From: Candidatus Gastranaerophilales bacterium
Lineage (GTDB): Bacteria > Cyanobacteriota > Vampirovibrionia > Gastranaerophilales > Gastranaerophilaceae
NCBI GenBank assembly: GCA_944325555.1
Contig: CALVAN010000002.1
Coordinates: 62,001-126,000 of the forward strand
Direction: 5' to 3'
Length of the DNA stretch: 64,000 bases
Under the pieces are notes generated by a model, which saw nothing but the letters and a program-made list of their open reading frames with translations, had not been told where the DNA came from and searched no databases. Positions 1 through 64,000 of the stretch are shown one piece after another; position 1 is the first letter of the stretch, and each line of letters begins with the position of its first letter. Made by a program: the position numbers and the translations under genes.

Positions 1-57
1 GCCTGTGCTGTAGTCAAACACATTTTTTAAAAATTGACCGAGGCTCAAATCGCTCAT
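1..57 (-). CDS. N-terminal fragment of an unidentified protein, cut by the window edge
   Basis: An ATG at the right end opens a reading frame that runs off the left edge of the window without a stop. The 19 visible residues begin MSDLSLGQFLKNVFDY. A GGAAG Shine-Dalgarno-like sequence lies about 7 nt upstream of the ATG on the minus strand, which supports the start. Too little protein is visible to assign a family. It would be transcribed in the same direction as the small gene to its right. Confidence 0.45.
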   Translation of the reverse strand, partial: MSDLSLGQFLKNVFDYSTG

Positions 58-119
58 GTTATGCTTCCATTAGTGCTTTTTATATCAGTATAATAAATTT
101 TGATAATAAATCCATCTGT

Positions 120-326
120 TTAGAATTTATTTTGCTGGCTTTTTTCAAAAACTTCCCTGCTTTTTGCAAGTGCCTTGTGCTTGAAAGAACACATGCCTTT
201 TTCTCTGTCAAAAACCCCGATGCTTGCCAGACGGTTTGATACAAACTCGTTTATATCTTCAGGTGCAATAAATAAAGCACATTCAGGGGTACATATATCA
301 AAATTAAACGGGCATTTTTTCATCAT
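120..326 (-). CDS. Small cysteine-containing protein of unknown function (68 aa)
   Basis: This is a short hypothetical protein. The start is well supported: a strong AGGAG sits 7 nt before a double ATG. The N-terminus carries C5, C12 and C16 in a CPF...CTPEC arrangement, and a further Cys lies at about residue 46. This could bind a metal or form disulfides, but I recognise no named family. There is no signal peptide or membrane segment, so it is probably cytoplasmic. The rest is hydrophilic and Lys/Glu-rich, ending in a probable helix. The gene to its right is divergent and has its own promoter. The call as a real gene rests on the ribosome binding site and the ordered cysteines. Confidence 0.6.
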   Translation of the reverse strand: MMKKCPFNFDICTPECALFIAPEDINEFVSNRLASIGVFDREKGMCSFKHKALAKSREVFEKSQQNKF

Positions 327-410
327 AGTATTTCTCCTGTCCCGTAAATATTTTTACACTTTTATTAAAATTTCGCATACGCAGTTCAGGTGATTTTTGC
401 AAATTGCATC

Positions 411-438
411 TTAACAAAAATTAATAATGTATTATAAT
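411..438 (+). promoter_or_regulatory. Sigma-70-type promoter for the NPF-containing small gene
   Basis: TTAACA (411-416) and TATAAT (433-438) are separated by 16 nt. This is a close match to the vegetative consensus, with a perfect -10 box. It would give a 5' leader of about 65 nt before the ATG at 509. Confidence 0.6.
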
Positions 439-508
439 AATCATGACAGAATGTAAAAAATCCGTATATTTTTAATTGTTAATAAATTAGGTGTGTGAAA
501 GGACTGTT

Positions 509-754
509 ATGATACAAAATCTATTAGGTTTAATCTCAAAAACATTGACCCCGCAGCAAACTACGGCTATTACATCTGTTCGTCCCGCTTTGGCTAATCC
601 GTTTGCGGCTCCTTCAACCAATCCTTTCATGCAAAATACAACGCTTTCTTCAAATTTTTACGGTAAAAATCAGCCTGTAAGAGGCGGCTATTTTGCAGGA
701 TATTATAACGGAAAACCCAATATCGTCGGCAGAAAATTATTTGTAGAAGTTTAA
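509..754 (+). CDS. Small Asn-Pro-Phe motif protein of unknown function (81 aa)
   Basis: I prefer the ATG at 509 over an upstream in-frame GTG at 491 because a GAAAGGA Shine-Dalgarno sequence lies 5 nt before it. The protein begins MIQNLLGLISKTL. It contains two NPF motifs near residues 31-33 and 40-42, then a Gly/Tyr-rich stretch (GGYFAGYYNG) and a short basic/hydrophobic tail. There is no signal peptide or transmembrane helix. The composition suggests a low-complexity or partly disordered protein. I do not recognise the family. A weak stem (GAAG/CTTC around the stop) followed by a T-rich run may act as a terminator before the convergent neighbour. Confidence 0.65.
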   Translation: MIQNLLGLISKTLTPQQTTAITSVRPALANPFAAPSTNPFMQNTTLSSNFYGKNQPVRGGYFAGYYNGKPNIVGRKLFVEV

Positions 755-769
755 TGCTTCGGGTTTTTG

Positions 770-2173
770 TTAGTTTTCTGACTTTTCTGCCCCTTCTGAA
801 TTTTTGAGAGCTTCAAGCTCTTTTAAAATTCCCTGATTAATTTCCAGAACATCAACCCCGAGATTTGCCAGAACCTGCATAGCAACGGAATCCGGTGTTT
901 GTGTAATAGCCCATAGAAGGTTTTCTGATTCGATTTTGGAATTTTTATGCTTTTTGGCTTTTTCCCAGGCAATTTCCAGAATCTTTTTGGCTCTGTCGGA
1001 AAATACAATCTCGCCGAAAGTATAGGAGTTTCCGTAGCCGAGTACTCTTTCAACCTCTATACGTGCATCTTTTGTTGTAACCCCCAGTTGAGAAAGTACT
1101 CTTGCACCGATACCGGCACCTTCTCCCAGTATGCCGAGCAGTATAAACTCGCTGCCAACGATATTACGGTTCATCGACTGAGCCTCTCTTTTGGCAAGAC
1201 GTAGTATAGTAAGGGTTTCCGGCATTTGTTTTTCTATCGGTTTTATGATTTTGTGTGCAAGGTCATCATCAACAATATTCAACTCTTTAAATATATTGTA
1301 GGCAATACCGCTTTTTGCCTTTAAAACGCCGAGGATAATATGTTCGGGTTTTACGCTGGCAGACCCGAGTTCTTTTGCTGTTTCAAATGCAAGGAGCATT
1401 GTTTTAAAAGCATTCGGGGTAAAGATGATTTGTTTTTCTTCAAATTCCGCTTGGCGGGAAGAAATTTCCTGCAGCTTTGAACAGTAATTATCAAGATTGA
1501 TGCCTGACTCATTCAAAAGCTTTGTTATGTCGGAATTAGAATCTTCAAGTATGGATTGAACAATTTGTTCAGTGCCCAAAATCTCGTAATGTGACGCAGT
1601 AAGCTTTGCAACGGCTCGCTCAAGTATAGATTGCGCTTCTTCCTCTTTAAAAATGGATTGAATAGTGGAATACTCACTTTTCGGCTCTTTCCTTTCCAGT
1701 TCCGGATGTAGCATATTGCGTTTGTCATTTTTTGCAATAAGTGTTAAGAGTGTTTGTTTTAATTTTTTAATATCTGCTATGTATTCTTTAAAATCTTCCG
1801 CAATTGAAGGAACTGCTTTTTCGCCAATCATAATTAAAGCAAGCAGTATATGTTCCGGTCTTATATAAGATTTTGTACGTTTGGTTGCAAGCTCTGAGGC
1901 TAATTTGATGATTTTTTGAGATTCTATGCTGAAGGCAATATTTGTGTGTTTAAACTCATGCGACACATTTTTGTATTTTGAATATACATATTCTCTGAAA
2001 GTTTCGGGCTTCATTCCGCCGTAAGTAAGAAGACGTGAACATATATTGTTCTTGGTTTCCAGTATTCCAAGCAAAATATGCTCAGGGTAAATTTTATATG
2101 TTTGTGAGTCTGCTGCTTCTTTTTGTGCTGTTGCAATAATGTTTATTGCCTTTTCCGTAAAACGTTCGAACAA
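770..2173 (-). CDS. ATPase-less protein made of three tandem Clp_N double domains (467 aa)
   Basis: The sequence is built from Clp N-terminal repeats, the substrate- and adaptor-binding module of ClpA/ClpC/ClpB. The first double repeat covers about residues 1-145, with the signatures RFTEKA..., PEHILLGIL and RPEHILLAL. The second, more divergent, covers about 185-315 and contains KPEHIILGVL. The third covers about 316-455 and contains GSEFILLGILGEGAG. There are no Walker A/B motifs and no AAA+ module, so it cannot unfold proteins itself. A plausible role is adaptor, decoy or competitor for a ClpC/ClpP machine, which is inference. The start is a TTG with AAAGGG 7 nt upstream; no ATG fits the first domain. 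It is transcribed alone, convergent with the small gene to its left. Confidence 0.85.
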   Translation of the reverse strand: MFERFTEKAINIIATAQKEAADSQTYKIYPEHILLGILETKNNICSRLLTYGGMKPETFREYVYSKYKNVSHEFKHTNIAFSIESQKIIKLASELATKRTKSYIRPEHILLALIMIGEKAVPSIAEDFKEYIADIKKLKQTLLTLIAKNDKRNMLHPELERKEPKSEYSTIQSIFKEEEAQSILERAVAKLTASHYEILGTEQIVQSILEDSNSDITKLLNESGINLDNYCSKLQEISSRQAEFEEKQIIFTPNAFKTMLLAFETAKELGSASVKPEHIILGVLKAKSGIAYNIFKELNIVDDDLAHKIIKPIEKQMPETLTILRLAKREAQSMNRNIVGSEFILLGILGEGAGIGARVLSQLGVTTKDARIEVERVLGYGNSYTFGEIVFSDRAKKILEIAWEKAKKHKNSKIESENLLWAITQTPDSVAMQVLANLGVDVLEINQGILKELEALKNSEGAEKSEN

Positions 2174-2293
2174 AATTTTACCCTTTCATAATAAATGATG
2201 CCAAAAACAATTTCTTTATATTATTGTTTCACAATTTATAAGTTTTGCAAAGCTTTTAATTTGTTTTTTATAAACTTTTTGTTGATGAGGCGG

Positions 2294-3412
2294 TTATTCT
2301 TTTATTGGTGTTTTCAACACCAATAAAACATCCTGCCCGAATGTCTTGGTCTGTTTCAGTTCAAAGTTAATTCCCTCGTCTATTTTTTGAATATCAAACC
2401 CTTCTGCAAAACTTTTTGCAGCATTGTCACCGAGAAGTTTTGGCGCAACAAACTGGTATAATTTGTCAACAAGCCCCTCTTTTAAAAATGCTCCGTTTAA
2501 AACTCCGCCGGCTTCAATTAAGATACTCATTATGCCTTTATCAAAAAGTTTTTCCATTAAAATATTTAAGTCTGTTTTTCCTGATTTTGGATTCAGCGGG
2601 CATTTTAAAATCTCAACATTTTCTGGATATTTTTCTGTTTTTTTTCGCTCAATATCTTCTTTTACAACAAGAATAATGCGAGTTCCGTCGTTATTGAAAA
2701 CTTTTGCCTCAGGCGGTGTTATTGCGTTTGAATCTATTATCACCCTTAGCGGGTTCACTCCGTTTTTCATACGGCAGGTTAAAGACGGATTGTCGGCAAT
2801 AACGGTGCCTGAGCCGGTAAGGATTGCGTCATATTTGTTTCTCAATTTTTGGACATAAGCACGTGATTTTCCCGAGGTAATCCATTTTGAATTGCCGGTT
2901 TTTGTTGCTATTTTTGCGTCGAGCGTTACCGCTGTTTTTATTGCAACAAAAGGCTTTTTTTGAAGTTGATTTTTTATAAAAATTTCATTTAATTCTTTGC
3001 ACTCGTTTTCCAAAACACCGCTTACAACTTCAATTCCTGCATTTTTAAGCTTTTCAAGCCCTCTGCCCGCTACTTTGGGGTTGGGGTCAACACACCCCGC
3101 AACAACTTTTTTTAAACCTTTTTCTATTATCAAATCCGCACATGGCGGTGTTTTTCCGTAATGAGAACATGGCTCCAGACTGATAAAAATCGTTCCGCCT
3201 TTTATATCCGCACCGTTTTCTTCCGCCATTTTTATTGCGTTAACCTCTGCGTGAGCCTGTCCGTATTTTTTATGCCAGCCGTATCCTGCAAGATTTCCGT
3301 TTTTATCCAGCACAACTGCACCGACAAGAGGATTCGGAGATACATTGCCCTCTCCCTTTTTGGCCAGAGCGATGCATTTTTTCATATACTTTTCATAAAT
3401 TTTATTTGTCAT
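2294..3412 (-). CDS. ribD: Bifunctional riboflavin biosynthesis deaminase/reductase RibD
   Basis: RibD catalyses two steps of riboflavin synthesis: deamination of the diaminopyrimidine and NADPH-dependent reduction of the ribosyl side chain. The N-terminal cytidine-deaminase-like domain (about 1-145) shows the zinc site H54-A-E56 and PCSHYGKTPPC, with C82 and C91 as ligands. The C-terminal reductase domain (about 148-370) contains VTLDAKIATKTGNSKWIT and the later EAGGVLNGAFL. The length of 372 aa is normal. The start overlaps the end of the upstream gene by 11 nt, which suggests translational coupling and makes it the last gene of a four-gene cluster. No FMN riboswitch is visible. The other rib genes are outside the window. 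Confidence 0.96.
   Translation of the reverse strand: MTNKIYEKYMKKCIALAKKGEGNVSPNPLVGAVVLDKNGNLAGYGWHKKYGQAHAEVNAIKMAEENGADIKGGTIFISLEPCSHYGKTPPCADLIIEKGLKKVVAGCVDPNPKVAGRGLEKLKNAGIEVVSGVLENECKELNEIFIKNQLQKKPFVAIKTAVTLDAKIATKTGNSKWITSGKSRAYVQKLRNKYDAILTGSGTVIADNPSLTCRMKNGVNPLRVIIDSNAITPPEAKVFNNDGTRIILVVKEDIERKKTEKYPENVEILKCPLNPKSGKTDLNILMEKLFDKGIMSILIEAGGVLNGAFLKEGLVDKLYQFVAPKLLGDNAAKSFAEGFDIQKIDEGINFELKQTKTFGQDVLLVLKTPIKE
2300..2328. repeat. Perfect 13-bp palindrome inside the last codons of ribD
   Basis: Arms at 2300-2312 (TTTTATTGGTGTT) and 2316-2328 pair perfectly around a 3-nt loop. The hairpin lies within the last 11 codons of ribD, ending just before the stop. No U-run follows on either strand, so it is not a standard intrinsic terminator. 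It could stabilise the 3' end of the mRNA or slow transcription. Confidence 0.7.
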
Positions 3413-4175
3413 TTTTTTCGGTTTTTATTTTTTCCTGTGCAATATTTTTGGCTTTTTGTGCGGCTTCTTCGAGTTTTTGTTTGGTTTGAGCAACTGCTTT
3501 ATCTTTTAAGGCATTTTCCGCTTTGCCATTTCCTTTATTTTTATCATTTTCTTTTGTTGAAGTTGAATTTTCGCTTAATTTAACCTTTTTAAAAAACTGT
3601 TCGGCGATTATTTGTGAATATTTGCCCTGCTCGTTAGCGGATACGAGTATTTTGCTTTTGCCTTCATTATCCTGTGCAACGGCAATTATTCCCCTAAGAG
3701 TTTTAACTGGAAGGTTTGTTACATCAGCCTGAAACTGAGCATAGGGAACAGTCTGCCCCATTGCTTTCATATTGCCCTGTTTTAAAATTTTAAAATTTTC
3801 AACATGGATATATTGATACTCGAGCTTTTTGTTTACACCGTCGATTTTTTTTTTGAGCGAGCCGTCTTTAAAATCCTGCTTTGTAATTTTCAGTCCCTTA
3901 TTTTCGTTTACGACTGCAAATTTTTGCCCGGTAGCATCATGTTCGGCAATTACGGCTCTGTAGCCCAGTATGTTTGCGGATTTTGCAAGCACATACTCAT
4001 CGGGAATAGCGGAGAAATCCGCAACATCCCGGCTTTTTTCTATCATTGATTCCTGTGAAGGCTTTTCGTTAAGGTGAAAAGTTTTAACACACCAATCCCA
4101 GCAGCCCGTTGCTCTAAAGCCGATTATCGCAAATACTATTATGACAATTTTTATTAATAACTTTAAACAGCCCAT
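3402..4175 (-). CDS. Single-pass membrane or secreted protein of unknown function (257 aa)
   Basis: I do not recognise this protein. Residues about 3-22 form a hydrophobic segment (LKLLIKIVIIVFAIIGF) that could be a signal anchor; the Cys residues just after it do not make a convincing lipobox. The middle (about 60-190) looks like a compact alpha/beta domain with many short beta segments. The last 55 residues are Lys/Glu/Ala-rich, probably a charged helix or coiled coil. The start ATG is preceded by AGAGGT at about 5 nt. It lies between purB and ribD with tiny gaps or overlaps, so it is probably co-transcribed, but the neighbours give no clear functional hint because their pathways are unrelated. 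Confidence 0.8.
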   Translation of the reverse strand: MGCLKLLIKIVIIVFAIIGFRATGCWDWCVKTFHLNEKPSQESMIEKSRDVADFSAIPDEYVLAKSANILGYRAVIAEHDATGQKFAVVNENKGLKITKQDFKDGSLKKKIDGVNKKLEYQYIHVENFKILKQGNMKAMGQTVPYAQFQADVTNLPVKTLRGIIAVAQDNEGKSKILVSANEQGKYSQIIAEQFFKKVKLSENSTSTKENDKNKGNGKAENALKDKAVAQTKQKLEEAAQKAKNIAQEKIKTEKNDK

Positions 4176-4190
4176 TAATTACCTCTGACC

Positions 4191-5486
4191 CTATACACCG
4201 AATCTTTCGTATATTTCACAAATATTTCTCAAATAATAAGCCGAATTAAAACAATTTTCAATTTCTTCTTCGTTCAAGGTCGACGTGACTTCACGGTCGT
4301 GCAAAAGATTTCGTTTAAAATCTCCGTCAGGTTTGTTAAAAGCGTCAAGAGCATTACGCTGCACTATCGCATAAGCCTGCTCTCTGGTCATTCCCTTTTC
4401 CGTTAATGCAAGCAAAACCCTTTGAGAATAAACAATACCGCCGTAAAGCGAGGTGTTTTTAAGCATATTGTCCTTGTGTACAACAAGCCCTTCTACAACT
4501 CTGTTAAAGCGGTTGAGCATATAATCAATAAGTATGCACGAATCAGGGAAAATGACTCTTTCCACGGAGCTGTGAGAGATATCTCTTTCATGCCACAGTG
4601 CAATATTATCCAAAGCGGCAACCGAGTTGCTTTTTACTATCCTTGCCAGGCCGGAGAGGTTTTCTGAGGATATGGGATTTTTTTTGTGAGGCATTGCGGA
4701 AGAGCCTTTTTGCCCTTTTTTGAAGGCTTCTTCAACCTCTAAAACCTCTGTTCGTTGCAAATGTCTTATTTCAACGGCGCACTGCTCGATTGCACATGCA
4801 ATAAGCGCCAGAGCCTGCATAAAATACGCATGCCTGTCACGTGATATCACCTGCGTGGAAATTTTAGCCGGAGAAAGCCCGAGTTTTTTGCAGGTAATTT
4901 CTTCAATCTCGGGAGAAATATTGCTGTAAGTGCCGACAGGCCCTGAAATTTGTCCTACTGAAATATCTTCAAGCGCAGTTTCAAATCGTTTTTTTGCACG
5001 TAGAAAGTTATCCAGCCAGCTGCACAGTTTTACACCGAAGGTCATGGGTTCTGCGTGAACCCCGTGCGACCTGCCTATACATACGGTGTCCCGGTGCTCT
5101 GAGGCTTTGTCTTTTATTGTTTGTATAACCTTATCCAAATCCTTTAAAATAATTTCAGAGGATTTTTTAATTTGAAGCGCAAAAGCCGTATCAATAACGT
5201 CGGAGCTTGTCATCCCCATATGGATAAACCTTGAAGCTTCTCCGACATTTTCGTTTACGTTTGTCAAAAATGCGATAACGTCGTGTCCGACCTCTTTTTC
5301 GATTTCATCAATACGCTCAAGGCTGAAAGAGGCTTTTTTCTTTATTGTGTCCAGATCTTCATCGCTGATTTTGCCTATTTCGTTATAAGCCTCGCAAACG
5401 GCAAGTTCCACCTGCAAATAGAAATTGAACTTTGATTCCAATTCCCATATATCTTTCATTTCTTTTAAACTGTAGCGTTCTATCAT
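4191..5486 (-). CDS. purB: Adenylosuccinate lyase
   Basis: PurB acts twice in purine synthesis. It releases fumarate from SAICAR to give AICAR, and from adenylosuccinate to give AMP. The protein has the fumarase/aspartase superfamily fold and ordinary length (431 aa). Visible landmarks are the substrate-binding GMTSSDVIDTA near 92-102, the catalytic His region GRSHGVHAEPMTFG near 140-153, and the flexible signature loop KGSSAMPHKKNP near 260-271. The C-terminal part matches the adenylosuccinate lyase C domain. It starts 16 nt after the upstream phosphoesterase stops and ends 15 nt before the next gene, so a polycistronic message is likely. Confidence 0.97.
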   Translation of the reverse strand: MIERYSLKEMKDIWELESKFNFYLQVELAVCEAYNEIGKISDEDLDTIKKKASFSLERIDEIEKEVGHDVIAFLTNVNENVGEASRFIHMGMTSSDVIDTAFALQIKKSSEIILKDLDKVIQTIKDKASEHRDTVCIGRSHGVHAEPMTFGVKLCSWLDNFLRAKKRFETALEDISVGQISGPVGTYSNISPEIEEITCKKLGLSPAKISTQVISRDRHAYFMQALALIACAIEQCAVEIRHLQRTEVLEVEEAFKKGQKGSSAMPHKKNPISSENLSGLARIVKSNSVAALDNIALWHERDISHSSVERVIFPDSCILIDYMLNRFNRVVEGLVVHKDNMLKNTSLYGGIVYSQRVLLALTEKGMTREQAYAIVQRNALDAFNKPDGDFKRNLLHDREVTSTLNEEEIENCFNSAYYLRNICEIYERFGV

Positions 5487-5502
5487 ATTCCACCCTCAAA
5501 TT

Positions 5503-6249
5503 TTATTGCGGATACCTTGATGTGGCGTGAATCAGCATTTTAGCCAATTTGTCAGAACCGTCAAAACCTCTTGCAAGAAGTTTTTTAGACGCCGTATCAA
5601 CATCATAGGCAACGTGTTTGTGTCTGACGGAAATGCAGCCCATAGCTATATCCAACAATGCATAGCAGGCTTTTGGTTCTTCGCTGAAAGGTCTGCCGAC
5701 GCTGCCGTCATTCACTATTGTTTTTCTGCTTTCCGTCTGATACCCGCAGGGAACGTGCGTATGCCCGCAAAGAATAATATCTGCATCGGTATCTTTTACC
5801 ATTTCTTCAATTTCTTCCATAGGCATTTCCGGAAAAATATTTTCATCATTTTTTCTCGGCGAACCGTGAACCATAAGTATTTTAGTATTCAAATAGTTAA
5901 ATTCATGATTTACCGGTAAATTTTTAAGAAAGTTTTTTTGTTCACCGTTTAAAGCTTTAACATCTGCCTGCAGGGCATTTGCCATAATTTTGTTTTTGGA
6001 TTGCAAATTTTTCAAAATATCCTCGCTAAAATCGGCAATCATCTTATCGGTGTTTCCCTGAATGCAATCAATTTTGCCTTCTTCAACAAGCGCTTTTATT
6101 CTCTCAACAGCAGCGGCAGGCTCGGGGCCGGCCATTGCAAGGTCGCCGAGGCAAAGTATTTTGTCAGCCTGCTCAGTTTCAATATCTTTAAGCACCGCTT
6201 CAAGAGCTTCCATATTACCGTGTATATCAGAAATTACAGCATATTTCAT
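5503..6249 (-). CDS. Calcineurin-like metallophosphoesterase (YfcE/MJ0936 type)
   Basis: A cytoplasmic dinuclear metal phosphoesterase of the small YfcE/MJ0936 group. It shows metal-binding blocks in order: SDIHGNMEAL at 8-17, LGDLAMAGPEP near 35-45, QGNTDKM near 64-70, MVHGSPR near 126-132 and CGHTHVP near 161-167. These enzymes usually hydrolyse phosphodiesters or phosphomonoesters; the natural substrate cannot be read from the sequence. The start ATG has AAGAGGT about 4 nt upstream and a TATAAT-like -10 box at about 6271-6276 on the minus strand. It appears to lead the cluster phosphoesterase-purB-membrane protein-ribD. The gene to its right, alr, is divergent. Confidence 0.9.
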   Translation of the reverse strand: MKYAVISDIHGNMEALEAVLKDIETEQADKILCLGDLAMAGPEPAAAVERIKALVEEGKIDCIQGNTDKMIADFSEDILKNLQSKNKIMANALQADVKALNGEQKNFLKNLPVNHEFNYLNTKILMVHGSPRKNDENIFPEMPMEEIEEMVKDTDADIILCGHTHVPCGYQTESRKTIVNDGSVGRPFSEEPKACYALLDIAMGCISVRHKHVAYDVDTASKKLLARGFDGSDKLAKMLIHATSRYPQ

Positions 6250-6351
6250 AAAAACACCTCTTATTTAAAAATTATAAAATAATTTTATCATGATTTATTT
6301 TTTGAGCTAAAATTTAAGTTACAAATCTAGAAAATTACTTACGGAGCAATC

Positions 6352-7485
6352 GTGAAAAAATTTAACAGAACATCCTTCCTTAACACACACCGTGACGCCT
6401 GGGTAGAGGTTAATTTAGATTGTATAGAACACAATATTTTGGAATTTAAAAAATATTTAAAACCCGATACAAAACTCTTTGCCGTAGTAAAGGCAGATGC
6501 ATACGGACACGGGGCTGTGATGATTGCCCCTGTGCTGTTGGCTTCCGGTGTGGACTTTTTGGGTGTGTCTTCAATTGATGAGGGGTTACAGCTTAGAGAA
6601 GCGGAAATTAAAGCGCCTATTCTTGTTTTGGGAGCTGTTCCCGTATGGTCTTTTGACAGAGCGGCAAAAAATAACATATCGATTTCCGTATTTTCGGACG
6701 AACACATAGAGGCTTGCAAACAGACTTATGACAAGCTGAAAATAAAACCCAAAGTCCATGTAAAAATTGATACAGGAATGAACAGAATCGGCGTTCGTCC
6801 GGAAAATGCAGTTGATTTTATAAAGAAAATCCAAAATTGTGATTTTATACAGCTTGAAGGAATATTCACCCACTTTGCAACCGCAGAGGTTGAGTCATAC
6901 GCAAACAAGCAGTATGAAAAATTCAAAAGCGTAATAGATTCAGTTGATACAACAGGACTGCTGGTTCACTGCAACAATACGGCGGGAACTGTTTGTTATA
7001 AAGACTTTGACAACGATATGGTTCGTGTCGGCATAGGCATATACGGGCTGCAGCCTGATTTAACTAATGGAACGCCAAAGCCGGATTTAAAACCTGCAAT
7101 GTCTTTAAAGGGAAGAATTACAAACATACATACGGCGCAAAAAGATGAGGGTGTAAGTTACTGCCACACCTTTGAAACAACAAAAGAAACAAAAATTGCA
7201 ACAATTCCGATAGGTTATGCAGACGGTGTTTTCAGGGGGTTATCAAACAAGATATACGGCATAATTAACGGTAAAAAAGTAAAACAAATCGGCAACATTA
7301 CAATGGATCAAATGATGTTTGATATTACGGACTGTGATGCTCAAGAGGGTGATATTATAACTCTTATCGGCTCGGACGGTAACGAAAGTATTGCAGTTGA
7401 TGAATGGGCGCAGATTTTAGGTACAATACATTATGAATTGACCTGTGCTCTGAGGGTAAGGCTGCCGAGGGTTTATACAAGGTAG
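6352..7485 (+). CDS. alr: Alanine racemase
   Basis: A PLP enzyme that interconverts L- and D-alanine to supply peptidoglycan synthesis. The PLP-lysine motif FAVVKADAYGHGA lies near residues 43-55, and the fold type III barrel continues with GMNRIGVRP and THFATAE. The second catalytic Tyr region is in the C-terminal beta domain (IPIGYADGVFRGL and TMDQMMFDIT). The length of 377 aa is typical. The start is GTG with GGAG 5 nt upstream; there is no ATG near the N-terminal domain. It is divergent from the phosphoesterase cluster and followed by trpS with a separate promoter. Confidence 0.97.
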   Translation: MKKFNRTSFLNTHRDAWVEVNLDCIEHNILEFKKYLKPDTKLFAVVKADAYGHGAVMIAPVLLASGVDFLGVSSIDEGLQLREAEIKAPILVLGAVPVWSFDRAAKNNISISVFSDEHIEACKQTYDKLKIKPKVHVKIDTGMNRIGVRPENAVDFIKKIQNCDFIQLEGIFTHFATAEVESYANKQYEKFKSVIDSVDTTGLLVHCNNTAGTVCYKDFDNDMVRVGIGIYGLQPDLTNGTPKPDLKPAMSLKGRITNIHTAQKDEGVSYCHTFETTKETKIATIPIGYADGVFRGLSNKIYGIINGKKVKQIGNITMDQMMFDITDCDAQEGDIITLIGSDGNESIAVDEWAQILGTIHYELTCALRVRLPRVYTR

Positions 7486-7566
7486 GTTTGCTCATCTGGA
7501 AATCGTAACCTGTCTGTTATATAATTTTTGTGTCAAATCGGCACATTATCAAGAAAAGGAATAATA

Positions 7567-8598
7567 ATGAGTACAAACACAGCAAACAAAAAAGGACGTA
7601 TTATAACAGGTATGCGCCCGACAGGAAGATTGCATCTGGGGCATTATCTGGGTGTATTAAAAAACATGGTAAAACTTCAGGAAGAGTATGAATGTTTCTT
7701 TTTTGTTGCTGATTGGCACGCACTTACCACAAAATTTGATTGCACGGAAAATCTTGTTGAAGATACAAGAAATGTTGTGCTCGACTGGCTGGCTGCAGGT
7801 ATTGATCCTGAAAAATCCGACATATACATACAGTCGCACCTTCCGCAAACAGCGGAACTGCATATTTATTTAAGTATGATTACTCCGCAAAACTGGGTAG
7901 AGCGAGATCCGACTCTTAAAGACCTTGCGAAAATGCTTAGAACAGGTGAAGACGAAACTAAACCGAATGTTTCATACGGTTTTTTGGGCTATCCGGTTTT
8001 GATGTCAGCTGATATTTTATCTTTCAATGTTGATTATGTTCCTGTCGGCATAGATCAGGTTGCACATATAGAAATCACAAGAGATATTGCAAGAAGATTC
8101 AACAATATCTATAAAACGGAACTGTTTAAAGAGGCTAAACCTCTGTTGACGACTACCCCTATGTTAAAAGGCGTGGACGGTCAAAAAATGGGCAAGTCTT
8201 TCCATAATGACATAAAAATTTCCGATGATGAAGAAACAACAACAAAAACAGTTATGAAGGCAATTACGGATCGTAGCCGTGCAAGACGTGACGATCCGGG
8301 ACATCCCGACAAATGCGAGGTTGCTTTTGAATATTGGAAAGCTTTTGCAACGGAAGAACAGGTTAAAAAAGTTCAGCAGGAATGTATTGCAGGCAAGCGA
8401 GGATGTGCCGACTGCAAACGTGAGCTTGCCGCAATAATAAATGAACAGCTTAAACCCATCAGAGAAAGAAGAAAATACTATGAGCAGCACCCTGAAATAG
8501 TTGACGAAATAATCAAAAAGGGCGACGAGAATGCCCGTATTGCTGCAGAAGAGGTGCTCTCAAAAATAAGAAAAGCCGTCGGAATGTTTCAATTATAA
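7567..8598 (+). CDS. trpS: Tryptophanyl-tRNA synthetase
   Basis: A class I aminoacyl-tRNA synthetase that charges tRNA-Trp. The HIGH-like motif HLGHYLG is near residue 21, and the KMSKS-like motif GQKMGKS is near 198-204. Interspersed family blocks include GMRPTGRLHLGHYLG, FFVADWHALTT, VPVGIDQVAHIE and ITDRSRARRDDPG. With the ATG at 7567 the protein is 343 aa, normal for bacterial TrpS. That ATG has AAAAGGA about 8 nt upstream, while a longer in-frame start lies before the ribosome site. A TATAAT at 7520-7525 may be its -10 box. No T-box is visible in the short leader. Confidence 0.97.
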   Translation: MSTNTANKKGRIITGMRPTGRLHLGHYLGVLKNMVKLQEEYECFFFVADWHALTTKFDCTENLVEDTRNVVLDWLAAGIDPEKSDIYIQSHLPQTAELHIYLSMITPQNWVERDPTLKDLAKMLRTGEDETKPNVSYGFLGYPVLMSADILSFNVDYVPVGIDQVAHIEITRDIARRFNNIYKTELFKEAKPLLTTTPMLKGVDGQKMGKSFHNDIKISDDEETTTKTVMKAITDRSRARRDDPGHPDKCEVAFEYWKAFATEEQVKKVQQECIAGKRGCADCKRELAAIINEQLKPIRERRKYYEQHPEIVDEIIKKGDENARIAAEEVLSKIRKAVGMFQL

Positions 8599-8632
8599 AT
8601 TTAAAAATTTTAACGGCGTATCGGAGTCAAAA

Positions 8633-9826
8633 GTGACAATTGCAAACAAAAACATTTTAATCGGAATAACTGGCGGAATTGCCGCATATAAGATATGCGG
8701 GCTTATCCGCCTGTTTAAAAAAAACGGAGCAAATGTAAAGACAGTTGTCACAAAAAGTGCTCTCGAATTTGTAACATCGTTAACTCTGCAAACTTTATCG
8801 CAAGAGCAGGTTTATATTGAGCAGTTTGTGACGGAAGAAAGAAAACCCGAACATATTGCACTTTGCGACTGGGCTGACATTTTTGTAATAGCTCCCGCAA
8901 GCGCAAATACAATCGGAAAAATTGCTAACGGAATTTGCGACAATCTTCTTACCTCGCTTGCCTGTGCTTTTCAAAAGCAAATAATATTTGCTCCCGCAAT
9001 GAATACCGGCATGTGGAATAACAAAGCCGTACAAAAGAATATTCAAACACTTAAAAGCAGCGGAGCCGTTTTTGTTGAACCGGAAGAGGGCTTTCTTGCC
9101 TGCGGTACTGACGGAAAAGGCAGACTTGCTGACATCAATACAATTTATGAAAAGACTTGTGAATGCTTGCAAGACAAGCAATTTCTAAAAGGTAAGAAAA
9201 TTGTAATAACAGCCGGCGGCACAAAAGAAAACTTTGACCCCGTGAGATACATCGGCAATTACAGCTCGGGTAAAATGGGTACGGCCATTGCCGACAGAGC
9301 CTTTGAAGCAGGGGCTGAGGTCTGTCTTATAAAAACTTTTGAACTTGAGAGAGGCTACAAAACCATTGATGTACAAAGTGCTGCACAGATGTTTGAGGCA
9401 GTAAAAAAAGAGTTTGAAACTGCAGATATCCTTATTATGACGGCAGCCGTAGCTGATTACAGACCGGAACGAGCTGCGGATTTAAAGCTTAAAAAAGATT
9501 CTGCGGAAGAATTAGTATTAAAACTTGTAAAAAATCCTGATATTTTATCTGAAATGTGTAAAATAAAAAAAGCAGGGCAAATCGTAATCGGTTTTTGTGC
9601 GGAAAGCAACAATCTTATTGATTATGCTAAACAAAAAATCCAAAAGAAGAACTGTGATTATCTCATTGCCAACGATATTTCACGCAAAGATACGGGTTTT
9701 TCAAGCGATTATAACGAAGTTTTTATTCTGGATAGAAATTTAAGTGTAATAAAAATAGAAAAAGATACAAAATATAATATAGCCCTGAAAATATTGGAGA
9801 GTTTATGGCAAAAACCAGCGATATAA
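8633..9826 (+). CDS. coaBC: Phosphopantothenoylcysteine decarboxylase / phosphopantothenate-cysteine ligase
   Basis: This bifunctional coenzyme A enzyme joins cysteine to 4'-phosphopantothenate (CoaB) and then decarboxylates the product (CoaC). The N-terminal flavoprotein domain (about 1-180) shows GITGGIAAYKICGL, APASANTIGKIANG, the PAMN motif in FAPAMNTGMW, and the substrate clamp region EGFLACGTDGKGRL. The C-terminal CoaB domain (about 190-397) begins KKIVITAGGTKENFDPVR, contains SSGKMGTAIA, and has VKNPDIL downstream. The start is GTG with GGAG 6 nt before it. Its end overlaps the next gene by 22 nt, which suggests co-translation. Confidence 0.97.
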   Translation: MTIANKNILIGITGGIAAYKICGLIRLFKKNGANVKTVVTKSALEFVTSLTLQTLSQEQVYIEQFVTEERKPEHIALCDWADIFVIAPASANTIGKIANGICDNLLTSLACAFQKQIIFAPAMNTGMWNNKAVQKNIQTLKSSGAVFVEPEEGFLACGTDGKGRLADINTIYEKTCECLQDKQFLKGKKIVITAGGTKENFDPVRYIGNYSSGKMGTAIADRAFEAGAEVCLIKTFELERGYKTIDVQSAAQMFEAVKKEFETADILIMTAAVADYRPERAADLKLKKDSAEELVLKLVKNPDILSEMCKIKKAGQIVIGFCAESNNLIDYAKQKIQKKNCDYLIANDISRKDTGFSSDYNEVFILDRNLSVIKIEKDTKYNIALKILESLWQKPAI

Positions 9827-10551
9827 TAAAAATATTAGAGGATTATGCACCGCCAGAGCTTGCTGAAAGCTGGGATAACTCAGGCTGGCAGGTCTTTCTG
9901 GGTAACGATAATACAACAAAGGTTCTTGTTTGCCTTACCGTCACAAATGATGTTATAAATCAGGCGGTTGAGCTCGGGTGTAACTTAATAGTGTCACATC
10001 ATCCCGTTATTTTTAAGCCTATAAAAATACTTAAAGATGTAAAATTGATTAAGGCTGTGCAACGTGGGATACAGATTTATTCTCTGCACACAAACTGCGA
10101 TAAAACAAACAATGGTACAAGCGATATTCTGGCACAAAAGCTTAATTTGAAAAAAATAGCTGTGATGAATGATTTTGTCAGGGCAGGTTTTGCTCCGTAT
10201 GATATGTCTATAGAAGAGTTTATTTCATACGTAAAACTCGCCTGCAATGTTACAAAGATTAAGTTTGTTAATAACGGAAATAAATCCAGAGTAAAAACGG
10301 TTGCTGTATGTGCAGGTGCGGGTGCGGAATTTATTGATGATGTGGACAAGTATAATTTGGATGCCTATGTTACGGCGGACATAAAATATCACGATGCACT
10401 GGATTCCAGACGTACGGCGATTTTGGACATCGGACACTTTGATTCCGAAAAACCGTTTGTTGAAGAAATAAAATCTTTGCTGGAATCTCATAAGCACGAG
10501 AATATAGATGTAGTGCTTGCAAAAGAAAAACAAGCCTGGGAGTATGTTTAA
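9805..10551 (+). CDS. Nif3-family dinuclear metal-centre protein (DUF34)
   Basis: The Nif3/YqfO/YbgI family forms toroidal hexamers with a dinuclear metal site. Members have been linked to cyclohydrolase-like or stress roles, but the reaction is unsettled. Visible motifs are ESWDNSGWQV near 19-28, VSHHPVIFKP near 63-72 with the metal-binding His pair, LHTNCDKTNNGTSD near 94-107, and the C-terminal DIGHFDSEKP. The length of 248 aa matches the short form without the PII-like insert. It overlaps coaBC by 22 nt and the following secreted-protein gene by 8 nt, so the three are probably one transcript. Confidence 0.93.
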   Translation: MAKTSDIIKILEDYAPPELAESWDNSGWQVFLGNDNTTKVLVCLTVTNDVINQAVELGCNLIVSHHPVIFKPIKILKDVKLIKAVQRGIQIYSLHTNCDKTNNGTSDILAQKLNLKKIAVMNDFVRAGFAPYDMSIEEFISYVKLACNVTKIKFVNNGNKSRVKTVAVCAGAGAEFIDDVDKYNLDAYVTADIKYHDALDSRRTAILDIGHFDSEKPFVEEIKSLLESHKHENIDVVLAKEKQAWEYV

Positions 10552-11113
10552 AATAAAATATTTTATAATATTTATTTTTGTTTTTAATGTGTTTGCCTCG
10601 GCGGCAAATGCATACGAAACTGCATTGATTACTTATCCGGATTACAACAAAAATTGGAAACAGATATACAGGGCAAAACAGTATGATGAGGTCCTTTCGC
10701 AATGGATTCCGTCTTACGAGGACGATAAAAAATGGACGGAATCTGTTGTTTTTCACTCTTATAAATGGGCAAAAGGCAATTCGAGCTATCGATTTATGTC
10801 TAATCTTCTGGCGAACGTCTTAAACAGAAATTCAACAATGCGTACACAAATTCTAAAAGATCGTGCGGAGGATTCCATTGCCGTCTGGTGTGCGGACAAA
10901 AACAAAAATATGGAGGCTCAGTGTGAAATTTTAAGAGTTACAAAATCATACGAGGGGCTTGTTTCCATACACTATATAAACAAAAATCCAAAAGCCTTTA
11001 TGGAATACCAAAAGGATAACTGGCTTCCTATTATTCAAAACGTACGTATTTATTACAGCTATTTCCGCTGGGATAGGGTTAACGGAAAAGAAACCTCTAT
11101 TCAATTACAATAA
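10544..11113 (+). CDS. Secreted protein of unknown function (189 aa)
   Basis: I do not recognise the mature domain. The N-terminus is a clear signal peptide: basic MFKIK, hydrophobic core YFIIFIFVFNVFASA, and a likely AxA-type cleavage after SAANA near residue 22. The mature part is rich in Trp, Tyr and Lys and probably mostly helical, with two Cys near 113 and 123 that could form a disulfide in the periplasm. I chose the ATG at 10544 because it places the signal peptide at the extreme N-terminus and overlaps the Nif3 stop by 8 nt, a coupling arrangement. A longer TTG start at 10517 would add nine charged residues before the signal. Confidence 0.78.
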   Translation: MFKIKYFIIFIFVFNVFASAANAYETALITYPDYNKNWKQIYRAKQYDEVLSQWIPSYEDDKKWTESVVFHSYKWAKGNSSYRFMSNLLANVLNRNSTMRTQILKDRAEDSIAVWCADKNKNMEAQCEILRVTKSYEGLVSIHYINKNPKAFMEYQKDNWLPIIQNVRIYYSYFRWDRVNGKETSIQLQ

Positions 11114-11297
11114 TCTGTCTGAGTGGGACCTCGCTTGTAGGAGTGGTACACGGAGTGCGAGTGGCGCCGAGTCTAGCATCTTACGGAAGTGACCCCATGC
11201 ACTTGTTGCGGGTACCCTTGTTGTATAGCCAATATTGTACTTGTTTATTGTACCCGTTCAATAAGTTGTCGGGGTCAGTTGACTATATGAAATAATT
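11114..11297. other. GC-rich structured spacer between convergent genes
   Basis: The 184-nt gap between two convergent genes is markedly richer in G+C than its surroundings. Its left part forms a hairpin with CTCGC (11130-11134) pairing with GCGAG (11157-11161) and an inner TGTA/TACA stem. Its right part is the long inverted repeat described in the next entry. It encodes no plausible protein. It may be a structured RNA or the remains of a small mobile element. I compared it from memory with 6S, SRP, RNase P and tmRNA hallmarks and saw none. Orientation is unknown. Confidence 0.5.
11190..11277. repeat. 88-bp inverted-repeat element, MITE-like or long RNA hairpin
   Basis: The ends are TGACCCC (11190-11196) and GGGGTCA (11271-11277). 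Inside these, ACTTGTTG (11201-11208) pairs with CAATAAGT (11259-11266), and CGGGTAC (11209-11215) pairs exactly with GTACCCG (11250-11256). This totals 22 pairs, interrupted by a 4x4 internal loop and a 2-nt bulge, with a 34-nt apical loop. The ends resemble terminal inverted repeats of an insertion-sequence derivative, but no clear target-site duplication is visible. The same fold would also make a rod-like RNA. Confidence 0.6.
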
Positions 11298-11987
11298 TTA
11301 TTTTGATGATATATTTCCGTAATCCGGACGTGTAAAGGTGTGTAATCTGTGCAACGGCCAGAAGATAAATATGGCTTTACCGATAAATCTTTCTTTTGGT
11401 AAAAAGCCCCAGAATCTTGAATCCTGCGAGTTGCCTCTGTTATCGCCCATCATAAAGTAATTTCCGTCGGGGATTTGCATTGGCCCGCAGAACATTTCGT
11501 TAGAGCAGGGTATGTAATCGTCAGGGCTCATAATATAAGGCTCGTTTAGCGGTTTGTCGTTTATGTAAACCTTAAATGTTCCGTCAGGAAATTCTTTTAC
11601 CTCGAGTTTGTCCCCCGGAACGCCCACAACTCTTTTTATATAAGCAATATCTTTGCAGAAAAATCCCGTTAATCTTGCCATAATTGACAGAGGATCCGTT
11701 TTGATTTCCTCTTCCGGCGGATAAAACACCATTATATCCCCTCTTTTGGGTTCAGCATAAAAACGGGAAAATCTCTCAACAAAAATTCTGTCACCCTCTA
11801 TTAAGGTCGGGCGCATAGAAGCTGACGGAATCCAGCGGATTTCGCCGATAAAAAATCTTATTATAATAACCATTACCAGCACAAAAACAACGGTTTCGAT
11901 TAACTCCTGCAAACCGGCAATAAATTTTTCTTTGGGTGTTTGCGGTTTTTCTTCTGTTTGAATTTCGTTTAATTCTTCTCTATCCAT
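11298..11987 (-). CDS. lepB: Signal peptidase I
   Basis: A membrane-anchored serine protease that removes signal peptides from exported proteins. One hydrophobic anchor spans about residues 31-48. The catalytic Ser57 lies in IPSASMRPTL and the general base Lys118 in YIKRVVGVPGD. Box D/E is GDNRGNSQDSRFWGF near 180-195. The length of 229 aa with a single N-terminal anchor resembles Gram-positive and cyanobacterial forms more than two-pass E. coli LepB. The start overlaps the end of the upstream prenyl synthase gene by 8 nt, so the two are probably co-translated. Several secreted proteins in this window would be its substrates. Confidence 0.95.
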   Translation of the reverse strand: MDREELNEIQTEEKPQTPKEKFIAGLQELIETVVFVLVMVIIIRFFIGEIRWIPSASMRPTLIEGDRIFVERFSRFYAEPKRGDIMVFYPPEEEIKTDPLSIMARLTGFFCKDIAYIKRVVGVPGDKLEVKEFPDGTFKVYINDKPLNEPYIMSPDDYIPCSNEMFCGPMQIPDGNYFMMGDNRGNSQDSRFWGFLPKERFIGKAIFIFWPLHRLHTFTRPDYGNISSK

Positions 11988-12939
11988 TGTTTTCTATACC
12001 TGCCGTTAAATTGCAAAGGCTGATGATTGCTCTTTTATATTGATTATCCTCAAGAAATGATATATTTTCAATAGCCTTGTTTATATAATGTTTTGCCAGC
12101 TCTTGTGATTTTTTTATTGCGTCGGAGTTTTTTATCTGTTTTGAGAGCATTCCGGTATTTTGGATTTTGGATAAATCTCCGCCGTATTTTTCATGTACGT
12201 AAAAAATAAACGGAGCGCTGTAATCACCGTTTTTGATATCTTCTTCCAATCTTTGTGAATCGTTAAAATTGTTGATATCATTTATTATTTGGAATGCTGT
12301 CCCGAAATTAAGAGCAAAATGTTTAATGTCTTCAAGGTGCACTGGTTTTTGATTTTTATGCAAATACACAGAAGTTATACCCGCTTCAAACAGCCTTGCA
12401 GTTTTATCTTTAGATTTTTCAATATATTTGTCCATTGTTAAAAGTTTGTATCGGCTGAAATATTGATTTAGTTCTCCGTTGATAAGTTTTGAAACGGCAT
12501 CGGAGTGGAGCTTTCTTATATCTGATTCTTCTATATCAAAGAGAAGCTCAAGCACCTTTGCTATCAAAAAATCTCCGGCTAAAACGGCAAGTTTGTTGTC
12601 GTAGTCAAAGTTTAAGGTCGCTTTTCCTCGTCTTAAAAGAGAACAGTCAATTATGTCGTCATGGATGAGAGTGGCATTATGTAACAATTCATTCGCCAGT
12701 GCTATTTTTGTGACAAAATTAACCTCATTTTTCCCCAGTGCTTTGGCAAACAGAAAAATTAACGCCGGACGTATTCTTTTGCCCCTGTTGCCTAAAAAAT
12801 CTCTGACAATCGGAATAATCGGAGTCTCTTTTTTCTGTCCGTCAAAACACTCTGTTATTGAGTGCTCCAAATTATCAAAATCGGACGTTATTACACTCAA
12901 AATCTCCGTATATTTCTTGTTTAATTCCGAATTTGTCAA
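11980..12939 (-). CDS. Polyprenyl synthetase-family protein with a degenerate second Asp motif
   Basis: The all-alpha trans-isoprenyl diphosphate synthase fold is evident: GKRIRPALIF near 53-62, the first Asp-rich motif D94-D-I-I-D98 followed by RRGKATLN, and FQIIND at the expected position of the second motif. However, the second motif reads N220-D-I-N-N224 instead of DDxxD, and the usual lysine-rich region after it is replaced by NGDYSAPFIF. Chain elongation of IPP onto allylic diphosphates is therefore uncertain. It may be a regulatory subunit of a heteromeric synthase or an altered enzyme. The start is TTG with GGAG 9 nt upstream. It precedes lepB with an 8-nt overlap. Confidence 0.85.
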   Translation of the reverse strand: MTNSELNKKYTEILSVITSDFDNLEHSITECFDGQKKETPIIPIVRDFLGNRGKRIRPALIFLFAKALGKNEVNFVTKIALANELLHNATLIHDDIIDCSLLRRGKATLNFDYDNKLAVLAGDFLIAKVLELLFDIEESDIRKLHSDAVSKLINGELNQYFSRYKLLTMDKYIEKSKDKTARLFEAGITSVYLHKNQKPVHLEDIKHFALNFGTAFQIINDINNFNDSQRLEEDIKNGDYSAPFIFYVHEKYGGDLSKIQNTGMLSKQIKNSDAIKKSQELAKHYINKAIENISFLEDNQYKRAIISLCNLTAGIENNG

Positions 12940-13261
12940 GTCGTTCTTCTCCGCACAAAATTATAGCAAAAAAACTAGGCTGCTGCATTTAGTCCGCTAA
13001 CTATTTTTTTCAAAAATCTTTATGACCTTTTTTTACATTACAAAATGTTAATTCGTATTTGTAAGCATAAATTCCTTTAGGATAAGTGTTTTTCATAAAA
13101 ATATAAAATTTTATCAAGCTTAATTAAAAGTTTTATTAAAGATTTTTGCCAAGTTGTCGATAAACGCAAAGTGAGCTTTCCTGATATTAAGAAAAACAGA
13201 TTGAATATAGGGAGTTCTTTTATATGGGTAGATAAAATAAACATGAAAGGATTTTTTGATT
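12940..13261. other. AT-rich spacer between divergent genes (322 nt)
   Basis: This gap should hold the promoters of the leftward prenyl synthase-lepB pair and the rightward M48 protease. It is very AT-rich with several A and T runs. I see no clear consensus -35/-10 pair, no strong hairpin and no credible small gene. The right edge carries GAAAGGA, the ribosome binding site of the protease gene. Confidence 0.5.
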
Positions 13262-14122
13262 ATGAAGTTTAAGAAGAAAGTATTTGTTTGTGCACTTGCT
13301 GTTTCTGCTTGTTTGATATGTACAAATATTACCGCAAATGCGCAGGTACCAGTCAGCGGAACAATTCCGACAGTAGAACAGACACCTGCTGTTGAAGGTT
13401 CTGTAACCAAAACAGGAACTGCAATAAATTATTCAACTTTATCCGTAGCGGAAATGAATGCACTTGTTAATAAAATAGGCAATAAGATTCTTACAGCCAA
13501 TTCCGTTGAAACAAAAGTTAATTTTGTATTAATTAATGAGGATGTACAAAACGCTTATACTGATGCTTCAGATACGGTTGCTGTATATTCAGGGTTAATT
13601 AAATACTGTGAAAACGAAGACGAACTTGCATTTGTTATCGGTCATGAAATAGGGCATGCTGTTGCAAATCATATTATAAAAGGGGTTGTAAGAGATACTG
13701 CAGCAGAAATTGGTGCAAATGTAGGTAAAAAAGCAGCAAGCAATGCTCTTACCCGTTCGGGTTTTGCCGGCAAATTTGCTTCATATACCGGTGTTGATAT
13801 AACAAGCGTAGCTTCAACAGGTATCGATTATACAAAAGCTGCAGGTACAAGCAAGATGGATAGAGGACAGGAAAACGATGCCGATGAACTCGGTCTTGAT
13901 TATCTTGTAAAAGCAGGTTACAACCCTCTTGCCGGTATATCGATAATGTATAAAATCGGAGCAAATTATTCCGATTTCTGGTCGGATCATCCATCTACCG
14001 ACAAGAGAATCGTTTCCATGTACAATTACGTACAGGACAAACATCCTCAATTTGTTGAACAGGGCTTCAGCACTTCTGCTTATAAAGAAGCGTTATCAAA
14101 ATATATTAATAATCCTTATTAA
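13262..14122 (+). CDS. Secreted M48-family zinc metalloprotease
   Basis: A zinc endopeptidase-like protein related to the BepA/LoiP group that handles envelope protein quality. A signal peptide covers about residues 1-27 (basic MKFKKK, hydrophobic core, ending TANA), so it acts in the periplasm or outer membrane. The zinc motif H128-E-I-G-H132 is followed by the third ligand Glu204 in RGQENDADELG, the M48 signature. The C-terminus includes a DHPSTDKR motif, typical of the family (H near 244). At 286 aa it lacks the TPR tail of full BepA. I chose the ATG at 13262; an in-frame TTG 6 nt upstream sits closer to the GAAAGGA site and is possible. A strong terminator follows. Confidence 0.92.
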   Translation: MKFKKKVFVCALAVSACLICTNITANAQVPVSGTIPTVEQTPAVEGSVTKTGTAINYSTLSVAEMNALVNKIGNKILTANSVETKVNFVLINEDVQNAYTDASDTVAVYSGLIKYCENEDELAFVIGHEIGHAVANHIIKGVVRDTAAEIGANVGKKAASNALTRSGFAGKFASYTGVDITSVASTGIDYTKAAGTSKMDRGQENDADELGLDYLVKAGYNPLAGISIMYKIGANYSDFWSDHPSTDKRIVSMYNYVQDKHPQFVEQGFSTSAYKEALSKYINNPY

Positions 14123-14129
14123 TAAAAAA

Positions 14130-14158
14130 AGCGGTCGATTTGTTCGACCGCTTTTTTT
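14130..14158. terminator. Bidirectional intrinsic terminator between the M48 protease and flagellin
   Basis: AGCGGTCGA and TCGACCGCT pair in a 9-bp stem around TTTGT. A run of T follows on the plus strand, and a run of A precedes it, which becomes a U-run on the minus strand. It can therefore stop both convergent transcripts. Confidence 0.92.
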
Positions 14159-14165
14159 ATGAGAG

Positions 14166-14194
14166 ACGGCGAATGTATAAAATACATTCGCCGT
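14166..14194. repeat. Second perfect hairpin downstream of the flagellin gene
   Basis: ACGGCGAATGTAT (14166-14178) and its exact complement (14182-14194) form a 13-bp stem with loop AAA. No U-run follows on either strand, so it is more likely an mRNA-stabilising 3' structure for the flagellin transcript or a transcriptional barrier than a classic terminator. Confidence 0.75.
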
Positions 14195-14249
14195 TAAGAG
14201 AGACATTTTGTGTCTTTTTAATGGATAATTTGATAATTTAAAAACGTTA

Positions 14250-15188
14250 TTATGCACCTTGTAATAATTGCATTGCAATTGCAGGAATCTGGTTTGCTTG
14301 AGCTAACATTGTTGCTGATGTTTGCTGTAATACCTGATATTTAACCATATTTGCACTTTCTTCCGCCATATCAACGTCCATAATTTGAGATTTAGAACGT
14401 TCGTAGTTTTCGTTCATTGTAGTCAGGTTGTCAGCTGCGGATTGAAGTCTGTTCTGGTAAGCACCTAAAGTAGATCTGTTTTGGGATATTTTATCAATAG
14501 CTGCGTCCAGTTTGTCGATATAAGCTCTGATAGCTTCGTTAGTCCAGTTATCACCGTTAACTTTTGGAGGATTAGCAGGGTCATAGCCGCCGCCTTGTTC
14601 AAGGTAATCTTCACCTAAATCGCCGCTGTTGGCTTCATCCATGCTTACGATATCAAGTGCAATACCAAGTGCTGTACAAAGCATATTAGTCATTGCTGAG
14701 GTAATATCAATAGTGTTGTTTGCCGCATCGGAGCCTGCACCTGCTTGTAAGATAACTTCAGGGTTAGAACCGTTAGTTAACTCCATTCCGTTGAACACAG
14801 TTGAATTTGCAATAACATCGATATTTTCAAGTCTTTCTTTAATTTCATTCATCAATGTTTGTTTTTGATCCGGAGAATAGATGCCGTTTGCTGCCTGAAC
14901 ACATAATTCACGGATTCTCTGTAAATCTTCAGTTACACCTGTCATACCGCCTTCTGTGATGTACATCATGTTCAAGCCGTCTTCAATGTTAAGCATTGCT
15001 CTTTTGTTGCCTCTGATTTGTGTGTCCAAACCCTGTGCAACACAAAGACCTGCAGCGTCATCACCGGAGTGGTTAACTCTGTATCCTGTGGATAACCTTT
15101 CGATTGCTGTTTGTAAAGTACTTGTAGCCCCGTTCAAACATCTTTGTGCAATCATAGAGTTAATGTTTGTGTTAATAAATAAAGCCAT
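14250..15188 (-). CDS. Flagellin, cysteine-containing
   Basis: The subunit of the flagellar filament. The conserved N-terminal D0/D1 domain (about 1-140) starts MALFINTNINSMIAQRCLNG and contains ERLSTGYRVNHSGDDAAGL. The conserved C-terminal D1/D0 domain (about 220-312) contains RSTLGAYQNRLQSAADNL and ends QQTSATMLAQANQ...LLQGA. The variable middle is short, so the whole is only 312 aa. Residues 89-96 (LQRIRELC) match the TLR5-recognised segment of proteobacterial flagellins. Cysteines at 17, 49, 96 and 171 are unusual because most flagellins have none. No other flagellar gene is in the window. A sigma-28-like promoter precedes it; the ribosome site is a weak GAGAG-type purine stretch. Confidence 0.95.
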   Translation of the reverse strand: MALFINTNINSMIAQRCLNGATSTLQTAIERLSTGYRVNHSGDDAAGLCVAQGLDTQIRGNKRAMLNIEDGLNMMYITEGGMTGVTEDLQRIRELCVQAANGIYSPDQKQTLMNEIKERLENIDVIANSTVFNGMELTNGSNPEVILQAGAGSDAANNTIDITSAMTNMLCTALGIALDIVSMDEANSGDLGEDYLEQGGGYDPANPPKVNGDNWTNEAIRAYIDKLDAAIDKISQNRSTLGAYQNRLQSAADNLTTMNENYERSKSQIMDVDMAEESANMVKYQVLQQTSATMLAQANQIPAIAMQLLQGA

Positions 15189-15252
15189 TTTTGTCTCTCT
15201 TTCTCTCTTTTTTTGCTTTTTTCTCTTTATTGCATTATTGTGAACACTTCTT

Positions 15253-15280
15253 ATATCGAACGATTGTGTTTTATACTTTA
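15253..15280 (-). promoter_or_regulatory. Sigma-28 (FliA/SigD)-like promoter for flagellin
   Basis: On the minus strand, TAAA (15277-15280) is followed after 16 nt by TTCGATAT (15253-15260). This closely matches the flagellar consensus TAAA-N15/16-GCCGATAT. Transcription would begin near 15245 and give a leader of about 57 nt before the flagellin ATG. Confidence 0.65.
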
Positions 15281-15350
15281 GTATGATTTTTGTGTGAAAT
15301 TTCTCTAAAATGTACTGTAAACAGTTGTCGTAAAAAGATTTTAGCGGTAT

Positions 15351-15364
15351 TATACTTTAGTATA
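15351..15364. repeat. Inverted repeat TATACTTTAGTATA, second copy near 15272
   Basis: TATACT and AGTATA flank TT here, and a 13/14 copy lies at 15272-15285, overlapping the -35 element of the flagellin promoter. The spacing of 79 nt between two dyads in one divergent intergenic region suggests binding sites for a shared regulator. The copy here also provides a TATAAT (15361-15366) that could be the -10 box of rsmE on the plus strand. Confidence 0.45.
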
Positions 15365-15407
15365 ATAAATCCTCCGTACGGTGTAGAAAAAATACGAAAG
15401 GGCTTGT

Positions 15408-16151
15408 ATGCCGCACTTTTTTATAACAACAAAGGACATAAACAGCGATAAAATAGTTATTTCAGACAAGGAAAATTTTCATCACATTGCAAAAGTTCTC
15501 AGAGCTAAAGCCGGTGAAACTCTTCTGCTGATTGATGAAAACCAAACACAATATAAAGTTATAATAGAAAAAATTGATTCTAAATGTATTACAACTAAAG
15601 TTGCAGAAATATCAAAATCGGACCACGTGCTGAATTTAAATCTGTACCTTGCACAAAGTGTACTAAAAACTGATGCACAAAATCTTGTTATACAAAAAGC
15701 TACCGAACTCGGGGTAAAAGGCATCATTCCTTTTGTAAGCGACAACTCGGTTATAAAAGCTGCTGTAGCAGATTCTAAAATAGACAAATGGCAAAAAATA
15801 GCCAATGAAGCGGTAAAACAATGCGAAAGAAGTGATTTCCCCGTTGTCGAAAAACGTTCCTCTTTGCAAGAAATTTTGAACAATCACGATTATGATATAA
15901 AAATTGCCTGTGTAGAAAGATGTACGGATGGATCCTTAAAATCCTGTCTCAAAAAAATTAAAGATTACAAAGATAAAAAAATTATTGTTATAATAGGACC
16001 CGAAGGCGGATTTTCCGCCAGTGAACTCAAGCTGTTAAATGAAACAAAAGATGTTTTTAAAACCAGTCTTGGAAAACTTATTCTGAGAGCAGAAACTGCA
16101 GTTATTGCAGCTTTAGCAGGGATTATTTATGAACTGGAACAGGATGATTGA
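15408..16151 (+). CDS. rsmE: 16S rRNA m3U1498 methyltransferase RsmE
   Basis: RsmE uses S-adenosylmethionine to methylate U1498 of 16S rRNA at N3. The protein has an N-terminal PUA-like domain (about 1-70, with HHIAKVLRAKAGE) and a C-terminal SPOUT methyltransferase domain with the knot. Visible SAM-site elements are IVIIGPEGGFSASEL near 195-209 and LGKLILRAETA near 222-232. The length of 247 aa is typical. GAAAGGG lies about 7 nt before the ATG. The 3' end overlaps the following nucleotidyltransferase gene by 23 nt, pairing two RNA-maturation genes. Confidence 0.95.
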   Translation: MPHFFITTKDINSDKIVISDKENFHHIAKVLRAKAGETLLLIDENQTQYKVIIEKIDSKCITTKVAEISKSDHVLNLNLYLAQSVLKTDAQNLVIQKATELGVKGIIPFVSDNSVIKAAVADSKIDKWQKIANEAVKQCERSDFPVVEKRSSLQEILNNHDYDIKIACVERCTDGSLKSCLKKIKDYKDKKIIVIIGPEGGFSASELKLLNETKDVFKTSLGKLILRAETAVIAALAGIIYELEQDD

Positions 16152-17547
16152 CGATATACGGGAAAATTTTATATTAAAAATAATTACTCCGTTTTTTGAA
16201 AACCAAAGAATAAAAGCATATATTGTTGGAGGTTTTATAAGGGATTGTCTGTTAAAACGCCAAAGCTGTGATGTTGACATTGTAGTGGATAAAAATTGTG
16301 CAAATTTAATTGCCAAACAATTGGCTGATTCAATAGGCGGATATTTTGTAGAACTTGATAATATCAATAATATATATAGAGTCATGTTGCCGGACAAAAT
16401 TCATTATGTGGATATAGCCGATTGTGTCGGAGATAATATTGAAGAAGATTTAAAAAGACGTGATTTTACAATAAATGCACTAGCTTTTGAGTTAAAACAA
16501 AACAAAATAATCGATATTACGGGCGGTTTACAGGATATTGAAGCCAAAGTTATCAGAGAGATATCAGAATTTAACATTGTTGATGATCCGATAAGAATTT
16601 TAAGGGCGTTTCGTTTCAAAAGCGAGCTTGGATTCGAATTTTCGCAAGAACTGCGTGATATAATAAAAAAACATTCATCATTACTTAATAATCCTGCAAA
16701 AGAACGTGTACATACAGAAATCATAAAACTTTTTGACGGTAATTTTGCGGCTAACACTCTCTTGGATATGGATACATACGGTGTTTTGGATATTGTATTT
16801 CCGTTTGTTTTAGATATCAAACGTGTTCCGCCAAACTCACATCATCATCTGGGGCTGCTGGAACATTCCGTTGAAACGGTAAAACAGGTGCAGTTGTATT
16901 ATGAAAATTCCTGTGATGAGGTAAAATCGCATCTTGAGCAAGAACTTTTTGCCGGACACAGACGCCTTGCGTATTTAAAACTCGGTGCTTTTTTACATGA
17001 TATAGGCAAACCCGCAACCTGGACAATAGAGCCTGAAACCGGCAGGCATAGGTTTATTATGCACGACAGTGAAGGTGCTAAAATAGTCGTTCCTTATCTA
17101 AAAGACTTAAAGTTCTCTAAAAAACAGATTGCATATCTGCAAAAGATAATTAAAAACCACATATATCCAGCCGGAGTAGTTACTTCAGATGATGCATCAG
17201 AAAAGGCTTATCTTCGATTTTACCGAAAAATGGGAGAAGAAACCTTTGACCTTATTGCAATAGCCTACGCAGACAGAATGTCCGCACTGGGACCTGAAAT
17301 CACGCAGGAAATGATTGATAAAAACATAAGCGGTCTTGATAAACTGCTAAAAGGATATGTAAAACAAAAAAATGAGCTGAAGCCACTGCCAAAACTGCTG
17401 GACGGAAATGAAATTATGCAAATTCTAAACATACCCGCATCAAAGGAACTGGGCGTAATTATAGAAAAACTAAAAGAAGCCCAGATTTCCTCAGACGTTA
17501 TTACCAAAGAAGATGCCGTGGCGTTTATAAAAACCTTAAAAAATTAA
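16129..17547 (+). CDS. CCA tRNA nucleotidyltransferase / poly(A) polymerase family, with HD domain
   Basis: A class II nucleotidyltransferase. The head domain has the active site IVGGFIRDCL (about 28-37) and the catalytic carboxylates in SCDVDIVVDK (about 41-50), followed by the family motif KRRDFTINALAF. The helical body contains DPIRILRAFRFKSELGFEF. An HD domain (HHLGLLEHSVETV and FLHDIGKPATW) occupies about 240-360, as in multidomain CCA enzymes. It probably adds or repairs the tRNA 3' CCA, but a CC-only, A-only or polyadenylating role cannot be excluded because some bacteria split these tasks. At 472 aa it is normal for the HD type. It overlaps rsmE by 23 nt. Confidence 0.92.
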   Translation: MNWNRMIDDIRENFILKIITPFFENQRIKAYIVGGFIRDCLLKRQSCDVDIVVDKNCANLIAKQLADSIGGYFVELDNINNIYRVMLPDKIHYVDIADCVGDNIEEDLKRRDFTINALAFELKQNKIIDITGGLQDIEAKVIREISEFNIVDDPIRILRAFRFKSELGFEFSQELRDIIKKHSSLLNNPAKERVHTEIIKLFDGNFAANTLLDMDTYGVLDIVFPFVLDIKRVPPNSHHHLGLLEHSVETVKQVQLYYENSCDEVKSHLEQELFAGHRRLAYLKLGAFLHDIGKPATWTIEPETGRHRFIMHDSEGAKIVVPYLKDLKFSKKQIAYLQKIIKNHIYPAGVVTSDDASEKAYLRFYRKMGEETFDLIAIAYADRMSALGPEITQEMIDKNISGLDKLLKGYVKQKNELKPLPKLLDGNEIMQILNIPASKELGVIIEKLKEAQISSDVITKEDAVAFIKTLKN

Positions 17548-17550
17548 CGG

Positions 17551-17832
17551 TTAATTTTGGCAGGTCATATAGCCTAAAATACTAAATGCAATAATTTTTT
17601 CTTCGTTTACATTCAGCCATTCATATTTTGGACTTTCAATATTACAGCTGCATTCGTCGAAATGATGACAGATTGTGGCATTTTTAAGTGTCAAAATATC
17701 TTTCAAAGAGTCTTTATCGTCCTTTACCACATTTCCGTATGCTTTAAAGCTTTCCGTAAATATTACAATATCAGTCACACCGCCAGCCATATCAATTGCC
17801 CTGTAAATTCTGTCCAGAACATTTACTCCCAT
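17551..17832 (-). CDS. Small protein of unknown function (93 aa)
   Basis: I do not recognise this protein. The ATG at 17832 has a strong AAAGGAG 5 nt upstream, so I prefer it over a longer frame starting at 17892. The protein starts MGVNVLDRIYRAIDMAGG. It is acidic to neutral, predicted alpha/beta, with four Cys residues (including CSC near 61-63 and one close to the C-terminus) and a CHHFDECSC cluster that could bind a metal. There is no signal peptide. It lies convergent to the CCA-family gene with only 3 nt between stops, and its back is to the long rpoB leader region. Confidence 0.68.
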   Translation of the reverse strand: MGVNVLDRIYRAIDMAGGVTDIVIFTESFKAYGNVVKDDKDSLKDILTLKNATICHHFDECSCNIESPKYEWLNVNEEKIIAFSILGYMTCQN

Positions 17833-18395
17833 ATTGACTCCTTTCCTGTTTACTAATAAAAAAATTATTAAATCTAAGAATAATTTTTTCATTCCCCTTG
17901 CGGAATTATGCCGGCTATTTTAAATAAGATAAACTAGTAAAACGTCAGGGTATTAAAAAGAGAAAATATATTGTTTTACGGTCATTCGGACGTATATTAC
18001 TTTAAATAACAAGGAACTTTATGTTGTACCGTTCGTTTTGTACACCTTGCTCTCAAAAGAACGGAGCTTTTAAACAACGGTGTGCCCTTTTTGCTGTACC
18101 CCTTGACAGGTTTTTCGAGTCATACCAACGATTTGAAACCAAATGTAACAATTCTGTTAAATAATATTAACAAATGTTTCACAAAGTAGGTCAAAAGTCG
18201 GTGTTTTTCTTGACGGGCATGTTTTAGCAAATAAGATTATATAATGGTTAGATATGAGTAAAACTATAACTTGTAATTACAAATTCATATATCATTAGAG
18301 TCCGGGGAGCAGTATGCGTACGGAGTCTATGCCCGAAAATTTAATAACAGTTTACAAAATTTAATGTAGTAAGCCACATTTAGCGAGGTAAATAA
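17833..18395. other. Long regulatory gap upstream of rpoB (563 nt)
   Basis: The left edge holds the ribosome site of the leftward small gene. A hairpin at 18029-18064 pairs CCGTTC(g)TTTTG with CAAAAGAACGG (11 pairs, one bulged G). A TATAAT at 18240-18245 is the best -10 box for rpoB; TTGACG at 18210-18215 is 24 nt away, too far to be its -35, though it would suit a TAAGAT at 18232-18237. This leaves a leader of about 140 nt containing a GC-rich patch (18299-18337, GAGTCCGGGG...GGAGTC). No gene was found, and there is no rplJL upstream. Confidence 0.55.
18029..18064. repeat. 11-bp hairpin in the rpoB upstream region
   Basis: CCGTTC, a bulged G, then TTTTG pairs with CAAAAGAACGG; the loop is 13 nt. 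It lies upstream of the proposed rpoB promoter, so it may belong to an older or alternative transcript or be a protein-binding dyad. Confidence 0.55.
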
Positions 18396-21300
18396 ATGTC
18401 GACAAAACAACTAGCAACCAGAGTAACACCAATGGGTATTCCTAATACCAGATTGGATGATTTACCTGACTTAATTGAAGTTCAAAAGAATTCTTTTGAA
18501 TGGTTTCTCAAAGAAGGCTTAAAGGAAGAATTACTTTCATTCTCTCCTATTAAAGACTATACAGGTCGTTTGGAATTGCACTTCCTTCCTAACTACACCT
18601 TCGATAATCCGAAATACACGGTTGAAGAAGCTCGTATCCACGATGCTACTTATGCAAAACAACTCCGTGTTATGGTTAGACTTGTTAACCGTGACACCGG
18701 TGAAATCAAGGAACAGGAAGTTTACATCGGTGATATTCCGACTATGACCGATAAAGGTACATTTATTGTAAACGGTGCGGAACGTGTAATCGTTTCTCAG
18801 ATTGTTCGTTCACCCGGTGTTTACTTCAAACGTGAGATTTCTCCGACAGGTAAACGTTTGTATAACGCAACTCTTATTCCTAACAGAGGTGCATGGTTAA
18901 AAATTGAAACCGATGCTAACGATGTAATCTACGTTAAGATTGATAAAAACAGAAAAATCTTGGCTACTACATTGCTTAAGGCATTGGGTATCACTGTTTC
19001 CGAAATGGAAAACCTCTTTACTCACGCAGAATTCTTGAAAAAGACTCTTGATAAAGACACGACGGAAACTACAGATGATGCTTTAATCGAAATCTATAAA
19101 AAATTAAGACCCGGCGACCCCGCTTCTGCTGCAGGCGGTCGTTCTATTCTCGAAGCACGTTTCTTCGACGAAAAGAAATACGATATCGGTCGTGTAGGTC
19201 GTTATAAATTAAACAAAAAGCTGGGCTTGAACCTGCCTGAAACTCAAAGAACAATCACTATTCAGGATTTGGTCGCATCAATCGAATACTTAATCAACTT
19301 AACTTATGATGAAGGTTCCGTTGATGATATTGACCACCTCGGAAACAGAAGAATCCGCTCCGTTGGCGAATTGCTTCAAAACCAGTTCAGAGTAGGTCTT
19401 TCAAGAATCGAAAGAATAGTTAAAGAAAGAATGACTCTTCAAGACTCTGACACCTTGACTCCGTTGAATCTTTTGAATACTAAGCCGTTAGTTGCTTCAT
19501 TGAAAGAGTTCTTCGGTTCATCTCAGTTGTCACAGTTCATGGACCAGATTAACCCGCTGGCTGAATTGACTCACAAAAGACGTATTTCAGCTTTAGGCCC
19601 CGGCGGTCTTGTTAGAGAAAGAGCAGGGTTTGCTGTTCGTGACATCCACCCTTCACACTACGGACGTATTTGTCCGGTTGAAACTCCTGAAGGTCCGAAC
19701 GCAGGTCTTATCGGTTCTTTGGCTACTCACGCAAAAGTTAATGATTACGGCTTTATCGAATCTCCGTTCTTCGCTGTTAAAGACGGCGTTGTAACAGACG
19801 AGGTTCACTACCTGACAGCGGACGAAGAAGATAACCTTCGTATTGCTCCGGCTGACCTTGAGTTGAACCCTGACAAGAGCATCAAATATCCGTACGTACC
19901 TGTACGTTACAGATCCGAATTCGCAATGTCGGAAGCAAGCAGAGTTGACTACATCGGTGTTTCTCCGATTCAAATCTTCTCAGTTGCTACATCGTTGATT
20001 CCGTTCATCGAGCACGACGATGCTAACCGTGCATTGATGGGTTCTAACATGCAGCGTCAGTCAGTACCTCTTCTTATCACTGACCGTCCTGTTGTAGGTA
20101 CCGGTCTTGAAAAGAGAGCCGCTAAAGACTCCGGTATGGTTGTTGTATCAGATGTTGACGGTACTGTTGAGAAGGTTGTGGGCGAAGAAATCTACATCAG
20201 AGATAAAGCTAACAAACTCCACAGATATCAGTTGATGAAATATGTAAGAAGCAACCAGGATACCTGCATTAACCAGAAACCTATAGTAAGAGACGGTGAC
20301 GAAGTTAAAGCGGGCGATGTAATTGCCGATGGTGCGTCTACAAATATGGGCGAACTTTCACTCGGTAAAAACGTACTTCTTGCTTATATGCCCTGGGAAG
20401 GCTATAACTACGAAGATGCTATCCTGCTTTCCGAAAGATGCGTTTACGACGATATCTTCACTTCAGTACACATTGAAAAATTAGAAATAGACGCTCGTCA
20501 AACTAAACTCGGACCTGAAGAAATCACAAGAGAAGTTCCGAACGTTTCCGAAGAATCTTTACGTCACTTGGACGAAAGAGGTATCGTAAGAATCGGTGCA
20601 AGAGTTTACGCTGACGATATTCTGGTAGGTAAAGTTACACCGAAAGGCGAATCCGAACACCCGCCGGAAGAAAAACTGTTAAGAGCAATCTTTGCTGAAA
20701 AAGCAAGAGATGTAAAAGATAACTCACTGAGAGTTCCTCACGGTGAAGGCGGTCGTGTAGTCGACGTTAAGGTATTCGACCGTGAAAAAGGCGATGAACT
20801 CCCACCTGGAGCTAACACCGTTATCAGAGTTTACATTGCTCAAAAACGTAAGGTTTCTGTAGGTGACAAACTTTCAGGCCGCCACGGAAACAAAGGTATT
20901 GTTTCAAGAATTCTTCCTAAAGAAGATATGCCGTTCTTACCTGACGGAACACCGGTTGATGTTGTGTTGAACCCTCTTGGTGTACCTTCCCGTATGAACG
21001 TTGGCCAGACTTATGAAAACTTGTTAGGTATGGCCGCATACTTGAACAAACAACACTATGAAGCACCGTCATTCGATGAAATGTACGGTGACGGTATGTC
21101 AGAAAAAGTTACCAAAGAAGAACTTCTTAAAGGTATCAAAGCTACAGGCGTTGACTGGGTTGGCGAAGACGGTAAGGTAAGACTTATCGACGGCAGAACC
21201 GGTGAACCGTTCGACAGACCTGTTGCAGTTGGTTTGACATACATATTGAAACTTGTTCACCTTGTAGATGACAAAATTCACGCAAGAAGCACAGGTCCAT

Positions 21301-21710
21301 ACTCACTCGTAACACAACAGCCGTTAGGCGGTAAAGCTCAATTCGGCGGTCAAAGATTCGGTGAGATGGAGGTTTGGGCGTTGGAAGCTTACGGTGCCGC
21401 TTATACTCTGCAAGAAATGTTGACTATCAAATCAGACGATGTTAACGGACGTTCCAGAGCATACGAAGCAATCGTAAAAGGCGACAACATTCCGAGACCG
21501 GGTATCCCCGAGTCATTTAAAGTACTCGTTAGAGAACTTCAATCTATCGGTTTGGATATCACTGTTGCTAAAAAAGGCGGTGAAGAAGTTGACCTTATGT
21601 CTGACACGGATGATTTGAGAAAATCCTCCGCAAAAAGAACTCTGTCGGATATCGATTCAGAGCTGTTGAATATCAACTTCTTTGAAACACCTACATCATT
21701 TAAAGAGTAA
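18396..21710 (+). CDS. rpoB: RNA polymerase beta subunit
   Basis: The beta subunit forms one pincer and much of the active-site cleft of RNA polymerase. The 1104-aa length is close to cyanobacterial RpoB and shorter than E. coli RpoB because lineage insertions are absent. Recognisable blocks include the N-terminal protrusion/lobe, the rifampicin-pocket region [20 protein letters not shown] and [18 protein letters not shown] near 375-415, [29 protein letters not shown], and the C-terminal [23 protein letters not shown]. The rif-pocket residues visible here (Q, D, H, R, S positions) look wild type. GCGAGG precedes the ATG. It is followed by rpoC1 after 38 nt. Confidence 0.99.
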
Positions 21711-21748
21711 AACTACCTTAAGAATTAATAATTAAAGGAGATAATAAA

Positions 21749-23467
21749 TTGTCTACAAGTATAGATTATTTTGACTATATACGAATCAGTATCGCTTCTC
21801 CGGAGCGCATACTGAAATGGTCATACGGCGAAGTTACAAAGCCGGAAACAATCAACTACAGAACCTTAAAACCCGAAAGAGACGGTTTGTTCTGCGAACG
21901 TATCTTTGGACCTACAAAGGACTGGGAATGTTTCTGCGGTAAATATAAAAGAGTAAGACACAAAGGTATCATCTGCGAACGCTGCGGCGTTGAAGTTACC
22001 GATTCAAAAGTAAGAAGACACAGAATGGGGCATATCAAACTTGCCGCTCCTGTTTCTCACATCTGGTTCTTGAAGGGTATTCCTTCATATCTGGGCTTGC
22101 TTTTGGATATGTCTTTAAAAGATCTTGAACAGGTTATCTATTTTAACAACTATGTTGTTATTGACCCTGCTGATTCAGGCTTTAAGAAATATCAATTGCT
22201 CTCCGAAGAAGAATACGAAGACTTCATTATGGAAAACGAAGAATCCGCTTTGAAAGTGGGTATCGGTGCCGAAGCAATCAAAGAACTTCTCGGTGAAATC
22301 AATATGACAGAACTCGTTGAAGAAATCAGAGGCGAGCTTGCTCAGGCTGGCGGTTCCGTTCAAAAGAGAGCAAAATTAATCAAGAGATTAAGACTTATCG
22401 AATCTCTTATTGCTTCTAACACAGAACCTACCTGGATGATTATGGATGTGCTGCCTGTTACTCCTCCGGACTTGAGACCGATGGTTCAATTGGACGGCGG
22501 ACGTTTTGCAACATCTGACTTAAACGACCTTTACAGACGTGTTATCAACAGAAACAACCGTTTGTTAAGATTGCTTGAAATGGGCGCTCCCGAAATCATC
22601 GTAAGAAACGAAAAGCGTATGCTTCAGGAAGCTGTTGACGCACTTATCGACAACGGTAGAAGAGGCAGAACGGTAGTTGGTCCTAACAACAGACCGTTAA
22701 AATCATTATCAAACATTATCGAAGGTAAACAGGGTCGTTTCAGACAGAACCTGTTGGGTAAACGTGTTGACTACTCAGGCCGTTCCGTTATCGTAGTAGG
22801 CCCGAGCCTGCACCTCAACCAGTGCGGTTTGCCTAAAGAAATGGCTATCGAACTGTTTAAACCTTTCGTTGTTAATAAATTAATCGAACGCGGTTTGGTA
22901 CAAAACATCAAATCAGCTAAAAAGAAAATCGAACGTTCGGAACCGGTTGTATGGGATATCTTAGAAGAAGTTATTGACGGACACCCTGTATTATTGAACC
23001 GTGCCCCGACCCTTCACAGATTAGGTATTCAGGCATTTGAACCTAAACTGGTTGAAGGTAGAGCAATCCAGCTGCACCCGCTTGTATGTACGGCATTCAA
23101 CGCCGACTTCGACGGTGACCAGATGGCTGTTCACGTTCCTTTGTCAATAGAAGCACAAACCGAAGCAAGAATGTTGATGCTCGCTACAAATAACATCCTT
23201 GCACCGGCAACAGGTAAACCTATTATCACTCCTACACAGGACATGGTATTGGGTATGTACTATCTGACTATTTTGAAAAACCACGACGGAAAAGACGACA
23301 TCAAAGGCTATTTCTATAGCTTTGAAGATGCAATTTCCGCTCTGGAAGCTAAAATCATCGACCTTCACGATAAAATCGTTGTAAGAGATGAAAAAGGCGA
23401 AAGAATCGAAACTACTGTCGGAAGAATTATCTTTAACGAAACAGTTAGAAATTCACTTTCGTCATAG
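21749..23467 (+). CDS. rpoC1: RNA polymerase gamma subunit (N-terminal half of beta')
   Basis: Cyanobacteria and plastids encode beta' as two polypeptides; this is the first. The zinc ribbon is visible as [20 protein letters not shown] near 51-70, and the catalytic Mg2+ site as NADFDGDQM near 450-458. The protein ends shortly after [10 protein letters not shown]-type residues ([13 protein letters not shown]), where cyanobacterial RpoC1 also ends. At 572 aa it is a little shorter than typical RpoC1. The start is TTG with AAAGGAG 8 nt upstream. A 149-nt GC-rich spacer separates it from rpoC2, long for subunits of one enzyme. Confidence 0.98.
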
Positions 23468-23616
23468 CGGCTGCGAGCTGGGGCTGAAGCCTTACGCATA
23501 GGCGGAAGGCGCAACGCAGTTAATATGCGAGCAGACAAGATGCGGATTTCGTCAGTATTTCAAAACAAAAAACAAACTCCTCAGAAGTACAAAACAAACT
23601 AAGGGAAGAAATAAAA
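23468..23616 (+). other. GC-rich hairpin spacer between rpoC1 and rpoC2
   Basis: CTGCG (23471-23475) pairs with CGCAG (23515-23519). Nested inside, GCCTT (23489-23493) pairs with AAGGC (23506-23510) and CGC with GCG. The right half is AT-rich and ends with AAGGGAAG, the rpoC2 ribosome site. The rpoC1 frame stays open for 47 codons after the TAG, but rpoC2 is in another frame. There is no terminator U-run, so rpoC2 is probably reached by readthrough transcription. Confidence 0.6.
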
Positions 23617-26600
23617 ATGGATACATTAATGCATAAACACAACAAGAAAACAATGGAGTTCATTAACCAGGTAATGAACAAAAAAGCATTGAATAACCTT
23701 CTTGCTCAGGTTTACCTCGAGTACGGCGGTTCTAAAGCTGCCAGCCTTGCTAACAGCTTGAAAAACCTCGGTTATAAATATGCGACAAAATCAGGTACAA
23801 CAATTTCAATCAGCGACTTGAGCGTTCCTCCTATAAAAAAAGAAATGCTTGCCGAAGCTGAAAAAGAAATTGAAAAATCAACAAACCGCTACTTAAAAGG
23901 TGAAATCACCGAGGTAGAAAGATATACAAAGGTTATCGATACCTGGTCGGAAACAACCGCCAAGTTGACGGAACAGGTAGTTGAAAACTTTGACAGATTG
24001 AATCCGGTTTATATGATGGCATTCTCCGGTGCGAGAGGTAACTTATCTCAGGTATCACAGCTCGTTGGTATGAGAGGTTTGATGGCAGACGCACAGGGAC
24101 AAATCATCGACTTGCCTATTAAATCAAACTTTAAAGAAGGCTTGTCCGTAACGGAATACATCATCTCCTCATACGGTGCACGTAAAGGTCTTGTAGACAC
24201 AGCGTTGAAAACAGCGGACTCCGGTTACTTAACAAGACGTCTGGTTGACGTTGCTCAAGACGTAATCATCAGAGAAGATGACTGCCATACGACAAAATCC
24301 ATCACTATGACGGATATCAAAGACGGCGACAAAATCGTTGTTCCTCTTAAAGAAAGACTTTTGGGCAGAACAATTGCCGAAGATATCAAAGACGCTGACG
24401 GCAACGTTCTTGTTAAAGCAGGAACAACAATGGACAGAGAAGATATCAAGAAAATTGACTCTCTTGAACTTCACGCACTTAAAGTTCGTTCTGCTTTAAC
24501 CTGTGCACTTGAATACGGTGTATGCCGCAAATGCTACGGCTGGGCAATGACCACTCAAAAAATGGTTGATGTTGGTGAAGCAATCGGTATTATCGCTGCT
24601 CAGTCAATCGGTGAACCCGGTACACAGCTTACAATGAGAACCTTCCACACAGGCGGTGTATTCAAAGGTTCGGGTGCTATGAAACACATTAACTCCGAAA
24701 TCGACGGTGAAGTTGTTTCTAAGTTAAGAACAAAAGAAATGAGAACCCGTCACGGTGATATCGTACAGGTTAACATTCAAGAAGGCGACTTGGAAGTTAA
24801 AGGCGCTAAACTTTCAAGAAAATACCACATCCCGACAGGCGCAAAAATGTTTGTTGCAAACGGTATGAGCATTAAAAAAGGTGATATGATTGCCGAATAT
24901 GAACCTGCTTCATCAGGTGACGGAAGCCGTTTAACGGAAAAAGCTACAAAGGATATCAACTCTGATTTGTCAGGTGAAGTATTCTTTGAAGATTTCGTTG
25001 CTGATGAAAAGAAAGACAGACAGGGCAACGTATCAAGAACTGCCAACAAAAACGGTATTGTTTGGGTATTGGGCGGTGACGTTTATAACCTTCCCGGCGG
25101 TTCTAAAATCCTTGTTAAAGACGGTCAAAAAGTTAAAACAGGTGAAAAACTTGCTGAAACTCACATTTCATCAGAACACGGCGGTGAAGTAAGAGTCGGC
25201 GAAAACCTTGTTGTTGAAGAAGTTAAATTCGACGGTAAGAAGATTAAAAAGATTGTTCAAGGTAAAGAATTGACAATCGTAATCGCTTCTATCGCTCCTT
25301 CCAACGCAACATTTGAAACAACCAAAAAAGAACAGTTCTGGACGGTTGATTCAACAGGCGAAAAATACATCGTTAAATCTCCTGCTGATACTTCCGTTGA
25401 AAACGGTATGATTATCGCGGAACTTCTTGATGATGAATATGCTGTTAACTCTTCCGGTGAAATCAGATATCAGGGTATCGAAGTTGACGAAAACCAGATT
25501 ATTACAAAACCCGGTTCTGTTATCTTCATTCCTGAAGAAGTTCACCAGATAAGCAAAGACGTTACTTTAAAAATGGTTGAAAATAATACCTTCGTTACAG
25601 CAGGTACAGAGGTTGTAAAAGACCTTTATACTCACATCGACGGTATTGTTGAAATCAAAGAATTCAACGACATAATTCACGAAGTTGTTGTAAGACCGGG
25701 GGAAATTTATACACTCGATTCTATCGGCGACTTAAAGGTTGAAGAGGGCGAAGTTGTTGAAGCAGGTACTGTTATCGCAGGTAAAATCAAGGCTAAACAA
25801 ACCTCTATCGTTACAATCCTTGAATCTGAAGATGACAGCTTAGAAATCGATGATTTGGATGAAGAAATAGATGTTACTTCACTCGATGAAGAATCTATCG
25901 CTAACAAACCTATCCAAATCCTTGTAAGACCTGTTCAACAGTTCGAAATCAAGCCTAAATCAGTAAGCATTGAATTTGAAAGCACAGACGAAGCTATCAG
26001 CATCGTTCCTGTTACTCAATTGCAATATAAAGACGGTGCAAGAGTAAGAAACCTTGACGGTTCTACATTGACAAGAACAAGCTTAGTTCTTCAAATGCAG
26101 GGTTATTTGAGCCACTTAAAAGGTATGGTTGAAATGACTAAGGACAATGCATTGAAGGTAGTTGTACTTGAAACCTTGATTGTAAGACGTGAAGTTGAAG
26201 GTACAAACAAAGCTTCCTTGCAGACAGAACTTCTTGTTGAAGACGGTCAAACCATTGCACCTAAAGAACCTGTTGCAAAAACTCAGGTACTGGCGGTTAA
26301 CGACGGTGTTGCAAGCATTAAATCTGACAGAGAAGACTTGAGAAGATTGCTTCTTATTTCTGATAATGTTGAACAGGTTGTTAAACTCAAAACAAAACCC
26401 GTTGTTAAAGAAGGCGACTTTGTAAGACGTGACGGCGTAATCTCAGAAAGCGGAGAAACAACACCTACATCAGGTCGTGTTGTTGCTGTCGGAAAAGATT
26501 CCGTAACAGTTCGTATAGGTCGTCCGTACTTAATCAGCCCGGGTACAATGTTACAGGTTGATTCAGGATCTCTGGTACTGAGAGGCGATATGTTAGCCAA

Positions 26601-27456
26601 CCTCGTATTTGAAAGACAAAAAACAGGTGACATCGTACAAGGTCTTCCGAGGGTAGAAGAACTTCTTGAAGGTCGTAAGCCTAAAGATTCAGCTATCCTT
26701 GCAGAGTTTGATGCAGTTGCCGAAATCGAGATTGAAGACGATGTACCGAGATTGTATTTGAACAGCGAAAACGGCAGAACGGAAATCAAATATCCGATTG
26801 ATTCGAATATCATCGTTCAGGATAAACAACAAATCCACGTTGGTCAGCCTTTAACAAGCGGTCCGTTAAACCCGCACGATGTTATCAGATTAAACGGTAT
26901 CGAAGCTGCTCAGCAGTACCTCGTAGACGAAGTACAGAGAGTATATCGTTCACAGGGTGTAGAAATCGCTGATAAACACGTTGAAATCATCGTTCGTCAG
27001 ATGACTAAGAAGGTTAAAGTCGTTGATTCGGGCGACACAAAACTTCTTCCGGGCGAACTGGTTGAAATTCAATCACTCGAAATCGAAAATCAGGCAGTTG
27101 AAGAAGCAGGCGGTCAGCCGGCTACATACGAACCCGTATTGCTCGGTATTACAAAAGCTTCTTTGAACACTGAAAGCTTTATCTCTGCAGCTTCCTTCCA
27201 GGAAACTACAAGAATCCTTACAGAAGCAGCAGTTGACGGTAAAAAAGACTTGTTAAGAGGTCTTAAAGAAAACGTAATCATCGGTAGATTGATTCCTGCC
27301 GGTACCGGTTACTACCACTTAACACACGCTTCCGAAGAAAAAGATAAAGAAGCTCAAAGAAGAGCAGCACAAAAGAACAATGCCCGCAAACCTTCCGCTA
27401 TTCTGGAAGAAATTGAAGGTATGTTCGGTGCTCCAGACTTTACAATAGGCGAGTAA
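23617..27456 (+). CDS. rpoC2: RNA polymerase beta' subunit (C-terminal half) with SI3-like insertion
   Basis: The second part of split beta', carrying the bridge-helix-to-C-terminal region. The beginning ([57 protein letters not shown]) aligns with the middle of E. coli RpoC. The trigger-loop start [10 protein letters not shown] near 346-355 is followed by about 640 residues of repeated beta-rich segments before the second half resumes at [14 protein letters not shown] near 1009. This matches the position and nature of cyanobacterial SI3. The end shows [20 protein letters not shown] and LIPAGTGY. A Cys cluster (CRKCYG region) supplies the second zinc site. A terminator follows. Confidence 0.98.
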   Translation: [1279 protein letters not shown]

Positions 27457-27477
27457 TTATTACTCAACATAAAATAA

Positions 27478-27508
27478 AAAGCCTCTGCAAAAGCGGGGGC
27501 TTTTTTTA
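27478..27508. terminator. Intrinsic terminator after rpoC2
   Basis: AAAGCCTCTGC and GCGGGGGCTTT pair, including G-U pairs, around AAAA, followed by seven T. A run of A on the left also gives a U-run on the minus strand, so it can serve the convergent gene as well. Confidence 0.88.
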
Positions 27509-28387
27509 TATATCTTTGTTATGCAGTATGGGGTGCTTTTTTATCAGCTCCAAATATTGATTTACAATCTCAGACGGCATATACATATATAATCCGTACA
27601 AATCGGAGGTATCGACTCTTTGACCGTTCGGCGTTTGTTCAATACGCTCTTTTATAATTTTGTTCGGGTCATCAGTACCGTATTCTTTTATAAAATCATA
27701 GTAGTCCAAATCTTTATCATATTTGTCGATCGGTAAAAATCTTCGTCCCCTTTTATAATGTGCTGCGTGAGAATTTGTTTCCGCTACGGATAAAATATTT
27801 GGCTCAATTCCTTCGTTAAGACAGTATTCCACTGCTATTTGATCGGCAAGTTTTCCTATTCCGCAATATTGATTTTCATCATTATTTTGCAGGTAGTCTA
27901 TGGATATTCTGTCCCCGCTGATGCCAAGCTCGGGAAAATCATCCAACAATCTGGTGTCTTCGATTGCGTATGCATTGGTTATGTCAAAAATCTTTTTGTG
28001 CCAGTCGTCAATAATAACAAATCCGATTTCTTTTTTTGTTTCGGGTTCTAAAAAATAATAACTTGTGCTTATACCATCTTGTGACTCCGCAATATCAACA
28101 AGCAGCGGAATTTTTTCCGTTTTACCCGTGGATTTGTTGAAGACTTTTTTGTATATAACCCCTTTGTCCATAGGGTTTTGAATTGCTCTTATTTTTTTTG
28201 GCTTTTTTGTTCTGGCGCACAAATGGTCAAATTCTATTTCAACAAGTTTTGGCTCTGTCTGTGATTTCTCAAAAATATCTTGTTCAAGAGTTTTAAACGT
28301 TGTTGTTCTGTTTTCTTTTTTCTCAACACGTTTCGGCTTTATGTAAGAATCAAATTGTATCAGGCTGTTAAAATCGTTTATGTTCAT
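27506..28387 (-). CDS. GNAT-like acetyltransferase-fold protein of unknown target (293 aa)
   Basis: The C-terminal half carries the marks of a GNAT N-acetyltransferase. ISIDYL near 161-166 is the beta4 strand, NQYCGIGKLADQIAVEYCL near 172-190 has the acetyl-CoA pyrophosphate loop G-I-G-K, and LSVAETNSHAAHYKRGRRF near 199-217 matches the usual N..A...Y...GF block. The N-terminal 80 residues are polar and probably disordered; residues 85-140 hold a beta-rich segment (VIIDDWHKKIFDITNAYAI). The substrate cannot be named. The start ATG has only a weak purine stretch upstream. It is divergent from the J-protein gene and convergent with rpoC2. Confidence 0.65.
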   Translation of the reverse strand: MNINDFNSLIQFDSYIKPKRVEKKENRTTTFKTLEQDIFEKSQTEPKLVEIEFDHLCARTKKPKKIRAIQNPMDKGVIYKKVFNKSTGKTEKIPLLVDIAESQDGISTSYYFLEPETKKEIGFVIIDDWHKKIFDITNAYAIEDTRLLDDFPELGISGDRISIDYLQNNDENQYCGIGKLADQIAVEYCLNEGIEPNILSVAETNSHAAHYKRGRRFLPIDKYDKDLDYYDFIKEYGTDDPNKIIKERIEQTPNGQRVDTSDLYGLYMYMPSEIVNQYLELIKKHPILHNKDI

Positions 28388-28432
28388 TTTTGCTTTTCTG
28401 TTTTTCTCTACAAAACCTTTGAAAGAAAATAA

Positions 28433-28461
28433 TTGCCATTATATGATAAAATTATTAATAT
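28433..28461 (+). promoter_or_regulatory. Sigma-70-type promoter for the J-domain gene
   Basis: TTGCCA (28433-28438) and TAATAT (28456-28461) are separated by exactly 17 nt. Transcription would start near 28468, leaving a leader of about 30 nt before the ATG at 28497. Confidence 0.62.
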
Positions 28462-28496
28462 GGGTTTACCTTGTTAAAAGTTTTAGGTTTAGTAAA

Positions 28497-29069
28497 ATGA
28501 ATTTTAACCGAAATTACTATAAAATACTGGGCATAGAGCCTACGGATGACGAGAATAAGATTAAACAGGCGTACAAAGCTCTTGTTAAACGCTGGCATCC
28601 GGATTTAAACGACAATTCTCCCGAAAGCCGCCAGATGATGAAGGATATTAACGAGGCTTATGAAGTTTTGTCTGATTATAGACTCAGAAATGAGTATAAT
28701 AAATTAATGTTCGGCTCTATTAAGGGGAAGAAAAATAATATTCAAAACTATTCTTATACTTCATCATACAAGCCCGTCTCAGAAGAAGTGAGAGAACAGG
28801 TCCGTAAAAAATATGAAAATAAATATACGGATGCATCAAAATACTATAGTGATTTTGAAAAAAATATAGAAGAAGGCAGAAAAAATGTTTGCACAGGCTC
28901 TTTTTCCGATAAATTACATATTATAAACTCTGATGCCATGTATTTTCCGTCAGGTATAAGATTCTTTATGCAGCCTGTTTTTTGGGTTGTTGTTTTGGTT
29001 TGGCACAGCGTTGATGTTATTGCAGGTGTTTTGGGCGAGTTTGTAAATCTTTTTGTTACACAGAAGTAA
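28497..29069 (+). CDS. Membrane-associated J-domain protein (190 aa)
   Basis: A J-domain co-chaperone that would stimulate an Hsp70 (DnaK). The J domain occupies about residues 5-70: NYYKILGIEPTDDENKIKQAY, the diagnostic HPD in KRWHPDL near 37-43, and INEAYEVLSDYRLRNEYN. There is no Gly/Phe region and no zinc-finger domain, so it is a type III J protein. The last 40 residues include a hydrophobic stretch (PVFWVVVLVWHSVDVIAGVLG), a likely membrane anchor or re-entrant segment. I chose the ATG at 28497 because it begins directly before the J domain and has AGG about 9 nt upstream. The client cannot be inferred. Confidence 0.88.
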   Translation: MNFNRNYYKILGIEPTDDENKIKQAYKALVKRWHPDLNDNSPESRQMMKDINEAYEVLSDYRLRNEYNKLMFGSIKGKKNNIQNYSYTSSYKPVSEEVREQVRKKYENKYTDASKYYSDFEKNIEEGRKNVCTGSFSDKLHIINSDAMYFPSGIRFFMQPVFWVVVLVWHSVDVIAGVLGEFVNLFVTQK

Positions 29070-29139
29070 TTTGTCGGCAAAAAATTTTATGCCTGATTTT
29101 TATATAAAAGTCAGCATGAGGATATAAAAAGCCGAAATA

Positions 29140-30882
29140 ATGATTTTACCAGTTGTAAACAATATTATAAATATAAATAAGCATCAGATACTGCCGTTTC
29201 CAAGTTTTAATCAGAGCTGGCAAGCATTGCATTATACAGCTTTAGACAACGATACTGTATGTATTTCTTCCGGTTCTACCGATTTACATATTGGTAAAAC
29301 ATATAAAAATATACAAAAATCGCTCGGCAACATAACTGCAAAAGATATAGAAAATATAGCCCAAAGACTACAGCTTGAGTTTGGTGATATAAGCAGAGAA
29401 GAAATTTTTAATATTATGAATACTATGTCCGAATACGGCAGTTATAATGCGCTAAAGAAGATTGTCGATGAGCTTTACCAAAAAAAAATTTCGGAAATAT
29501 TTGATTTTGCGGCTTTGTACATGTATAAAGATAAAATTGTCAAAGAAGAAATTGACAATCCGTTTGTTAATGATTCAGGTTTAAAAGTCCCTGCGGATTA
29601 TTTCAATAAAATTATTACCTGTATCCCGAAAGATAACGGAGTTGCTTTAGGTAGTGTTTTTGATTATTTAACTTTTTTGAAGTATCCGATGTATTACGGT
29701 ACCAAAAAGTCGGCACTTGTTCTGGATAAAAATTCCATAAAACTGTTTCAAAAAATGAAAGAAATGGACAGAGATTTTTTCAACCGTGAAGTTTTAAACT
29801 GTGATGAACTTGTACCTGTTTACATAGATAACTTTGAAAATTCTTATAACTTTTTAAATCAGGGCAAAACATTTGAACAGAATGTATTTGATTTTACAAA
29901 AAAATATCAGCGCCTAAAACACGAACATCCCGAGTTTAGCTCAGATAAAATAATCGATATTTTGTGCAATTCCAAAAACATAAAGGATATAAAGTCTCTT
30001 GGTTTTAACCCTGTCAGAATAAAACCTCTTAAAAAAGATAATATTGATGCGCAAACTATTGCACAAAATCTTGCTCCTGTTATGCCTTCAGAAGAAAAGT
30101 TTAAAAGTATAATAAAAAATATAGCAAAGCGCTCAGAGATTGAACCGCAAATAATTGAAAATCTTTTGTTGGAATATTTGGATAAGAATCTTGCTGTATA
30201 TTCGCCGAGATTGTTGAGTAAAAAATTGCAAACTTTACATAAAAAAATTGTGGAGTCTGTAAAATCCAAAGGTTATCCAGAAGAAAATATATACTATACC
30301 GTGCTGAATCCGAACAAGAGCACCGGAATTATTTCATATCAGTTTCAAAATGTGAATAATATTCCCGATAATAAAATAATCTATTGGCGGGGGTTTTCAC
30401 TTATGCCGGATACTGATTTAAAACTGCCTGAAAAATCGACGATTGTCATACTTGATGACTGTTTCATTTCAGGTAACACAATAATATATGAATTGTTTAA
30501 TTATCAGCTGGAAGCAAATAACTTGAACATACAGCGTGATGGTACAAATATTTTATTCGCTTCTGTTTTGTGTACAAATGCAGCGGAAGACAGAATAAGA
30601 AAGAATATCAGATATGCAAATAGAGAAAATAAAGATGATATTGTAAGCGTTGACCAAAAGAATATTAATTGGTGCGAGGATATTAAGTCAAAATATATAA
30701 CGGATTTGTTAAAGCTTATAAGAAAAGATAATCAAATTTTGGCTACAACTGCCGTTGTTTTTCCTTTTATGGGCAGTGACACAAATGCACCGGGGGTGCG
30801 GGAGCTTTTTGCTCAGTTTGTTCCTAATAGAAACTATTTGCACAACGAAGTTAAAGAAGATGATTTTTTTGTTGATTATTAA
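29140..30882 (+). CDS. Large protein with C-terminal phosphoribosyltransferase-like motif (580 aa)
   Basis: I do not recognise the full-length protein. The first 400 residues are mainly helical and polar, with no signal peptide. Near residues 430-450 the sequence TIVILDDCFISGNTIIYEL matches the PRPP-binding motif of type I phosphoribosyltransferases: hydrophobic strand, two acidic residues, then a small-residue loop ending in NT. Downstream beta segments (LFASVLCTNAA, ILATTAVVFPFMGSD) could complete the fold. The start has no good Shine-Dalgarno sequence; GAGGA lies 17 nt upstream, so initiation is uncertain. It stands alone, after the J-protein gene and before the translation cluster. It may be an effector or lineage-specific enzyme. 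Confidence 0.7.
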   Translation: MILPVVNNIININKHQILPFPSFNQSWQALHYTALDNDTVCISSGSTDLHIGKTYKNIQKSLGNITAKDIENIAQRLQLEFGDISREEIFNIMNTMSEYGSYNALKKIVDELYQKKISEIFDFAALYMYKDKIVKEEIDNPFVNDSGLKVPADYFNKIITCIPKDNGVALGSVFDYLTFLKYPMYYGTKKSALVLDKNSIKLFQKMKEMDRDFFNREVLNCDELVPVYIDNFENSYNFLNQGKTFEQNVFDFTKKYQRLKHEHPEFSSDKIIDILCNSKNIKDIKSLGFNPVRIKPLKKDNIDAQTIAQNLAPVMPSEEKFKSIIKNIAKRSEIEPQIIENLLLEYLDKNLAVYSPRLLSKKLQTLHKKIVESVKSKGYPEENIYYTVLNPNKSTGIISYQFQNVNNIPDNKIIYWRGFSLMPDTDLKLPEKSTIVILDDCFISGNTIIYELFNYQLEANNLNIQRDGTNILFASVLCTNAAEDRIRKNIRYANRENKDDIVSVDQKNINWCEDIKSKYITDLLKLIRKDNQILATTAVVFPFMGSDTNAPGVRELFAQFVPNRNYLHNEVKEDDFFVDY

Positions 30883-30888
30883 AAAGCA

Positions 30889-30921
30889 TAAAAAAAATGT
30901 TTGCAAGTTGTTGCAAACATT
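30889..30921 (-). terminator. Perfect minus-strand intrinsic terminator without a matching gene
   Basis: AATGTTTGCAA (30896-30906) and its exact complement (30911-30921) form an 11-bp stem with loop GTTG. Seven A precede it on the plus strand, giving a U-tract only on the minus strand. No minus-strand gene lies to the right before dprA, more than 6 kb away. Confidence 0.7.
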
Positions 30922-31469
30922 AAATAAACACGAGGATATTAAGAGAGAGAGAGTATATGGATAAAATCTTTATTGTCGTTCGTTTTGATTTGCTAAGTTA
31001 TTATCAACAAACTTAAAAGTTTTATTATTATTTTTGCTTCCTTTAAATTTTTGATATCCCTTACTCTTATATAAAGTATTTTTGTTTTGAGAAATTGCCT
31101 AAATTGAAAAAAATTTTTTTAATGTTCGTAATATTTGTTTACAAAGATAGAAAGTATTGATTGCTGCAGTGGTATTTGTTTTTATAATAATAAAATAATT
31201 AAAAACTTAACAAAAATTTACACAAATCCTCAAAATCCAGATAAAAAGCTCTTACCTGACATGTTGAATTTTATTAAATATGTCCTTTGTTTTTATAAAC
31301 AAACACTCACGCCGGAGCCAAAAATGGCTTGAAATTTAATAAAATCAATGAAAAGCACTTGCTTAAGAATTTTGAGCATGTAAGATAAAAATGTGGGGCG
31401 TATTATGTCCTGAAGGGAACGGTTTTTATACCATAAATAGTACCAGATGAACCTTGAAAAGACAAATTG

Positions 31470-31520
31470 CCGAAACTTTTGCAGCTTATTAAGCAACAGT
31501 AGTTGTTGCAAAATCTTCGG
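31470..31520 (+). other. Candidate three-way-junction RNA leader of infA
   Basis: CCGAA (31470-31474) pairs with TTCGG (31516-31520). Inside a 2x2 loop, TTTTGCA (31477-31483) pairs with TGCAAAA (31507-31513). The interior holds two small hairpins, GCTT-ATT-AAGC and AAC-AGTA-GTT. The whole lies about 60 nt upstream of the infA start. It could be a ribosomal-protein or initiation-factor binding leader. The strand is assumed from the downstream gene. Confidence 0.4.
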
Positions 31521-31577
31521 TGAATCGGATATAAAATTCCGCCACAAATTTACATAGCAACACTTAAAGAAGGTAAA

Positions 31578-31793
31578 ATGTCAAAAGATGTAATTGAATT
31601 TGAAGGCAAGATTTTGGAATCTCTTCCTAACGCAATGTTCAGAGTAGAACTCGAAAACGGACACGAAATTCTTGCTCACATATCAGGTAAAATCAGAAAG
31701 AATTTTATAAAAATTCTTCCGGGTGACAAAGTAAAAGTCGAGATGACCCCATACGACTTAACAAGAGGCAGAATCACCTACAGATTAAAATAA
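31578..31793 (+). CDS. infA: Translation initiation factor IF-1
   Basis: IF-1 binds the 30S A site during initiation. The whole 71-aa protein is one OB fold: [54 protein letters not shown]-type sequence, ending in GRITYRLK as in nearly all IF-1 proteins. AAGAAGG lies a few bases before the ATG. In many bacteria infA sits between map/secY and rpmJ; here it begins the cluster after a long non-coding gap. Confidence 0.98.
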
Positions 31794-31936
31794 AACCGAT
31801 GTATTACGGTTCTTATGTCAATAATACTCACGACAATGCTCTGAGAACCGCAAAAACAAAGGTGATAAATATATATAGTTCCGCCTCTCGGAACATACGC
31901 GGCAAAAACAATTAAATAATAGATAAGGAAAACAAA
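31794..31936 (+). other. infA-rpmJ spacer with two hairpins
   Basis: CGGTTCT (31807-31813) pairs with AGAACCG (31844-31850). GTTCCG (31878-31883) pairs with CGGAAC (31889-31894) around CCTCT. No U-run follows, so these are more likely processing or stabilising structures than terminators. Confidence 0.5.
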
Positions 31937-32050
31937 ATGAAAGTAAGAGCATCAGTTAAAAAAATGTGCAAAGACTGCAAATTCATCAGAAGAAGAGGAA
32001 GAATTACGGTTATTTGCAAAAACCCTAAACACAAACAAAGACAGGGTTAA
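31937..32050 (+). CDS. rpmJ: 50S ribosomal protein L36, zinc-binding form
   Basis: This is the smallest gene in the window (37 aa). The protein starts [16 protein letters not shown]. It has the zinc ligands C11, C14, C27 and H32, which mark the zinc-containing (C+) form of L36. L36 helps organise 23S rRNA near the peptidyl-transferase entrance. AAGGAA lies about 8 nt upstream. It sits between infA and rpsM as in most bacteria but with 143- and 128-nt gaps on either side. Confidence 0.98.
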
Positions 32051-32178
32051 TCGGTTTCCGTAAAGGGAATCCAAGACAGCGGATTTTCGAGCGGGTGAAA
32101 CGGGAAACAAAATCCCGTGAGTACCAACAATCCGATATAACAAACCAAAAACAATCATAAATAACATAAGGAGAAAAA
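32051..32178 (+). other. rpmJ-rpsM spacer with a CAAGACAGC hairpin
   Basis: GGGAATCC (32065-32072) pairs with GGATTTTC (32081-32088) with the loop AAGACAGC. A second stem, ACGGGA (32100-32105) with TCCCGT (32113-32118), follows. The apical sequence CCAAGACA recurs twice in the rpsM-rpsK gap. AAGGAG at the right end is the rpsM ribosome site. Confidence 0.55.
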
Positions 32179-32544
32179 ATGGCAAGATTGGCTGGGGTTG
32201 ATTTACCCCGTAACAAAAGAATGGTAATCGCATTAACCTATATCTACGGTATAGGACCGACTCGTTCTGCTAAAATTCTTGAAGCTTGCGGAATTTCCCA
32301 GGATTTAAGAACAGACGATTTGACAGATGACGATATCAAAAAACTCAGAAATGAACTTACAAATTATCACATTGAAGGTGACTTGAGAAGAGAAGAATCT
32401 CTCAACATCAAGCGTCTTTCTGAAATTAACTCTTACAGAGGTATGAGACACAGAAGAAAATTACCGGTAAGAGGTCAGAGAACAAAAACTAATGCAAGAA
32501 CAAGACGCGGTAAAAAAACCGGTCCGGTAAGTAAGAAGAAGTAG
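32179..32544 (+). CDS. rpsM: 30S ribosomal protein S13
   Basis: S13 sits in the head of the 30S subunit and contacts the P-site tRNA and the 50S subunit. The protein is 121 aa with the signature [21 protein letters not shown], the helix-two-turn-helix region, and the basic tail [23 protein letters not shown]-type sequence. AAGGAG is well placed before the ATG. It is followed by an unusually long 234-nt spacer before rpsK. Confidence 0.99.
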
Positions 32545-32778
32545 CGGATTCCGTGACGGGTGAAACGAAGTAAACCCGGAAAGCAAGGTACGAAGTGAGC
32601 AAAAGCAAAACACAGCGAACGACAGTACCGAGCGTAAAGGAAATCCAAGACACGAATTTTGAGTGTGGCGGACTGAGCTAGGCGCAGGAAAGCCAATAAT
32701 CCAAGACAGCGATTATTTTGTAAAATTCAATAATTCGTAATAAAGCAATAAAGAGTAATAAATTTAAAGGAAATAAAA
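32545..32778 (+). other. rpsM-rpsK spacer with repeats
   Basis: This 234-nt gap begins GC-rich and contains CGGGTGAAACG, also seen in the rpmJ-rpsM gap near 32092. AATCCAAGACA occurs at 32642-32652 (AAATC/GAATTT arms, imperfect). At 32695-32717, AATAATC and GATTATT form 7 pairs around CAAGACAGC. Purine-rich segments such as GGTACGAAGTGAGC look like degenerate repeat sequence. The right end holds the rpsK ribosome site AAAGGA. Confidence 0.55.
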
Positions 32779-33165
32779 ATGGCAAGACCAGTAAAAACTA
32801 AAAAGAAAGAAAAAAAGAACGTATTGCAAGGTGTTGTACATATTCAGTCAACATTTAACAATACAATCGTAACTTCTTGCGATACTCAGGGTAATGCTAT
32901 TGCCTGGGCATCTGCAGGCGGATGCGGTTTTAAAGGTGCAAGAAAAGGCACTCCGTTTGCCGCTCAATCAGCAGCAGCTCAAGTAGCTAAAAAATCTGTT
33001 GATCAAGGCATGAAAAAAGTTGAAGTCTATATCAAAGGTCCGGGTTCAGGTCGTGAAACAGCTATCAGAGCTATTCAGGCTGCGGGCTTAGAAATCACTT
33101 TAATCAAGGATGTTACACCGATTCCTCACAACGGTTGCCGTCCGCCTAAGAAGAGAAGAGTTTAA
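32779..33165 (+). CDS. rpsK: 30S ribosomal protein S11
   Basis: S11 is in the 30S platform and helps form the E site and mRNA exit region. The 128-aa protein shows [25 protein letters not shown]-type sequence near 20-45, the glycine-rich [21 protein letters not shown], and the highly conserved end [22 protein letters not shown] precedes the ATG. The basic N-terminal extension (TKKKEKKN) is short, as usual. Confidence 0.99.
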
Positions 33166-33177
33166 TCTCTTGTCTTT

Positions 33178-33255
33178 CGTTATTCCGAACTTGTTTCGGA
33201 ATCTCCGATTAAATCAGATGGTTTAACGAGAGCCTGAGAAAAGCTCAGGATGACG
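33178..33255. repeat. REP/MITE-like palindromic element between rpsK and rpsD
   Basis: ATTCCGAA (33182-33189) and TTCGGAAT (33195-33202) form an 8-bp hairpin; CCTGAG (33233-33238) and CTCAGG (33244-33249) form another. The outer ends CGTTATTCC and GGATGACG are imperfect complements. This layout resembles the widespread intergenic palindromes of the type CGTCATTCCGAA...TCAGGATGACG known from several phyla. It seems to have inserted in the ribosomal operon spacer. Confidence 0.7.
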
Positions 33256-33297
33256 TAAAAATAGTTACAAGAAAAGAAAGAAATAAAGGAGTCAAAA

Positions 33298-33897
33298 TTG
33301 GCTAAATATACAGGACCTTCAAATAAATTATTCCGTAACTACGGTGTTACGGACTTATCAAACAGAAAGTTGGTTTCTTCTTTGAGACAGACTGCTTCAG
33401 GTCAGCATGGTGCTGCGAGAAAAAAACTTTCTGATTACGCAATCCACTTAAATGAAAAACAAAAAATCAGACTTACATATTTGGTAAGCGAAAAACAGTT
33501 TGCTAAATATTACAACAAAGCAGCAAGAACAAAAGGTGTTACAGGTACTGTTCTTTTACAATTATTGGAAAGAAGAGCTGATAACGTATTGTTCAGAGCT
33601 GGCTTTGCAACAACAAGAAAACAAGCAAGACAAATCGTTAACCACGGTCATGTGTTGGTTAACGGCAAAAAAGTTGACATTCCATCTTACCTAGTAAAAG
33701 CCGGTGACGTTATTACAATCAGAACAAGAAGTGCTGAGTTTGTAAAATCAGTAATGGAACCGCTTGATGTAGCTGCTCCTCAATGGATGACAGTTGACGC
33801 AGCTGCTCAAAAAATTGTATTCGACAGAATACCTGAAAGAGAAGAACTCGATCCTGAATTTAAAGAACAACTCGTTATTGAGTACTATTCAAAATAA
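33298..33897 (+). CDS. rpsD: 30S ribosomal protein S4
   Basis: S4 is a primary 16S rRNA-binding protein and, in many bacteria, autoregulates the alpha operon. The N-terminal region lacks the four zinc cysteines, so this is the zinc-free form. The S4 RNA-binding domain is near 89-150 (RRADNVLFRAGFATTRKQARQIVNHGHVLVNGKKVDIPSYLVKAGD-type sequence). The length of 199 aa is normal. The start is TTG with AAAGGAG 6 nt upstream. In photosynthetic cyanobacteria rpsD is generally away from this cluster; here it keeps the common bacterial position between rpsK and rpoA. Confidence 0.98.
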   Translation: MAKYTGPSNKLFRNYGVTDLSNRKLVSSLRQTASGQHGAARKKLSDYAIHLNEKQKIRLTYLVSEKQFAKYYNKAARTKGVTGTVLLQLLERRADNVLFRAGFATTRKQARQIVNHGHVLVNGKKVDIPSYLVKAGDVITIRTRSAEFVKSVMEPLDVAAPQWMTVDAAAQKIVFDRIPEREELDPEFKEQLVIEYYSK

Positions 33898-33976
33898 TCC
33901 ACATAAAAGCTAAGTTGTCTTTAAGATGACTTTTGCGAATCAGATTCCGAATAACTACAAATTAGGAGAAAAACAG

Positions 33977-34972
33977 ATGGAATTAAAAATTAAAAACGTA
34001 ACAACAACAACCGGTTCTGACGGTTCACAATACGGTAAATTTGTAATCGAACCTTTGGAAAGAGGCTTCGGTAACACAATCGGTAACGCATTAAGACGCG
34101 TGTTGTTATCTTCTTTGGAAGGCGCAGCTGTTACTGCCGTAAGAATCGAAGGTATTACTCACGAATACACTGCTGTTCCGGGTATTGTTGAAGACGTAAT
34201 TGATATAATGTTGAACCTCAAGGGGATGGTAGTAAAAACAGAATCCTCCGAACCCGTACAATTGAGATTAGACGTTGATAAACCGGGACCTGTTCTCGCA
34301 TCTGATATTGATCTTCCTGCTGGTGTTAAAATTGTTAACCCGGATTGGTTGATTTGTACGGTTGCAGAAGGTGGTTCTATCCACGCTGATATCGTGGTTG
34401 AAACAGGCAAAGGCTATATTGCTCATGACGTGTTGAAAAACAATGACGGTTCTATGCCGATTGATATGCTTCCGATTGATGCAACATTTATGCCTATCAA
34501 GAGAGTAAGCTATAACGTAGAAAACACTCGTGTAGGCGATGTTACCGACTTTGACAAATTAAACCTTGAAATCTGGTCTAACGGTTCAATCGACGTAAAC
34601 GTTGCTTTATCTCAGGCAGCTAATATCTTAATCGAACACTTCATGCAGATTGCTGCTATAACAGGCGGAGCTCCTGTTCTTCCGACTGCACCTGTAACAA
34701 CATCTGCAGTAATTGAGGAAGAAGAAGTTGTTGATAATTCTGCTCCTTCAATTTCGATTGAAGATTTGGAATTGTCAGTAAGAGCTTACAACTGCTTGAA
34801 GAGAGCAAGCATTAACAACATGGCTGAATTATTGAAAAAATCAGAACATGATTTGTTAAATATCAAAAACTTCGGTAAGAAATCTTCTGACGAAGTTATC
34901 GAAAAATTACACCAGTTCGGCTTAGACCTTATGCCTAATCCGGAAGGTGTAGATATGGACGAACTTGTATAG
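33977..34972 (+). CDS. rpoA: RNA polymerase alpha subunit
   Basis: Alpha nucleates RNA polymerase assembly and contacts UP elements and activators. The N-terminal domain shows FVIEPLERGFGNTIGNALRRVLLSSLEGAAV-type sequence near 18-48 and dimerises. A flexible Glu/Val-rich linker (EEEEVVDNSAPS) near 243-254 joins the C-terminal domain with LSVRAYNCLKRASINNMAELL and IKNFGKKSSDEV. I place the start at the ATG at 33977, with AGGAG about 8 nt upstream; an in-frame upstream ATG would add 17 unconserved residues. The 331-aa length fits the family. Confidence 0.99.
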   Translation: MELKIKNVTTTTGSDGSQYGKFVIEPLERGFGNTIGNALRRVLLSSLEGAAVTAVRIEGITHEYTAVPGIVEDVIDIMLNLKGMVVKTESSEPVQLRLDVDKPGPVLASDIDLPAGVKIVNPDWLICTVAEGGSIHADIVVETGKGYIAHDVLKNNDGSMPIDMLPIDATFMPIKRVSYNVENTRVGDVTDFDKLNLEIWSNGSIDVNVALSQAANILIEHFMQIAAITGGAPVLPTAPVTTSAVIEEEEVVDNSAPSISIEDLELSVRAYNCLKRASINNMAELLKKSEHDLLNIKNFGKKSSDEVIEKLHQFGLDLMPNPEGVDMDELV

Positions 34973-35015
34973 TCCGTATTTATTACAGAAATAATTAAGA
35001 AAAAGGACAAATAAA

Positions 35016-35453
35016 ATGAGACACCAGTCTAAAAAACACACATTAGGAAAAGCACAAGACCAAAGAAAAGCTTTGTTGCGTTCTTTAGCTACTGAACTTA
35101 TTTTGCACGGTGAAATCAAAACTACCATGGCAAGAGCAAAGGCTCTTAAACCATATGCAGAACAGATTATCACCCTTGCGAAACAAGGTACGTTGCATTC
35201 AAGAAGATTGGCTGCTAAATTCATTTTTGACAAAGAAACAGGCAAATTTATGAATTTTGAAACAGGCGAAGTTCTTGAAAATGTAACAAAAGCTGATAAA
35301 GAGCAAAAAGCTGTTGCTCAAACTGTTTTGAGAAAATTATTTGCTGAAACGGGCAAAAAATACTCAAACAGAAACGGCGGTTATACAAGAATCTACAGAA
35401 TGCCTCCAAGACGCGGCGACGCTTCCGAAATGGCATTGATTCAACTCGTATAG
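35016..35453 (+). CDS. rplQ: 50S ribosomal protein L17
   Basis: L17 lies near the exit tunnel on the 50S subunit. The N-terminus MRHQSKKHTLGKAQDQRKALLRSLATELILHGEI-type sequence is highly conserved. The protein is 145 aa, about 25-30 residues longer than the usual core. The extra residues lie in an insertion between about 72 and 100 (KETGKFMNFETGEVLENVTK), before the conserved end GGYTRIYRMPPRRGDASEMALIQLV. A purine-rich ribosome site precedes the ATG. truA follows after 8 nt. Confidence 0.98.
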   Translation: MRHQSKKHTLGKAQDQRKALLRSLATELILHGEIKTTMARAKALKPYAEQIITLAKQGTLHSRRLAAKFIFDKETGKFMNFETGEVLENVTKADKEQKAVAQTVLRKLFAETGKKYSNRNGGYTRIYRMPPRRGDASEMALIQLV

Positions 35454-35461
35454 AGGGTATA

Positions 35462-36277
35462 ATGCCGAAGTATTCAATGATAGTTGAATATATCGGAACT
35501 AATTATTCGGGCTCACAAGTTCAGCCTGATGCGGTAACGATTCAGTCTGAACTTAACAAAGCCCTTAGCACATTGATATCAAAATCTGATGAACTCGGTG
35601 GTGCTGACTTTAATGGTTTGCCTTCCGGGCGTCAGTATTTTAAAACTGTAAAAACAATTTTCTCAGGCAGAACGGATGCCGGGGTACACTCAAAAGGTCA
35701 GGTCGTCCATTTTGAAAGTGATATACCGATTGTTGCTTCAAGGTTTATTAACTCGATGAACGGATTGTTACCTGATGACATAAGCGTAAAATCCCTTAAA
35801 CAGGTGGAAGATACGTTTCATGCCCAGTTGAGTGCAAAATACCGTGTGTATCAGTATAAAATTATCAACAGACAACAGCGTTCCGCTTGGGATGGTCATT
35901 CTCTTCTGATTCGAGAACCCTTAGACTTGGAAAGAATGAACAGGGCGTTGGAATACTTGATAGGTGAACACGATTTTACGTCTTTTAAGTCTTCTTCAAC
36001 CCCGAACCCCGCTAAGTACTGTGTTGTGTATAAAGCACATTGCACAAGAGATGGCGAAGTCATCACTTTTGAAATAGCTGCAAACAGGTTTTTATATAAC
36101 ATGGTGCGCTCTATAGTCGGTACTTTGCTGATGATAGAACACAAAAAACTGGAACCCGAGTTTATGAAAGAAGTTCTTGAGGCAAAAGACAGGACAAAAG
36201 CGGGACCCACAATAAGTCCTGACGGACTGACACTTATGGAAGTTGGGTATGAACCTTACTGCCAGACTCATAAATAG
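35462..36277 (+). CDS. truA: tRNA pseudouridine synthase A
   Basis: TruA isomerises uridines at positions 38-40 of tRNA anticodon stems. The catalytic Asp is in FSGRTDAGVHSKGQV near 67-81. Other family blocks are VEYIGTNYSGSQVQPD near the N-terminus, FHAQLSAKYRVYQYKI, GEHDFTSFKSS and the C-terminal NRFLYNMVRSIVGTLL. Its 271-aa length is typical, with a short insert after the first strand. AGAGGG precedes the ATG. Its place between rplQ and rplM is a common arrangement. Confidence 0.97.
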   Translation: MPKYSMIVEYIGTNYSGSQVQPDAVTIQSELNKALSTLISKSDELGGADFNGLPSGRQYFKTVKTIFSGRTDAGVHSKGQVVHFESDIPIVASRFINSMNGLLPDDISVKSLKQVEDTFHAQLSAKYRVYQYKIINRQQRSAWDGHSLLIREPLDLERMNRALEYLIGEHDFTSFKSSSTPNPAKYCVVYKAHCTRDGEVITFEIAANRFLYNMVRSIVGTLLMIEHKKLEPEFMKEVLEAKDRTKAGPTISPDGLTLMEVGYEPYCQTHK

Positions 36278-36311
36278 AAGTAACAATCAATTTAATAAAG
36301 GAAACTGAAAG

Positions 36312-36749
36312 ATGAAAACATATTCAGCAAAACCTCTTGAAGTTGAAAGAAAATGGTATTTAATCGACGCTGAAGGCAAAACTTTAGGTCGTTTGGCTAC
36401 TGTTTGCGCTAACTTATTGAGAGGCAAATTGAAACCTGAATATACACCTAACGTAGATACGGGTGATTTTGTTATCGTTATCAACGCTGACAAAGTTCAG
36501 GTTACAGGTAATAAAGAAACTGATAAAATTTACTTGCACCACACCGGATATCCGGGCGGATTGAAAACTGCATCATTCAAAGAAATGATGGAAAAAGATC
36601 CGAGAAAGGTTATCGAAAAAGCTGTTAAGGGAATGCTTCCTCACAACACTTTAGGTGCACAACAGTTTACAAAACTCAAAGTATATGTAGGTTCAGAGCA
36701 TCCGCATGAAGCTCAAAAACCTGTAGTATATGAAATGGAGGTTAAATAA
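36312..36749 (+). CDS. rplM: 50S ribosomal protein L13
   Basis: L13 is an early assembly protein of the 50S subunit. The 145-aa sequence starts [30 protein letters not shown]-like and includes [22 protein letters not shown] and [31 protein letters not shown]-type blocks, all standard. AAAGGAAA lies just before the ATG. Its stop shares one base with the start of rpsI (TAATG), so the two are translationally coupled. Confidence 0.99.
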
Positions 36750-37147
36750 TGGCTGATAACAAAATTTATATGGCAACAGGCAGAAGAAAGACCTCTATTG
36801 CAGTTGTAAAACTTGTAAAAGGTAAAGGCAGAATTTTTATTAACGGTAAAACTCTTGAAGCTTATCTGGGTAACAGACCTGCTATGAAAATTCTTGTTTA
36901 TAAACCTCTTGCTTTAACTGATAACATGGAAAACTTTGACGTAAGAGTAAAAGCCGTAGGCGGCGGTATCTGCTCACAGGCAGGTGCTATCAGACACGGT
37001 ATCTCAAGAGCATTGTTAGAATACAATCCTGAATTAAGAAGCGTTCTTAAAGCAGAAGGCCTGTTAACAAGAGATGCCAGAGTTAAAGAACGTAAAAAAT
37101 ACGGTAGAAAAAGAGCAAGAAAAAGATTCCAGTTCTCAAAACGTTAG
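36749..37147 (+). CDS. rpsI: 30S ribosomal protein S9
   Basis: S9 sits in the 30S head, with its C-terminal tail contacting the P-site tRNA anticodon. The 132-aa protein contains [19 protein letters not shown] near 9-27, [24 protein letters not shown], and the basic tail [25 protein letters not shown]-type sequence ending in the functionally important Lys-Arg. It overlaps rplM by 1 nt and is the last gene of the cluster, followed by a terminator. Confidence 0.99.
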
Positions 37148-37192
37148 AGAGCAGCGTACATACAGTACGAAGAATCTTTTATCTTATTATAC

Positions 37193-37224
37193 AAAGGGCG
37201 GCTGTTTTACAGTCGCCCTTTTAA
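37193..37224 (+). terminator. Intrinsic terminator closing the ribosomal cluster
   Basis: AAGGGCG, then GCTG, pairs with CAGT and CGCCCTT around TTTTA (one mismatch), followed by TTTTAATTTT. It lies 46 nt after rpsI and before the convergent dprA gene. Confidence 0.88.
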
Positions 37225-37258
37225 TTTTGTATATTTATAATCTTTTCAGCTTCAAATT

Positions 37259-38377
37259 TTATCCTACATTAACAAGCGACATATATTTCCCGCCGTCAGT
37301 TTGTTTTATATAGCCTTTTAGTTCAAGATTCATCAATATGACGGTAAGCGTTCCAAAATCAATACCAGTTTTAGCAACAATGGAGTCAATAGTCATTCCG
37401 TTGGCAGCAACAAGATTAAATATATTTTTTTCTTCTACTGTCAAATCTAATTCATCTATTACACTTTCTGTTTTTTTAGGTGTTGGTGTTTCTATCTTCC
37501 AATCAAGTGCATCTAAAATATCCTGACCTCTTGTTACAACGGCAGCCCCGTTTTTGATAAGTTTATAAATTCCTTCTGTGTTCGGGTTGGTTAAAAGCCC
37601 GGGCATACACATAAGTTCCCTGTTTTGTTCAAGGCACAAGTTTGCGCTGATTAGCGCACCGCTTTTCATTGCAGCTTCGGCGACAAGTGTTCCTTTGGAC
37701 AAGCCCGTAACTATTCTGTTTCTATGTGGAAAACGCCAAGGCATCGGATCAAACGTAGGCCAGTATTCGCTAAATACAACACCCTGTTCATTTTCTATCT
37801 TATCGTAAAGGTATTTATTTTGTTTGGGGTAAACAAAATCAAAGCCGCTTGCAATAACGCCGATTGTTGCAAGGTCGTTTTTTATTGCCGCTTGATGTGC
37901 GCAGGTGTCTATGCCAATGGCGAGTCCCGACACAATACAAATATCAGTATTTTTAAACTCATCAATTATACGTGTTAATACAGTTTTGGCGGATTCGCTT
38001 GCTTTTCTTGATCCGACAACAGCAAGGGTTCTGTTAAAATTGCATCTTGACAAATCTCCCTTGTAAAACAGTGTCATAGGCGGATTATGTATCTGTTTTA
38101 ACAAATACGGATAATCTGAATCCGTATAAGTGATAAACTTTAAATTTTTATTTTGTATATAATCCAAACAGTTGTCGGGATTGGTTATCTTTCTGGCTTC
38201 AAGAAAATCATTTATTTGACTTTTGGTAAGATTTTCCACCTTATAAAGCTCATCCGCTCCGGCACACCAGGCTGATTTTATTGAGCCGAAATGCTCGAAT
38301 ACGGTTTTTATAAAAATGCTGCCGATTTTTTCAATAGAAGCAAAAGCCAGCCAGTATTTAGAATTATCTTGGGTCAT
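37259..38377 (-). CDS. dprA: DNA processing protein DprA (Smf)
   Basis: DprA protects incoming single-stranded DNA and loads RecA during natural transformation. The extended Rossmann domain shows VVGSRKASESAKTVL near 118-132, SGLAIGIDTCAHQAA near 152-166, VIASGFDFVYPKQN, and FPHRNRIVTGLSKGTLVAEAAMKSGALISANL-type sequence. A SAM-like N-terminal region precedes it, and a winged-helix C-terminus (about 305-370) follows, giving 372 aa. It is the second gene of an operon with the glycosyltransferase upstream; its ATG shares a base with that stop codon. Confidence 0.96.
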   Translation of the reverse strand: MTQDNSKYWLAFASIEKIGSIFIKTVFEHFGSIKSAWCAGADELYKVENLTKSQINDFLEARKITNPDNCLDYIQNKNLKFITYTDSDYPYLLKQIHNPPMTLFYKGDLSRCNFNRTLAVVGSRKASESAKTVLTRIIDEFKNTDICIVSGLAIGIDTCAHQAAIKNDLATIGVIASGFDFVYPKQNKYLYDKIENEQGVVFSEYWPTFDPMPWRFPHRNRIVTGLSKGTLVAEAAMKSGALISANLCLEQNRELMCMPGLLTNPNTEGIYKLIKNGAAVVTRGQDILDALDWKIETPTPKKTESVIDELDLTVEEKNIFNLVAANGMTIDSIVAKTGIDFGTLTVILMNLELKGYIKQTDGGKYMSLVNVG

Positions 38378-39984
38378 TATGAATTTTCTCTAAAAGAATT
38401 GAGGTCAATAATTTTATTTACCTCCTGCGGAACAAAGTACGGACAAGAGTTCCAAAGGATTGTATCCATCGGTACATCAGTTTCCTTTTGTACGACGAGT
38501 CTGTTACAGTAACCTTTTACCATATTTGTTGAGCCGTCCATTTTAAGGTTAAAATATCCGCAGGATTGGCAGATTTTTATTCTAAAACCATGTTCATTTA
38601 ATTTATTTGATACTTCCTGTATAGCGTCCAGCATACGTATTTGAGAAGATGAGGAGTATTTTTTCTTTTTAAATCTAAAAACAGCCTTAACAAGTCCGCT
38701 TTCTGAAATTAAATCTAATTTACACTTCAAATTGTTTTTGCCATCTGTAACAATGACTTCTACAGTTGAGGTTTCTCGTTCTTCTTCCGTTTTTTTATGT
38801 GTTATCTTGTTTACAAGAGCACTTACAATAGGAATGTGCATAAATATTTTTAACAGTGAATAAACAGGATAAACAATAATATATCCGATATTTTGTTTTC
38901 CAATTTTTGATGTAAACAATGACACCAAAAATGCAGCTGCAAGTATAAATGCAAAACCGAATATCAAATTAAAGTTAATAAGCCCTGCCAACATAGCAGA
39001 AAGACTGAATACTTTTGATTCGATATTTATTGTGTAAGAAGATGTAAAACTCAAAAGTCCAAAATATATAACCAAAAGCAACCAGAAATTGGGTGTAAGA
39101 ACATTCATTAAAAATTCGCCAAGCTTTGGTGTTGATTTTATTATCAACGGCAGACAGTTCCATACCAGAGAAAATTTAAACGATACGGATTGCTTTCTGC
39201 ATTTATAATTGTCAATTGAAGTATAAGTTTTTATCAATGGACAAAATTTGGGGATAAATCCGTTGCGTACAAGCAAAGTTGTATATTTAAGCTCGCTGTT
39301 AATATCTTTAAAATCAACGCATTGAATTTTTTCCAGAACATCTTTTTTTATAACAAAAATATCAGAATCAACTATACTGGCAAGCCCCATCAATGATCTT
39401 GAACAGTTGAATATTCTGTCCGTATAAGAACGGTATGTTGTTCTTATGCCGTTAAGTAAGCATTTACGGCGTACAATGTAATCGGTTGAACCGATTAAAA
39501 CCTCTTCACCATGCAAATTAGCGTTAACGGAAGAAATAAAGTTTTCGTCAATGTATCTGTCTGCGCTAAGGAATAAAAATGCATCGACATTCTGGTAGGA
39601 TAATAACCCTTCAAGAAGCCAAGATACTGATTCATCTTTGCCGACAGGTGCAATTTCTCCTACACGCCAAATTTTTGCACCGCCTATAAACTCAAGTATA
39701 TTTGATGAATTGTCCGTACAGTGGTCAAGTATAATATGGATTTGATAGTTTTCTTTGGGATAATTTTGTTTATTTAACGCTTCCAACAACGGCACAACAG
39801 TAGATTCATTGTTACGTGCATATATAATCACCATAATATTGTTGGGTTTTGCTGCTGCGTTATATTTTTGTTTTAACAAAAATCTTTTTGATCTTGTACT
39901 GTAAAAAACACAAACTGCAAAATAAACAGAGTACACAGCTACGTAAATGAACAATGCAGCAAGTAAAAATATCAATATAGTCAT
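38377..39984 (-). CDS. Membrane glycosyltransferase (GT2-like) with C-terminal Cys-containing tail
   Basis: A family 2-like glycosyltransferase with an N-terminal membrane helix (about 2-28) and a GT-A domain: IMVIIYARNNESTVVPLLEAL near 50-70, IILDHCTDNSSN near 84-95, and FLFLSADRYID near 137-146 at the DXD position. Several transmembrane helices follow at about 300-410. The last 120 residues form a soluble domain with CQSCGYFNL and later Cys residues, not usual in GT2 enzymes. It probably transfers sugars to an envelope polysaccharide; substrate unknown. I chose the ATG at 39984 because GAGG lies 6 nt upstream; an earlier ATG adds four residues. It shares its stop with the dprA start. Confidence 0.85.
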   Translation of the reverse strand: MTILIFLLAALFIYVAVYSVYFAVCVFYSTRSKRFLLKQKYNAAAKPNNIMVIIYARNNESTVVPLLEALNKQNYPKENYQIHIILDHCTDNSSNILEFIGGAKIWRVGEIAPVGKDESVSWLLEGLLSYQNVDAFLFLSADRYIDENFISSVNANLHGEEVLIGSTDYIVRRKCLLNGIRTTYRSYTDRIFNCSRSLMGLASIVDSDIFVIKKDVLEKIQCVDFKDINSELKYTTLLVRNGFIPKFCPLIKTYTSIDNYKCRKQSVSFKFSLVWNCLPLIIKSTPKLGEFLMNVLTPNFWLLLVIYFGLLSFTSSYTINIESKVFSLSAMLAGLINFNLIFGFAFILAAAFLVSLFTSKIGKQNIGYIIVYPVYSLLKIFMHIPIVSALVNKITHKKTEEERETSTVEVIVTDGKNNLKCKLDLISESGLVKAVFRFKKKKYSSSSQIRMLDAIQEVSNKLNEHGFRIKICQSCGYFNLKMDGSTNMVKGYCNRLVVQKETDVPMDTILWNSCPYFVPQEVNKIIDLNSFRENS

Positions 39985-40130
39985 AGTATTCCTCATTATC
40001 AGAGCTTTTATGGGGTGATTGTCGACAAATGGAGAAGCTCTGTTGTACGTGCCTATTTTATAAAAAAAATGTTTAAAAATCCAGCCCTGAGCTAAAAACT
40101 CGTACAAGAGTATGAAAAAAACACAGTTTT

Positions 40131-41066
40131 TTATTGCAGCATCTGTTTTATGCGTTCAAAAATATCACCTGCGCAAGCATCTTTTATATCAATCCACATA
40201 ATATCACTATTCTGTCTAAACCAGGTAAGTTGCCTTTTGGCATAATGTCTTGTGTTTTGTTTTATTTTTAACACTGCTTCGTTATAAGTAACATTACCGT
40301 CAAAATATTCGATAAATTCCTGATAGCCGATAGTGTTCATCAAACTCGGGATTTTTCCGTATTTTTTATAAAGTTTTTCTGCTTCTGCCTCAAGACCTGC
40401 TGACAGCATCATATCGACTCTTTTATCTATTCGGTTATACAGGTACTGTCTGTCATCTCCGTTCAAATGCCCGAGCCCGAACCATTTTATATTATATAAA
40501 GGTGCTTTTTTCTTCTGTGCCTGTGACATTGGAATATTTAGCGTTTTACAAACCTCAATCGCTCTTATGATTTTTACCGTATTATTTGGATGCATTTTTT
40601 CAGCAAGAACAGGATCAAGCTCTTTGAGCATATTGTAAATAGCCTCTGTTCCTTGTGTATTTGCTATATTTTTAAGTTCTTCTCTCAGCTCTTTATCTGG
40701 CGCTACACGGGGCATATCATAATTTTCCAGCAGAATCCGAAAGTACAAACCTGTTCCGCCGGCAACAACGGGGATTTTATTCCTATCAAAAAGATTTTCC
40801 ATTACCTTTGATGCTCTGTCAGCAAAATCTGCTACCGTAAACTCTTCATCGGGATTTATTACATCAATAAGATTGTGGTTTATGCCCTGCATTTCTTCTT
40901 TTGTTGGTTTTGCGGTTGCTATATCAAACTCTTTAAAAATCTGTCTTGAATCAGCCGAAATAATTTCTGTATCAAGGTACTTTGCAATATCAACAGCCAA
41001 AGCGGTTTTGCCTGATGCTGTCGGACCGACTACAGCTATAACATCTTTTTTATTTTTGGGTTTCAT
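40131..41066 (-). CDS. miaA: tRNA dimethylallyltransferase MiaA
   Basis: MiaA adds a dimethylallyl group to N6 of A37 in tRNAs reading codons that begin with U. The P-loop GPTASGKT lies at 14-21. Other landmarks are the DSRQIF motif near 40, VAGGTGLYFRILLENYDMP-type sequence near 100-118, and the late IKQNTRHYAKRQLTWFRQ. The length of 311 aa is standard. It overlaps the upstream membrane-protein gene by 17 nt and lacks its own strong ribosome site, so it is likely translated by coupling. Confidence 0.96.
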   Translation of the reverse strand: MKPKNKKDVIAVVGPTASGKTALAVDIAKYLDTEIISADSRQIFKEFDIATAKPTKEEMQGINHNLIDVINPDEEFTVADFADRASKVMENLFDRNKIPVVAGGTGLYFRILLENYDMPRVAPDKELREELKNIANTQGTEAIYNMLKELDPVLAEKMHPNNTVKIIRAIEVCKTLNIPMSQAQKKKAPLYNIKWFGLGHLNGDDRQYLYNRIDKRVDMMLSAGLEAEAEKLYKKYGKIPSLMNTIGYQEFIEYFDGNVTYNEAVLKIKQNTRHYAKRQLTWFRQNSDIMWIDIKDACAGDIFERIKQMLQ

Positions 41067-41892
41067 AATACAAAAATATCAAAACTATTGCATAAGTCAC
41101 AAAGTAAAAAGTGATAATTAATCCTATTATCGACATAATAATATTCAAGCTGAAAAGCACACTGAATATAGAAAAAATAAGTTGCAAAAAGAAAAGAAAA
41201 ATAATTAAGCCCAGTGACTCCCAAAAATGTTTGCAGATAAAACACAAATTTCTGTTAAAAGCGGAAAAAGGAACAAAGAAGTATTGTTCTTTTTTATCAA
41301 AAACAGCAGGAAAAAGATACATTGTTAAAAATGTAAATACAGTGCCAATTCCACCAATATATAATATCCATAAATTTATTGCCTTAAGTTGTTCATATGT
41401 AAGCGAAGATACATATTTTTGCATTTCTGCGGGAGTTGAATTGGCTGCAGTCATAAAATCTGTCCAATTAATATCAGTAGGCGGTAAAAAGTATGTTCCT
41501 GATTTTAAGGAAATAAACATAATTAAAATATAAACAGCGACATAACATAATACGGTAAAAGTAATTGCCGGGAAAAAGTCACCTACACCCGGAAAAAACT
41601 CTTTGCTTAAAGCGAGAGAAGCTTCAGTTTCTTCTTTATCATTTTTGTAGTCACCGTTTTCAGACCTATGATAGTGCTTTATTGTTTGCTTTATCATATA
41701 GAACCAACCGGAAAGAAATGCTGTGCACAATAGTATATTGGTTGTTAAAAAAACAATATAGGTGATTTTATGCGCAAGTTGAAACAAAGCAGAGGTTGTA
41801 AAAGTAAAAACAATAAGAAACAAAACCAACGGCTGAATTATTATTACATTTTTTCTTGTTATATCAAGTGCTTTTTTTATATATGAACTCAT
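41050..41892 (-). CDS. Multi-pass membrane protein of unknown function (280 aa)
   Basis: An integral membrane protein with about five or six hydrophobic helices: near 17-37, 44-64, 110-130, 170-200, 220-250 and 255-278 of the shorter form. I do not recognise the family, though the spacing recalls DUF4013-like proteins. I start it at the ATG at 41892 (MSSYIKKALDITRKN). The upstream in-frame extension to 41916 consists of bases that form an extended -10 promoter, so it cannot be coding if that promoter is used. No Shine-Dalgarno is present, so the mRNA may be leaderless. miaA overlaps its 3' end by 17 nt. Confidence 0.8.
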   Translation of the reverse strand: MSSYIKKALDITRKNVIIIQPLVLFLIVFTFTTSALFQLAHKITYIVFLTTNILLCTAFLSGWFYMIKQTIKHYHRSENGDYKNDKEETEASLALSKEFFPGVGDFFPAITFTVLCYVAVYILIMFISLKSGTYFLPPTDINWTDFMTAANSTPAEMQKYVSSLTYEQLKAINLWILYIGGIGTVFTFLTMYLFPAVFDKKEQYFFVPFSAFNRNLCFICKHFWESLGLIIFLFFLQLIFSIFSVLFSLNIIMSIIGLIITFYFVTYAIVLIFLYYETQK

Positions 41893-41899
41893 AATTAAA

Positions 41900-41908
41900 A
41901 TTATACCA
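41900..41908 (-). promoter_or_regulatory. Extended -10 promoter 7 nt before a start codon
   Basis: On the minus strand TGGTATAAT is a perfect extended -10 element. Only 7 nt separate its last base from the ATG at 41892, the normal distance to a transcription start, so the transcript would begin at or next to the ATG. Confidence 0.6.
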
Positions 41909-41975
41909 TATTTCATAAAAACTTGTAGTATAATTTAATTGTAATTATTATTGATTAGCCAACAGGGTATTTACT

Positions 41976-43634
41976 ATGAGAAGTGACAGCGTAAAAAAAG
42001 GTATCCATAAAGCACCACACCGTTCATTGCTTTATGCGACCGGTGTTTCAAAAGAGGGATTAAAAAGACCATTTATAGGCATAGCCAGTTCTTTTTCTGA
42101 TTTAGTGCCTGGACATGCAGGCATGAGAGATCTTGAAAGACAAATAGAAAAAGGCATACACTCCGGCGGAGGACAGTCTTTTATCTTTGGAGTTCCTGCT
42201 GTATGTGACGGTATTGCAATGGGACATTGCGGAATGAAATATTCGCTGCCTTCCCGTGATTTAATTGCTGATTGTGTGGAAACAGTTGCTCAGGCACATC
42301 AGCTGGATGGATTGGTTTTGCTTACAAACTGCGATAAAATTACCCCGGGGATGCTTATTGCTGCATTAAGACTTGATATTCCCTGTATAGTTGTAACAGC
42401 AGGCCCTATGATGGATGGCTGTTCCAAAAATGAAGTTTTAACAATGATAAGAGGTTCTTTTGAAGCTATCGGCAAATTGTCGGCAGGGAAAATTACGGAA
42501 GAACGCCTTCACGAAATGGAAGAAGAATGCTGTCCTTCTTCCGGTTCCTGTCAGGGGCTTTATACAGCCAATACAATGGCTTGTCTTACTGAAGTTATGG
42601 GAATGAGCCTGCCGTTTTGTGCTACTGCTTCCGCTGTTTCGGCTAAGAAAAAACAAATTGCCTTTGAATCGGGCATGCAGATTGTTGAACTTGTAAATAA
42701 AGGTATCAAACCATCTGACATTATCACTCGTGATGCTTTGAGAAATGCTATCGTTACGGATCTTGCCTTAGGCGGTTCAACAAACTCCATTCTTCACCTT
42801 TTGGCTATTGCAAACTCAGGAAGAATAAAAATTACCCTTGATGATTTTGACGAGTTAAGCTATAAAATTCCTCAAATTATCAAACTTGATCCGTCGGCAC
42901 TGCCTACTATGACGGATTTGCACAATGCGGGCGGAATTCCTGCCGTGTTAAAAACACTTTACGGAAAAACTCCTGAATTTAAAGACACAAAAGGCGTGTC
43001 AGGTTTAAAAGTGAGTGAAATAGCTAAAATGGCCTGGGTTGACAACTCTATAATACACACGCTTGATAATCCTATAACATCAAATCCGGGACTCGGTATT
43101 TTAAAAGGTAATCTGGCAAAAGACGGTGCTGTCATTAAAATTTCAGGTGTTGATCCGTCAGCGTTAACCTTCGAGGGTACGGCAAAAGTCTTTAATTCAG
43201 AAGAAGAAACAATGGAAGCCATAGACAAAGACCTTATCAAAGAGGGTGATGTTGTCGTAATCTGCTACGAAGGCCCCAAAGGCGGTCCGGGAATGAGAGA
43301 GATGCTTGCACCGACATCTATGCTCGTGGGCAAAGGACTTGGTGCAAAAGTTGCATTGATTACAGACGGCCGTTTTTCCGGCGGAACAAGAGGACTTTGT
43401 GTCGGACACATTTGTCCGGAAGCTGCAATGGGCGGAATTATAGGCTTGATTAAAAATGGAGATAAAATTAAAATAGATATACCCCAAAGAAGTATTGAGC
43501 TGCTTGTTTCTGATGAAGAACTTGAGCAACGTCGTCAAAATTTTGTTGCACCTCAGCCTAAAGAAGTCAGCGGCTATCTAGCTAAATATGCAAAAACAGT
43601 ACAAAGCGCCAACACAGGTGCTGTAACATTATAG
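41976..43634 (+). CDS. ilvD: Dihydroxy-acid dehydratase
   Basis: IlvD removes water from 2,3-dihydroxy acids in isoleucine, valine and pantothenate precursor synthesis, using an iron-sulfur cluster. The expected Cys residues are in [13 protein letters not shown] near 111-123 and [17 protein letters not shown] near 183-199. [11 protein letters not shown]-like sequence ([22 protein letters not shown]) marks the C-terminal active-site region. At 552 aa it has the usual length. AGGGTA precedes the ATG. A TATAAT at 41929-41934 is a possible -10 box, very close to the divergent extended -10 promoter on the other strand. Confidence 0.97.
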
Positions 43635-43654
43635 ATTAATAAAGGAAAAAATAT

Positions 43655-44407
43655 ATGTCAGGACACTCAAAATGGTCAACAATTAAACACAAAAAGGCAA
43701 AAGTCGACGCACAAAGAGGCGTAGCTTTCCAGAAATACTCAAGAGAAATTATAGTAGCGGCAAAAATGGGCGGAGGCGACCCTGCCGGAAACTTTCGTCT
43801 AAGAACTGCTATTGAAAAGGCAAAGGCCGGCGGATTGCCAAACGACAACATTAAAAGAGCAATTGAAAAAGGCGTAGGTGCAGGCGCAGGCGAGAACTAC
43901 GAAGAACTTACCTACGAGGGCTACGGCGCAGGCGGCGTTGCCGTTATTGTCGAAACAATGACGGACAACAGAAATCGTACTGCAGGAGATATCAGAAGCT
44001 ATTTTACAAAATTCAACGGCAATCTCGGTGAAACAGGTTGTGTAGGCTGGATGTTCAAGCCTGCAGGCGTTGTAACTTTTGACAAAGACGAAGTTGACTA
44101 TGAACAACTCTTCAATGAAGCAATTAATGCAGGTGCAGATGATTTTGTTGACGAAGAGGACGAATACAAAGTCATCACAACACCGGACAACTTCCAGAGT
44201 GTGGTAGAAGGACTTGAAAAAGCCGGCTTTAAACATAAAACTGCCGAACTCACGAAAATTCCGCAAAACACTCTTGAAATTACCGATGAAAAAACAGCAA
44301 AGATGATTCTGTTATTGATGGACAAACTGGAAGAACACGATGATGTTCAAAATGTATATTCAAACTTTGATATACCCGATGAGGTAATGGACAAGGTTCA
44401 ATTATAG
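43655..44407 (+). CDS. YebC/PmpR-family (TACO1) protein
   Basis: The YebC/TACO1 family was first described as DNA-binding regulators. More recent work shows members relieve ribosome stalling at proline-rich sequences. The full 250-aa protein is present: the N-terminal [22 protein letters not shown] signature, [13 protein letters not shown] near 67-79, [14 protein letters not shown] and the C-terminal [13 protein letters not shown]. It follows ilvD after only 20 nt, so it may be co-transcribed, and is closed by a terminator. Confidence 0.95.
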
Positions 44408-44412
44408 AAGTA

Positions 44413-44440
44413 AAAGAGGTGAAAAATCACCTCTTTTTTA
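44413..44440 (+). terminator. Intrinsic terminator after yebC
   Basis: AAAGAGGTGA and TCACCTCTTT pair in a 10-bp stem around AAAA, followed by a T-rich run. The adjacent A-tract is short, so the main direction is plus. Confidence 0.9.
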
Positions 44441-44467
44441 TATTTTTTACTCAAGATGTTCTCTGCG

Positions 44468-44476
44468 TGATATAAT
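44468..44476 (+). promoter_or_regulatory. Extended -10 promoter of hydG
   Basis: TGATATAAT is a TGn-extended -10 element with a perfect TATAAT (44471-44476). It lies 30 nt before the hydG start, just after the yebC terminator. No good -35 box is visible, as is common for extended -10 promoters. Confidence 0.62.
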
Positions 44477-44506
44477 AAAACTAACATATAGGGAAGAAGG
44501 GGTACG

Positions 44507-45928
44507 ATGTATAATCCAAAATCACATAAGGCAGAAGAGTTTATCTGCCATGAAGAAGTTTTAGACACTTTAGAATATGCTGCAAAAAACAAAAATAATG
44601 CCGCAGTCATCGATAAAATTTTAGAAAAGGCTAAACTCAAAAAAGGTCTTACTCACCGTGAGGCTGCAGTACTGCTTGATTGCGAGATTGAAGAAAAAAA
44701 CAAAGAAATTTTTGAGCTTGCAATGGAGATTAAACAGGATTATTACGGCAACAGAATAGTTTTGTTTGCACCTTTGTATCTGTCTAACTATTGCGTAAAC
44801 GGATGTGTTTACTGCCCTTATCACCACCAGAACAAACATATCCCCAGAAGAAAACTCACTCAGGAAGAAATCAGAAACGAAGTAATTGCGCTTCAGGATA
44901 TGGGACACAAAAGACTCGCAATAGAATCGGGAGAAGATCCCGTTAACAACCCTATTGAATACATATTGGAGTCTTTGAAAACAATATATTCAGTAAAACA
45001 TAAAAACGGTGCTATCCGTCGTGTAAACGTTAATATTGCCGCTACAAGCGTTGAAAATTACAAAAAACTTCATGATGCGGGAATCGGGACTTATGTATTG
45101 TTTCAGGAAACTTATAACAAAGAAACATACGAAAGACTCCACCCGACAGGGCCTAAACATAACTATGCTTACCATACGGAAGCCATGGACAGAGCAATGG
45201 AAGCGGGCATTGATGACGTGAGCCTCGGGGTATTGTTTGGACTGGAATTATACAGATACGAATTTACCGCATTAATGATGCACGCAGAACACCTCGAAGC
45301 AGCCTTTGGTGTAGGACCTCATGCGATAAGCGTTCCCCGTATCAAAAAAGCAGATGACATTGACCCGAGCGCCTTTGATAACGGTATTGACGATGATACG
45401 TTTGCAAAAATAGTCGCCTGCATACGTATTGCAACTCCTTATACGGGTATGATTATTTCGACAAGAGAATCAGAACAATGCAGAGAAAGATTATTAAAGC
45501 TGGGTATTTCTCAAATGTCAGGCGGTTCAAAGACAAGTGTCGGCGGATACTTTAACCCTATGCCAGACAGCGAGGATTCTGCACAGTTTGATGTATCTGA
45601 CAGACGTCCGCTTGACGAGGTTATAAAATGGCTTATGGAACTCGGATATTTGCCGAGCTTTTGTACGGCTTGCTATCGTGCTGGCAGAACAGGCGAAAGA
45701 TTTATGGAAGTATGCAAACAGCAACAAATTCATAACTTCTGCCACCCTAATGCCATTATTACGCTGAAAGAGTATTTAGAGGACTATGCTTCACCGGAGA
45801 CAAAGGCTCTCGGAGAAAAGTTTATTCAACATGAAATGGAGATTCTCGAAAGCGGCGAAAAAATCAAAACAGCCGTAGAAGAAGACCTTGTAAAAATCGA
45901 ACACGGTGAGCGTGATTTCAGATTTTAA
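44507..45928 (+). CDS. hydG: [FeFe]-hydrogenase maturase HydG
   Basis: HydG is a radical SAM tyrosine lyase that makes the Fe(CO)2CN synthon for the hydrogenase H-cluster. The radical SAM motif C96-X3-C100-X2-C103 is followed by the ThiH-like barrel. The diagnostic second-cluster motif is exact: C386-X2-C389-X22-C412, with the conserved YRAGRTGERFM between. ThiH lacks this arrangement, so HydG is strongly preferred. At 473 aa it is full length. AAGAAGGGG precedes the ATG. hydE, hydF and the hydrogenase are not in the window, so the gene stands alone here. Confidence 0.95.
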   Translation: MYNPKSHKAEEFICHEEVLDTLEYAAKNKNNAAVIDKILEKAKLKKGLTHREAAVLLDCEIEEKNKEIFELAMEIKQDYYGNRIVLFAPLYLSNYCVNGCVYCPYHHQNKHIPRRKLTQEEIRNEVIALQDMGHKRLAIESGEDPVNNPIEYILESLKTIYSVKHKNGAIRRVNVNIAATSVENYKKLHDAGIGTYVLFQETYNKETYERLHPTGPKHNYAYHTEAMDRAMEAGIDDVSLGVLFGLELYRYEFTALMMHAEHLEAAFGVGPHAISVPRIKKADDIDPSAFDNGIDDDTFAKIVACIRIATPYTGMIISTRESEQCRERLLKLGISQMSGGSKTSVGGYFNPMPDSEDSAQFDVSDRRPLDEVIKWLMELGYLPSFCTACYRAGRTGERFMEVCKQQQIHNFCHPNAIITLKEYLEDYASPETKALGEKFIQHEMEILESGEKIKTAVEEDLVKIEHGERDFRF

Positions 45929-45937
45929 AAACAAATA

Positions 45938-45966
45938 AAAGGCTCTCTTATTTAGAGAGCCTTTGT
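45938..45966. terminator. Intrinsic terminator between hydG and the ICMT-like gene
   Basis: AAAGGCTCTC and GAGAGCCTTT pair in a 10-bp stem around TTATTTA. A short T-run on the right and A-run on the left allow weak activity on both strands of these convergent genes. Confidence 0.85.
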
Positions 45967-45988
45967 TACAGGTTAAACAAAGAAGTAT

Positions 45989-46711
45989 TTATATATTTAT
46001 TGATAATTTCCCTTTTTTCTTAAGATATTTGGTAATACCCCATATTACAATAACAGCGGCCAAAGTATAGACCCACAGAGGAATTAAAAAGAAGGTATGA
46101 ACTTCGTAAAATCCTCTTACTATCTCTATACAGACAAAAGCTATTATGGTTGTAAGCCAGGTATCGTGTTCATTTTTAAACACTTTTTTTACGGAAAACT
46201 TTCTGTCCGGTTTTTCAAAGTTTTTAAATGAAGGAACAAAACAATTAACCTTTTCTGCCCAGTTTTTATAAGTATCTCCGAATTTGTTAAGTAAAAATTC
46301 TTCTTCTCTCATAACTATTAAAGTATAAATAATGAGCATCAATAGTGAATTTGCAACAATTATTTCCCAGCTTTGCGACATTATTGTTATACCGAGAAAA
46401 ATAAAGAAATTGCCGACATATAAAGGATTTCTTACAATAGAGTACATTCCTTTTGTATTAAGAGTGTCAGCAATTTGTTTGCCTCTGTTGCGTCCTGATG
46501 TGTTTTCAGGCACATAACCTATTGTTAGAATTCTTATGATGATACCAAACAAAGTTACCGCAAAACAGGCTATTTCAAAAGGAATGCTCTCCGTAACGTT
46601 TCTGAAATCTTCCAACTCAACCAGAATTACAAGTAAATAAGGCAAAAATTGCAATCCTCTGTTATCAAAACAATAATCACCCATGTTTTTTATAATATCT
46701 TTTAGTAACAT
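45989..46711 (-). CDS. Isoprenylcysteine carboxyl methyltransferase-family membrane protein
   Basis: A membrane methyltransferase of the ICMT/PEMT-like superfamily. The C-terminal catalytic half shows LNTKGMYSIVRNPLYVGNFFIFLG near 92-115 and VMREEEFLLNKFGDTYKNWAEKV near 142-164, the family's SAM- and substrate-binding signature (RNP..., EE..L...FG..Y..Y). Helices precede and follow this, and an extra C-terminal part with two further helices makes it 240 aa. Bacteria lack CaaX proteins, so the true acceptor is unknown, possibly a lipid or small prenyl thiol. Its promoter region carries a tandem repeat that may be an operator. Confidence 0.87.
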   Translation of the reverse strand: MLLKDIIKNMGDYCFDNRGLQFLPYLLVILVELEDFRNVTESIPFEIACFAVTLFGIIIRILTIGYVPENTSGRNRGKQIADTLNTKGMYSIVRNPLYVGNFFIFLGITIMSQSWEIIVANSLLMLIIYTLIVMREEEFLLNKFGDTYKNWAEKVNCFVPSFKNFEKPDRKFSVKKVFKNEHDTWLTTIIAFVCIEIVRGFYEVHTFFLIPLWVYTLAAVIVIWGITKYLKKKGKLSINI

Positions 46712-46748
46712 AAACCTTTCCCCTTTATTTTTTAGCCTCTCAGATTGT

Positions 46749-46795
46749 TAACACACTAACTATTATCATGGTAACAATTAGCACAATAACTATTT
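46749..46795. promoter_or_regulatory. Tandem 17-bp direct repeat in a divergent promoter region, probable operator
   Basis: TAACACACTAACTATTA (46749-46765) and TAGCACAATAACTATTT (46779-46795) match at 14 of 17 positions and start 30 nt apart, about three helical turns. Between and within them on the minus strand lie TGATAATAG (an extended -10-like element) and TTGTGC at -35 for the methyltransferase gene. ATTGTTA/TAACAAT also forms a dyad here. A repressor or activator binding to one DNA face is likely. Confidence 0.5.
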
Positions 46796-46872
46796 GTTGT
46801 CAATGTTTAATATTTCATTGGAAGATGATTATATTTGTATTAAAATTTTAGTAATAATAAAAGGAATTAATT

Positions 46873-48207
46873 ATGAGTAGCAAACCCATTGTCGCCGTAG
46901 TTGGAAGACCTAATGTAGGAAAATCCACATTTGTAAACAGAATTGTAGGCTCCAGACAGTCTATTGTTGATGATCAGCCCGGCGTTACACGTGACAGAAT
47001 ATATTTTGATGTTGAGTGGCAGAACAAACAATTTACCCTTATCGATACGGGCGGTATTATCCCCGGCGATGAAGATGAAATTATGCTCAATATCTTTACA
47101 CAAGCAAAAGTTGCCTGTGACGAAGCTGACAAAATAATTTTCCTCGTTGACGGAAAAGAAGGCATAAACCCTATTGATTATGATATTGCAAATGTTTTAA
47201 GAAGAAGTAAAAAGCCGATATATCTTGCGGTAAACAAAATTGATGCACCTGAACACTTCAACAACATTGCTGATTTTTATGCTCTTGCAGTAGGCGACCC
47301 TCATCCGATTTCTGCCTTGCACGGTTCCGGCGGTGTCGGCGACCTTTTGGAATCAATAACTCAAGATTTTGTTGTTGATGAAAACGAAACCGATACGGAT
47401 ATTATAAAACTGGCAATAGTTGGCAAGCCAAATGCAGGTAAATCCTCTATTGTTAACGCCCTTCTCGGTGAAGAAAGAGTTATAGTAAGCGATGTTTCTG
47501 GCACAACACGTGACAGTATAGACTCTAAAGTCAAATACGAGGGTGAGGAATTTATTCTTGTAGACACTGCGGGTATTAGGAAGAAAGCAAAAGTGGACTG
47601 GGGTGTCGAAAAATTTGCAGTTGACAGAGCAATAAGAGCAATAAAAGATTGTGACATAGCCGTGTTGGTTATAGATGCCGTTGACGGACTTACTGATCAG
47701 GATAAAAAGATTTCTCAAATAGTTGTAGAAGCAGGCAAGGGGCTTATCATTGCCGTAAACAAGTGGGATTTGGTCGAGGACAAGGATAAATCCGACCCAA
47801 CAGCAAAATATACTCAAAAGCTTATGCATGATGCGCCGTTCTTGGATTTTGCACCCAAAATATTTATAAGCGCAAAAACAAAACAACGTCTTGTAAATAT
47901 TTACAAACAGGCAAAAGAAGTATATGCACAATGTACAAAACGTGTTTCCACAAGTATTTTAAACAAAGTACTGCTTGAAGCGATGGCAATGAATCCGCCT
48001 ACAACCAAAAAAGGTAAAAAGCTGCGTGTTTATTATGCAACACAGGTTCGGACAGCACCGCCTACATTTATTTTGTTTGTTAACGACGAAGATTTGGTGC
48101 AGGACAGCTACAAACGATATTTGGAAAATAAAATGCGGGAAGCCTTTGGCTTTTTTGGCACACCTGTGCGTATGTCATTCAGAGAACGCAAGGAAAAGAA
48201 TAACTAA
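46873..48207 (+). CDS. der: Ribosome-assembly GTPase Der (EngA)
   Basis: Der is an essential GTPase with two tandem G domains needed for 50S maturation. The first G1 is GRPNVGKS at 12-19 with DTGG (58-61) and NKID; the second G1 is GKPNAGKS near 183-190 with DTAG and NKWD. The C-terminal KH-like domain (about 355-440) ends with FGFFGTPVRMSFRERK, which is diagnostic. The length of 444 aa is normal. AAAGGAA precedes the ATG. Its stop overlaps the stop of the convergent kinase-like gene by 4 nt. Confidence 0.98.
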   Translation: MSSKPIVAVVGRPNVGKSTFVNRIVGSRQSIVDDQPGVTRDRIYFDVEWQNKQFTLIDTGGIIPGDEDEIMLNIFTQAKVACDEADKIIFLVDGKEGINPIDYDIANVLRRSKKPIYLAVNKIDAPEHFNNIADFYALAVGDPHPISALHGSGGVGDLLESITQDFVVDENETDTDIIKLAIVGKPNAGKSSIVNALLGEERVIVSDVSGTTRDSIDSKVKYEGEEFILVDTAGIRKKAKVDWGVEKFAVDRAIRAIKDCDIAVLVIDAVDGLTDQDKKISQIVVEAGKGLIIAVNKWDLVEDKDKSDPTAKYTQKLMHDAPFLDFAPKIFISAKTKQRLVNIYKQAKEVYAQCTKRVSTSILNKVLLEAMAMNPPTTKKGKKLRVYYATQVRTAPPTFILFVNDEDLVQDSYKRYLENKMREAFGFFGTPVRMSFRERKEKNN

Positions 48208-48878
48208 ATTCTTTTTAAAATATTCCTTTTAACTTTATCCCAAATAGCGTGGAATATACTTTTATATTTTGCACATTCCGCATCTAAAAGATAAAGTTTT
48301 CCGTTTTTTGATATGCCTATTTGATGTGTATCAAACTCAAATAAATCAGTGGGGGCATACCCTGCTTTTTTTATCATACTTTTTACTTCTTCTACCCACA
48401 AAAATGGCATAGAGTGTTGATACAACTTTTCTTCCAAATAAAAATGGGTTTTTCCGCTTTTTCCTTTTTTAAAAACAGGTACATCAAAAGTAGTTAATGG
48501 CCGGTTTAAGGGCATATGGTTTCCATTCGTGATTTTTATAATTTTACCGTCAACAGTTTCAAATGCTGCTGCAGAAGAACCGTATCCGGCTAGTTTGACA
48601 ACTTTTCTTTTCAAAATTTTTTGACTTTGTGGATTTTTTTGTAAATCGAGTATAAATCTTTCTATAAGGTTTTTGTCCCCGATTATGCCTTCTTTAATAT
48701 TTTTTTCATCTCTGATGTTGTAAAGTGCACGTTTAAGAGTTACAGGTCGGTCGTAATCCATTGCTAACATATCGCAGCGAGATGTATCTCTATATAATAC
48801 ATAATTTTTTGCAGTGGAGCTTTTGGTTTTTTGACCTGTATTTTCTTTAGTTGTATAAACTTTGTTATTAATTTGCAT
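48204..48878 (-). CDS. Small protein kinase-like protein (224 aa)
   Basis: I know no named family, but the sequence shows a reduced kinase-like fold. Residues 96-118 (LAGYGSSAAAFETVDGKIIKI) resemble the glycine-rich loop and ATP-anchoring Lys. Residues 183-200 (DTHQIGISKNGKLYLLDA) resemble a catalytic loop running into a DFG-like strand, as in D..N.G....G.LYLIDFE. The lobe between them is very short, and the canonical HRD is not clear, so activity is doubtful. The N-terminal 45 residues are polar and Thr/Lys-rich, as in secreted or effector-type proteins, but no signal peptide is visible. It is convergent with der and overlaps it by 4 nt. Confidence 0.6.
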   Translation of the reverse strand: MQINNKVYTTKENTGQKTKSSTAKNYVLYRDTSRCDMLAMDYDRPVTLKRALYNIRDEKNIKEGIIGDKNLIERFILDLQKNPQSQKILKRKVVKLAGYGSSAAAFETVDGKIIKITNGNHMPLNRPLTTFDVPVFKKGKSGKTHFYLEEKLYQHSMPFLWVEEVKSMIKKAGYAPTDLFEFDTHQIGISKNGKLYLLDAECAKYKSIFHAIWDKVKRNILKRI

Positions 48879-48961
48879 ACCTTATTTTAAGTTACTGAAT
48901 TTTAAAAATTGCTGTTTTCTGATAAAATTATTAATGAAATTTAAAACTATGGGGAGAGAAT

Positions 48962-49561
48962 ATGTTACAAATTTTGCTGGCGATGGTTATGGGCTATTTA
49001 ATAGGTTCAATACCTACGGGATATTTGATAGTCAAAGCCAAAACAGGAGAAGATATAAGAAAAGTCGGCTCGGGCTCGACCGGTGCAACCAATGTAAAAA
49101 GAGTGCTCGGCAAAAAATGGTTCTTTATTGTAATGATTTTGGATGCAATAAAAGGAGCCTTGCCGGTAGTTCTGGCAGCATTATTTTTACATGCTTATGC
49201 AAAATACGGAATCACACCCGTTGCTGCGGCTGTTGCCGTACTTGTCGGACACAGTAAGTCAATCTTCTTAAAGTTTACGGGCGGAAAATCGGTTGCTTCT
49301 GGCGTTGGCACAATAATTGCCTTATGCTGGCCTGTCGGGTTAATCACTGCGGCAATATGGGGGGTAATAACCTGGGTGTCAAAATATGTTTCTCTGGGTT
49401 CAATAATAGCTTTAGCAATATCTCCGTTTCTTATGTGGGCGTTTAAACAGCCTTTAGGCTATATCGCATACGCTGCTGTAGGCGCTGTTTATATCATCTG
49501 GCTGCACAGAGAAAACATAAAAAGATTAATAAAAGGTGAAGAAAATAAAGTAAGACAGTAA
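48962..49561 (+). CDS. plsY: Glycerol-3-phosphate acyltransferase PlsY
   Basis: PlsY transfers an acyl chain from acyl-phosphate to glycerol-3-phosphate in the first step of phospholipid synthesis. The multi-pass inner-membrane protein has all three conserved loops: GYLIGSIPTGYLI near 10-22, VGSGSTGATNVKRVLG near 36-51, and GHSKSIFLKFTGGKSVASGVG near 96-116. The 199-aa length is typical. GGGGAGA lies just before the ATG. It is followed after 22 nt by the malic-enzyme gene, probably on the same transcript. Confidence 0.96.
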   Translation: MLQILLAMVMGYLIGSIPTGYLIVKAKTGEDIRKVGSGSTGATNVKRVLGKKWFFIVMILDAIKGALPVVLAALFLHAYAKYGITPVAAAVAVLVGHSKSIFLKFTGGKSVASGVGTIIALCWPVGLITAAIWGVITWVSKYVSLGSIIALAISPFLMWAFKQPLGYIAYAAVGAVYIIWLHRENIKRLIKGEENKVRQ

Positions 49562-49583
49562 AAAACTACAAAGGTGGAACACT

Positions 49584-51110
49584 ATGCCTCAATACAACGG
49601 TTTTAAAACAGTACCAAAAGTTGCAATTAATGACCACGATGCGTTATCTCTTGTTTATACTCCCGGAGTCGGTGCGGCTTGTCTGCAAATAGCTAAAAAC
49701 ACTGAAGCAGCAAGTATTTATACAAACAAAATCAACTCCGTCGGCGTTATAGCCTTTGATTATGAAGAAGCCTTGAAGCGTGCAATATTTTTAAAAAGTG
49801 TTCTGCTGATTGATGCATACCCGCTTGTTATAAAAAAAGATATTCTTAAAGCAGACTTAAAACTTGCAGTAGAAAATATATACATCAATTTTTGCGCAAT
49901 GGATTTGTCTTTAATAAAGGAATTTGTCAGCGACATTGATTTTAAAGTTGATATCCCTGTTTTAAAAGAACCGGTGTCCGACTTAAAAGACTTTTTCGGT
50001 GCAATTGCAAGAAATGTTTTTATGCTCGATATTGCAAAATTAAAAGGAGATGTAAAAGAGCGTTCTTTGCAGTTGCATGAACTTGCAGGCGGCGTTATAG
50101 AAACCGAACTTACCGAACAAAAACGACCCAAACCGGTTGCAGTAGTTTCTGACGGAACGGCTGTTTTGGGATACGGCAATATAGGCGCATTGGCTGCAAT
50201 ACCTGTTATGGAAGGAAAAGCTGCGCTGCATGCGGAAATGTCTGATATTGATGCAATGAGTTTTTGCATAAAAACACAGGACAAGCAAGAACTTATAAAA
50301 ATAGTTGAGATGTTTGAGGATTCCTTCAGCTCAATACATCTTGAAGATATTGCCGCTCCTGAGTGTTTTGATATAGAAAATACTTTGTCTGACACTCTTA
50401 AAATACCTGTTTTGCACGATGACCAGCACTGTACTGCAATTATTGTACTTGCGGGTATTTTAAATTCACTTGCGCTTGTCGGGAAAAAACTCGAAGATAC
50501 AAAAACTGTTATCACAGGGGCAGGTGCAGCAGGAACAGCTATTGCAAAACTTCTTTTACATGCAGGAGCAAAAAATATCATACTTTACGATATCAACGGT
50601 GTTGTCTACAAAGGAAGAGAAGCAAACGATAAGTATCTGGAAGAACTTGCTCAAATGACCAACCCTAATGATGAAAGGGGAACATTGGACGACATAATTA
50701 AAAATGCGGATATTTTTATAGGTGTTTCAAAAGGCGGATTGCTGACCAAAGATATGGTTGCAAAAATGGAATACCGTCCGATTATTTTTGCACTTGCAAA
50801 TCCTGAACCGGAAATTGTGCCGGCTGACGCAAAAGAAGCAGGAGCTTATATCATAGCAACAGGCAGAAGTGACTATCCTAACCAGATAAACAATCTGTTG
50901 GTATTTCCGGGGTTGTTCAAAGGACTTTTAGACGGAAATATAAAAAAAGTAACCGATGACATAAAACTTGAATGTGCAATTATGATAGCTTCAATGGTTG
51001 ACGAAGAAGAACTGTCTGTTGACTTTATTATACCAGACGGATTAAACAGATTGCTGCCAATACAAATGGCGCAGGCAATAGTTAATAAATTCGGTCATAA
51101 AAATAATTAA
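49584..51110 (+). CDS. Malic enzyme with an internal ~130-residue insertion
   Basis: NAD(P)-dependent decarboxylating malate dehydrogenase (malate to pyruvate and CO2). The catalytic Tyr is in LVYTPGVG near 23-30, the Lys in VMEGKAALH near 208-216, the metal-binding residues in HDDQHCTA, and the nucleotide fold in ITGAGAAGTAIAKLLL. In ordinary bacterial malic enzymes YTxKxN is followed directly by VAVISDGTAVLG. Here about residues 53-183 intervene, containing LIDAYPLVIKKDILKADLKLA and a helical region, before VAVVSDGTAVLGYG. Total length is therefore 508 aa instead of about 390-430. No ACT domain at the N-terminus is seen. Ribosome site AAAGGTGG precedes the ATG. Confidence 0.9.
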   Translation: MPQYNGFKTVPKVAINDHDALSLVYTPGVGAACLQIAKNTEAASIYTNKINSVGVIAFDYEEALKRAIFLKSVLLIDAYPLVIKKDILKADLKLAVENIYINFCAMDLSLIKEFVSDIDFKVDIPVLKEPVSDLKDFFGAIARNVFMLDIAKLKGDVKERSLQLHELAGGVIETELTEQKRPKPVAVVSDGTAVLGYGNIGALAAIPVMEGKAALHAEMSDIDAMSFCIKTQDKQELIKIVEMFEDSFSSIHLEDIAAPECFDIENTLSDTLKIPVLHDDQHCTAIIVLAGILNSLALVGKKLEDTKTVITGAGAAGTAIAKLLLHAGAKNIILYDINGVVYKGREANDKYLEELAQMTNPNDERGTLDDIIKNADIFIGVSKGGLLTKDMVAKMEYRPIIFALANPEPEIVPADAKEAGAYIIATGRSDYPNQINNLLVFPGLFKGLLDGNIKKVTDDIKLECAIMIASMVDEEELSVDFIIPDGLNRLLPIQMAQAIVNKFGHKNN

Positions 51111-51641
51111 CTAGGACTTGATTTTTGCCCAGAGATTTTTAAAGAAATTGCCAACCGATGTTGCAGCGGATTTTAAGGCATTACCGATACTTTGATACCA
51201 CGGCGTTCCGCCGCCCGATGCTGCACCGCCTTTTAATGCTTTGATGCCGGCGCCGAGTTTGTAAAGTCCAAATGCTGTTAAACCTGCAACAAGCAATCCT
51301 GCAGCTATTTTTTGCCAGTTGCTGTGGTGCGGCTGTTTAACATAATCATTTATCTGATTTTGAGACGGAACTCCCTCGGGAGTATGTGTTTTTTCCTGTG
51401 CAACGGTTTGATAAACATCATTGCGTGGCAACGGAGCCGGAGCAGGAGCTGCCGGCAGCGGATCGGGTAAGATTCTTCCCGGTACTGACGGCGGCCAGCC
51501 TCTTTGTGCCACATAATTTTGTAAATAAGGTGACGGCTGATCCGTAATATACCCCACAACATCGTCCGCAACAACACCATGCGTTGTCAAAAGGTCGAAA
51601 CAGTTGGGGTAAATAGGTGCTCCGTAATGAATTGGCTGCAT
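51111..51641 (-). CDS. Pro/Ala-rich protein with one membrane helix, unknown function (176 aa)
   Basis: I do not recognise this protein. The first half is Pro/Tyr-rich, with a Pro-Ala segment near 62-73 (PLPAAPAPAPLPR) that is likely disordered. A hydrophobic helix follows near 112-132 (IAAGLLVAGLTAFGLYKLG), then a Gly/Ser linker and an amphipathic basic tail (NALKSAATSVGNFFKNLWAKIKS). There is no N-terminal signal, so the topology is unclear. It ends directly after the convergent malic-enzyme stop. The composition resembles other orphan proteins in this window. Confidence 0.7.
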   Translation of the reverse strand: MQPIHYGAPIYPNCFDLLTTHGVVADDVVGYITDQPSPYLQNYVAQRGWPPSVPGRILPDPLPAAPAPAPLPRNDVYQTVAQEKTHTPEGVPSQNQINDYVKQPHHSNWQKIAAGLLVAGLTAFGLYKLGAGIKALKGGAASGGGTPWYQSIGNALKSAATSVGNFFKNLWAKIKS

Positions 51642-51849
51642 AATAGTAATCTCACACTTGTTAACACTAATTTAATGAACGGATTTTTATAACTTCACAT
51701 TCCTTCCGTTTCACATGCTATATAAGTATTCTCACAAGTTGAAATTGACTTTTTTTAGACCTTCGTGTTACAAAACTTAATTTTTTTATAATACTAAACC
51801 TAAGTGTATTTATAACAGACGCATTGCAAAAAATTAGAACCTCAATCAA

Positions 51850-53232
51850 TCATGAATTCAGACGTTTTTCTATTGTTTCTATGCTGTGAGAAAGAGAATT
51901 GTTTGTTTTCAATTCATCTTTTACTTTGTCATAGGAATACAAAATTGTTGTATGTTTTTTATCAAAAAAGTCACCGATTGCTGGCAGACTTTGTTTGGTC
52001 AATTCACGGCACAGGTATATTGCCACCTGCCTTGCCTCTGCAATTTTGGCACTTCGGCTTGAGCCTTTTATATCTTTTGATGACACATTGTAATATGCTG
52101 CAACCTCATCTACTATACCGTCAAAAGAAAACACATTCTCTTTTTCTTCGTAATTGATGATTTTTTTTACGTTGTCTATGGTTAACGGAGTTTCGTTAAT
52201 ACTTGCGTAAGCCGTAACACGGTTGAAGGCACCCTCAAGCTCTCTTATATTGCTTGAATATACAGTTGCCAGAAATTCTATGATATTATTCGGCACCTCA
52301 ATATTAGAATCTTTGGCAAGATTAGACAGAATAGCCATTCTTGTTTCAATATCCGGCGGCTGGATATCCGCCATCAATCCCCATTCAAAACGGCTTATCA
52401 GCCTGTCGGAGAGCGAGGGGATTTCTTTAGGTGTTCTGTCGGAAGTTAAAACAATTTGCTTGCCGGCACCATGGAGTGTGTTAAAGGTGTTAAAAACCTC
52501 TTCTTCCGTTCTTGTTTTACCCGCAATAAGCTGAATATCATCAATCAATAGCACATCAACTTCTCTGTACTTTTTGCGGAATTTGTTCATATTTTTGGTT
52601 TTTTCATCGCCTCTTGCCAGAGCGTTTACAACATCGTTAACAAATTCTTCCGCCGTAATAAAAAGCACCTTTAAATCAGGGCGATTTTTGATGATATAAT
52701 GACCTATTGCCTGCATTATGTGAGTTTTGCCAAGTCCGGGCCCGCCGTATATATAGAGGGGATTGTACTTTTCCCCCGGTTTTTGAGCAACTGTTTGTGC
52801 GGTAACATAAGCAAGTTTGTTGTTTGAACCCACTACAAAATTTTCGAATTTGTATTTTAAATTCAAATTTGAAGATTGCATCTGTGTCAGGCTGTCATAC
52901 TTTGGTTTTTGCGGCTGTTCCTGGGTCTGTGCGGCAGCGGCACGGGCTTTGGATTTTTTTTCTATCTTTTTTTGCAGTTCTTCGTCAAAGATTATTTTTA
53001 TTTCCAATTCTTTGTTAAGAACTGTTTTTACTGCTTCCGATATTTGATTGTAGTGGTTGCCCCTCAACAAATTTACGGCAAAAGCCTGCCCCGTGTGAAC
53101 AACAAAACAGTTGTCATCGTAATACTGAGGCTCAAGAGGAAGAATCCATGTTGAAAAAGTAGATTCGGAGATTTGTTTCTCCAAAACATTCAATACTGCA
53201 TTCCATACTTCAATAATATTTTCCTGACTCAT
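51850..53232 (-). CDS. dnaA: Chromosomal replication initiator DnaA
   Basis: DnaA binds DnaA boxes at oriC and melts the origin. The N-terminal helicase-loading domain I (about 1-85) is followed by a Gln/Ala-rich linker. The AAA+ domain starts near 127 with Walker A GGPGLGKTH, Walker B LLIDDIQ, and the box VII/sensor region. Domain IV (about 355-460) carries ARQVAIYLCRELTKQSLP and the DnaA-box recognition signature DKKHTTILYSYDKV. 460 aa is normal. A good sigma-70 promoter precedes it, and there is no Shine-Dalgarno in the short leader. dnaN is not adjacent. Confidence 0.98.
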   Translation of the reverse strand: MSQENIIEVWNAVLNVLEKQISESTFSTWILPLEPQYYDDNCFVVHTGQAFAVNLLRGNHYNQISEAVKTVLNKELEIKIIFDEELQKKIEKKSKARAAAAQTQEQPQKPKYDSLTQMQSSNLNLKYKFENFVVGSNNKLAYVTAQTVAQKPGEKYNPLYIYGGPGLGKTHIMQAIGHYIIKNRPDLKVLFITAEEFVNDVVNALARGDEKTKNMNKFRKKYREVDVLLIDDIQLIAGKTRTEEEVFNTFNTLHGAGKQIVLTSDRTPKEIPSLSDRLISRFEWGLMADIQPPDIETRMAILSNLAKDSNIEVPNNIIEFLATVYSSNIRELEGAFNRVTAYASINETPLTIDNVKKIINYEEKENVFSFDGIVDEVAAYYNVSSKDIKGSSRSAKIAEARQVAIYLCRELTKQSLPAIGDFFDKKHTTILYSYDKVKDELKTNNSLSHSIETIEKRLNS

Positions 53233-53252
53233 ATATTTAATTTTACATCAAA

Positions 53253-53281
53253 ATAATATGAAGTCTTAAAATTAATGGCAA
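53253..53281 (-). promoter_or_regulatory. Sigma-70-type promoter of dnaA
   Basis: On the minus strand TTGCCA (53276-53281) and TATTAT (53253-53258) are separated by exactly 17 nt. The start site would be near 53246, giving a leader of only about 14 nt before the ATG at 53232. The -35 box overlaps the 3' end of the upstream gene. Confidence 0.62.
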
Positions 53282-53631
53282 AGTCTTAAGTTTCTTAACG
53301 GTATTTCACCAAAATCAGCATAATTTCTTTTTGCTTGTTTTATTTCAATTTCTACGTTATCAAGTTTAAGAAGTTCAATCTGGTCCTTGATTTTTCTGTC
53401 TTTAACAAACCATCTTATTCTGCCTTTGCAGTATTTTGCAAAATGATAAGTTGATGCTAATACGCAGACTTTAAGTGCGTCTATTACGTTTAACCCTGAA
53501 ATATCAATACTTAAAAACGGACACTCATTGCGGGAAATATAATCTTTTGCTTCATTAATCGCTTCAAATACATTGGAATTATAGTTACCAACTTTTAAAA
53601 ACGCTTCTTGTCCGTACAAAGATTCAGTCAT
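53272..53631 (-). CDS. STAS-like small protein (119 aa)
   Basis: A tentative match to the STAS fold of anti-sigma-factor antagonists. FLSIDISGLNVIDALKVCVLAST near 39-61 resembles the central strand-helix with the usual DLSG...DS segment, and IELLKLDNVEIEI near 84-96 resembles the end of the fold. The phosphorylatable Ser is replaced by Ala-Leu in IDALKV, so a standard phospho-switch is unlikely. The start lacks a close Shine-Dalgarno. It lies just upstream of dnaA in the same direction but dnaA has its own promoter. Function is unknown. Confidence 0.65.
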   Translation of the reverse strand: MTESLYGQEAFLKVGNYNSNVFEAINEAKDYISRNECPFLSIDISGLNVIDALKVCVLASTYHFAKYCKGRIRWFVKDRKIKDQIELLKLDNVEIEIKQAKRNYADFGEIPLRNLRLCH

Positions 53632-53780
53632 AAGTTAATTTATCCGTATATTCTCTGTGTAAAAATAACGCTCACAGTTAAAATAACGGGCAAATTTTTC
53701 AAAAGTTGAATATTGAAATTAAAAACTACACCTTTTGTAGGATAAGTTCGATACAAAAAACAATTATGCTCCCAAAATTA

Positions 53781-54497
53781 TCACCACTGTATTATGACAG
53801 CGCCGGAATGTCCGTTTTGAGCTTTCGCACTCGTTTTAGAAGTTCGTTTGTCATATTGTCCGCCGAGCCCGTATTTTGCACTTTTAGAAATATCATACAG
53901 ATAGTAATATTTTTCGGGAATATGATATTCGTCCTGCTTTTGCTCACTGCCTAAGGGAGTCATTCTGGTTGATTTAAAACCGCCTTCAGCAACAATTTTT
54001 AGTGCATCAATAGTTGTTGATTCTCCGTCTTTTGCATCTATAAAATTATTACTCTCATCAACATACGTGCCTGAGCCGCCTTTACCTACTTTTATAACAA
54101 TAACCGGCTCGGTTATCTGTCTGTGTTTTGAGATAATTTCTCCATTCTTTCCGCTTTCAAAAGGAGTTGCTCCGCCACCGCCGCCCGATGCAAAAATAAA
54201 GAACCCGGCATTCACCTTAGGACGGGAAAATATGCAGCTGTTGCCCGTTACCGTGCGGATAAGTTTTTCTTCTTTATCGTTAATTTTATACAACCTTCCG
54301 ACATGTTCGCCTTGAGAATTTAAAGTACAGACAAACCTGCCCCGTGTATATTTTTTAGCAAAATCAATTGCCTTTGCGGAAATATAGGGCTTAAAAACAA
54401 CAAATATAAGCTGGATTAATACAAAAATGCTCAAGAAAATTGCCAATACAATTTTTATTACCCAAAATTTTGGCTTTTCTTTTTCTGTTTCTTGCAT
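53781..54497 (-). CDS. Gly-rich single-pass membrane protein of unknown function (238 aa)
   Basis: A hydrophobic anchor near residues 12-34 (WVIKIVLAIFLSIFVLIQLIFVV) follows a short charged N-terminus, giving a signal-anchor with the bulk outside. The outer part contains a five-Gly run near 105-109, further GKGGSGT and GLGGQY patches, and ends NGHSGAVIIQW. This pattern resembles glycine-rich surface or fibre-like proteins found in phage tails and in pilin-like proteins, but the N-terminus lacks a prepilin processing motif. Two Cys (about 57 and 88) may form a disulfide. The start ATG is preceded by a weak purine stretch. Neighbours give no functional clue. Confidence 0.72.
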   Translation of the reverse strand: MQETEKEKPKFWVIKIVLAIFLSIFVLIQLIFVVFKPYISAKAIDFAKKYTRGRFVCTLNSQGEHVGRLYKINDKEEKLIRTVTGNSCIFSRPKVNAGFFIFASGGGGGATPFESGKNGEIISKHRQITEPVIVIKVGKGGSGTYVDESNNFIDAKDGESTTIDALKIVAEGGFKSTRMTPLGSEQKQDEYHIPEKYYYLYDISKSAKYGLGGQYDKRTSKTSAKAQNGHSGAVIIQW

Positions 54498-54546
54498 ATT
54501 ATCCCTGACACGAATTATAAGTTATTCTATTATTTTTTACCGGTAA

Positions 54547-54576
54547 TTGCAAGTAACCGTACAATGCTGATATAAT
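54547..54576 (+). promoter_or_regulatory. Promoter of the parvulin-aminopeptidase genes
   Basis: TTGCAA (54547-54552) and TATAAT (54571-54576) are 18 nt apart, and TGA immediately before the -10 makes it an extended element. The leader to the ATG at 54607 is about 24 nt and contains AAGGA. Confidence 0.68.
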
Positions 54577-54606
54577 TATCACGTTAACAAAAATAAGGAA
54601 AAAATT

Positions 54607-54888
54607 ATGACAGAAGTAAGAGCAAGCCACCTGCTTGTAAAAACTGAAGAAGAAGCAAAACAGCTGAGAGAAGAAATCTTAAACGGCAAAAAATTTGAAG
54701 ATGTTGCAGCAGAAGTATCCCTTTGCCCATCGGGTGCAAATGGCGGCGATTTGGGGTTTTTCGGTAAAGGCGTAATGGTTAAAGAGTTTGAAGATGCTGC
54801 TTTTTCTATGAATGTCGGCGATTTATCGGAACCTATCCAAACACAATTCGGCTGGCATTTGCTTTATTTAACCGATAAGAAGGACTAA
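54607..54888 (+). CDS. Parvulin-type peptidyl-prolyl isomerase, single domain
   Basis: A minimal PpiC-like rotamase of 93 aa. The parvulin domain fills the whole protein: RASHLLVKTEEEAKQL near 5-20, FEDVAAEVSLCPSG, NGGDLGFFGKGVMVKEFEDAAF near 46-67, and QTQFGWHLLYLTDKK at the end. There is no signal peptide, so it acts in the cytoplasm, unlike SurA/PrsA. It would speed cis-trans isomerisation at Xaa-Pro bonds. The next gene, an Xaa-Pro aminopeptidase, starts 2 nt after its stop, a fitting proline-related pair on one transcript. Confidence 0.94.
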   Translation: MTEVRASHLLVKTEEEAKQLREEILNGKKFEDVAAEVSLCPSGANGGDLGFFGKGVMVKEFEDAAFSMNVGDLSEPIQTQFGWHLLYLTDKKD

Positions 54889-54889
54889 A

Positions 54890-56545
54890 ATGATAAAAAA
54901 ATTAAGGGAGTTTTTACAAAAAGAAAATCTGGACGCACTGTTAATAAATACAACAGATGAATTTCTTGTGGAATATAATGAGCTTTCCAACTGTGCAAGA
55001 TACTATGTAACTGGATTTTCTGGTTCAACCGGTGATGTGTTGCTTACCGGCAACAATGTGTTTCAGTTTGTTGACGGTAGATATCACGAGCAGGCAGATA
55101 AGGAATGCGACCTAAAAATGGTTACGGTTGTAAAATTGCAGCTTGGTCAAACTTTTTTAGGTGAACTTGTCGAAAAAATTGCCTCGGGCAGCACAATCGG
55201 GATTGTATCAAAAAAAATCTCCCTTAATTTTTATAAAAATTTAAAAACAAAATTGTCCAAAAAACATTGTAAAATCAAGGCTCTTGACTTTGACCCCGTA
55301 GAACTTTTTCACAAGCTTGAATCAAGCAAAGGAGAAAAGCCCGTTGAACAAATCAGCCTTGATATTGCCGGTGTAAGCGCAGATGAAAAATTCAAAAAGC
55401 TTTCACGAAAATTAAAACAAAATGAAGCCCTTGTGGACACAAACCTTGAAAACATTGCTTATCTGACAAATTGCAGACAATACAAAACTCCTTATTCTTC
55501 AACCTTTAAAGCAAAAATGGTTTTGAACAAAGACGGAGCAGTTATTTTCAGTGACGAAAACTTTGATACAAAGATAGGTGAATATTTTAAAATTTGCCCT
55601 TTAAAAGAGTTTGATAAAGCGTTTAAAAAGGTCAAAAGCGTTATTTTTAACCCTTCCACCATAAATTATTACGATTTTACACTGATAAAAAACAAGTCCA
55701 AAGAAGCTCAAAAAGATTACATAAAAGAGATGAAGGCAATAAAAAATGATGCAGAAATTGCTCATTTTAAAAAGAATTACAAACGAACGGATAATGTTGT
55801 AAATCACGCACAAGATTGTGTTAACAAGATTAATAATCTTACTGAAAAAGCTCTGGCGCACGAAGTTGAAAAAGAGTTTTTAAATCAGGGTGCTAAACAG
55901 CTTAGTTTTAAGACCATTCTTGCGGCGGGAAAAAATTCTTCGGTTATACATTATTCCCACCCGAGTAATAAGGTTGAAATTAAAGACGGAGATTTCGTTC
56001 TTCTGGATTGCGGCGGACACTTTGAGGGCGGATATTCTACAGATATTACACGAACCTTTGTAAAGGGCACCCCGTCCGATATGCAAAAAAAAGTCTACAC
56101 TACAGTTTTAAAAATGTTTTTAAACGCATATCATTACCCCGTAACAAACAGAACAACTGGTTTTACATTAGATGCGGTTGCCAGAAAAATCCACAGACAG
56201 TCAGGCTTAAAGGATTTTAATTTCAACCACGGGTTGGGGCACGGTGTGGGAATAAACGTACACGAAAACCCGCCGACAATTTCCTGCGGAGCAATGGGCA
56301 AAAGAGTATTGAAAAAAAATATGGTTTTCACTATAGAACCGGGGCTTTACAAAGCAGGGTTTGGCGGGGTAAGGTTAGAAAATTCTGTTTATTTAGCAGA
56401 AACAAACGGAAAATTAAAAATAAAATCTTTATCTTACGTGCCTTTTCAAGAAGATGCAATTGATTTTGCACTTTTAACGAAACAAGAAAAAATTTGGCTG
56501 AAACAATGGAATAACAACACTATGTCGGGAGGCAAAAATGATTAA
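54890..56545 (+). CDS. Xaa-Pro aminopeptidase (M24B, aminopeptidase P type)
   Basis: Releases N-terminal residues before proline. The creatinase-like N-terminal part (about 1-290) precedes the pita-bread catalytic domain. The metal ligands are visible: Asp in LLDCGGHFEGGYSTDITRTF near 365-385, His in FNHGLGHGVGINVHENPP near 445-460, Glu in FTIEPGLY near 480, and Glu in GGVRLENSVYL near 493. At 551 aa it is close to the three-domain eukaryote-like AMPP rather than the short PepP. There is no signal peptide. The 3' end overlaps the next small gene by 8 nt. Confidence 0.93.
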   Translation: MIKKLREFLQKENLDALLINTTDEFLVEYNELSNCARYYVTGFSGSTGDVLLTGNNVFQFVDGRYHEQADKECDLKMVTVVKLQLGQTFLGELVEKIASGSTIGIVSKKISLNFYKNLKTKLSKKHCKIKALDFDPVELFHKLESSKGEKPVEQISLDIAGVSADEKFKKLSRKLKQNEALVDTNLENIAYLTNCRQYKTPYSSTFKAKMVLNKDGAVIFSDENFDTKIGEYFKICPLKEFDKAFKKVKSVIFNPSTINYYDFTLIKNKSKEAQKDYIKEMKAIKNDAEIAHFKKNYKRTDNVVNHAQDCVNKINNLTEKALAHEVEKEFLNQGAKQLSFKTILAAGKNSSVIHYSHPSNKVEIKDGDFVLLDCGGHFEGGYSTDITRTFVKGTPSDMQKKVYTTVLKMFLNAYHYPVTNRTTGFTLDAVARKIHRQSGLKDFNFNHGLGHGVGINVHENPPTISCGAMGKRVLKKNMVFTIEPGLYKAGFGGVRLENSVYLAETNGKLKIKSLSYVPFQEDAIDFALLTKQEKIWLKQWNNNTMSGGKND

Positions 56546-56936
56546 ACTCGATTTAACAAGACAAAAGGCTATGGTTCAATCAACAGCAATGTCAAAAACA
56601 CAAAAGGCAATAAAAAATCATCTGCTAAACAGAATAAAATCTTCACCGTATAACGAAACCCAGCATTTATCCATCACTATTAAAGACCACCCCTTTGAAA
56701 GATTTTTTACAAGATTTTTTGATATTACCGAAGAAGTCGTAAACGCTGATTTAAAAGCGGATTTTACCCGTGCGTATATGGAAAACGGTCAATTGAAAGC
56801 AAAAAAATATCAATTTAGCGACACTTTCAAAGCAAATCAGCTGACTGAATTAAAGGAAGGGAATCACCATTCTTTTGATAAAAATTCCTTTATATACAAA
56901 CTTGCCGAAAAAATAAATAAAGCGATTGAGGAATAA
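56538..56936 (+). CDS. Small conserved-looking protein of unknown function (132 aa)
   Basis: I do not recognise this protein. It starts MIKLDLTRQKAMVQSTAMSK with GGGAGG just before the ATG, which overlaps the aminopeptidase end by 8 nt. It is basic and hydrophilic, with a likely alpha-helical N-terminus and a mixed middle (HLSITIKDHPFERFFTRFFDITEEVV near 43-68). There are no Cys residues, signal peptide or membrane helix. The methyltransferase gene starts 1 nt after its stop, so it is embedded in an operon, which favours its being a real gene. Confidence 0.75.
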   Translation: MIKLDLTRQKAMVQSTAMSKTQKAIKNHLLNRIKSSPYNETQHLSITIKDHPFERFFTRFFDITEEVVNADLKADFTRAYMENGQLKAKKYQFSDTFKANQLTELKEGNHHSFDKNSFIYKLAEKINKAIEE

Positions 56937-56937
56937 A

Positions 56938-57699
56938 ATGCAAGAACGGGATGTTATAACAAGCACTGCTAACTCAAAAATCAAGGAAACTGCAAAGCTG
57001 CAACAAAAAAAATATAGAAACGAATCAGGGTTATTTCTTCTTGAAGGCTACAAACCCATTGAAGAAGCTTTTTTTTCAAATGTAGACATACAAAACGTCT
57101 ACACCACGGAGAAACATCTGCCTCGTTTTGATTTTATAAAAGATAAAATTACGCTTGTTACACCTTCTGTTCTTGAAAAAATCTCAACTACGGACAGTAT
57201 GCCCGAAGCCGTCGCTGTTGCCAAACAGCGTAGTTACGATATTAAAGACATAAAAAATCCCAAAAGGCTTGTTTTAATAGAAAATATCAAAGATGCTGGA
57301 AATCTTGGTACATTAATTCGTTGTGCGTGTGCATTTTCTATGGATGCAATTCTGTTGTGCGGAGATACCGTGGATATCTACAATCCAAAAGTTATACGCT
57401 CGACAGTCGGCGCCATTTTTAAAATCCCGATAATAAAAACTTCGCTGAAAGAAGCCAAAACAGTTTTTTCAACTTCAACTTTTATTGCGAGCGTTGTCAA
57501 CCATAAAGAAACCGTTAATCCTGAAACAATTGATTATAAAAAACCGTTTGTGCTTATGCTTGGATCCGAGGCGGAGGGTTTGACAAAAGAAGCCGTCGAT
57601 ATTGCGGATATAAAAACAACAATACCTATAAGCGTCAAAACGGAATCCCTAAATTTGAGTATGGCGGGAACTATTTTGCTTTACATAAGCTCAAAATAA
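56938..57699 (+). CDS. SpoU/TrmH-family RNA 2'-O-ribose methyltransferase
   Basis: A SPOUT-fold enzyme that methylates a ribose in tRNA or rRNA with SAM. An N-terminal substrate-binding domain (about 1-85) has ITSTANSKIKETAKL and LLEGYKPIEEA. The three SpoU motifs are LVLIENIKDAGNLGTLIRCA near 117-136, VLMLGSEAEGL near 208-218 and IPISVKTESLNLSMAGTI near 231-248. I start at the ATG at 56938, with GAGGAAT upstream; an in-frame TTG 12 nt before includes that site. The exact target (for example TrmH, RlmB or TsnR-like) cannot be assigned. Confidence 0.93.
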   Translation: MQERDVITSTANSKIKETAKLQQKKYRNESGLFLLEGYKPIEEAFFSNVDIQNVYTTEKHLPRFDFIKDKITLVTPSVLEKISTTDSMPEAVAVAKQRSYDIKDIKNPKRLVLIENIKDAGNLGTLIRCACAFSMDAILLCGDTVDIYNPKVIRSTVGAIFKIPIIKTSLKEAKTVFSTSTFIASVVNHKETVNPETIDYKKPFVLMLGSEAEGLTKEAVDIADIKTTIPISVKTESLNLSMAGTILLYISSK

Positions 57700-57743
57700 A
57701 TTTACCTTTAATATTCTTATGATTTTTGCTAAAATAATAAGCT

Positions 57744-57989
57744 ATGAGATTAGATAAATTTTTGAAAGTATCAAGACTTATTAAACGCCGCACCGTTGCA
57801 AATGATGTATCCGATCAGGGACGTGTGCTTGTTAATAATACTCCGGCAAAGCCGTCCAAGCAGCTTAAAGAAGGGGATATTATTACAATAGTACACTTTA
57901 ATAAAAGTGTAAGCGTCAAAATAGTTAAAATTCCGACGGGGAATGTTTCCGTTCAGGAAGCTTCCACTCTGTATGAAAATGTCGAATAG
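57744..57989 (+). CDS. rqcP: RqcP-type S4-domain ribosome quality-control protein
   Basis: The 81-aa sequence is a single S4 RNA-binding domain starting MRLDKFLKVSRLIKRRTVA. It is very like Bacillus RqcP (YabO), which stabilises the P-site tRNA during C-terminal alanine tailing by RqcH on obstructed 50S subunits. RLIKRRT and GRVLVNNTPAKPSKQLKEGD are the RNA-contact segments. The other S4 protein of this size, HslR, has a longer basic tail, so RqcP is preferred. RqcH is not in the window. Confidence 0.88.
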   Translation: MRLDKFLKVSRLIKRRTVANDVSDQGRVLVNNTPAKPSKQLKEGDIITIVHFNKSVSVKIVKIPTGNVSVQEASTLYENVE

Positions 57990-57991
57990 TC

Positions 57992-58020
57992 TTGCAATTA
58001 TTTTCACAAATATTTACAAT
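57992..58020 (+). promoter_or_regulatory. Promoter of the secreted-protein gene
   Basis: TTGCAA (57992-57997) and TACAAT (58015-58020) are separated by 17 nt. The start would be near 58027, with a leader of about 24 nt holding AGGAGAGG. Confidence 0.6.
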
Positions 58021-58050
58021 AATATTTATAAATTATAGGAGAGGTTTACA

Positions 58051-58743
58051 ATGAAAAAATATATAGCATACTGCTTATTATTTGCAGGACTTTTAGCAGG
58101 CATTAGTTCTTCTGCTTTTGCTGCAGATACAAATAAAAGAATGCATGGCGATGTGCAGGCTGTAAGACTTCCGGCAGGCACAACAATGAAACTTGAGCTG
58201 CTGGACACTGTTTCTTCCAAAATAGATGATATGGGCGATGAGTTTTCCGCAATGCTTAAAGAAGACAAAATTGTTGACGGTCAAATTGCGCTGCCCGCAG
58301 GTTCCGTTATCAGAGGGACAATAAACAAAATTACTCCTGCAAAAAGACTTTCCAGAAGTGCTGTTGTCTACTTTAGTTTTGACCATGTAGTAACACCAAA
58401 CGGTAAACAGGTACCTATAACAGCAGGTCTTTACGGCTACAGCGAACTTACACTGGACGGCGGTGTATATTCAGGCGGAAACTACGGTTATGCAATTCAG
58501 GAAAACTGGCAGCAGACAAAAAATATTGTAGGCAAAGCCATTGACTGGGGTAAAGGTACCGGTGAAAATATGCAATACGTATGTGTACCTATCGGTGCAA
58601 TAGGCGGCAGTATCGGCGGTATATTCTATTATGTAGGTGCTGATATTGTTGATTTGTTCAAAAAAGGCAACGAAGTTACACTTAATCAGGGCGCAAACAT
58701 CAATATCCTGTTAACGCAGCCTCTTGATATACCCTTGCACTAA
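58051..58743 (+). CDS. Secreted protein of unknown function with a beta-rich domain (230 aa)
   Basis: A signal peptide covers about 1-24 (MKKYIAYCLLFAGLLAGISSSAFA, cleavage after AFA). The mature region near 37-125 has alternating short beta segments, LPAGTTMKLELLDTVSS, then ALPAGSVIRGTINKI and VVYFSFDHVVTPNGKQVPI. This pattern, also seen in VirB10-like and other periplasmic domains, implies a beta-barrel-like fold. The C-terminal part is Gly-rich with a hydrophobic stretch (VPIGAIGGSIGGIFYYVGA) near 178-196 that could dip into a membrane. AGGAGAGG is well placed. I give no function. pncC follows after a 45-nt gap. Confidence 0.8.
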   Translation: MKKYIAYCLLFAGLLAGISSSAFAADTNKRMHGDVQAVRLPAGTTMKLELLDTVSSKIDDMGDEFSAMLKEDKIVDGQIALPAGSVIRGTINKITPAKRLSRSAVVYFSFDHVVTPNGKQVPITAGLYGYSELTLDGGVYSGGNYGYAIQENWQQTKNIVGKAIDWGKGTGENMQYVCVPIGAIGGSIGGIFYYVGADIVDLFKKGNEVTLNQGANINILLTQPLDIPLH

Positions 58744-58788
58744 TTTTTAGCTGCCTTAAACACTTTTAATGATTGGAGATGAAAATTT

Positions 58789-59325
58789 ATGACAGAAAGT
58801 ATTTTTACATATTTAAAATTGTTTAATATTATCTCCAACCTTAAAGAGCCTTATATTGCCGGGAAATTGCTTTTAGAAAAGCAAAAGACGCTGGCGATTG
58901 CGGAATCTTGCACGGGCGGGCTTGTCAGCTCACTTATGACGGATGTTTCGGGAAGTTCTTCTTATATACATTCCAATTTTGTTACCTACGCAAACGAAGC
59001 CAAGGCAAAATATTTGCAGGTTAATACGCAGACTCTTGAACAATACGGGGCTGTAAGCGTACAAACAGCCGGCGAAATGGTTAAAGGGCTGCTGGCAAAT
59101 ACAGGAAGTGATTATGCCCTTGCAACAACGGGGATTGCAGGCCCAACAGGCGGAACTCAAGACAAACCCGTCGGGCTTGTGTATATAGGCGTCGGCACAA
59201 AAGATGAAATGCACGTGCACAAGTACAATGTAAACCCTAAACTTCCGAGAATCATAATAAAATATTTGTTTGCAAAACAAGCGATACGATTGTTAATTGA
59301 AGTTTTAAAAGAAAAGGAAAATTAA
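58789..59325 (+). CDS. pncC: Nicotinamide-nucleotide amidase PncC (CinA C-terminal domain)
   Basis: PncC deamidates nicotinamide mononucleotide to nicotinic acid mononucleotide in the pyridine nucleotide cycle. The stand-alone CinA C-terminal fold is complete: LAIAESCTGGLVSSLMTDVSGSS near 36-58 with the catalytic Ser/Cys region, VTYANEAKAKYL near 65-76, ALATTGIAGPTGGTQDKPVGLVYI near 112-135. The N-terminal 25 residues (IFTYLKLFNIISNL) are an extra segment. ATG is preceded by TGGAGATG. It is followed directly by the dehydrogenase gene with no gap. Confidence 0.93.
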   Translation: MTESIFTYLKLFNIISNLKEPYIAGKLLLEKQKTLAIAESCTGGLVSSLMTDVSGSSSYIHSNFVTYANEAKAKYLQVNTQTLEQYGAVSVQTAGEMVKGLLANTGSDYALATTGIAGPTGGTQDKPVGLVYIGVGTKDEMHVHKYNVNPKLPRIIIKYLFAKQAIRLLIEVLKEKEN

Positions 59326-60324
59326 ATGAGACGAGTTACTCTTATTCCAGGTGACGGTATTGGGCCTGAAATTTCTGACGCTGTTGTGCTTATACTGGAA
59401 GAAGCAGGTGTAAAAATAGATTGGGATATTCAAACAGCAGGTGCCGACGTGGCTGAAAAAGAAGGTACTGTTTTGCCGGAAAGAGTTATAGAATCAATAA
59501 GGCTAAACAAGGTCGCTCTCAAAGCACCTGTTACAACGCCGATAGGCAAGGGGTTCAGAAGTGTAAATGTTGCACTGAGAAAAGAACTTGACTTATACGC
59601 AAATATCCGTCCCTGCAAAAATATCAAAGGGATAAAAACTCCGTTTGAGGGAGTAGATCTTGTGGTTGTAAGAGAAAACACGGAAGATTTATATGCGGGA
59701 ATAGAAAGAAAAATTGACAACGACACTGCAGAGTCAATAAAAATCATTACAAGAAAAGCCTCAACAAGAATTGCAAAATATGCTTTTGAATACGCTTTAA
59801 AATATGGAAGAAAAAAATTACATGCAGTAACAAAAGCCAATATATGCAAGCTTTCCGACGGCTTGTTTCTTGAAGCAGCCAGAGAGGTTGCAAAAGATTA
59901 TCCGCAAATAGAGTACAAAGAAATACTCGTGGACAATTTGTGCATGCAGCTAGTTCAAAAACCGCAGCAGTTTGATATGCTTTTGTTGCCAAACCTTTAT
60001 GGTGATATAGTATCGGATTTGACTGCCGGACTAATCGGCGGACTTGGTGTTGCTCAGGGCGCTAATATCGGTGACAGTTGTGCCGTATTTGAACCGGTAC
60101 ATGGCTCAGCTCCTGATATAAAAGGACAGGACAAGGCAAATCCTACGGCTCTTTTGCTTTGTGCGATAAATATGTTGAAACATATCGGGGAAGATGAAAA
60201 AGCGCAAAAAATAGAGCAAGCCATATATTCAATTTTGGAAGAAGGCAAAGTTTTGACCTGCGACCTTGGCGGAAATGCAAGCACAACGGAGTTTACGCAG
60301 GAAATAATACGACGTGTTCGCTAA
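59326..60324 (+). CDS. NAD-type isocitrate dehydrogenase (isocitrate/isopropylmalate dehydrogenase family)
   Basis: Oxidative decarboxylation of isocitrate to 2-oxoglutarate is the best fit. Family motifs are LIPGDGIGPEISDA near 6-19, substrate loop FRSVNVALRKELDLYANIRP near 82-101, VVVRENTEDLYAGIE near 118-132, and the C-terminal PVHGSAPDIKGQDKANPTA. The S-x-N of the substrate loop is typical of isocitrate enzymes, not of LeuB. The short 332-aa form resembles NAD-dependent IDH or homoisocitrate dehydrogenase; homoisocitrate is the main alternative. No lysine-pathway genes are adjacent. It begins directly after the pncC stop codon. Confidence 0.9.
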   Translation: MRRVTLIPGDGIGPEISDAVVLILEEAGVKIDWDIQTAGADVAEKEGTVLPERVIESIRLNKVALKAPVTTPIGKGFRSVNVALRKELDLYANIRPCKNIKGIKTPFEGVDLVVVRENTEDLYAGIERKIDNDTAESIKIITRKASTRIAKYAFEYALKYGRKKLHAVTKANICKLSDGLFLEAAREVAKDYPQIEYKEILVDNLCMQLVQKPQQFDMLLLPNLYGDIVSDLTAGLIGGLGVAQGANIGDSCAVFEPVHGSAPDIKGQDKANPTALLLCAINMLKHIGEDEKAQKIEQAIYSILEEGKVLTCDLGGNASTTEFTQEIIRRVR

Positions 60325-60331
60325 TTATCTT

Positions 60332-61414
60332 TTAAAACAAACTTTGCTGTCCTGTATAATTTGAAGGGATCTTATATCCCAAAAGCCGGTACCCTTCCGG
60401 AGAAACTCTTCTGCCTCTGGGGGTTCTTTGTATAAAACCTTCCTGTAAAAGGTACGGTTCATAAACATCTTCGATTGTTCTAGAATCTTCACCCAGCGCT
60501 GCAGCAATAGTTTCCAGCCCGACGGGGCCGCCGTCGTATTTTTCAATAATAAGCTTCATCATATCTCTGTCTGTTGAATCCAGACCGCTTTCATCAATGT
60601 GAAGATTGTTAAGTGCTTCTATCGCAACGGGTTTTGTTATTTTGGCGTCGGCTTTTACAAGAGCATAGTCCGCAACCCTTTTAACCAGCCTGTTTGCAAT
60701 TCTCGGTGTACCTCTTGAACGGCTTGCTATAACTTTTGCCCCCTCTTCGTCAATATCAATTTCCAAAATTTTTGCTGTTCTTGATATAACCTGCGCAAGC
60801 TCATCAATTGTATAAAACTGAAGCCTGTGTATTATACCGAATCTGTCACGAAGAGGACCAGACAACGCTCCGGCTTTTGTTGTAGCCCCGATAAGTGTAA
60901 ATTTAGGCAGAGGAACTCTCAATGTTTTTACGGTTTGCGCCTTGCCTGTTGTCATATCAAGGAAAAAATCCTCCATTGCCGGATACAGGATTTCTTCTGT
61001 AACCTTGTTTAAGCGGTGAATTTCGTCTATAAAAAGAATTTCGCCGTTTTTTAAAGACATCAGTATGCCGATAATATCTCTCGGACGCTCGAGAGCCGGA
61101 GCCGATGTGATTTTTATTTTTGTATTTAACTCGTTTGCAATAACCGAAGCTAGCGTTGTTTTACCAAGCCCCGGGGGACCGTAAAACAGCATGTGGTCGA
61201 TTTGTTTATTCCTTTTTTGAGCAGCCTCAATAGAAATTTTTAAAGTACTTTTCAGTGCGGTTTGTCCTATGTATTCTTCAAGAGTCTGCGGACGTATGTT
61301 GTTTTCAAAAGCCCTGTCATAGCTTATTTCTTTAGACTCGAGGTTCTCGCTTTTTTTATCCCGCTCAAGTTTTAATGGTTTTTGAATATTATCATTATCC
61401 GAAAAAATTGCCAA
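60332..61414 (-). CDS. ruvB: Holliday junction branch migration ATPase RuvB
   Basis: RuvB hexamers drive branch migration of Holliday junctions with RuvA and RuvC. Walker A is GPPGLGKT near 78-85, Walker B is LFIDEIHRL near 126-134, and the GATTKAG sensor region is near 176-182. The C-terminal winged helix includes [37 protein letters not shown]-type sequence near 297-333. At 360 aa the length is normal, with a slightly longer Lys/Glu-rich N-terminus. The start is TTG with GGAG 9 nt upstream. Confidence 0.98.
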
Positions 61415-61485
61415 CTTTAACCGCTCCCTCTGTTTTGTAATATAATTATATCAGAATTAAAAAGAAAATACGAAAGAGTAGACTA

Positions 61486-62220
61486 ATGACAAAAACAGCA
61501 ATCATCATACCTTCAAGATACGCATCAACAAGACTCCACGCAAAACCGTTAATCGAAGTTGACGGAAAACCTATTATTCAATGGGTTTACGAAAAGGCAT
61601 CAGCAGTAAAGCAGGCTGATACGGTGATTGTTGCAACAGACCATGAAAAAATATACAACTGCGTAAAATCTTTCGGCGGTAATGTTGAAATGACCAGAAT
61701 AGATCACAAATGCGGTTCTGACAGAATTGCAGAGGTAGCTTCACGTCACGAAGATTTTGAATACATAGTGAATCTTCAGGGGGATGAACCGATGATTACA
61801 CCGGAAGCCATAGACGGGGTTATAACAGCCTTGAAATCACGAAAAGATGCTGATATAGCCACTCTTTTGAGAGTAATTACGGATAAGGATGAGGTTGAAA
61901 ATCCCAACCTTGTAAAATGTGTTATTGATAACAACAACTTTGCTCTTTACTTTTCCCGCTCCAAAATTCCTTACGAAAGAAATATTGGTGAAGCTGTTTT
62001 TTACGGTCACATAGGACTTTACGGGTATAAAAGAGATGCTTTGTTTAAAATGACTTCTCTTAATCAAACAATGCTCGAAAAAGCTGAAAGCTTAGAGCAG
62101 CTGCGTGCCTTGCAATCCGGCATGAGGATAATTACCTCAATAGTGAATATAAAACCAATCGGAATTGATACAAAAGAAGATGTAGAGGAATTTAAAAAGG
62201 CAGTAGCTTCTGCTAATTAG
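61486..62220 (+). CDS. kdsB: CMP-KDO synthetase
   Basis: KdsB activates 3-deoxy-D-manno-octulosonate with CTP for lipopolysaccharide core synthesis, implying a Gram-negative outer membrane. The nucleotide-binding PSRYASTRLHAKPL near 9-22 and metal-site NLQGDEPMI near 96-104 are present, with VATDHEKI and the late TSLNQTMLEKAESLEQLRALQSGMRI-type block. The 244-aa length is typical. ATG is preceded by GAAAGAG. A TATAAT at 61441-61446 is a likely -10. Its stop overlaps the convergent regulator stop by 4 nt. Confidence 0.96.
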   Translation: MTKTAIIIPSRYASTRLHAKPLIEVDGKPIIQWVYEKASAVKQADTVIVATDHEKIYNCVKSFGGNVEMTRIDHKCGSDRIAEVASRHEDFEYIVNLQGDEPMITPEAIDGVITALKSRKDADIATLLRVITDKDEVENPNLVKCVIDNNNFALYFSRSKIPYERNIGEAVFYGHIGLYGYKRDALFKMTSLNQTMLEKAESLEQLRALQSGMRIITSIVNIKPIGIDTKEDVEEFKKAVASAN

Positions 62221-63539
62221 TAGTTAAATTCTTTTATCATCTGCTCAATCCAGTTAAATATTCCCAAAAGCTCGTATGGCTTTGGCAAATACAAATCTGC
62301 TCCGGCATTAAGCACCATTTTCTTGTCGTGAATTATTGTTGAGAGTATTATTTTTTTGTCTTTAAATTTTTTATCTTTTTTTAGCTTTTTGCAAAGCTCA
62401 AGTCCTTTTAGTGTATCTGCCTCACCTGCATCAAGTATAATAAGAGCCGGATCAAAGGTTTTGAGAAGATTTTGAGCAAATGAATAATCTTGAACCGAAG
62501 CCACTTCATACCCTTGCATTTGGGCAGTGGTTTTTAAAAGATAGTTCAAGGCTTCATCAGGCTCTATAACAAGTATTTTGTTATTGTATTCTTTGTTCAA
62601 TATTGCGTTATCAGCACTCAGCATAGTCCTTTCAACAAGGTACGATGAATTTGTTCCCGATGCGGAATACTGCGCAAGCTTGCAGGTGGCATAAAGTGCA
62701 TTTAAGGCGGAGTTTACGCTGATATAAGTTTGGTGTTCGCTTGAAATAATACCTATGCTTGTTGATACAAGATTTACCCTTTTCCCTGCATTATCATCGC
62801 CGTATAAGGTTATATAACCGCATTTTGCATCTTCTTCCGTATAAAATTTTTCAACAATCGCTTCAAATGCATATACAAGAAAAGAGGCAATATGTTCCGC
62901 TTTAAGCGGGTTTGTTAAAATCAAAAACTCACCCTGTGAAAGTTCCCCGAAGAAATCTTGTTCATCGAGAGCAGAGCTGATTATAGCGGTATAAGTCTGC
63001 AGCATTTTATCGGACGCAAGTTCGCCGTATATTTCTTTATATGCCTCAAACTCATTTATCCGAACAAGCATGCCTGCCCATTTTTTATTTTCGATAATGG
63101 TTCTTTTTAAAGTTTTTAAAGAAAATTTTGTATCGGGCAAACGTGTAACATCATCCAGCATGCTTTCAAAATGCCGTCTTAAGTGCGCATTTATTCTGGC
63201 TTTAAATTCTTCAGACTCAATAGGCTCGCTTAAAAAATCGTCAGCTCCTGCATCCAGCACAGAGAGTTTGTCCTTTAGATCATCAGACTTTGAAACCGCA
63301 ATAATGCAGGGTCTTGTCGGATAACTAAGCATTCTTAGTTTTTTCACATTGTCGGCAAGCTGTGTATCAAGACTGTCTGATACAAGTATCATATCCGGTT
63401 CGTAGCTTGTTAAGATTTCAAGTCCTTCTTCAAAATTTGCAGTCAAAATAACGCTTACCCCGTTATTTTCAACGAGTTTTTTGTATTTTGCAGGCAATTC
63501 TTTTCTTTTATCAATAATTAAAACGAGTTTGGATAACAT
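62217..63539 (-). CDS. Response-regulator-like protein: degenerate REC, degenerate GGDEF-like, REC (440 aa)
   Basis: Three domains are visible. The first receiver (about 1-120) has the acidic site around D10 and D55, but the conserved Lys is replaced by Glu in LSEPI, so it is probably inactive. The middle (about 145-310) resembles a GGDEF diguanylate-cyclase fold, with GELSQGEFL in place of GG[DE]EF, so it should not make c-di-GMP. The second receiver (about 322-440) looks complete: VIEPDE, phospho-Asp in LIILDAGE, and YLPKPY. It probably integrates signals from the sensor kinase encoded just upstream, with which it shares a TAATG junction. Confidence 0.85.
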   Translation of the reverse strand: MLSKLVLIIDKRKELPAKYKKLVENNGVSVILTANFEEGLEILTSYEPDMILVSDSLDTQLADNVKKLRMLSYPTRPCIIAVSKSDDLKDKLSVLDAGADDFLSEPIESEEFKARINAHLRRHFESMLDDVTRLPDTKFSLKTLKRTIIENKKWAGMLVRINEFEAYKEIYGELASDKMLQTYTAIISSALDEQDFFGELSQGEFLILTNPLKAEHIASFLVYAFEAIVEKFYTEEDAKCGYITLYGDDNAGKRVNLVSTSIGIISSEHQTYISVNSALNALYATCKLAQYSASGTNSSYLVERTMLSADNAILNKEYNNKILVIEPDEALNYLLKTTAQMQGYEVASVQDYSFAQNLLKTFDPALIILDAGEADTLKGLELCKKLKKDKKFKDKKIILSTIIHDKKMVLNAGADLYLPKPYELLGIFNWIEQMIKEFNY

Positions 63540-64000
63540 TATCTGTCCTCCAATCTTTTTTTACTCTGGCTGGTGTAGGATGCAACAGGCAAAAGGACTT
63601 CAAAAACAGAGCCGCTGTTTGGAAGTTCTGTTGAACTTTCAACAAAAATCTGTCCGCCCATTTTTTCTATTAAATCTTTGACTATATAAAGTCCCAACCC
63701 GCTGCCCTGCGTTTTTCTCGTAAGGTGGTTTTCTATTCTTGTGAATTTTTCGAATATGCGCCCCAAATTTTCAGGTTCGATGCCAACGCCGTGGTCTTTT
63801 ACCTTTATGCTGACAAAATTTTCTTTTTTCGAATTTGAAATTTCTACACTTATCACACCCTTTTCATAAGAATATTTGGCAGCATTATCCATTAAATTAA
63901 TCATTATCTGTTGAAATTTACTTTCATCAACAAGAATATTGGGTACATCTGCCGCACATTTTATATCAAACGGATGTGTCGGATATTGATTCTTCAAAAT
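63539..64000 (-). CDS. Sensor histidine kinase, C-terminal part only (cut by window end)
   Basis: The visible 153-154 residues are the HATPase domain of a membrane or soluble sensor kinase. They include the N box (NLMDNAAKYSYEKG), G1 (KDHGVGIEPENLGRIFEKF), and the G2 region GSGLGLYIVKDLIEKMGGQI, so ATP binding is expected. The C-terminal tail is short. The N-terminal sensory domains and the phospho-accepting His lie beyond the window. Its stop codon overlaps the regulator start codon by one base, which indicates a coupled two-component pair. Confidence 0.9.
   Translation of the reverse strand: MLKNQYPTHPFDIKCAADVPNILVDESKFQQIMINLMDNAAKYSYEKGVISVEISNSKKENFVSIKVKDHGVGIEPENLGRIFEKFTRIENHLTRKTQGSGLGLYIVKDLIEKMGGQIFVESSTELPNSGSVFEVLLPVASYTSQSKKRLEDR

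Follow-up and report, generated by a model that had tools for sequence, protein, structure and literature searches.

The window analysed here, a stretch of 64,000 nucleotides from a Candidatus Gastranaerophilales genome, contains at 770-2173 (-) a complete ORF that starts with TTG and encodes a protein of 467 amino acids. Clp_N was the sole Pfam family above the cut-off and matched in six stretches (160.7 bits, E=8.9e-48), and a pattern search of the protein found neither of the Walker motifs (A, B) nor the motif for docking to ClpP, [IVLM]G[FL]. Compared with ClpA/B/C (Hsp100 class I unfoldases), the protein possesses the N-terminal double Clp_N domain three times over and lacks the AAA+ module, leaving Clp_N alone. 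The coordinates given in an earlier note on this DNA were correct, and its description of six Clp N-repeats forming three double domains without an ATPase is borne out by Pfam, the motif patterns and an AlphaFold2 model. The gene is organised as follows (fractions refer to an alignment of 42 sequences):

2181..2186 (-): Shine-Dalgarno-like AAAGGG upstream of the TTG start, from direct reading of the sequence
770..2173 (-): complete triple double-Clp_N gene, 467 aa, TTG start, stop codon at 770-772
1730..2173 (-): D1, residues 1-148, with the ClpC-like start xFExFTEKA and the pocket Glu E31 (39/42) and E107 (42/42)
1643..1729 (-): D1-D2 linker, residues 149-177, of low model confidence
1268..1642 (-): D2 body, residues 178-302, with the pocket Glu E202 (42/42) and E277 (40/42)
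1175..1267 (-): D2-D3 junction, residues 303-333, near-continuous helices around the IIKPIEKQMPETLTILRLAK motif
803..1222 (-): D3, residues 318-457, with E342 (42/42) and the K85-type K396 (42/42); E417 is not conserved

The TTG start (window 2171-2173 (-)) is found in 62 of 68 orthologous loci throughout the order (L042-L105, L182-L187), whereas ClpC starts with ATG. This conserved weak start may hold expression down or rely on translational coupling. The neighbours of the gene in the window, which precede it, are purB, an unknown gene and ribD; none of them is a clp gene.

The AlphaFold2 model, which was built from the 42-sequence alignment (mean pLDDT 79.9, pTM 0.52), consists of three double Clp_N modules. 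The D1-D2 linker is poorly predicted and probably flexible, and D2 is connected to D3 by near-continuous helices (302-316 and 318-333). Because the pTM is low, the relative orientation of the modules in this model is uncertain, the junction apart. Using Foldseek, one module could be superposed on ClpC N domains at about 1.2 Å, with an rmsd of 1.1-2 Å for the best matches. The fold matches include the pArg-bound ClpC NTD (5hbn), the ClpC1 NTD in complex with cyclomarin, rufomycin and ecumicin, and structures of ClpT2 and CLPT4 (4y0c, 7eko). A solved structure with the triple arrangement was not found by Foldseek, the TMq of about 0.3 corresponding to coverage of one module. Within the alignment, the mean majority fraction is highest at the D2-D3 junction (0.90), followed by D2 and D3 (0.75 each) and by D1 (0.59), the most variable of the three double domains. 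D3 is the one nearest to the ClpC N domain of the host (37-38% identity).

In Staphylococcus aureus ClpC, the NTD residues T7, R9 and K85 together with the E32/E106 pockets keep the inactive resting state in place through contacts with the M-domain and AAA1, and binding of pArg and adaptors to the same sites leads to activation (PMC12583610). The corresponding pocket Glu is retained in five of the six repeats of the triple protein at the frequencies listed above, and at E417 in 14 of the 42 sequences: D1 and D2 have Glu at both the E32- and the E106-type position, and D3 keeps the E32-type only. T7/R9-type residues are present in D1 (T6, K8) and lost in D2 and D3. The K85-type residue is K396 in D3 and lost in D2; in D1 it is usually K, with Q in the window, and at the R122-type position R is not kept in D1, D2 or D3 of the aligned sequences. 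The earlier note had proposed a comparison of the pArg-binding Glu residues, with the loss of all binding-pocket residues speaking against its reading; the Glu residues are largely kept. Judged from the alignment, parts of a ClpC-like regulatory face persist, spread across the three modules, where the residues could act as they do in ClpC; the conserved Glu may also be structural. Altogether, the protein resembles the ClpC NTD (Hsp100 class I) in its fold, the repeat pair, the GTE/PEH pocket Glu and the FExFTEKA start of D1, but differs from ClpC in having three NTD copies and a conserved D2-D3 junction and in lacking AAA+ modules, M-domain and ClpP loop.

Full-length orthologues are present in all 23 sampled congeneric genomes (78-95% identity). 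In the family, 136 of 146 sampled genomes carry a full-length copy and three a partial one; among the seven genomes without an orthologue, several are small or incomplete. The rest of the order Gastranaerophilales, whose members are relatives of the cyanobacteria from the gut and the environment, contains the orthologue in 19 of 22 sampled genomes, and no full-length orthologue was detected in the 79 sampled genomes of sister orders of the class, where the matches listed were ClpC-type or other Clp_N proteins only. The same holds for a phylum-wide sample, in which all 81 genomes outside the family were without a full-length match among the matches listed. Comparison with four relatives resulted in dN/dS values of 0.012-0.038, a ratio that is only indicative with synonymous sites near saturation, but which points to strong purifying selection and led to the rejection of a pseudogene.

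To trace the origin of the gene, a tree of 74 double domains was calculated, which has few alignment columns and deeper forks that are unresolved. The D2 units unite in a single clade across five families of the order, the D3 units do so in another, both with strong support, and the D1 units, too, cluster by position and not by genome. As all three group by position rather than by genome, the triple form was most likely already present in the ancestor of the Gastranaerophilales, and the gene appears to have been inherited vertically through the order. A recent duplication of the host ClpC NTD is ruled out by the same grouping. NCBIfam reported a similarity of D1 to ClpB profiles, and the ClpB branch falls inside the D1 group of the tree. 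Both are most likely long-branch effects, and a ClpB-derived D1 was dropped as an explanation, because the D1 units of the order's other families resemble ClpC (FERFTEKAIKV). The domain itself is ordinary; it is the arrangement that is unusual and lineage-restricted. The triple protein is a candidate marker for the Gastranaerophilales.

Larger Clp_N arrays exist in a large-genome sister family of the same class, where five of six genomes examined have 18-24 Clp_N matches. These proteins, which consist of Clp_N only and reach 1187 amino acids, occur as several divergent paralogues per genome with one to seven double domains, and their units fall outside the D2 and D3 clades of the tree:

L178:3152-6712 (-): array with the 1187-aa protein, which adjoins clpC; seven double domains were delimited for the tree, and Pfam resolves 10 repeats
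L179:1272-5025 (+): split array ORFs immediately upstream of clpC
L180:1413-4630 (-): array
L181:1157-6291 (-): array

The position of such arrays beside clpC argues for NTD arrays acting together with ClpC. The arrays share with the triple protein the ATPase-less tandem Clp_N organisation, but vary in domain number, are divergent and have multiple paralogues per genome; within the class, where building such arrays is a broader tendency, the triple protein is the extreme that is fixed and conserved. The earlier assessment that three tandem copies are unusual therefore holds only in part: only the Gastranaerophilales have the triple form, but larger arrays are found in the sister family. One genome of the array-bearing family (G245) has ten ClpP-domain matches (contigs 99, 105, 304, 249, 102, 206, 22 and 23), compared to two in the host genome.

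At 49 of 64 loci, the triple Clp_N gene sits between a DUF1292 gene and tilS, with median gaps of 3 bp and 0 bp, respectively. The order of this family cluster is ClpX-zinc-finger-only protein, HEAT-like F1, RuvX, DUF1292, triple Clp_N protein, TilS and Hpt. In the host genome, the first four genes of the cluster lie together elsewhere (G000 contig 3) without the triple Clp_N gene. The genus of the host lacks the DUF1292/TilS linkage, and in sampled other families of the order the gene lies apart from the block. Eight relatives have clpP downstream in the same orientation, at a distance of about 2-4 kb; across the order, the gene is not generally linked to clp genes. We regard gene linkage as suggestive but not decisive for function, and the neighbourhood was set aside as proof because the RuvX-DUF1292-TilS-Hpt cluster is found at family level only. 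The stand-alone ClpX-type C4 zinc-finger protein (about 90-110 aa; L061:3530-3784 (+), L199:7586-7918 (-)) occurs order-wide beside F1, RuvX and DUF1292 and is a second case of a Clp receptor domain separated from its ATPase. F1 (L061:3769-5298 (+), L199:5942-7570 (-)) is a conserved protein of about 530 amino acids that shows weak similarity to HEAT and contains beta structure in its middle domain; its AlphaFold model (pLDDT 87.6) has a HEAT-like start and no confident match in the PDB.

The host genome encodes a separate full ClpC of 822 amino acids, which retains E31, E106, K85 and the NQEF motif of the M-domain, together with a ClpB-like ORF of 872 amino acids and two ClpP. ClpS is the standard adaptor of ClpC and ClpA. 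It was not found in the host genome, while five control genomes were positive. An ATP:guanido kinase/protein-arginine kinase domain (PF00217) was found in none of 11 genomes of the class including the host, whereas the mcsB control of Bacillus subtilis matches at 1e-79. The absence of ClpS and of an arginine kinase removes ClpS titration and pArg reading as leading explanations. Titration of adaptors, as put forward in the earlier note, is ruled out for ClpS and would need some other adaptor. Another of its proposals, binding of arginine-phosphorylated proteins, agrees with the Glu conserved at E32/E106-equivalent positions in most repeats and with the pArg-bound NTD (5hbn) as fold match. It is nevertheless very improbable, given that the kinase is missing, that a T7-type pocket residue is present in D1 only and that the host ClpC keeps the same Glu without a kinase. 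This suggests that the Glu is kept for another reason, for example resting-state docking or fold stability. The parts are ClpC-type N domains without ATPase, and a role in trans with ClpC was judged plausible.

Among characterised proteins, mycobacterial ClpC2 and plant ClpT1/T2, both ATPase-less, come closest. ClpC2 has been studied best among the bacterial homologues that consist of an NTD only; it keeps cyclomarin from ClpC1 by sequestration, and its single NTD-like domain follows a separate N-terminal domain that dimerises (PMC10030653). The triple protein is likewise a ClpC-NTD-like partial ClpC homologue without ATPase (sequence match to 8ad9 and 9p2p), but has three tandem double domains from residue 1 and no dimerising extension. 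By analogy, it could protect ClpC as a decoy or sponge for small molecules or peptides that target the NTD, as ClpC2, which is induced by cyclomarin-type peptides, does for cyclomarin A, and the match of D3 to the ClpC1 NTD complexes with cyclomarin, rufomycin and ecumicin fits this idea. However, a gene that is kept almost universally and under deep constraint throughout the order looks like a housekeeping gene, and the invariant D2-D3 junction would not obviously be needed, so that we consider a sponge unlikely. The plant proteins ClpT1/T2 are NTD-like without ATPase and modulate Hsp100 ATPase activity (PMC4243950). Their binding partners are the ClpP ring and Hsp100 chaperones (PMC4243950; PMC7966870), and the description of ClpT restricts it to algae and plants (PMC7966870). 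ClpT1/T2/T4 share the double Clp_N motif without ATPase with the triple protein, ClpT2 and CLPT4 are among its fold matches (4y0c, 7eko), and two ClpP are available in the genome. ClpT differs in being plastid-specific, in sitting on the ClpP ring and in having one double domain, with 20-23% identity to the triple protein over the match. That the triple protein is an accessory subunit, belonging to the ClpP ring or to ClpCP and aiding assembly or competing with the chaperone for docking, is nevertheless quite unlikely: its sequence similarity to ClpT is detected but weak (E=3.7e-9 for 4y0b) and lower than that to plant ClpC1 (3.9e-41), the ClpP-docking motif is missing, and ClpT is confined to algae and plants in the description cited above. 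Since domain number, sequence similarity and lineage differ, we did not file the protein as ClpC2 or ClpT, though it plausibly works like these. The tight packing between DUF1292 and TilS-Hpt in most of the family (49 loci) would also fit a role outside Clp proteolysis, for instance in translation or nucleotide metabolism. Such a role is hardly likely, as the gene functions without this linkage in the window's genus and in sampled other families, and as the same operon includes the ClpX-zinc-finger-only protein.

We favour the reading that the protein, three ClpC-type N domains in a separate chain without an ATPase, would regulate ClpC/ClpP in trans and not unfold substrates itself, and give this about an even chance. 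This is supported by the retained regulatory residues, the order-wide constraint, the presence of ClpC and two ClpP in the genome, the arrays beside clpC in the sister family and clpP nearby in eight relatives. Counting against it are the window neighbours, which are not clp genes, the loss of the R122-type contact everywhere, and the loss of T7/R9-type residues in D2 and D3 and of the K85-type residue in D2. In ClpC, the N domain binds substrates and adaptors with the same sites that anchor the resting state against M-domain and AAA1. Three such domains in a free chain would accordingly be expected to engage the same ligands or docking surfaces; D2 and D3 would do so as a rigid pair, and D1 on a tether. 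The outcome could be a shift of ClpC between resting and active states or a multivalent presentation of substrates.

Should the triple protein act on ClpC, the chaperone would have a multivalent and conserved regulator made from its own receptor domain. This would also be a natural setting in which to test the recent idea that NTD ligand sites are at the same time resting-state anchors, in a lineage apparently without the textbook adaptors. A wider reading, possible but on the doubtful side, is that the Vampirovibrionia moved the ClpC receptor function into multivalent NTD arrays which replace ClpS/McsB and set the resting/active balance of ClpC in trans. The cluster found in much of one family pairs the triple Clp_N gene with that of the detached ClpX zinc-finger protein. 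Literature linking Gastranaerophilales with the Clp protease was not found.

A phage origin or a defence role was rejected, as there was no relative in viral contigs, no PADLOC family and no viral fold match; phages gave only partial, ClpC-NTD-like matches to the triple protein. The mycobacteriophages Phabba and Myrna encode ClpC-NTD-like proteins (NC_054714.1:151772-152377 and NC_011273.1:152928-153317).
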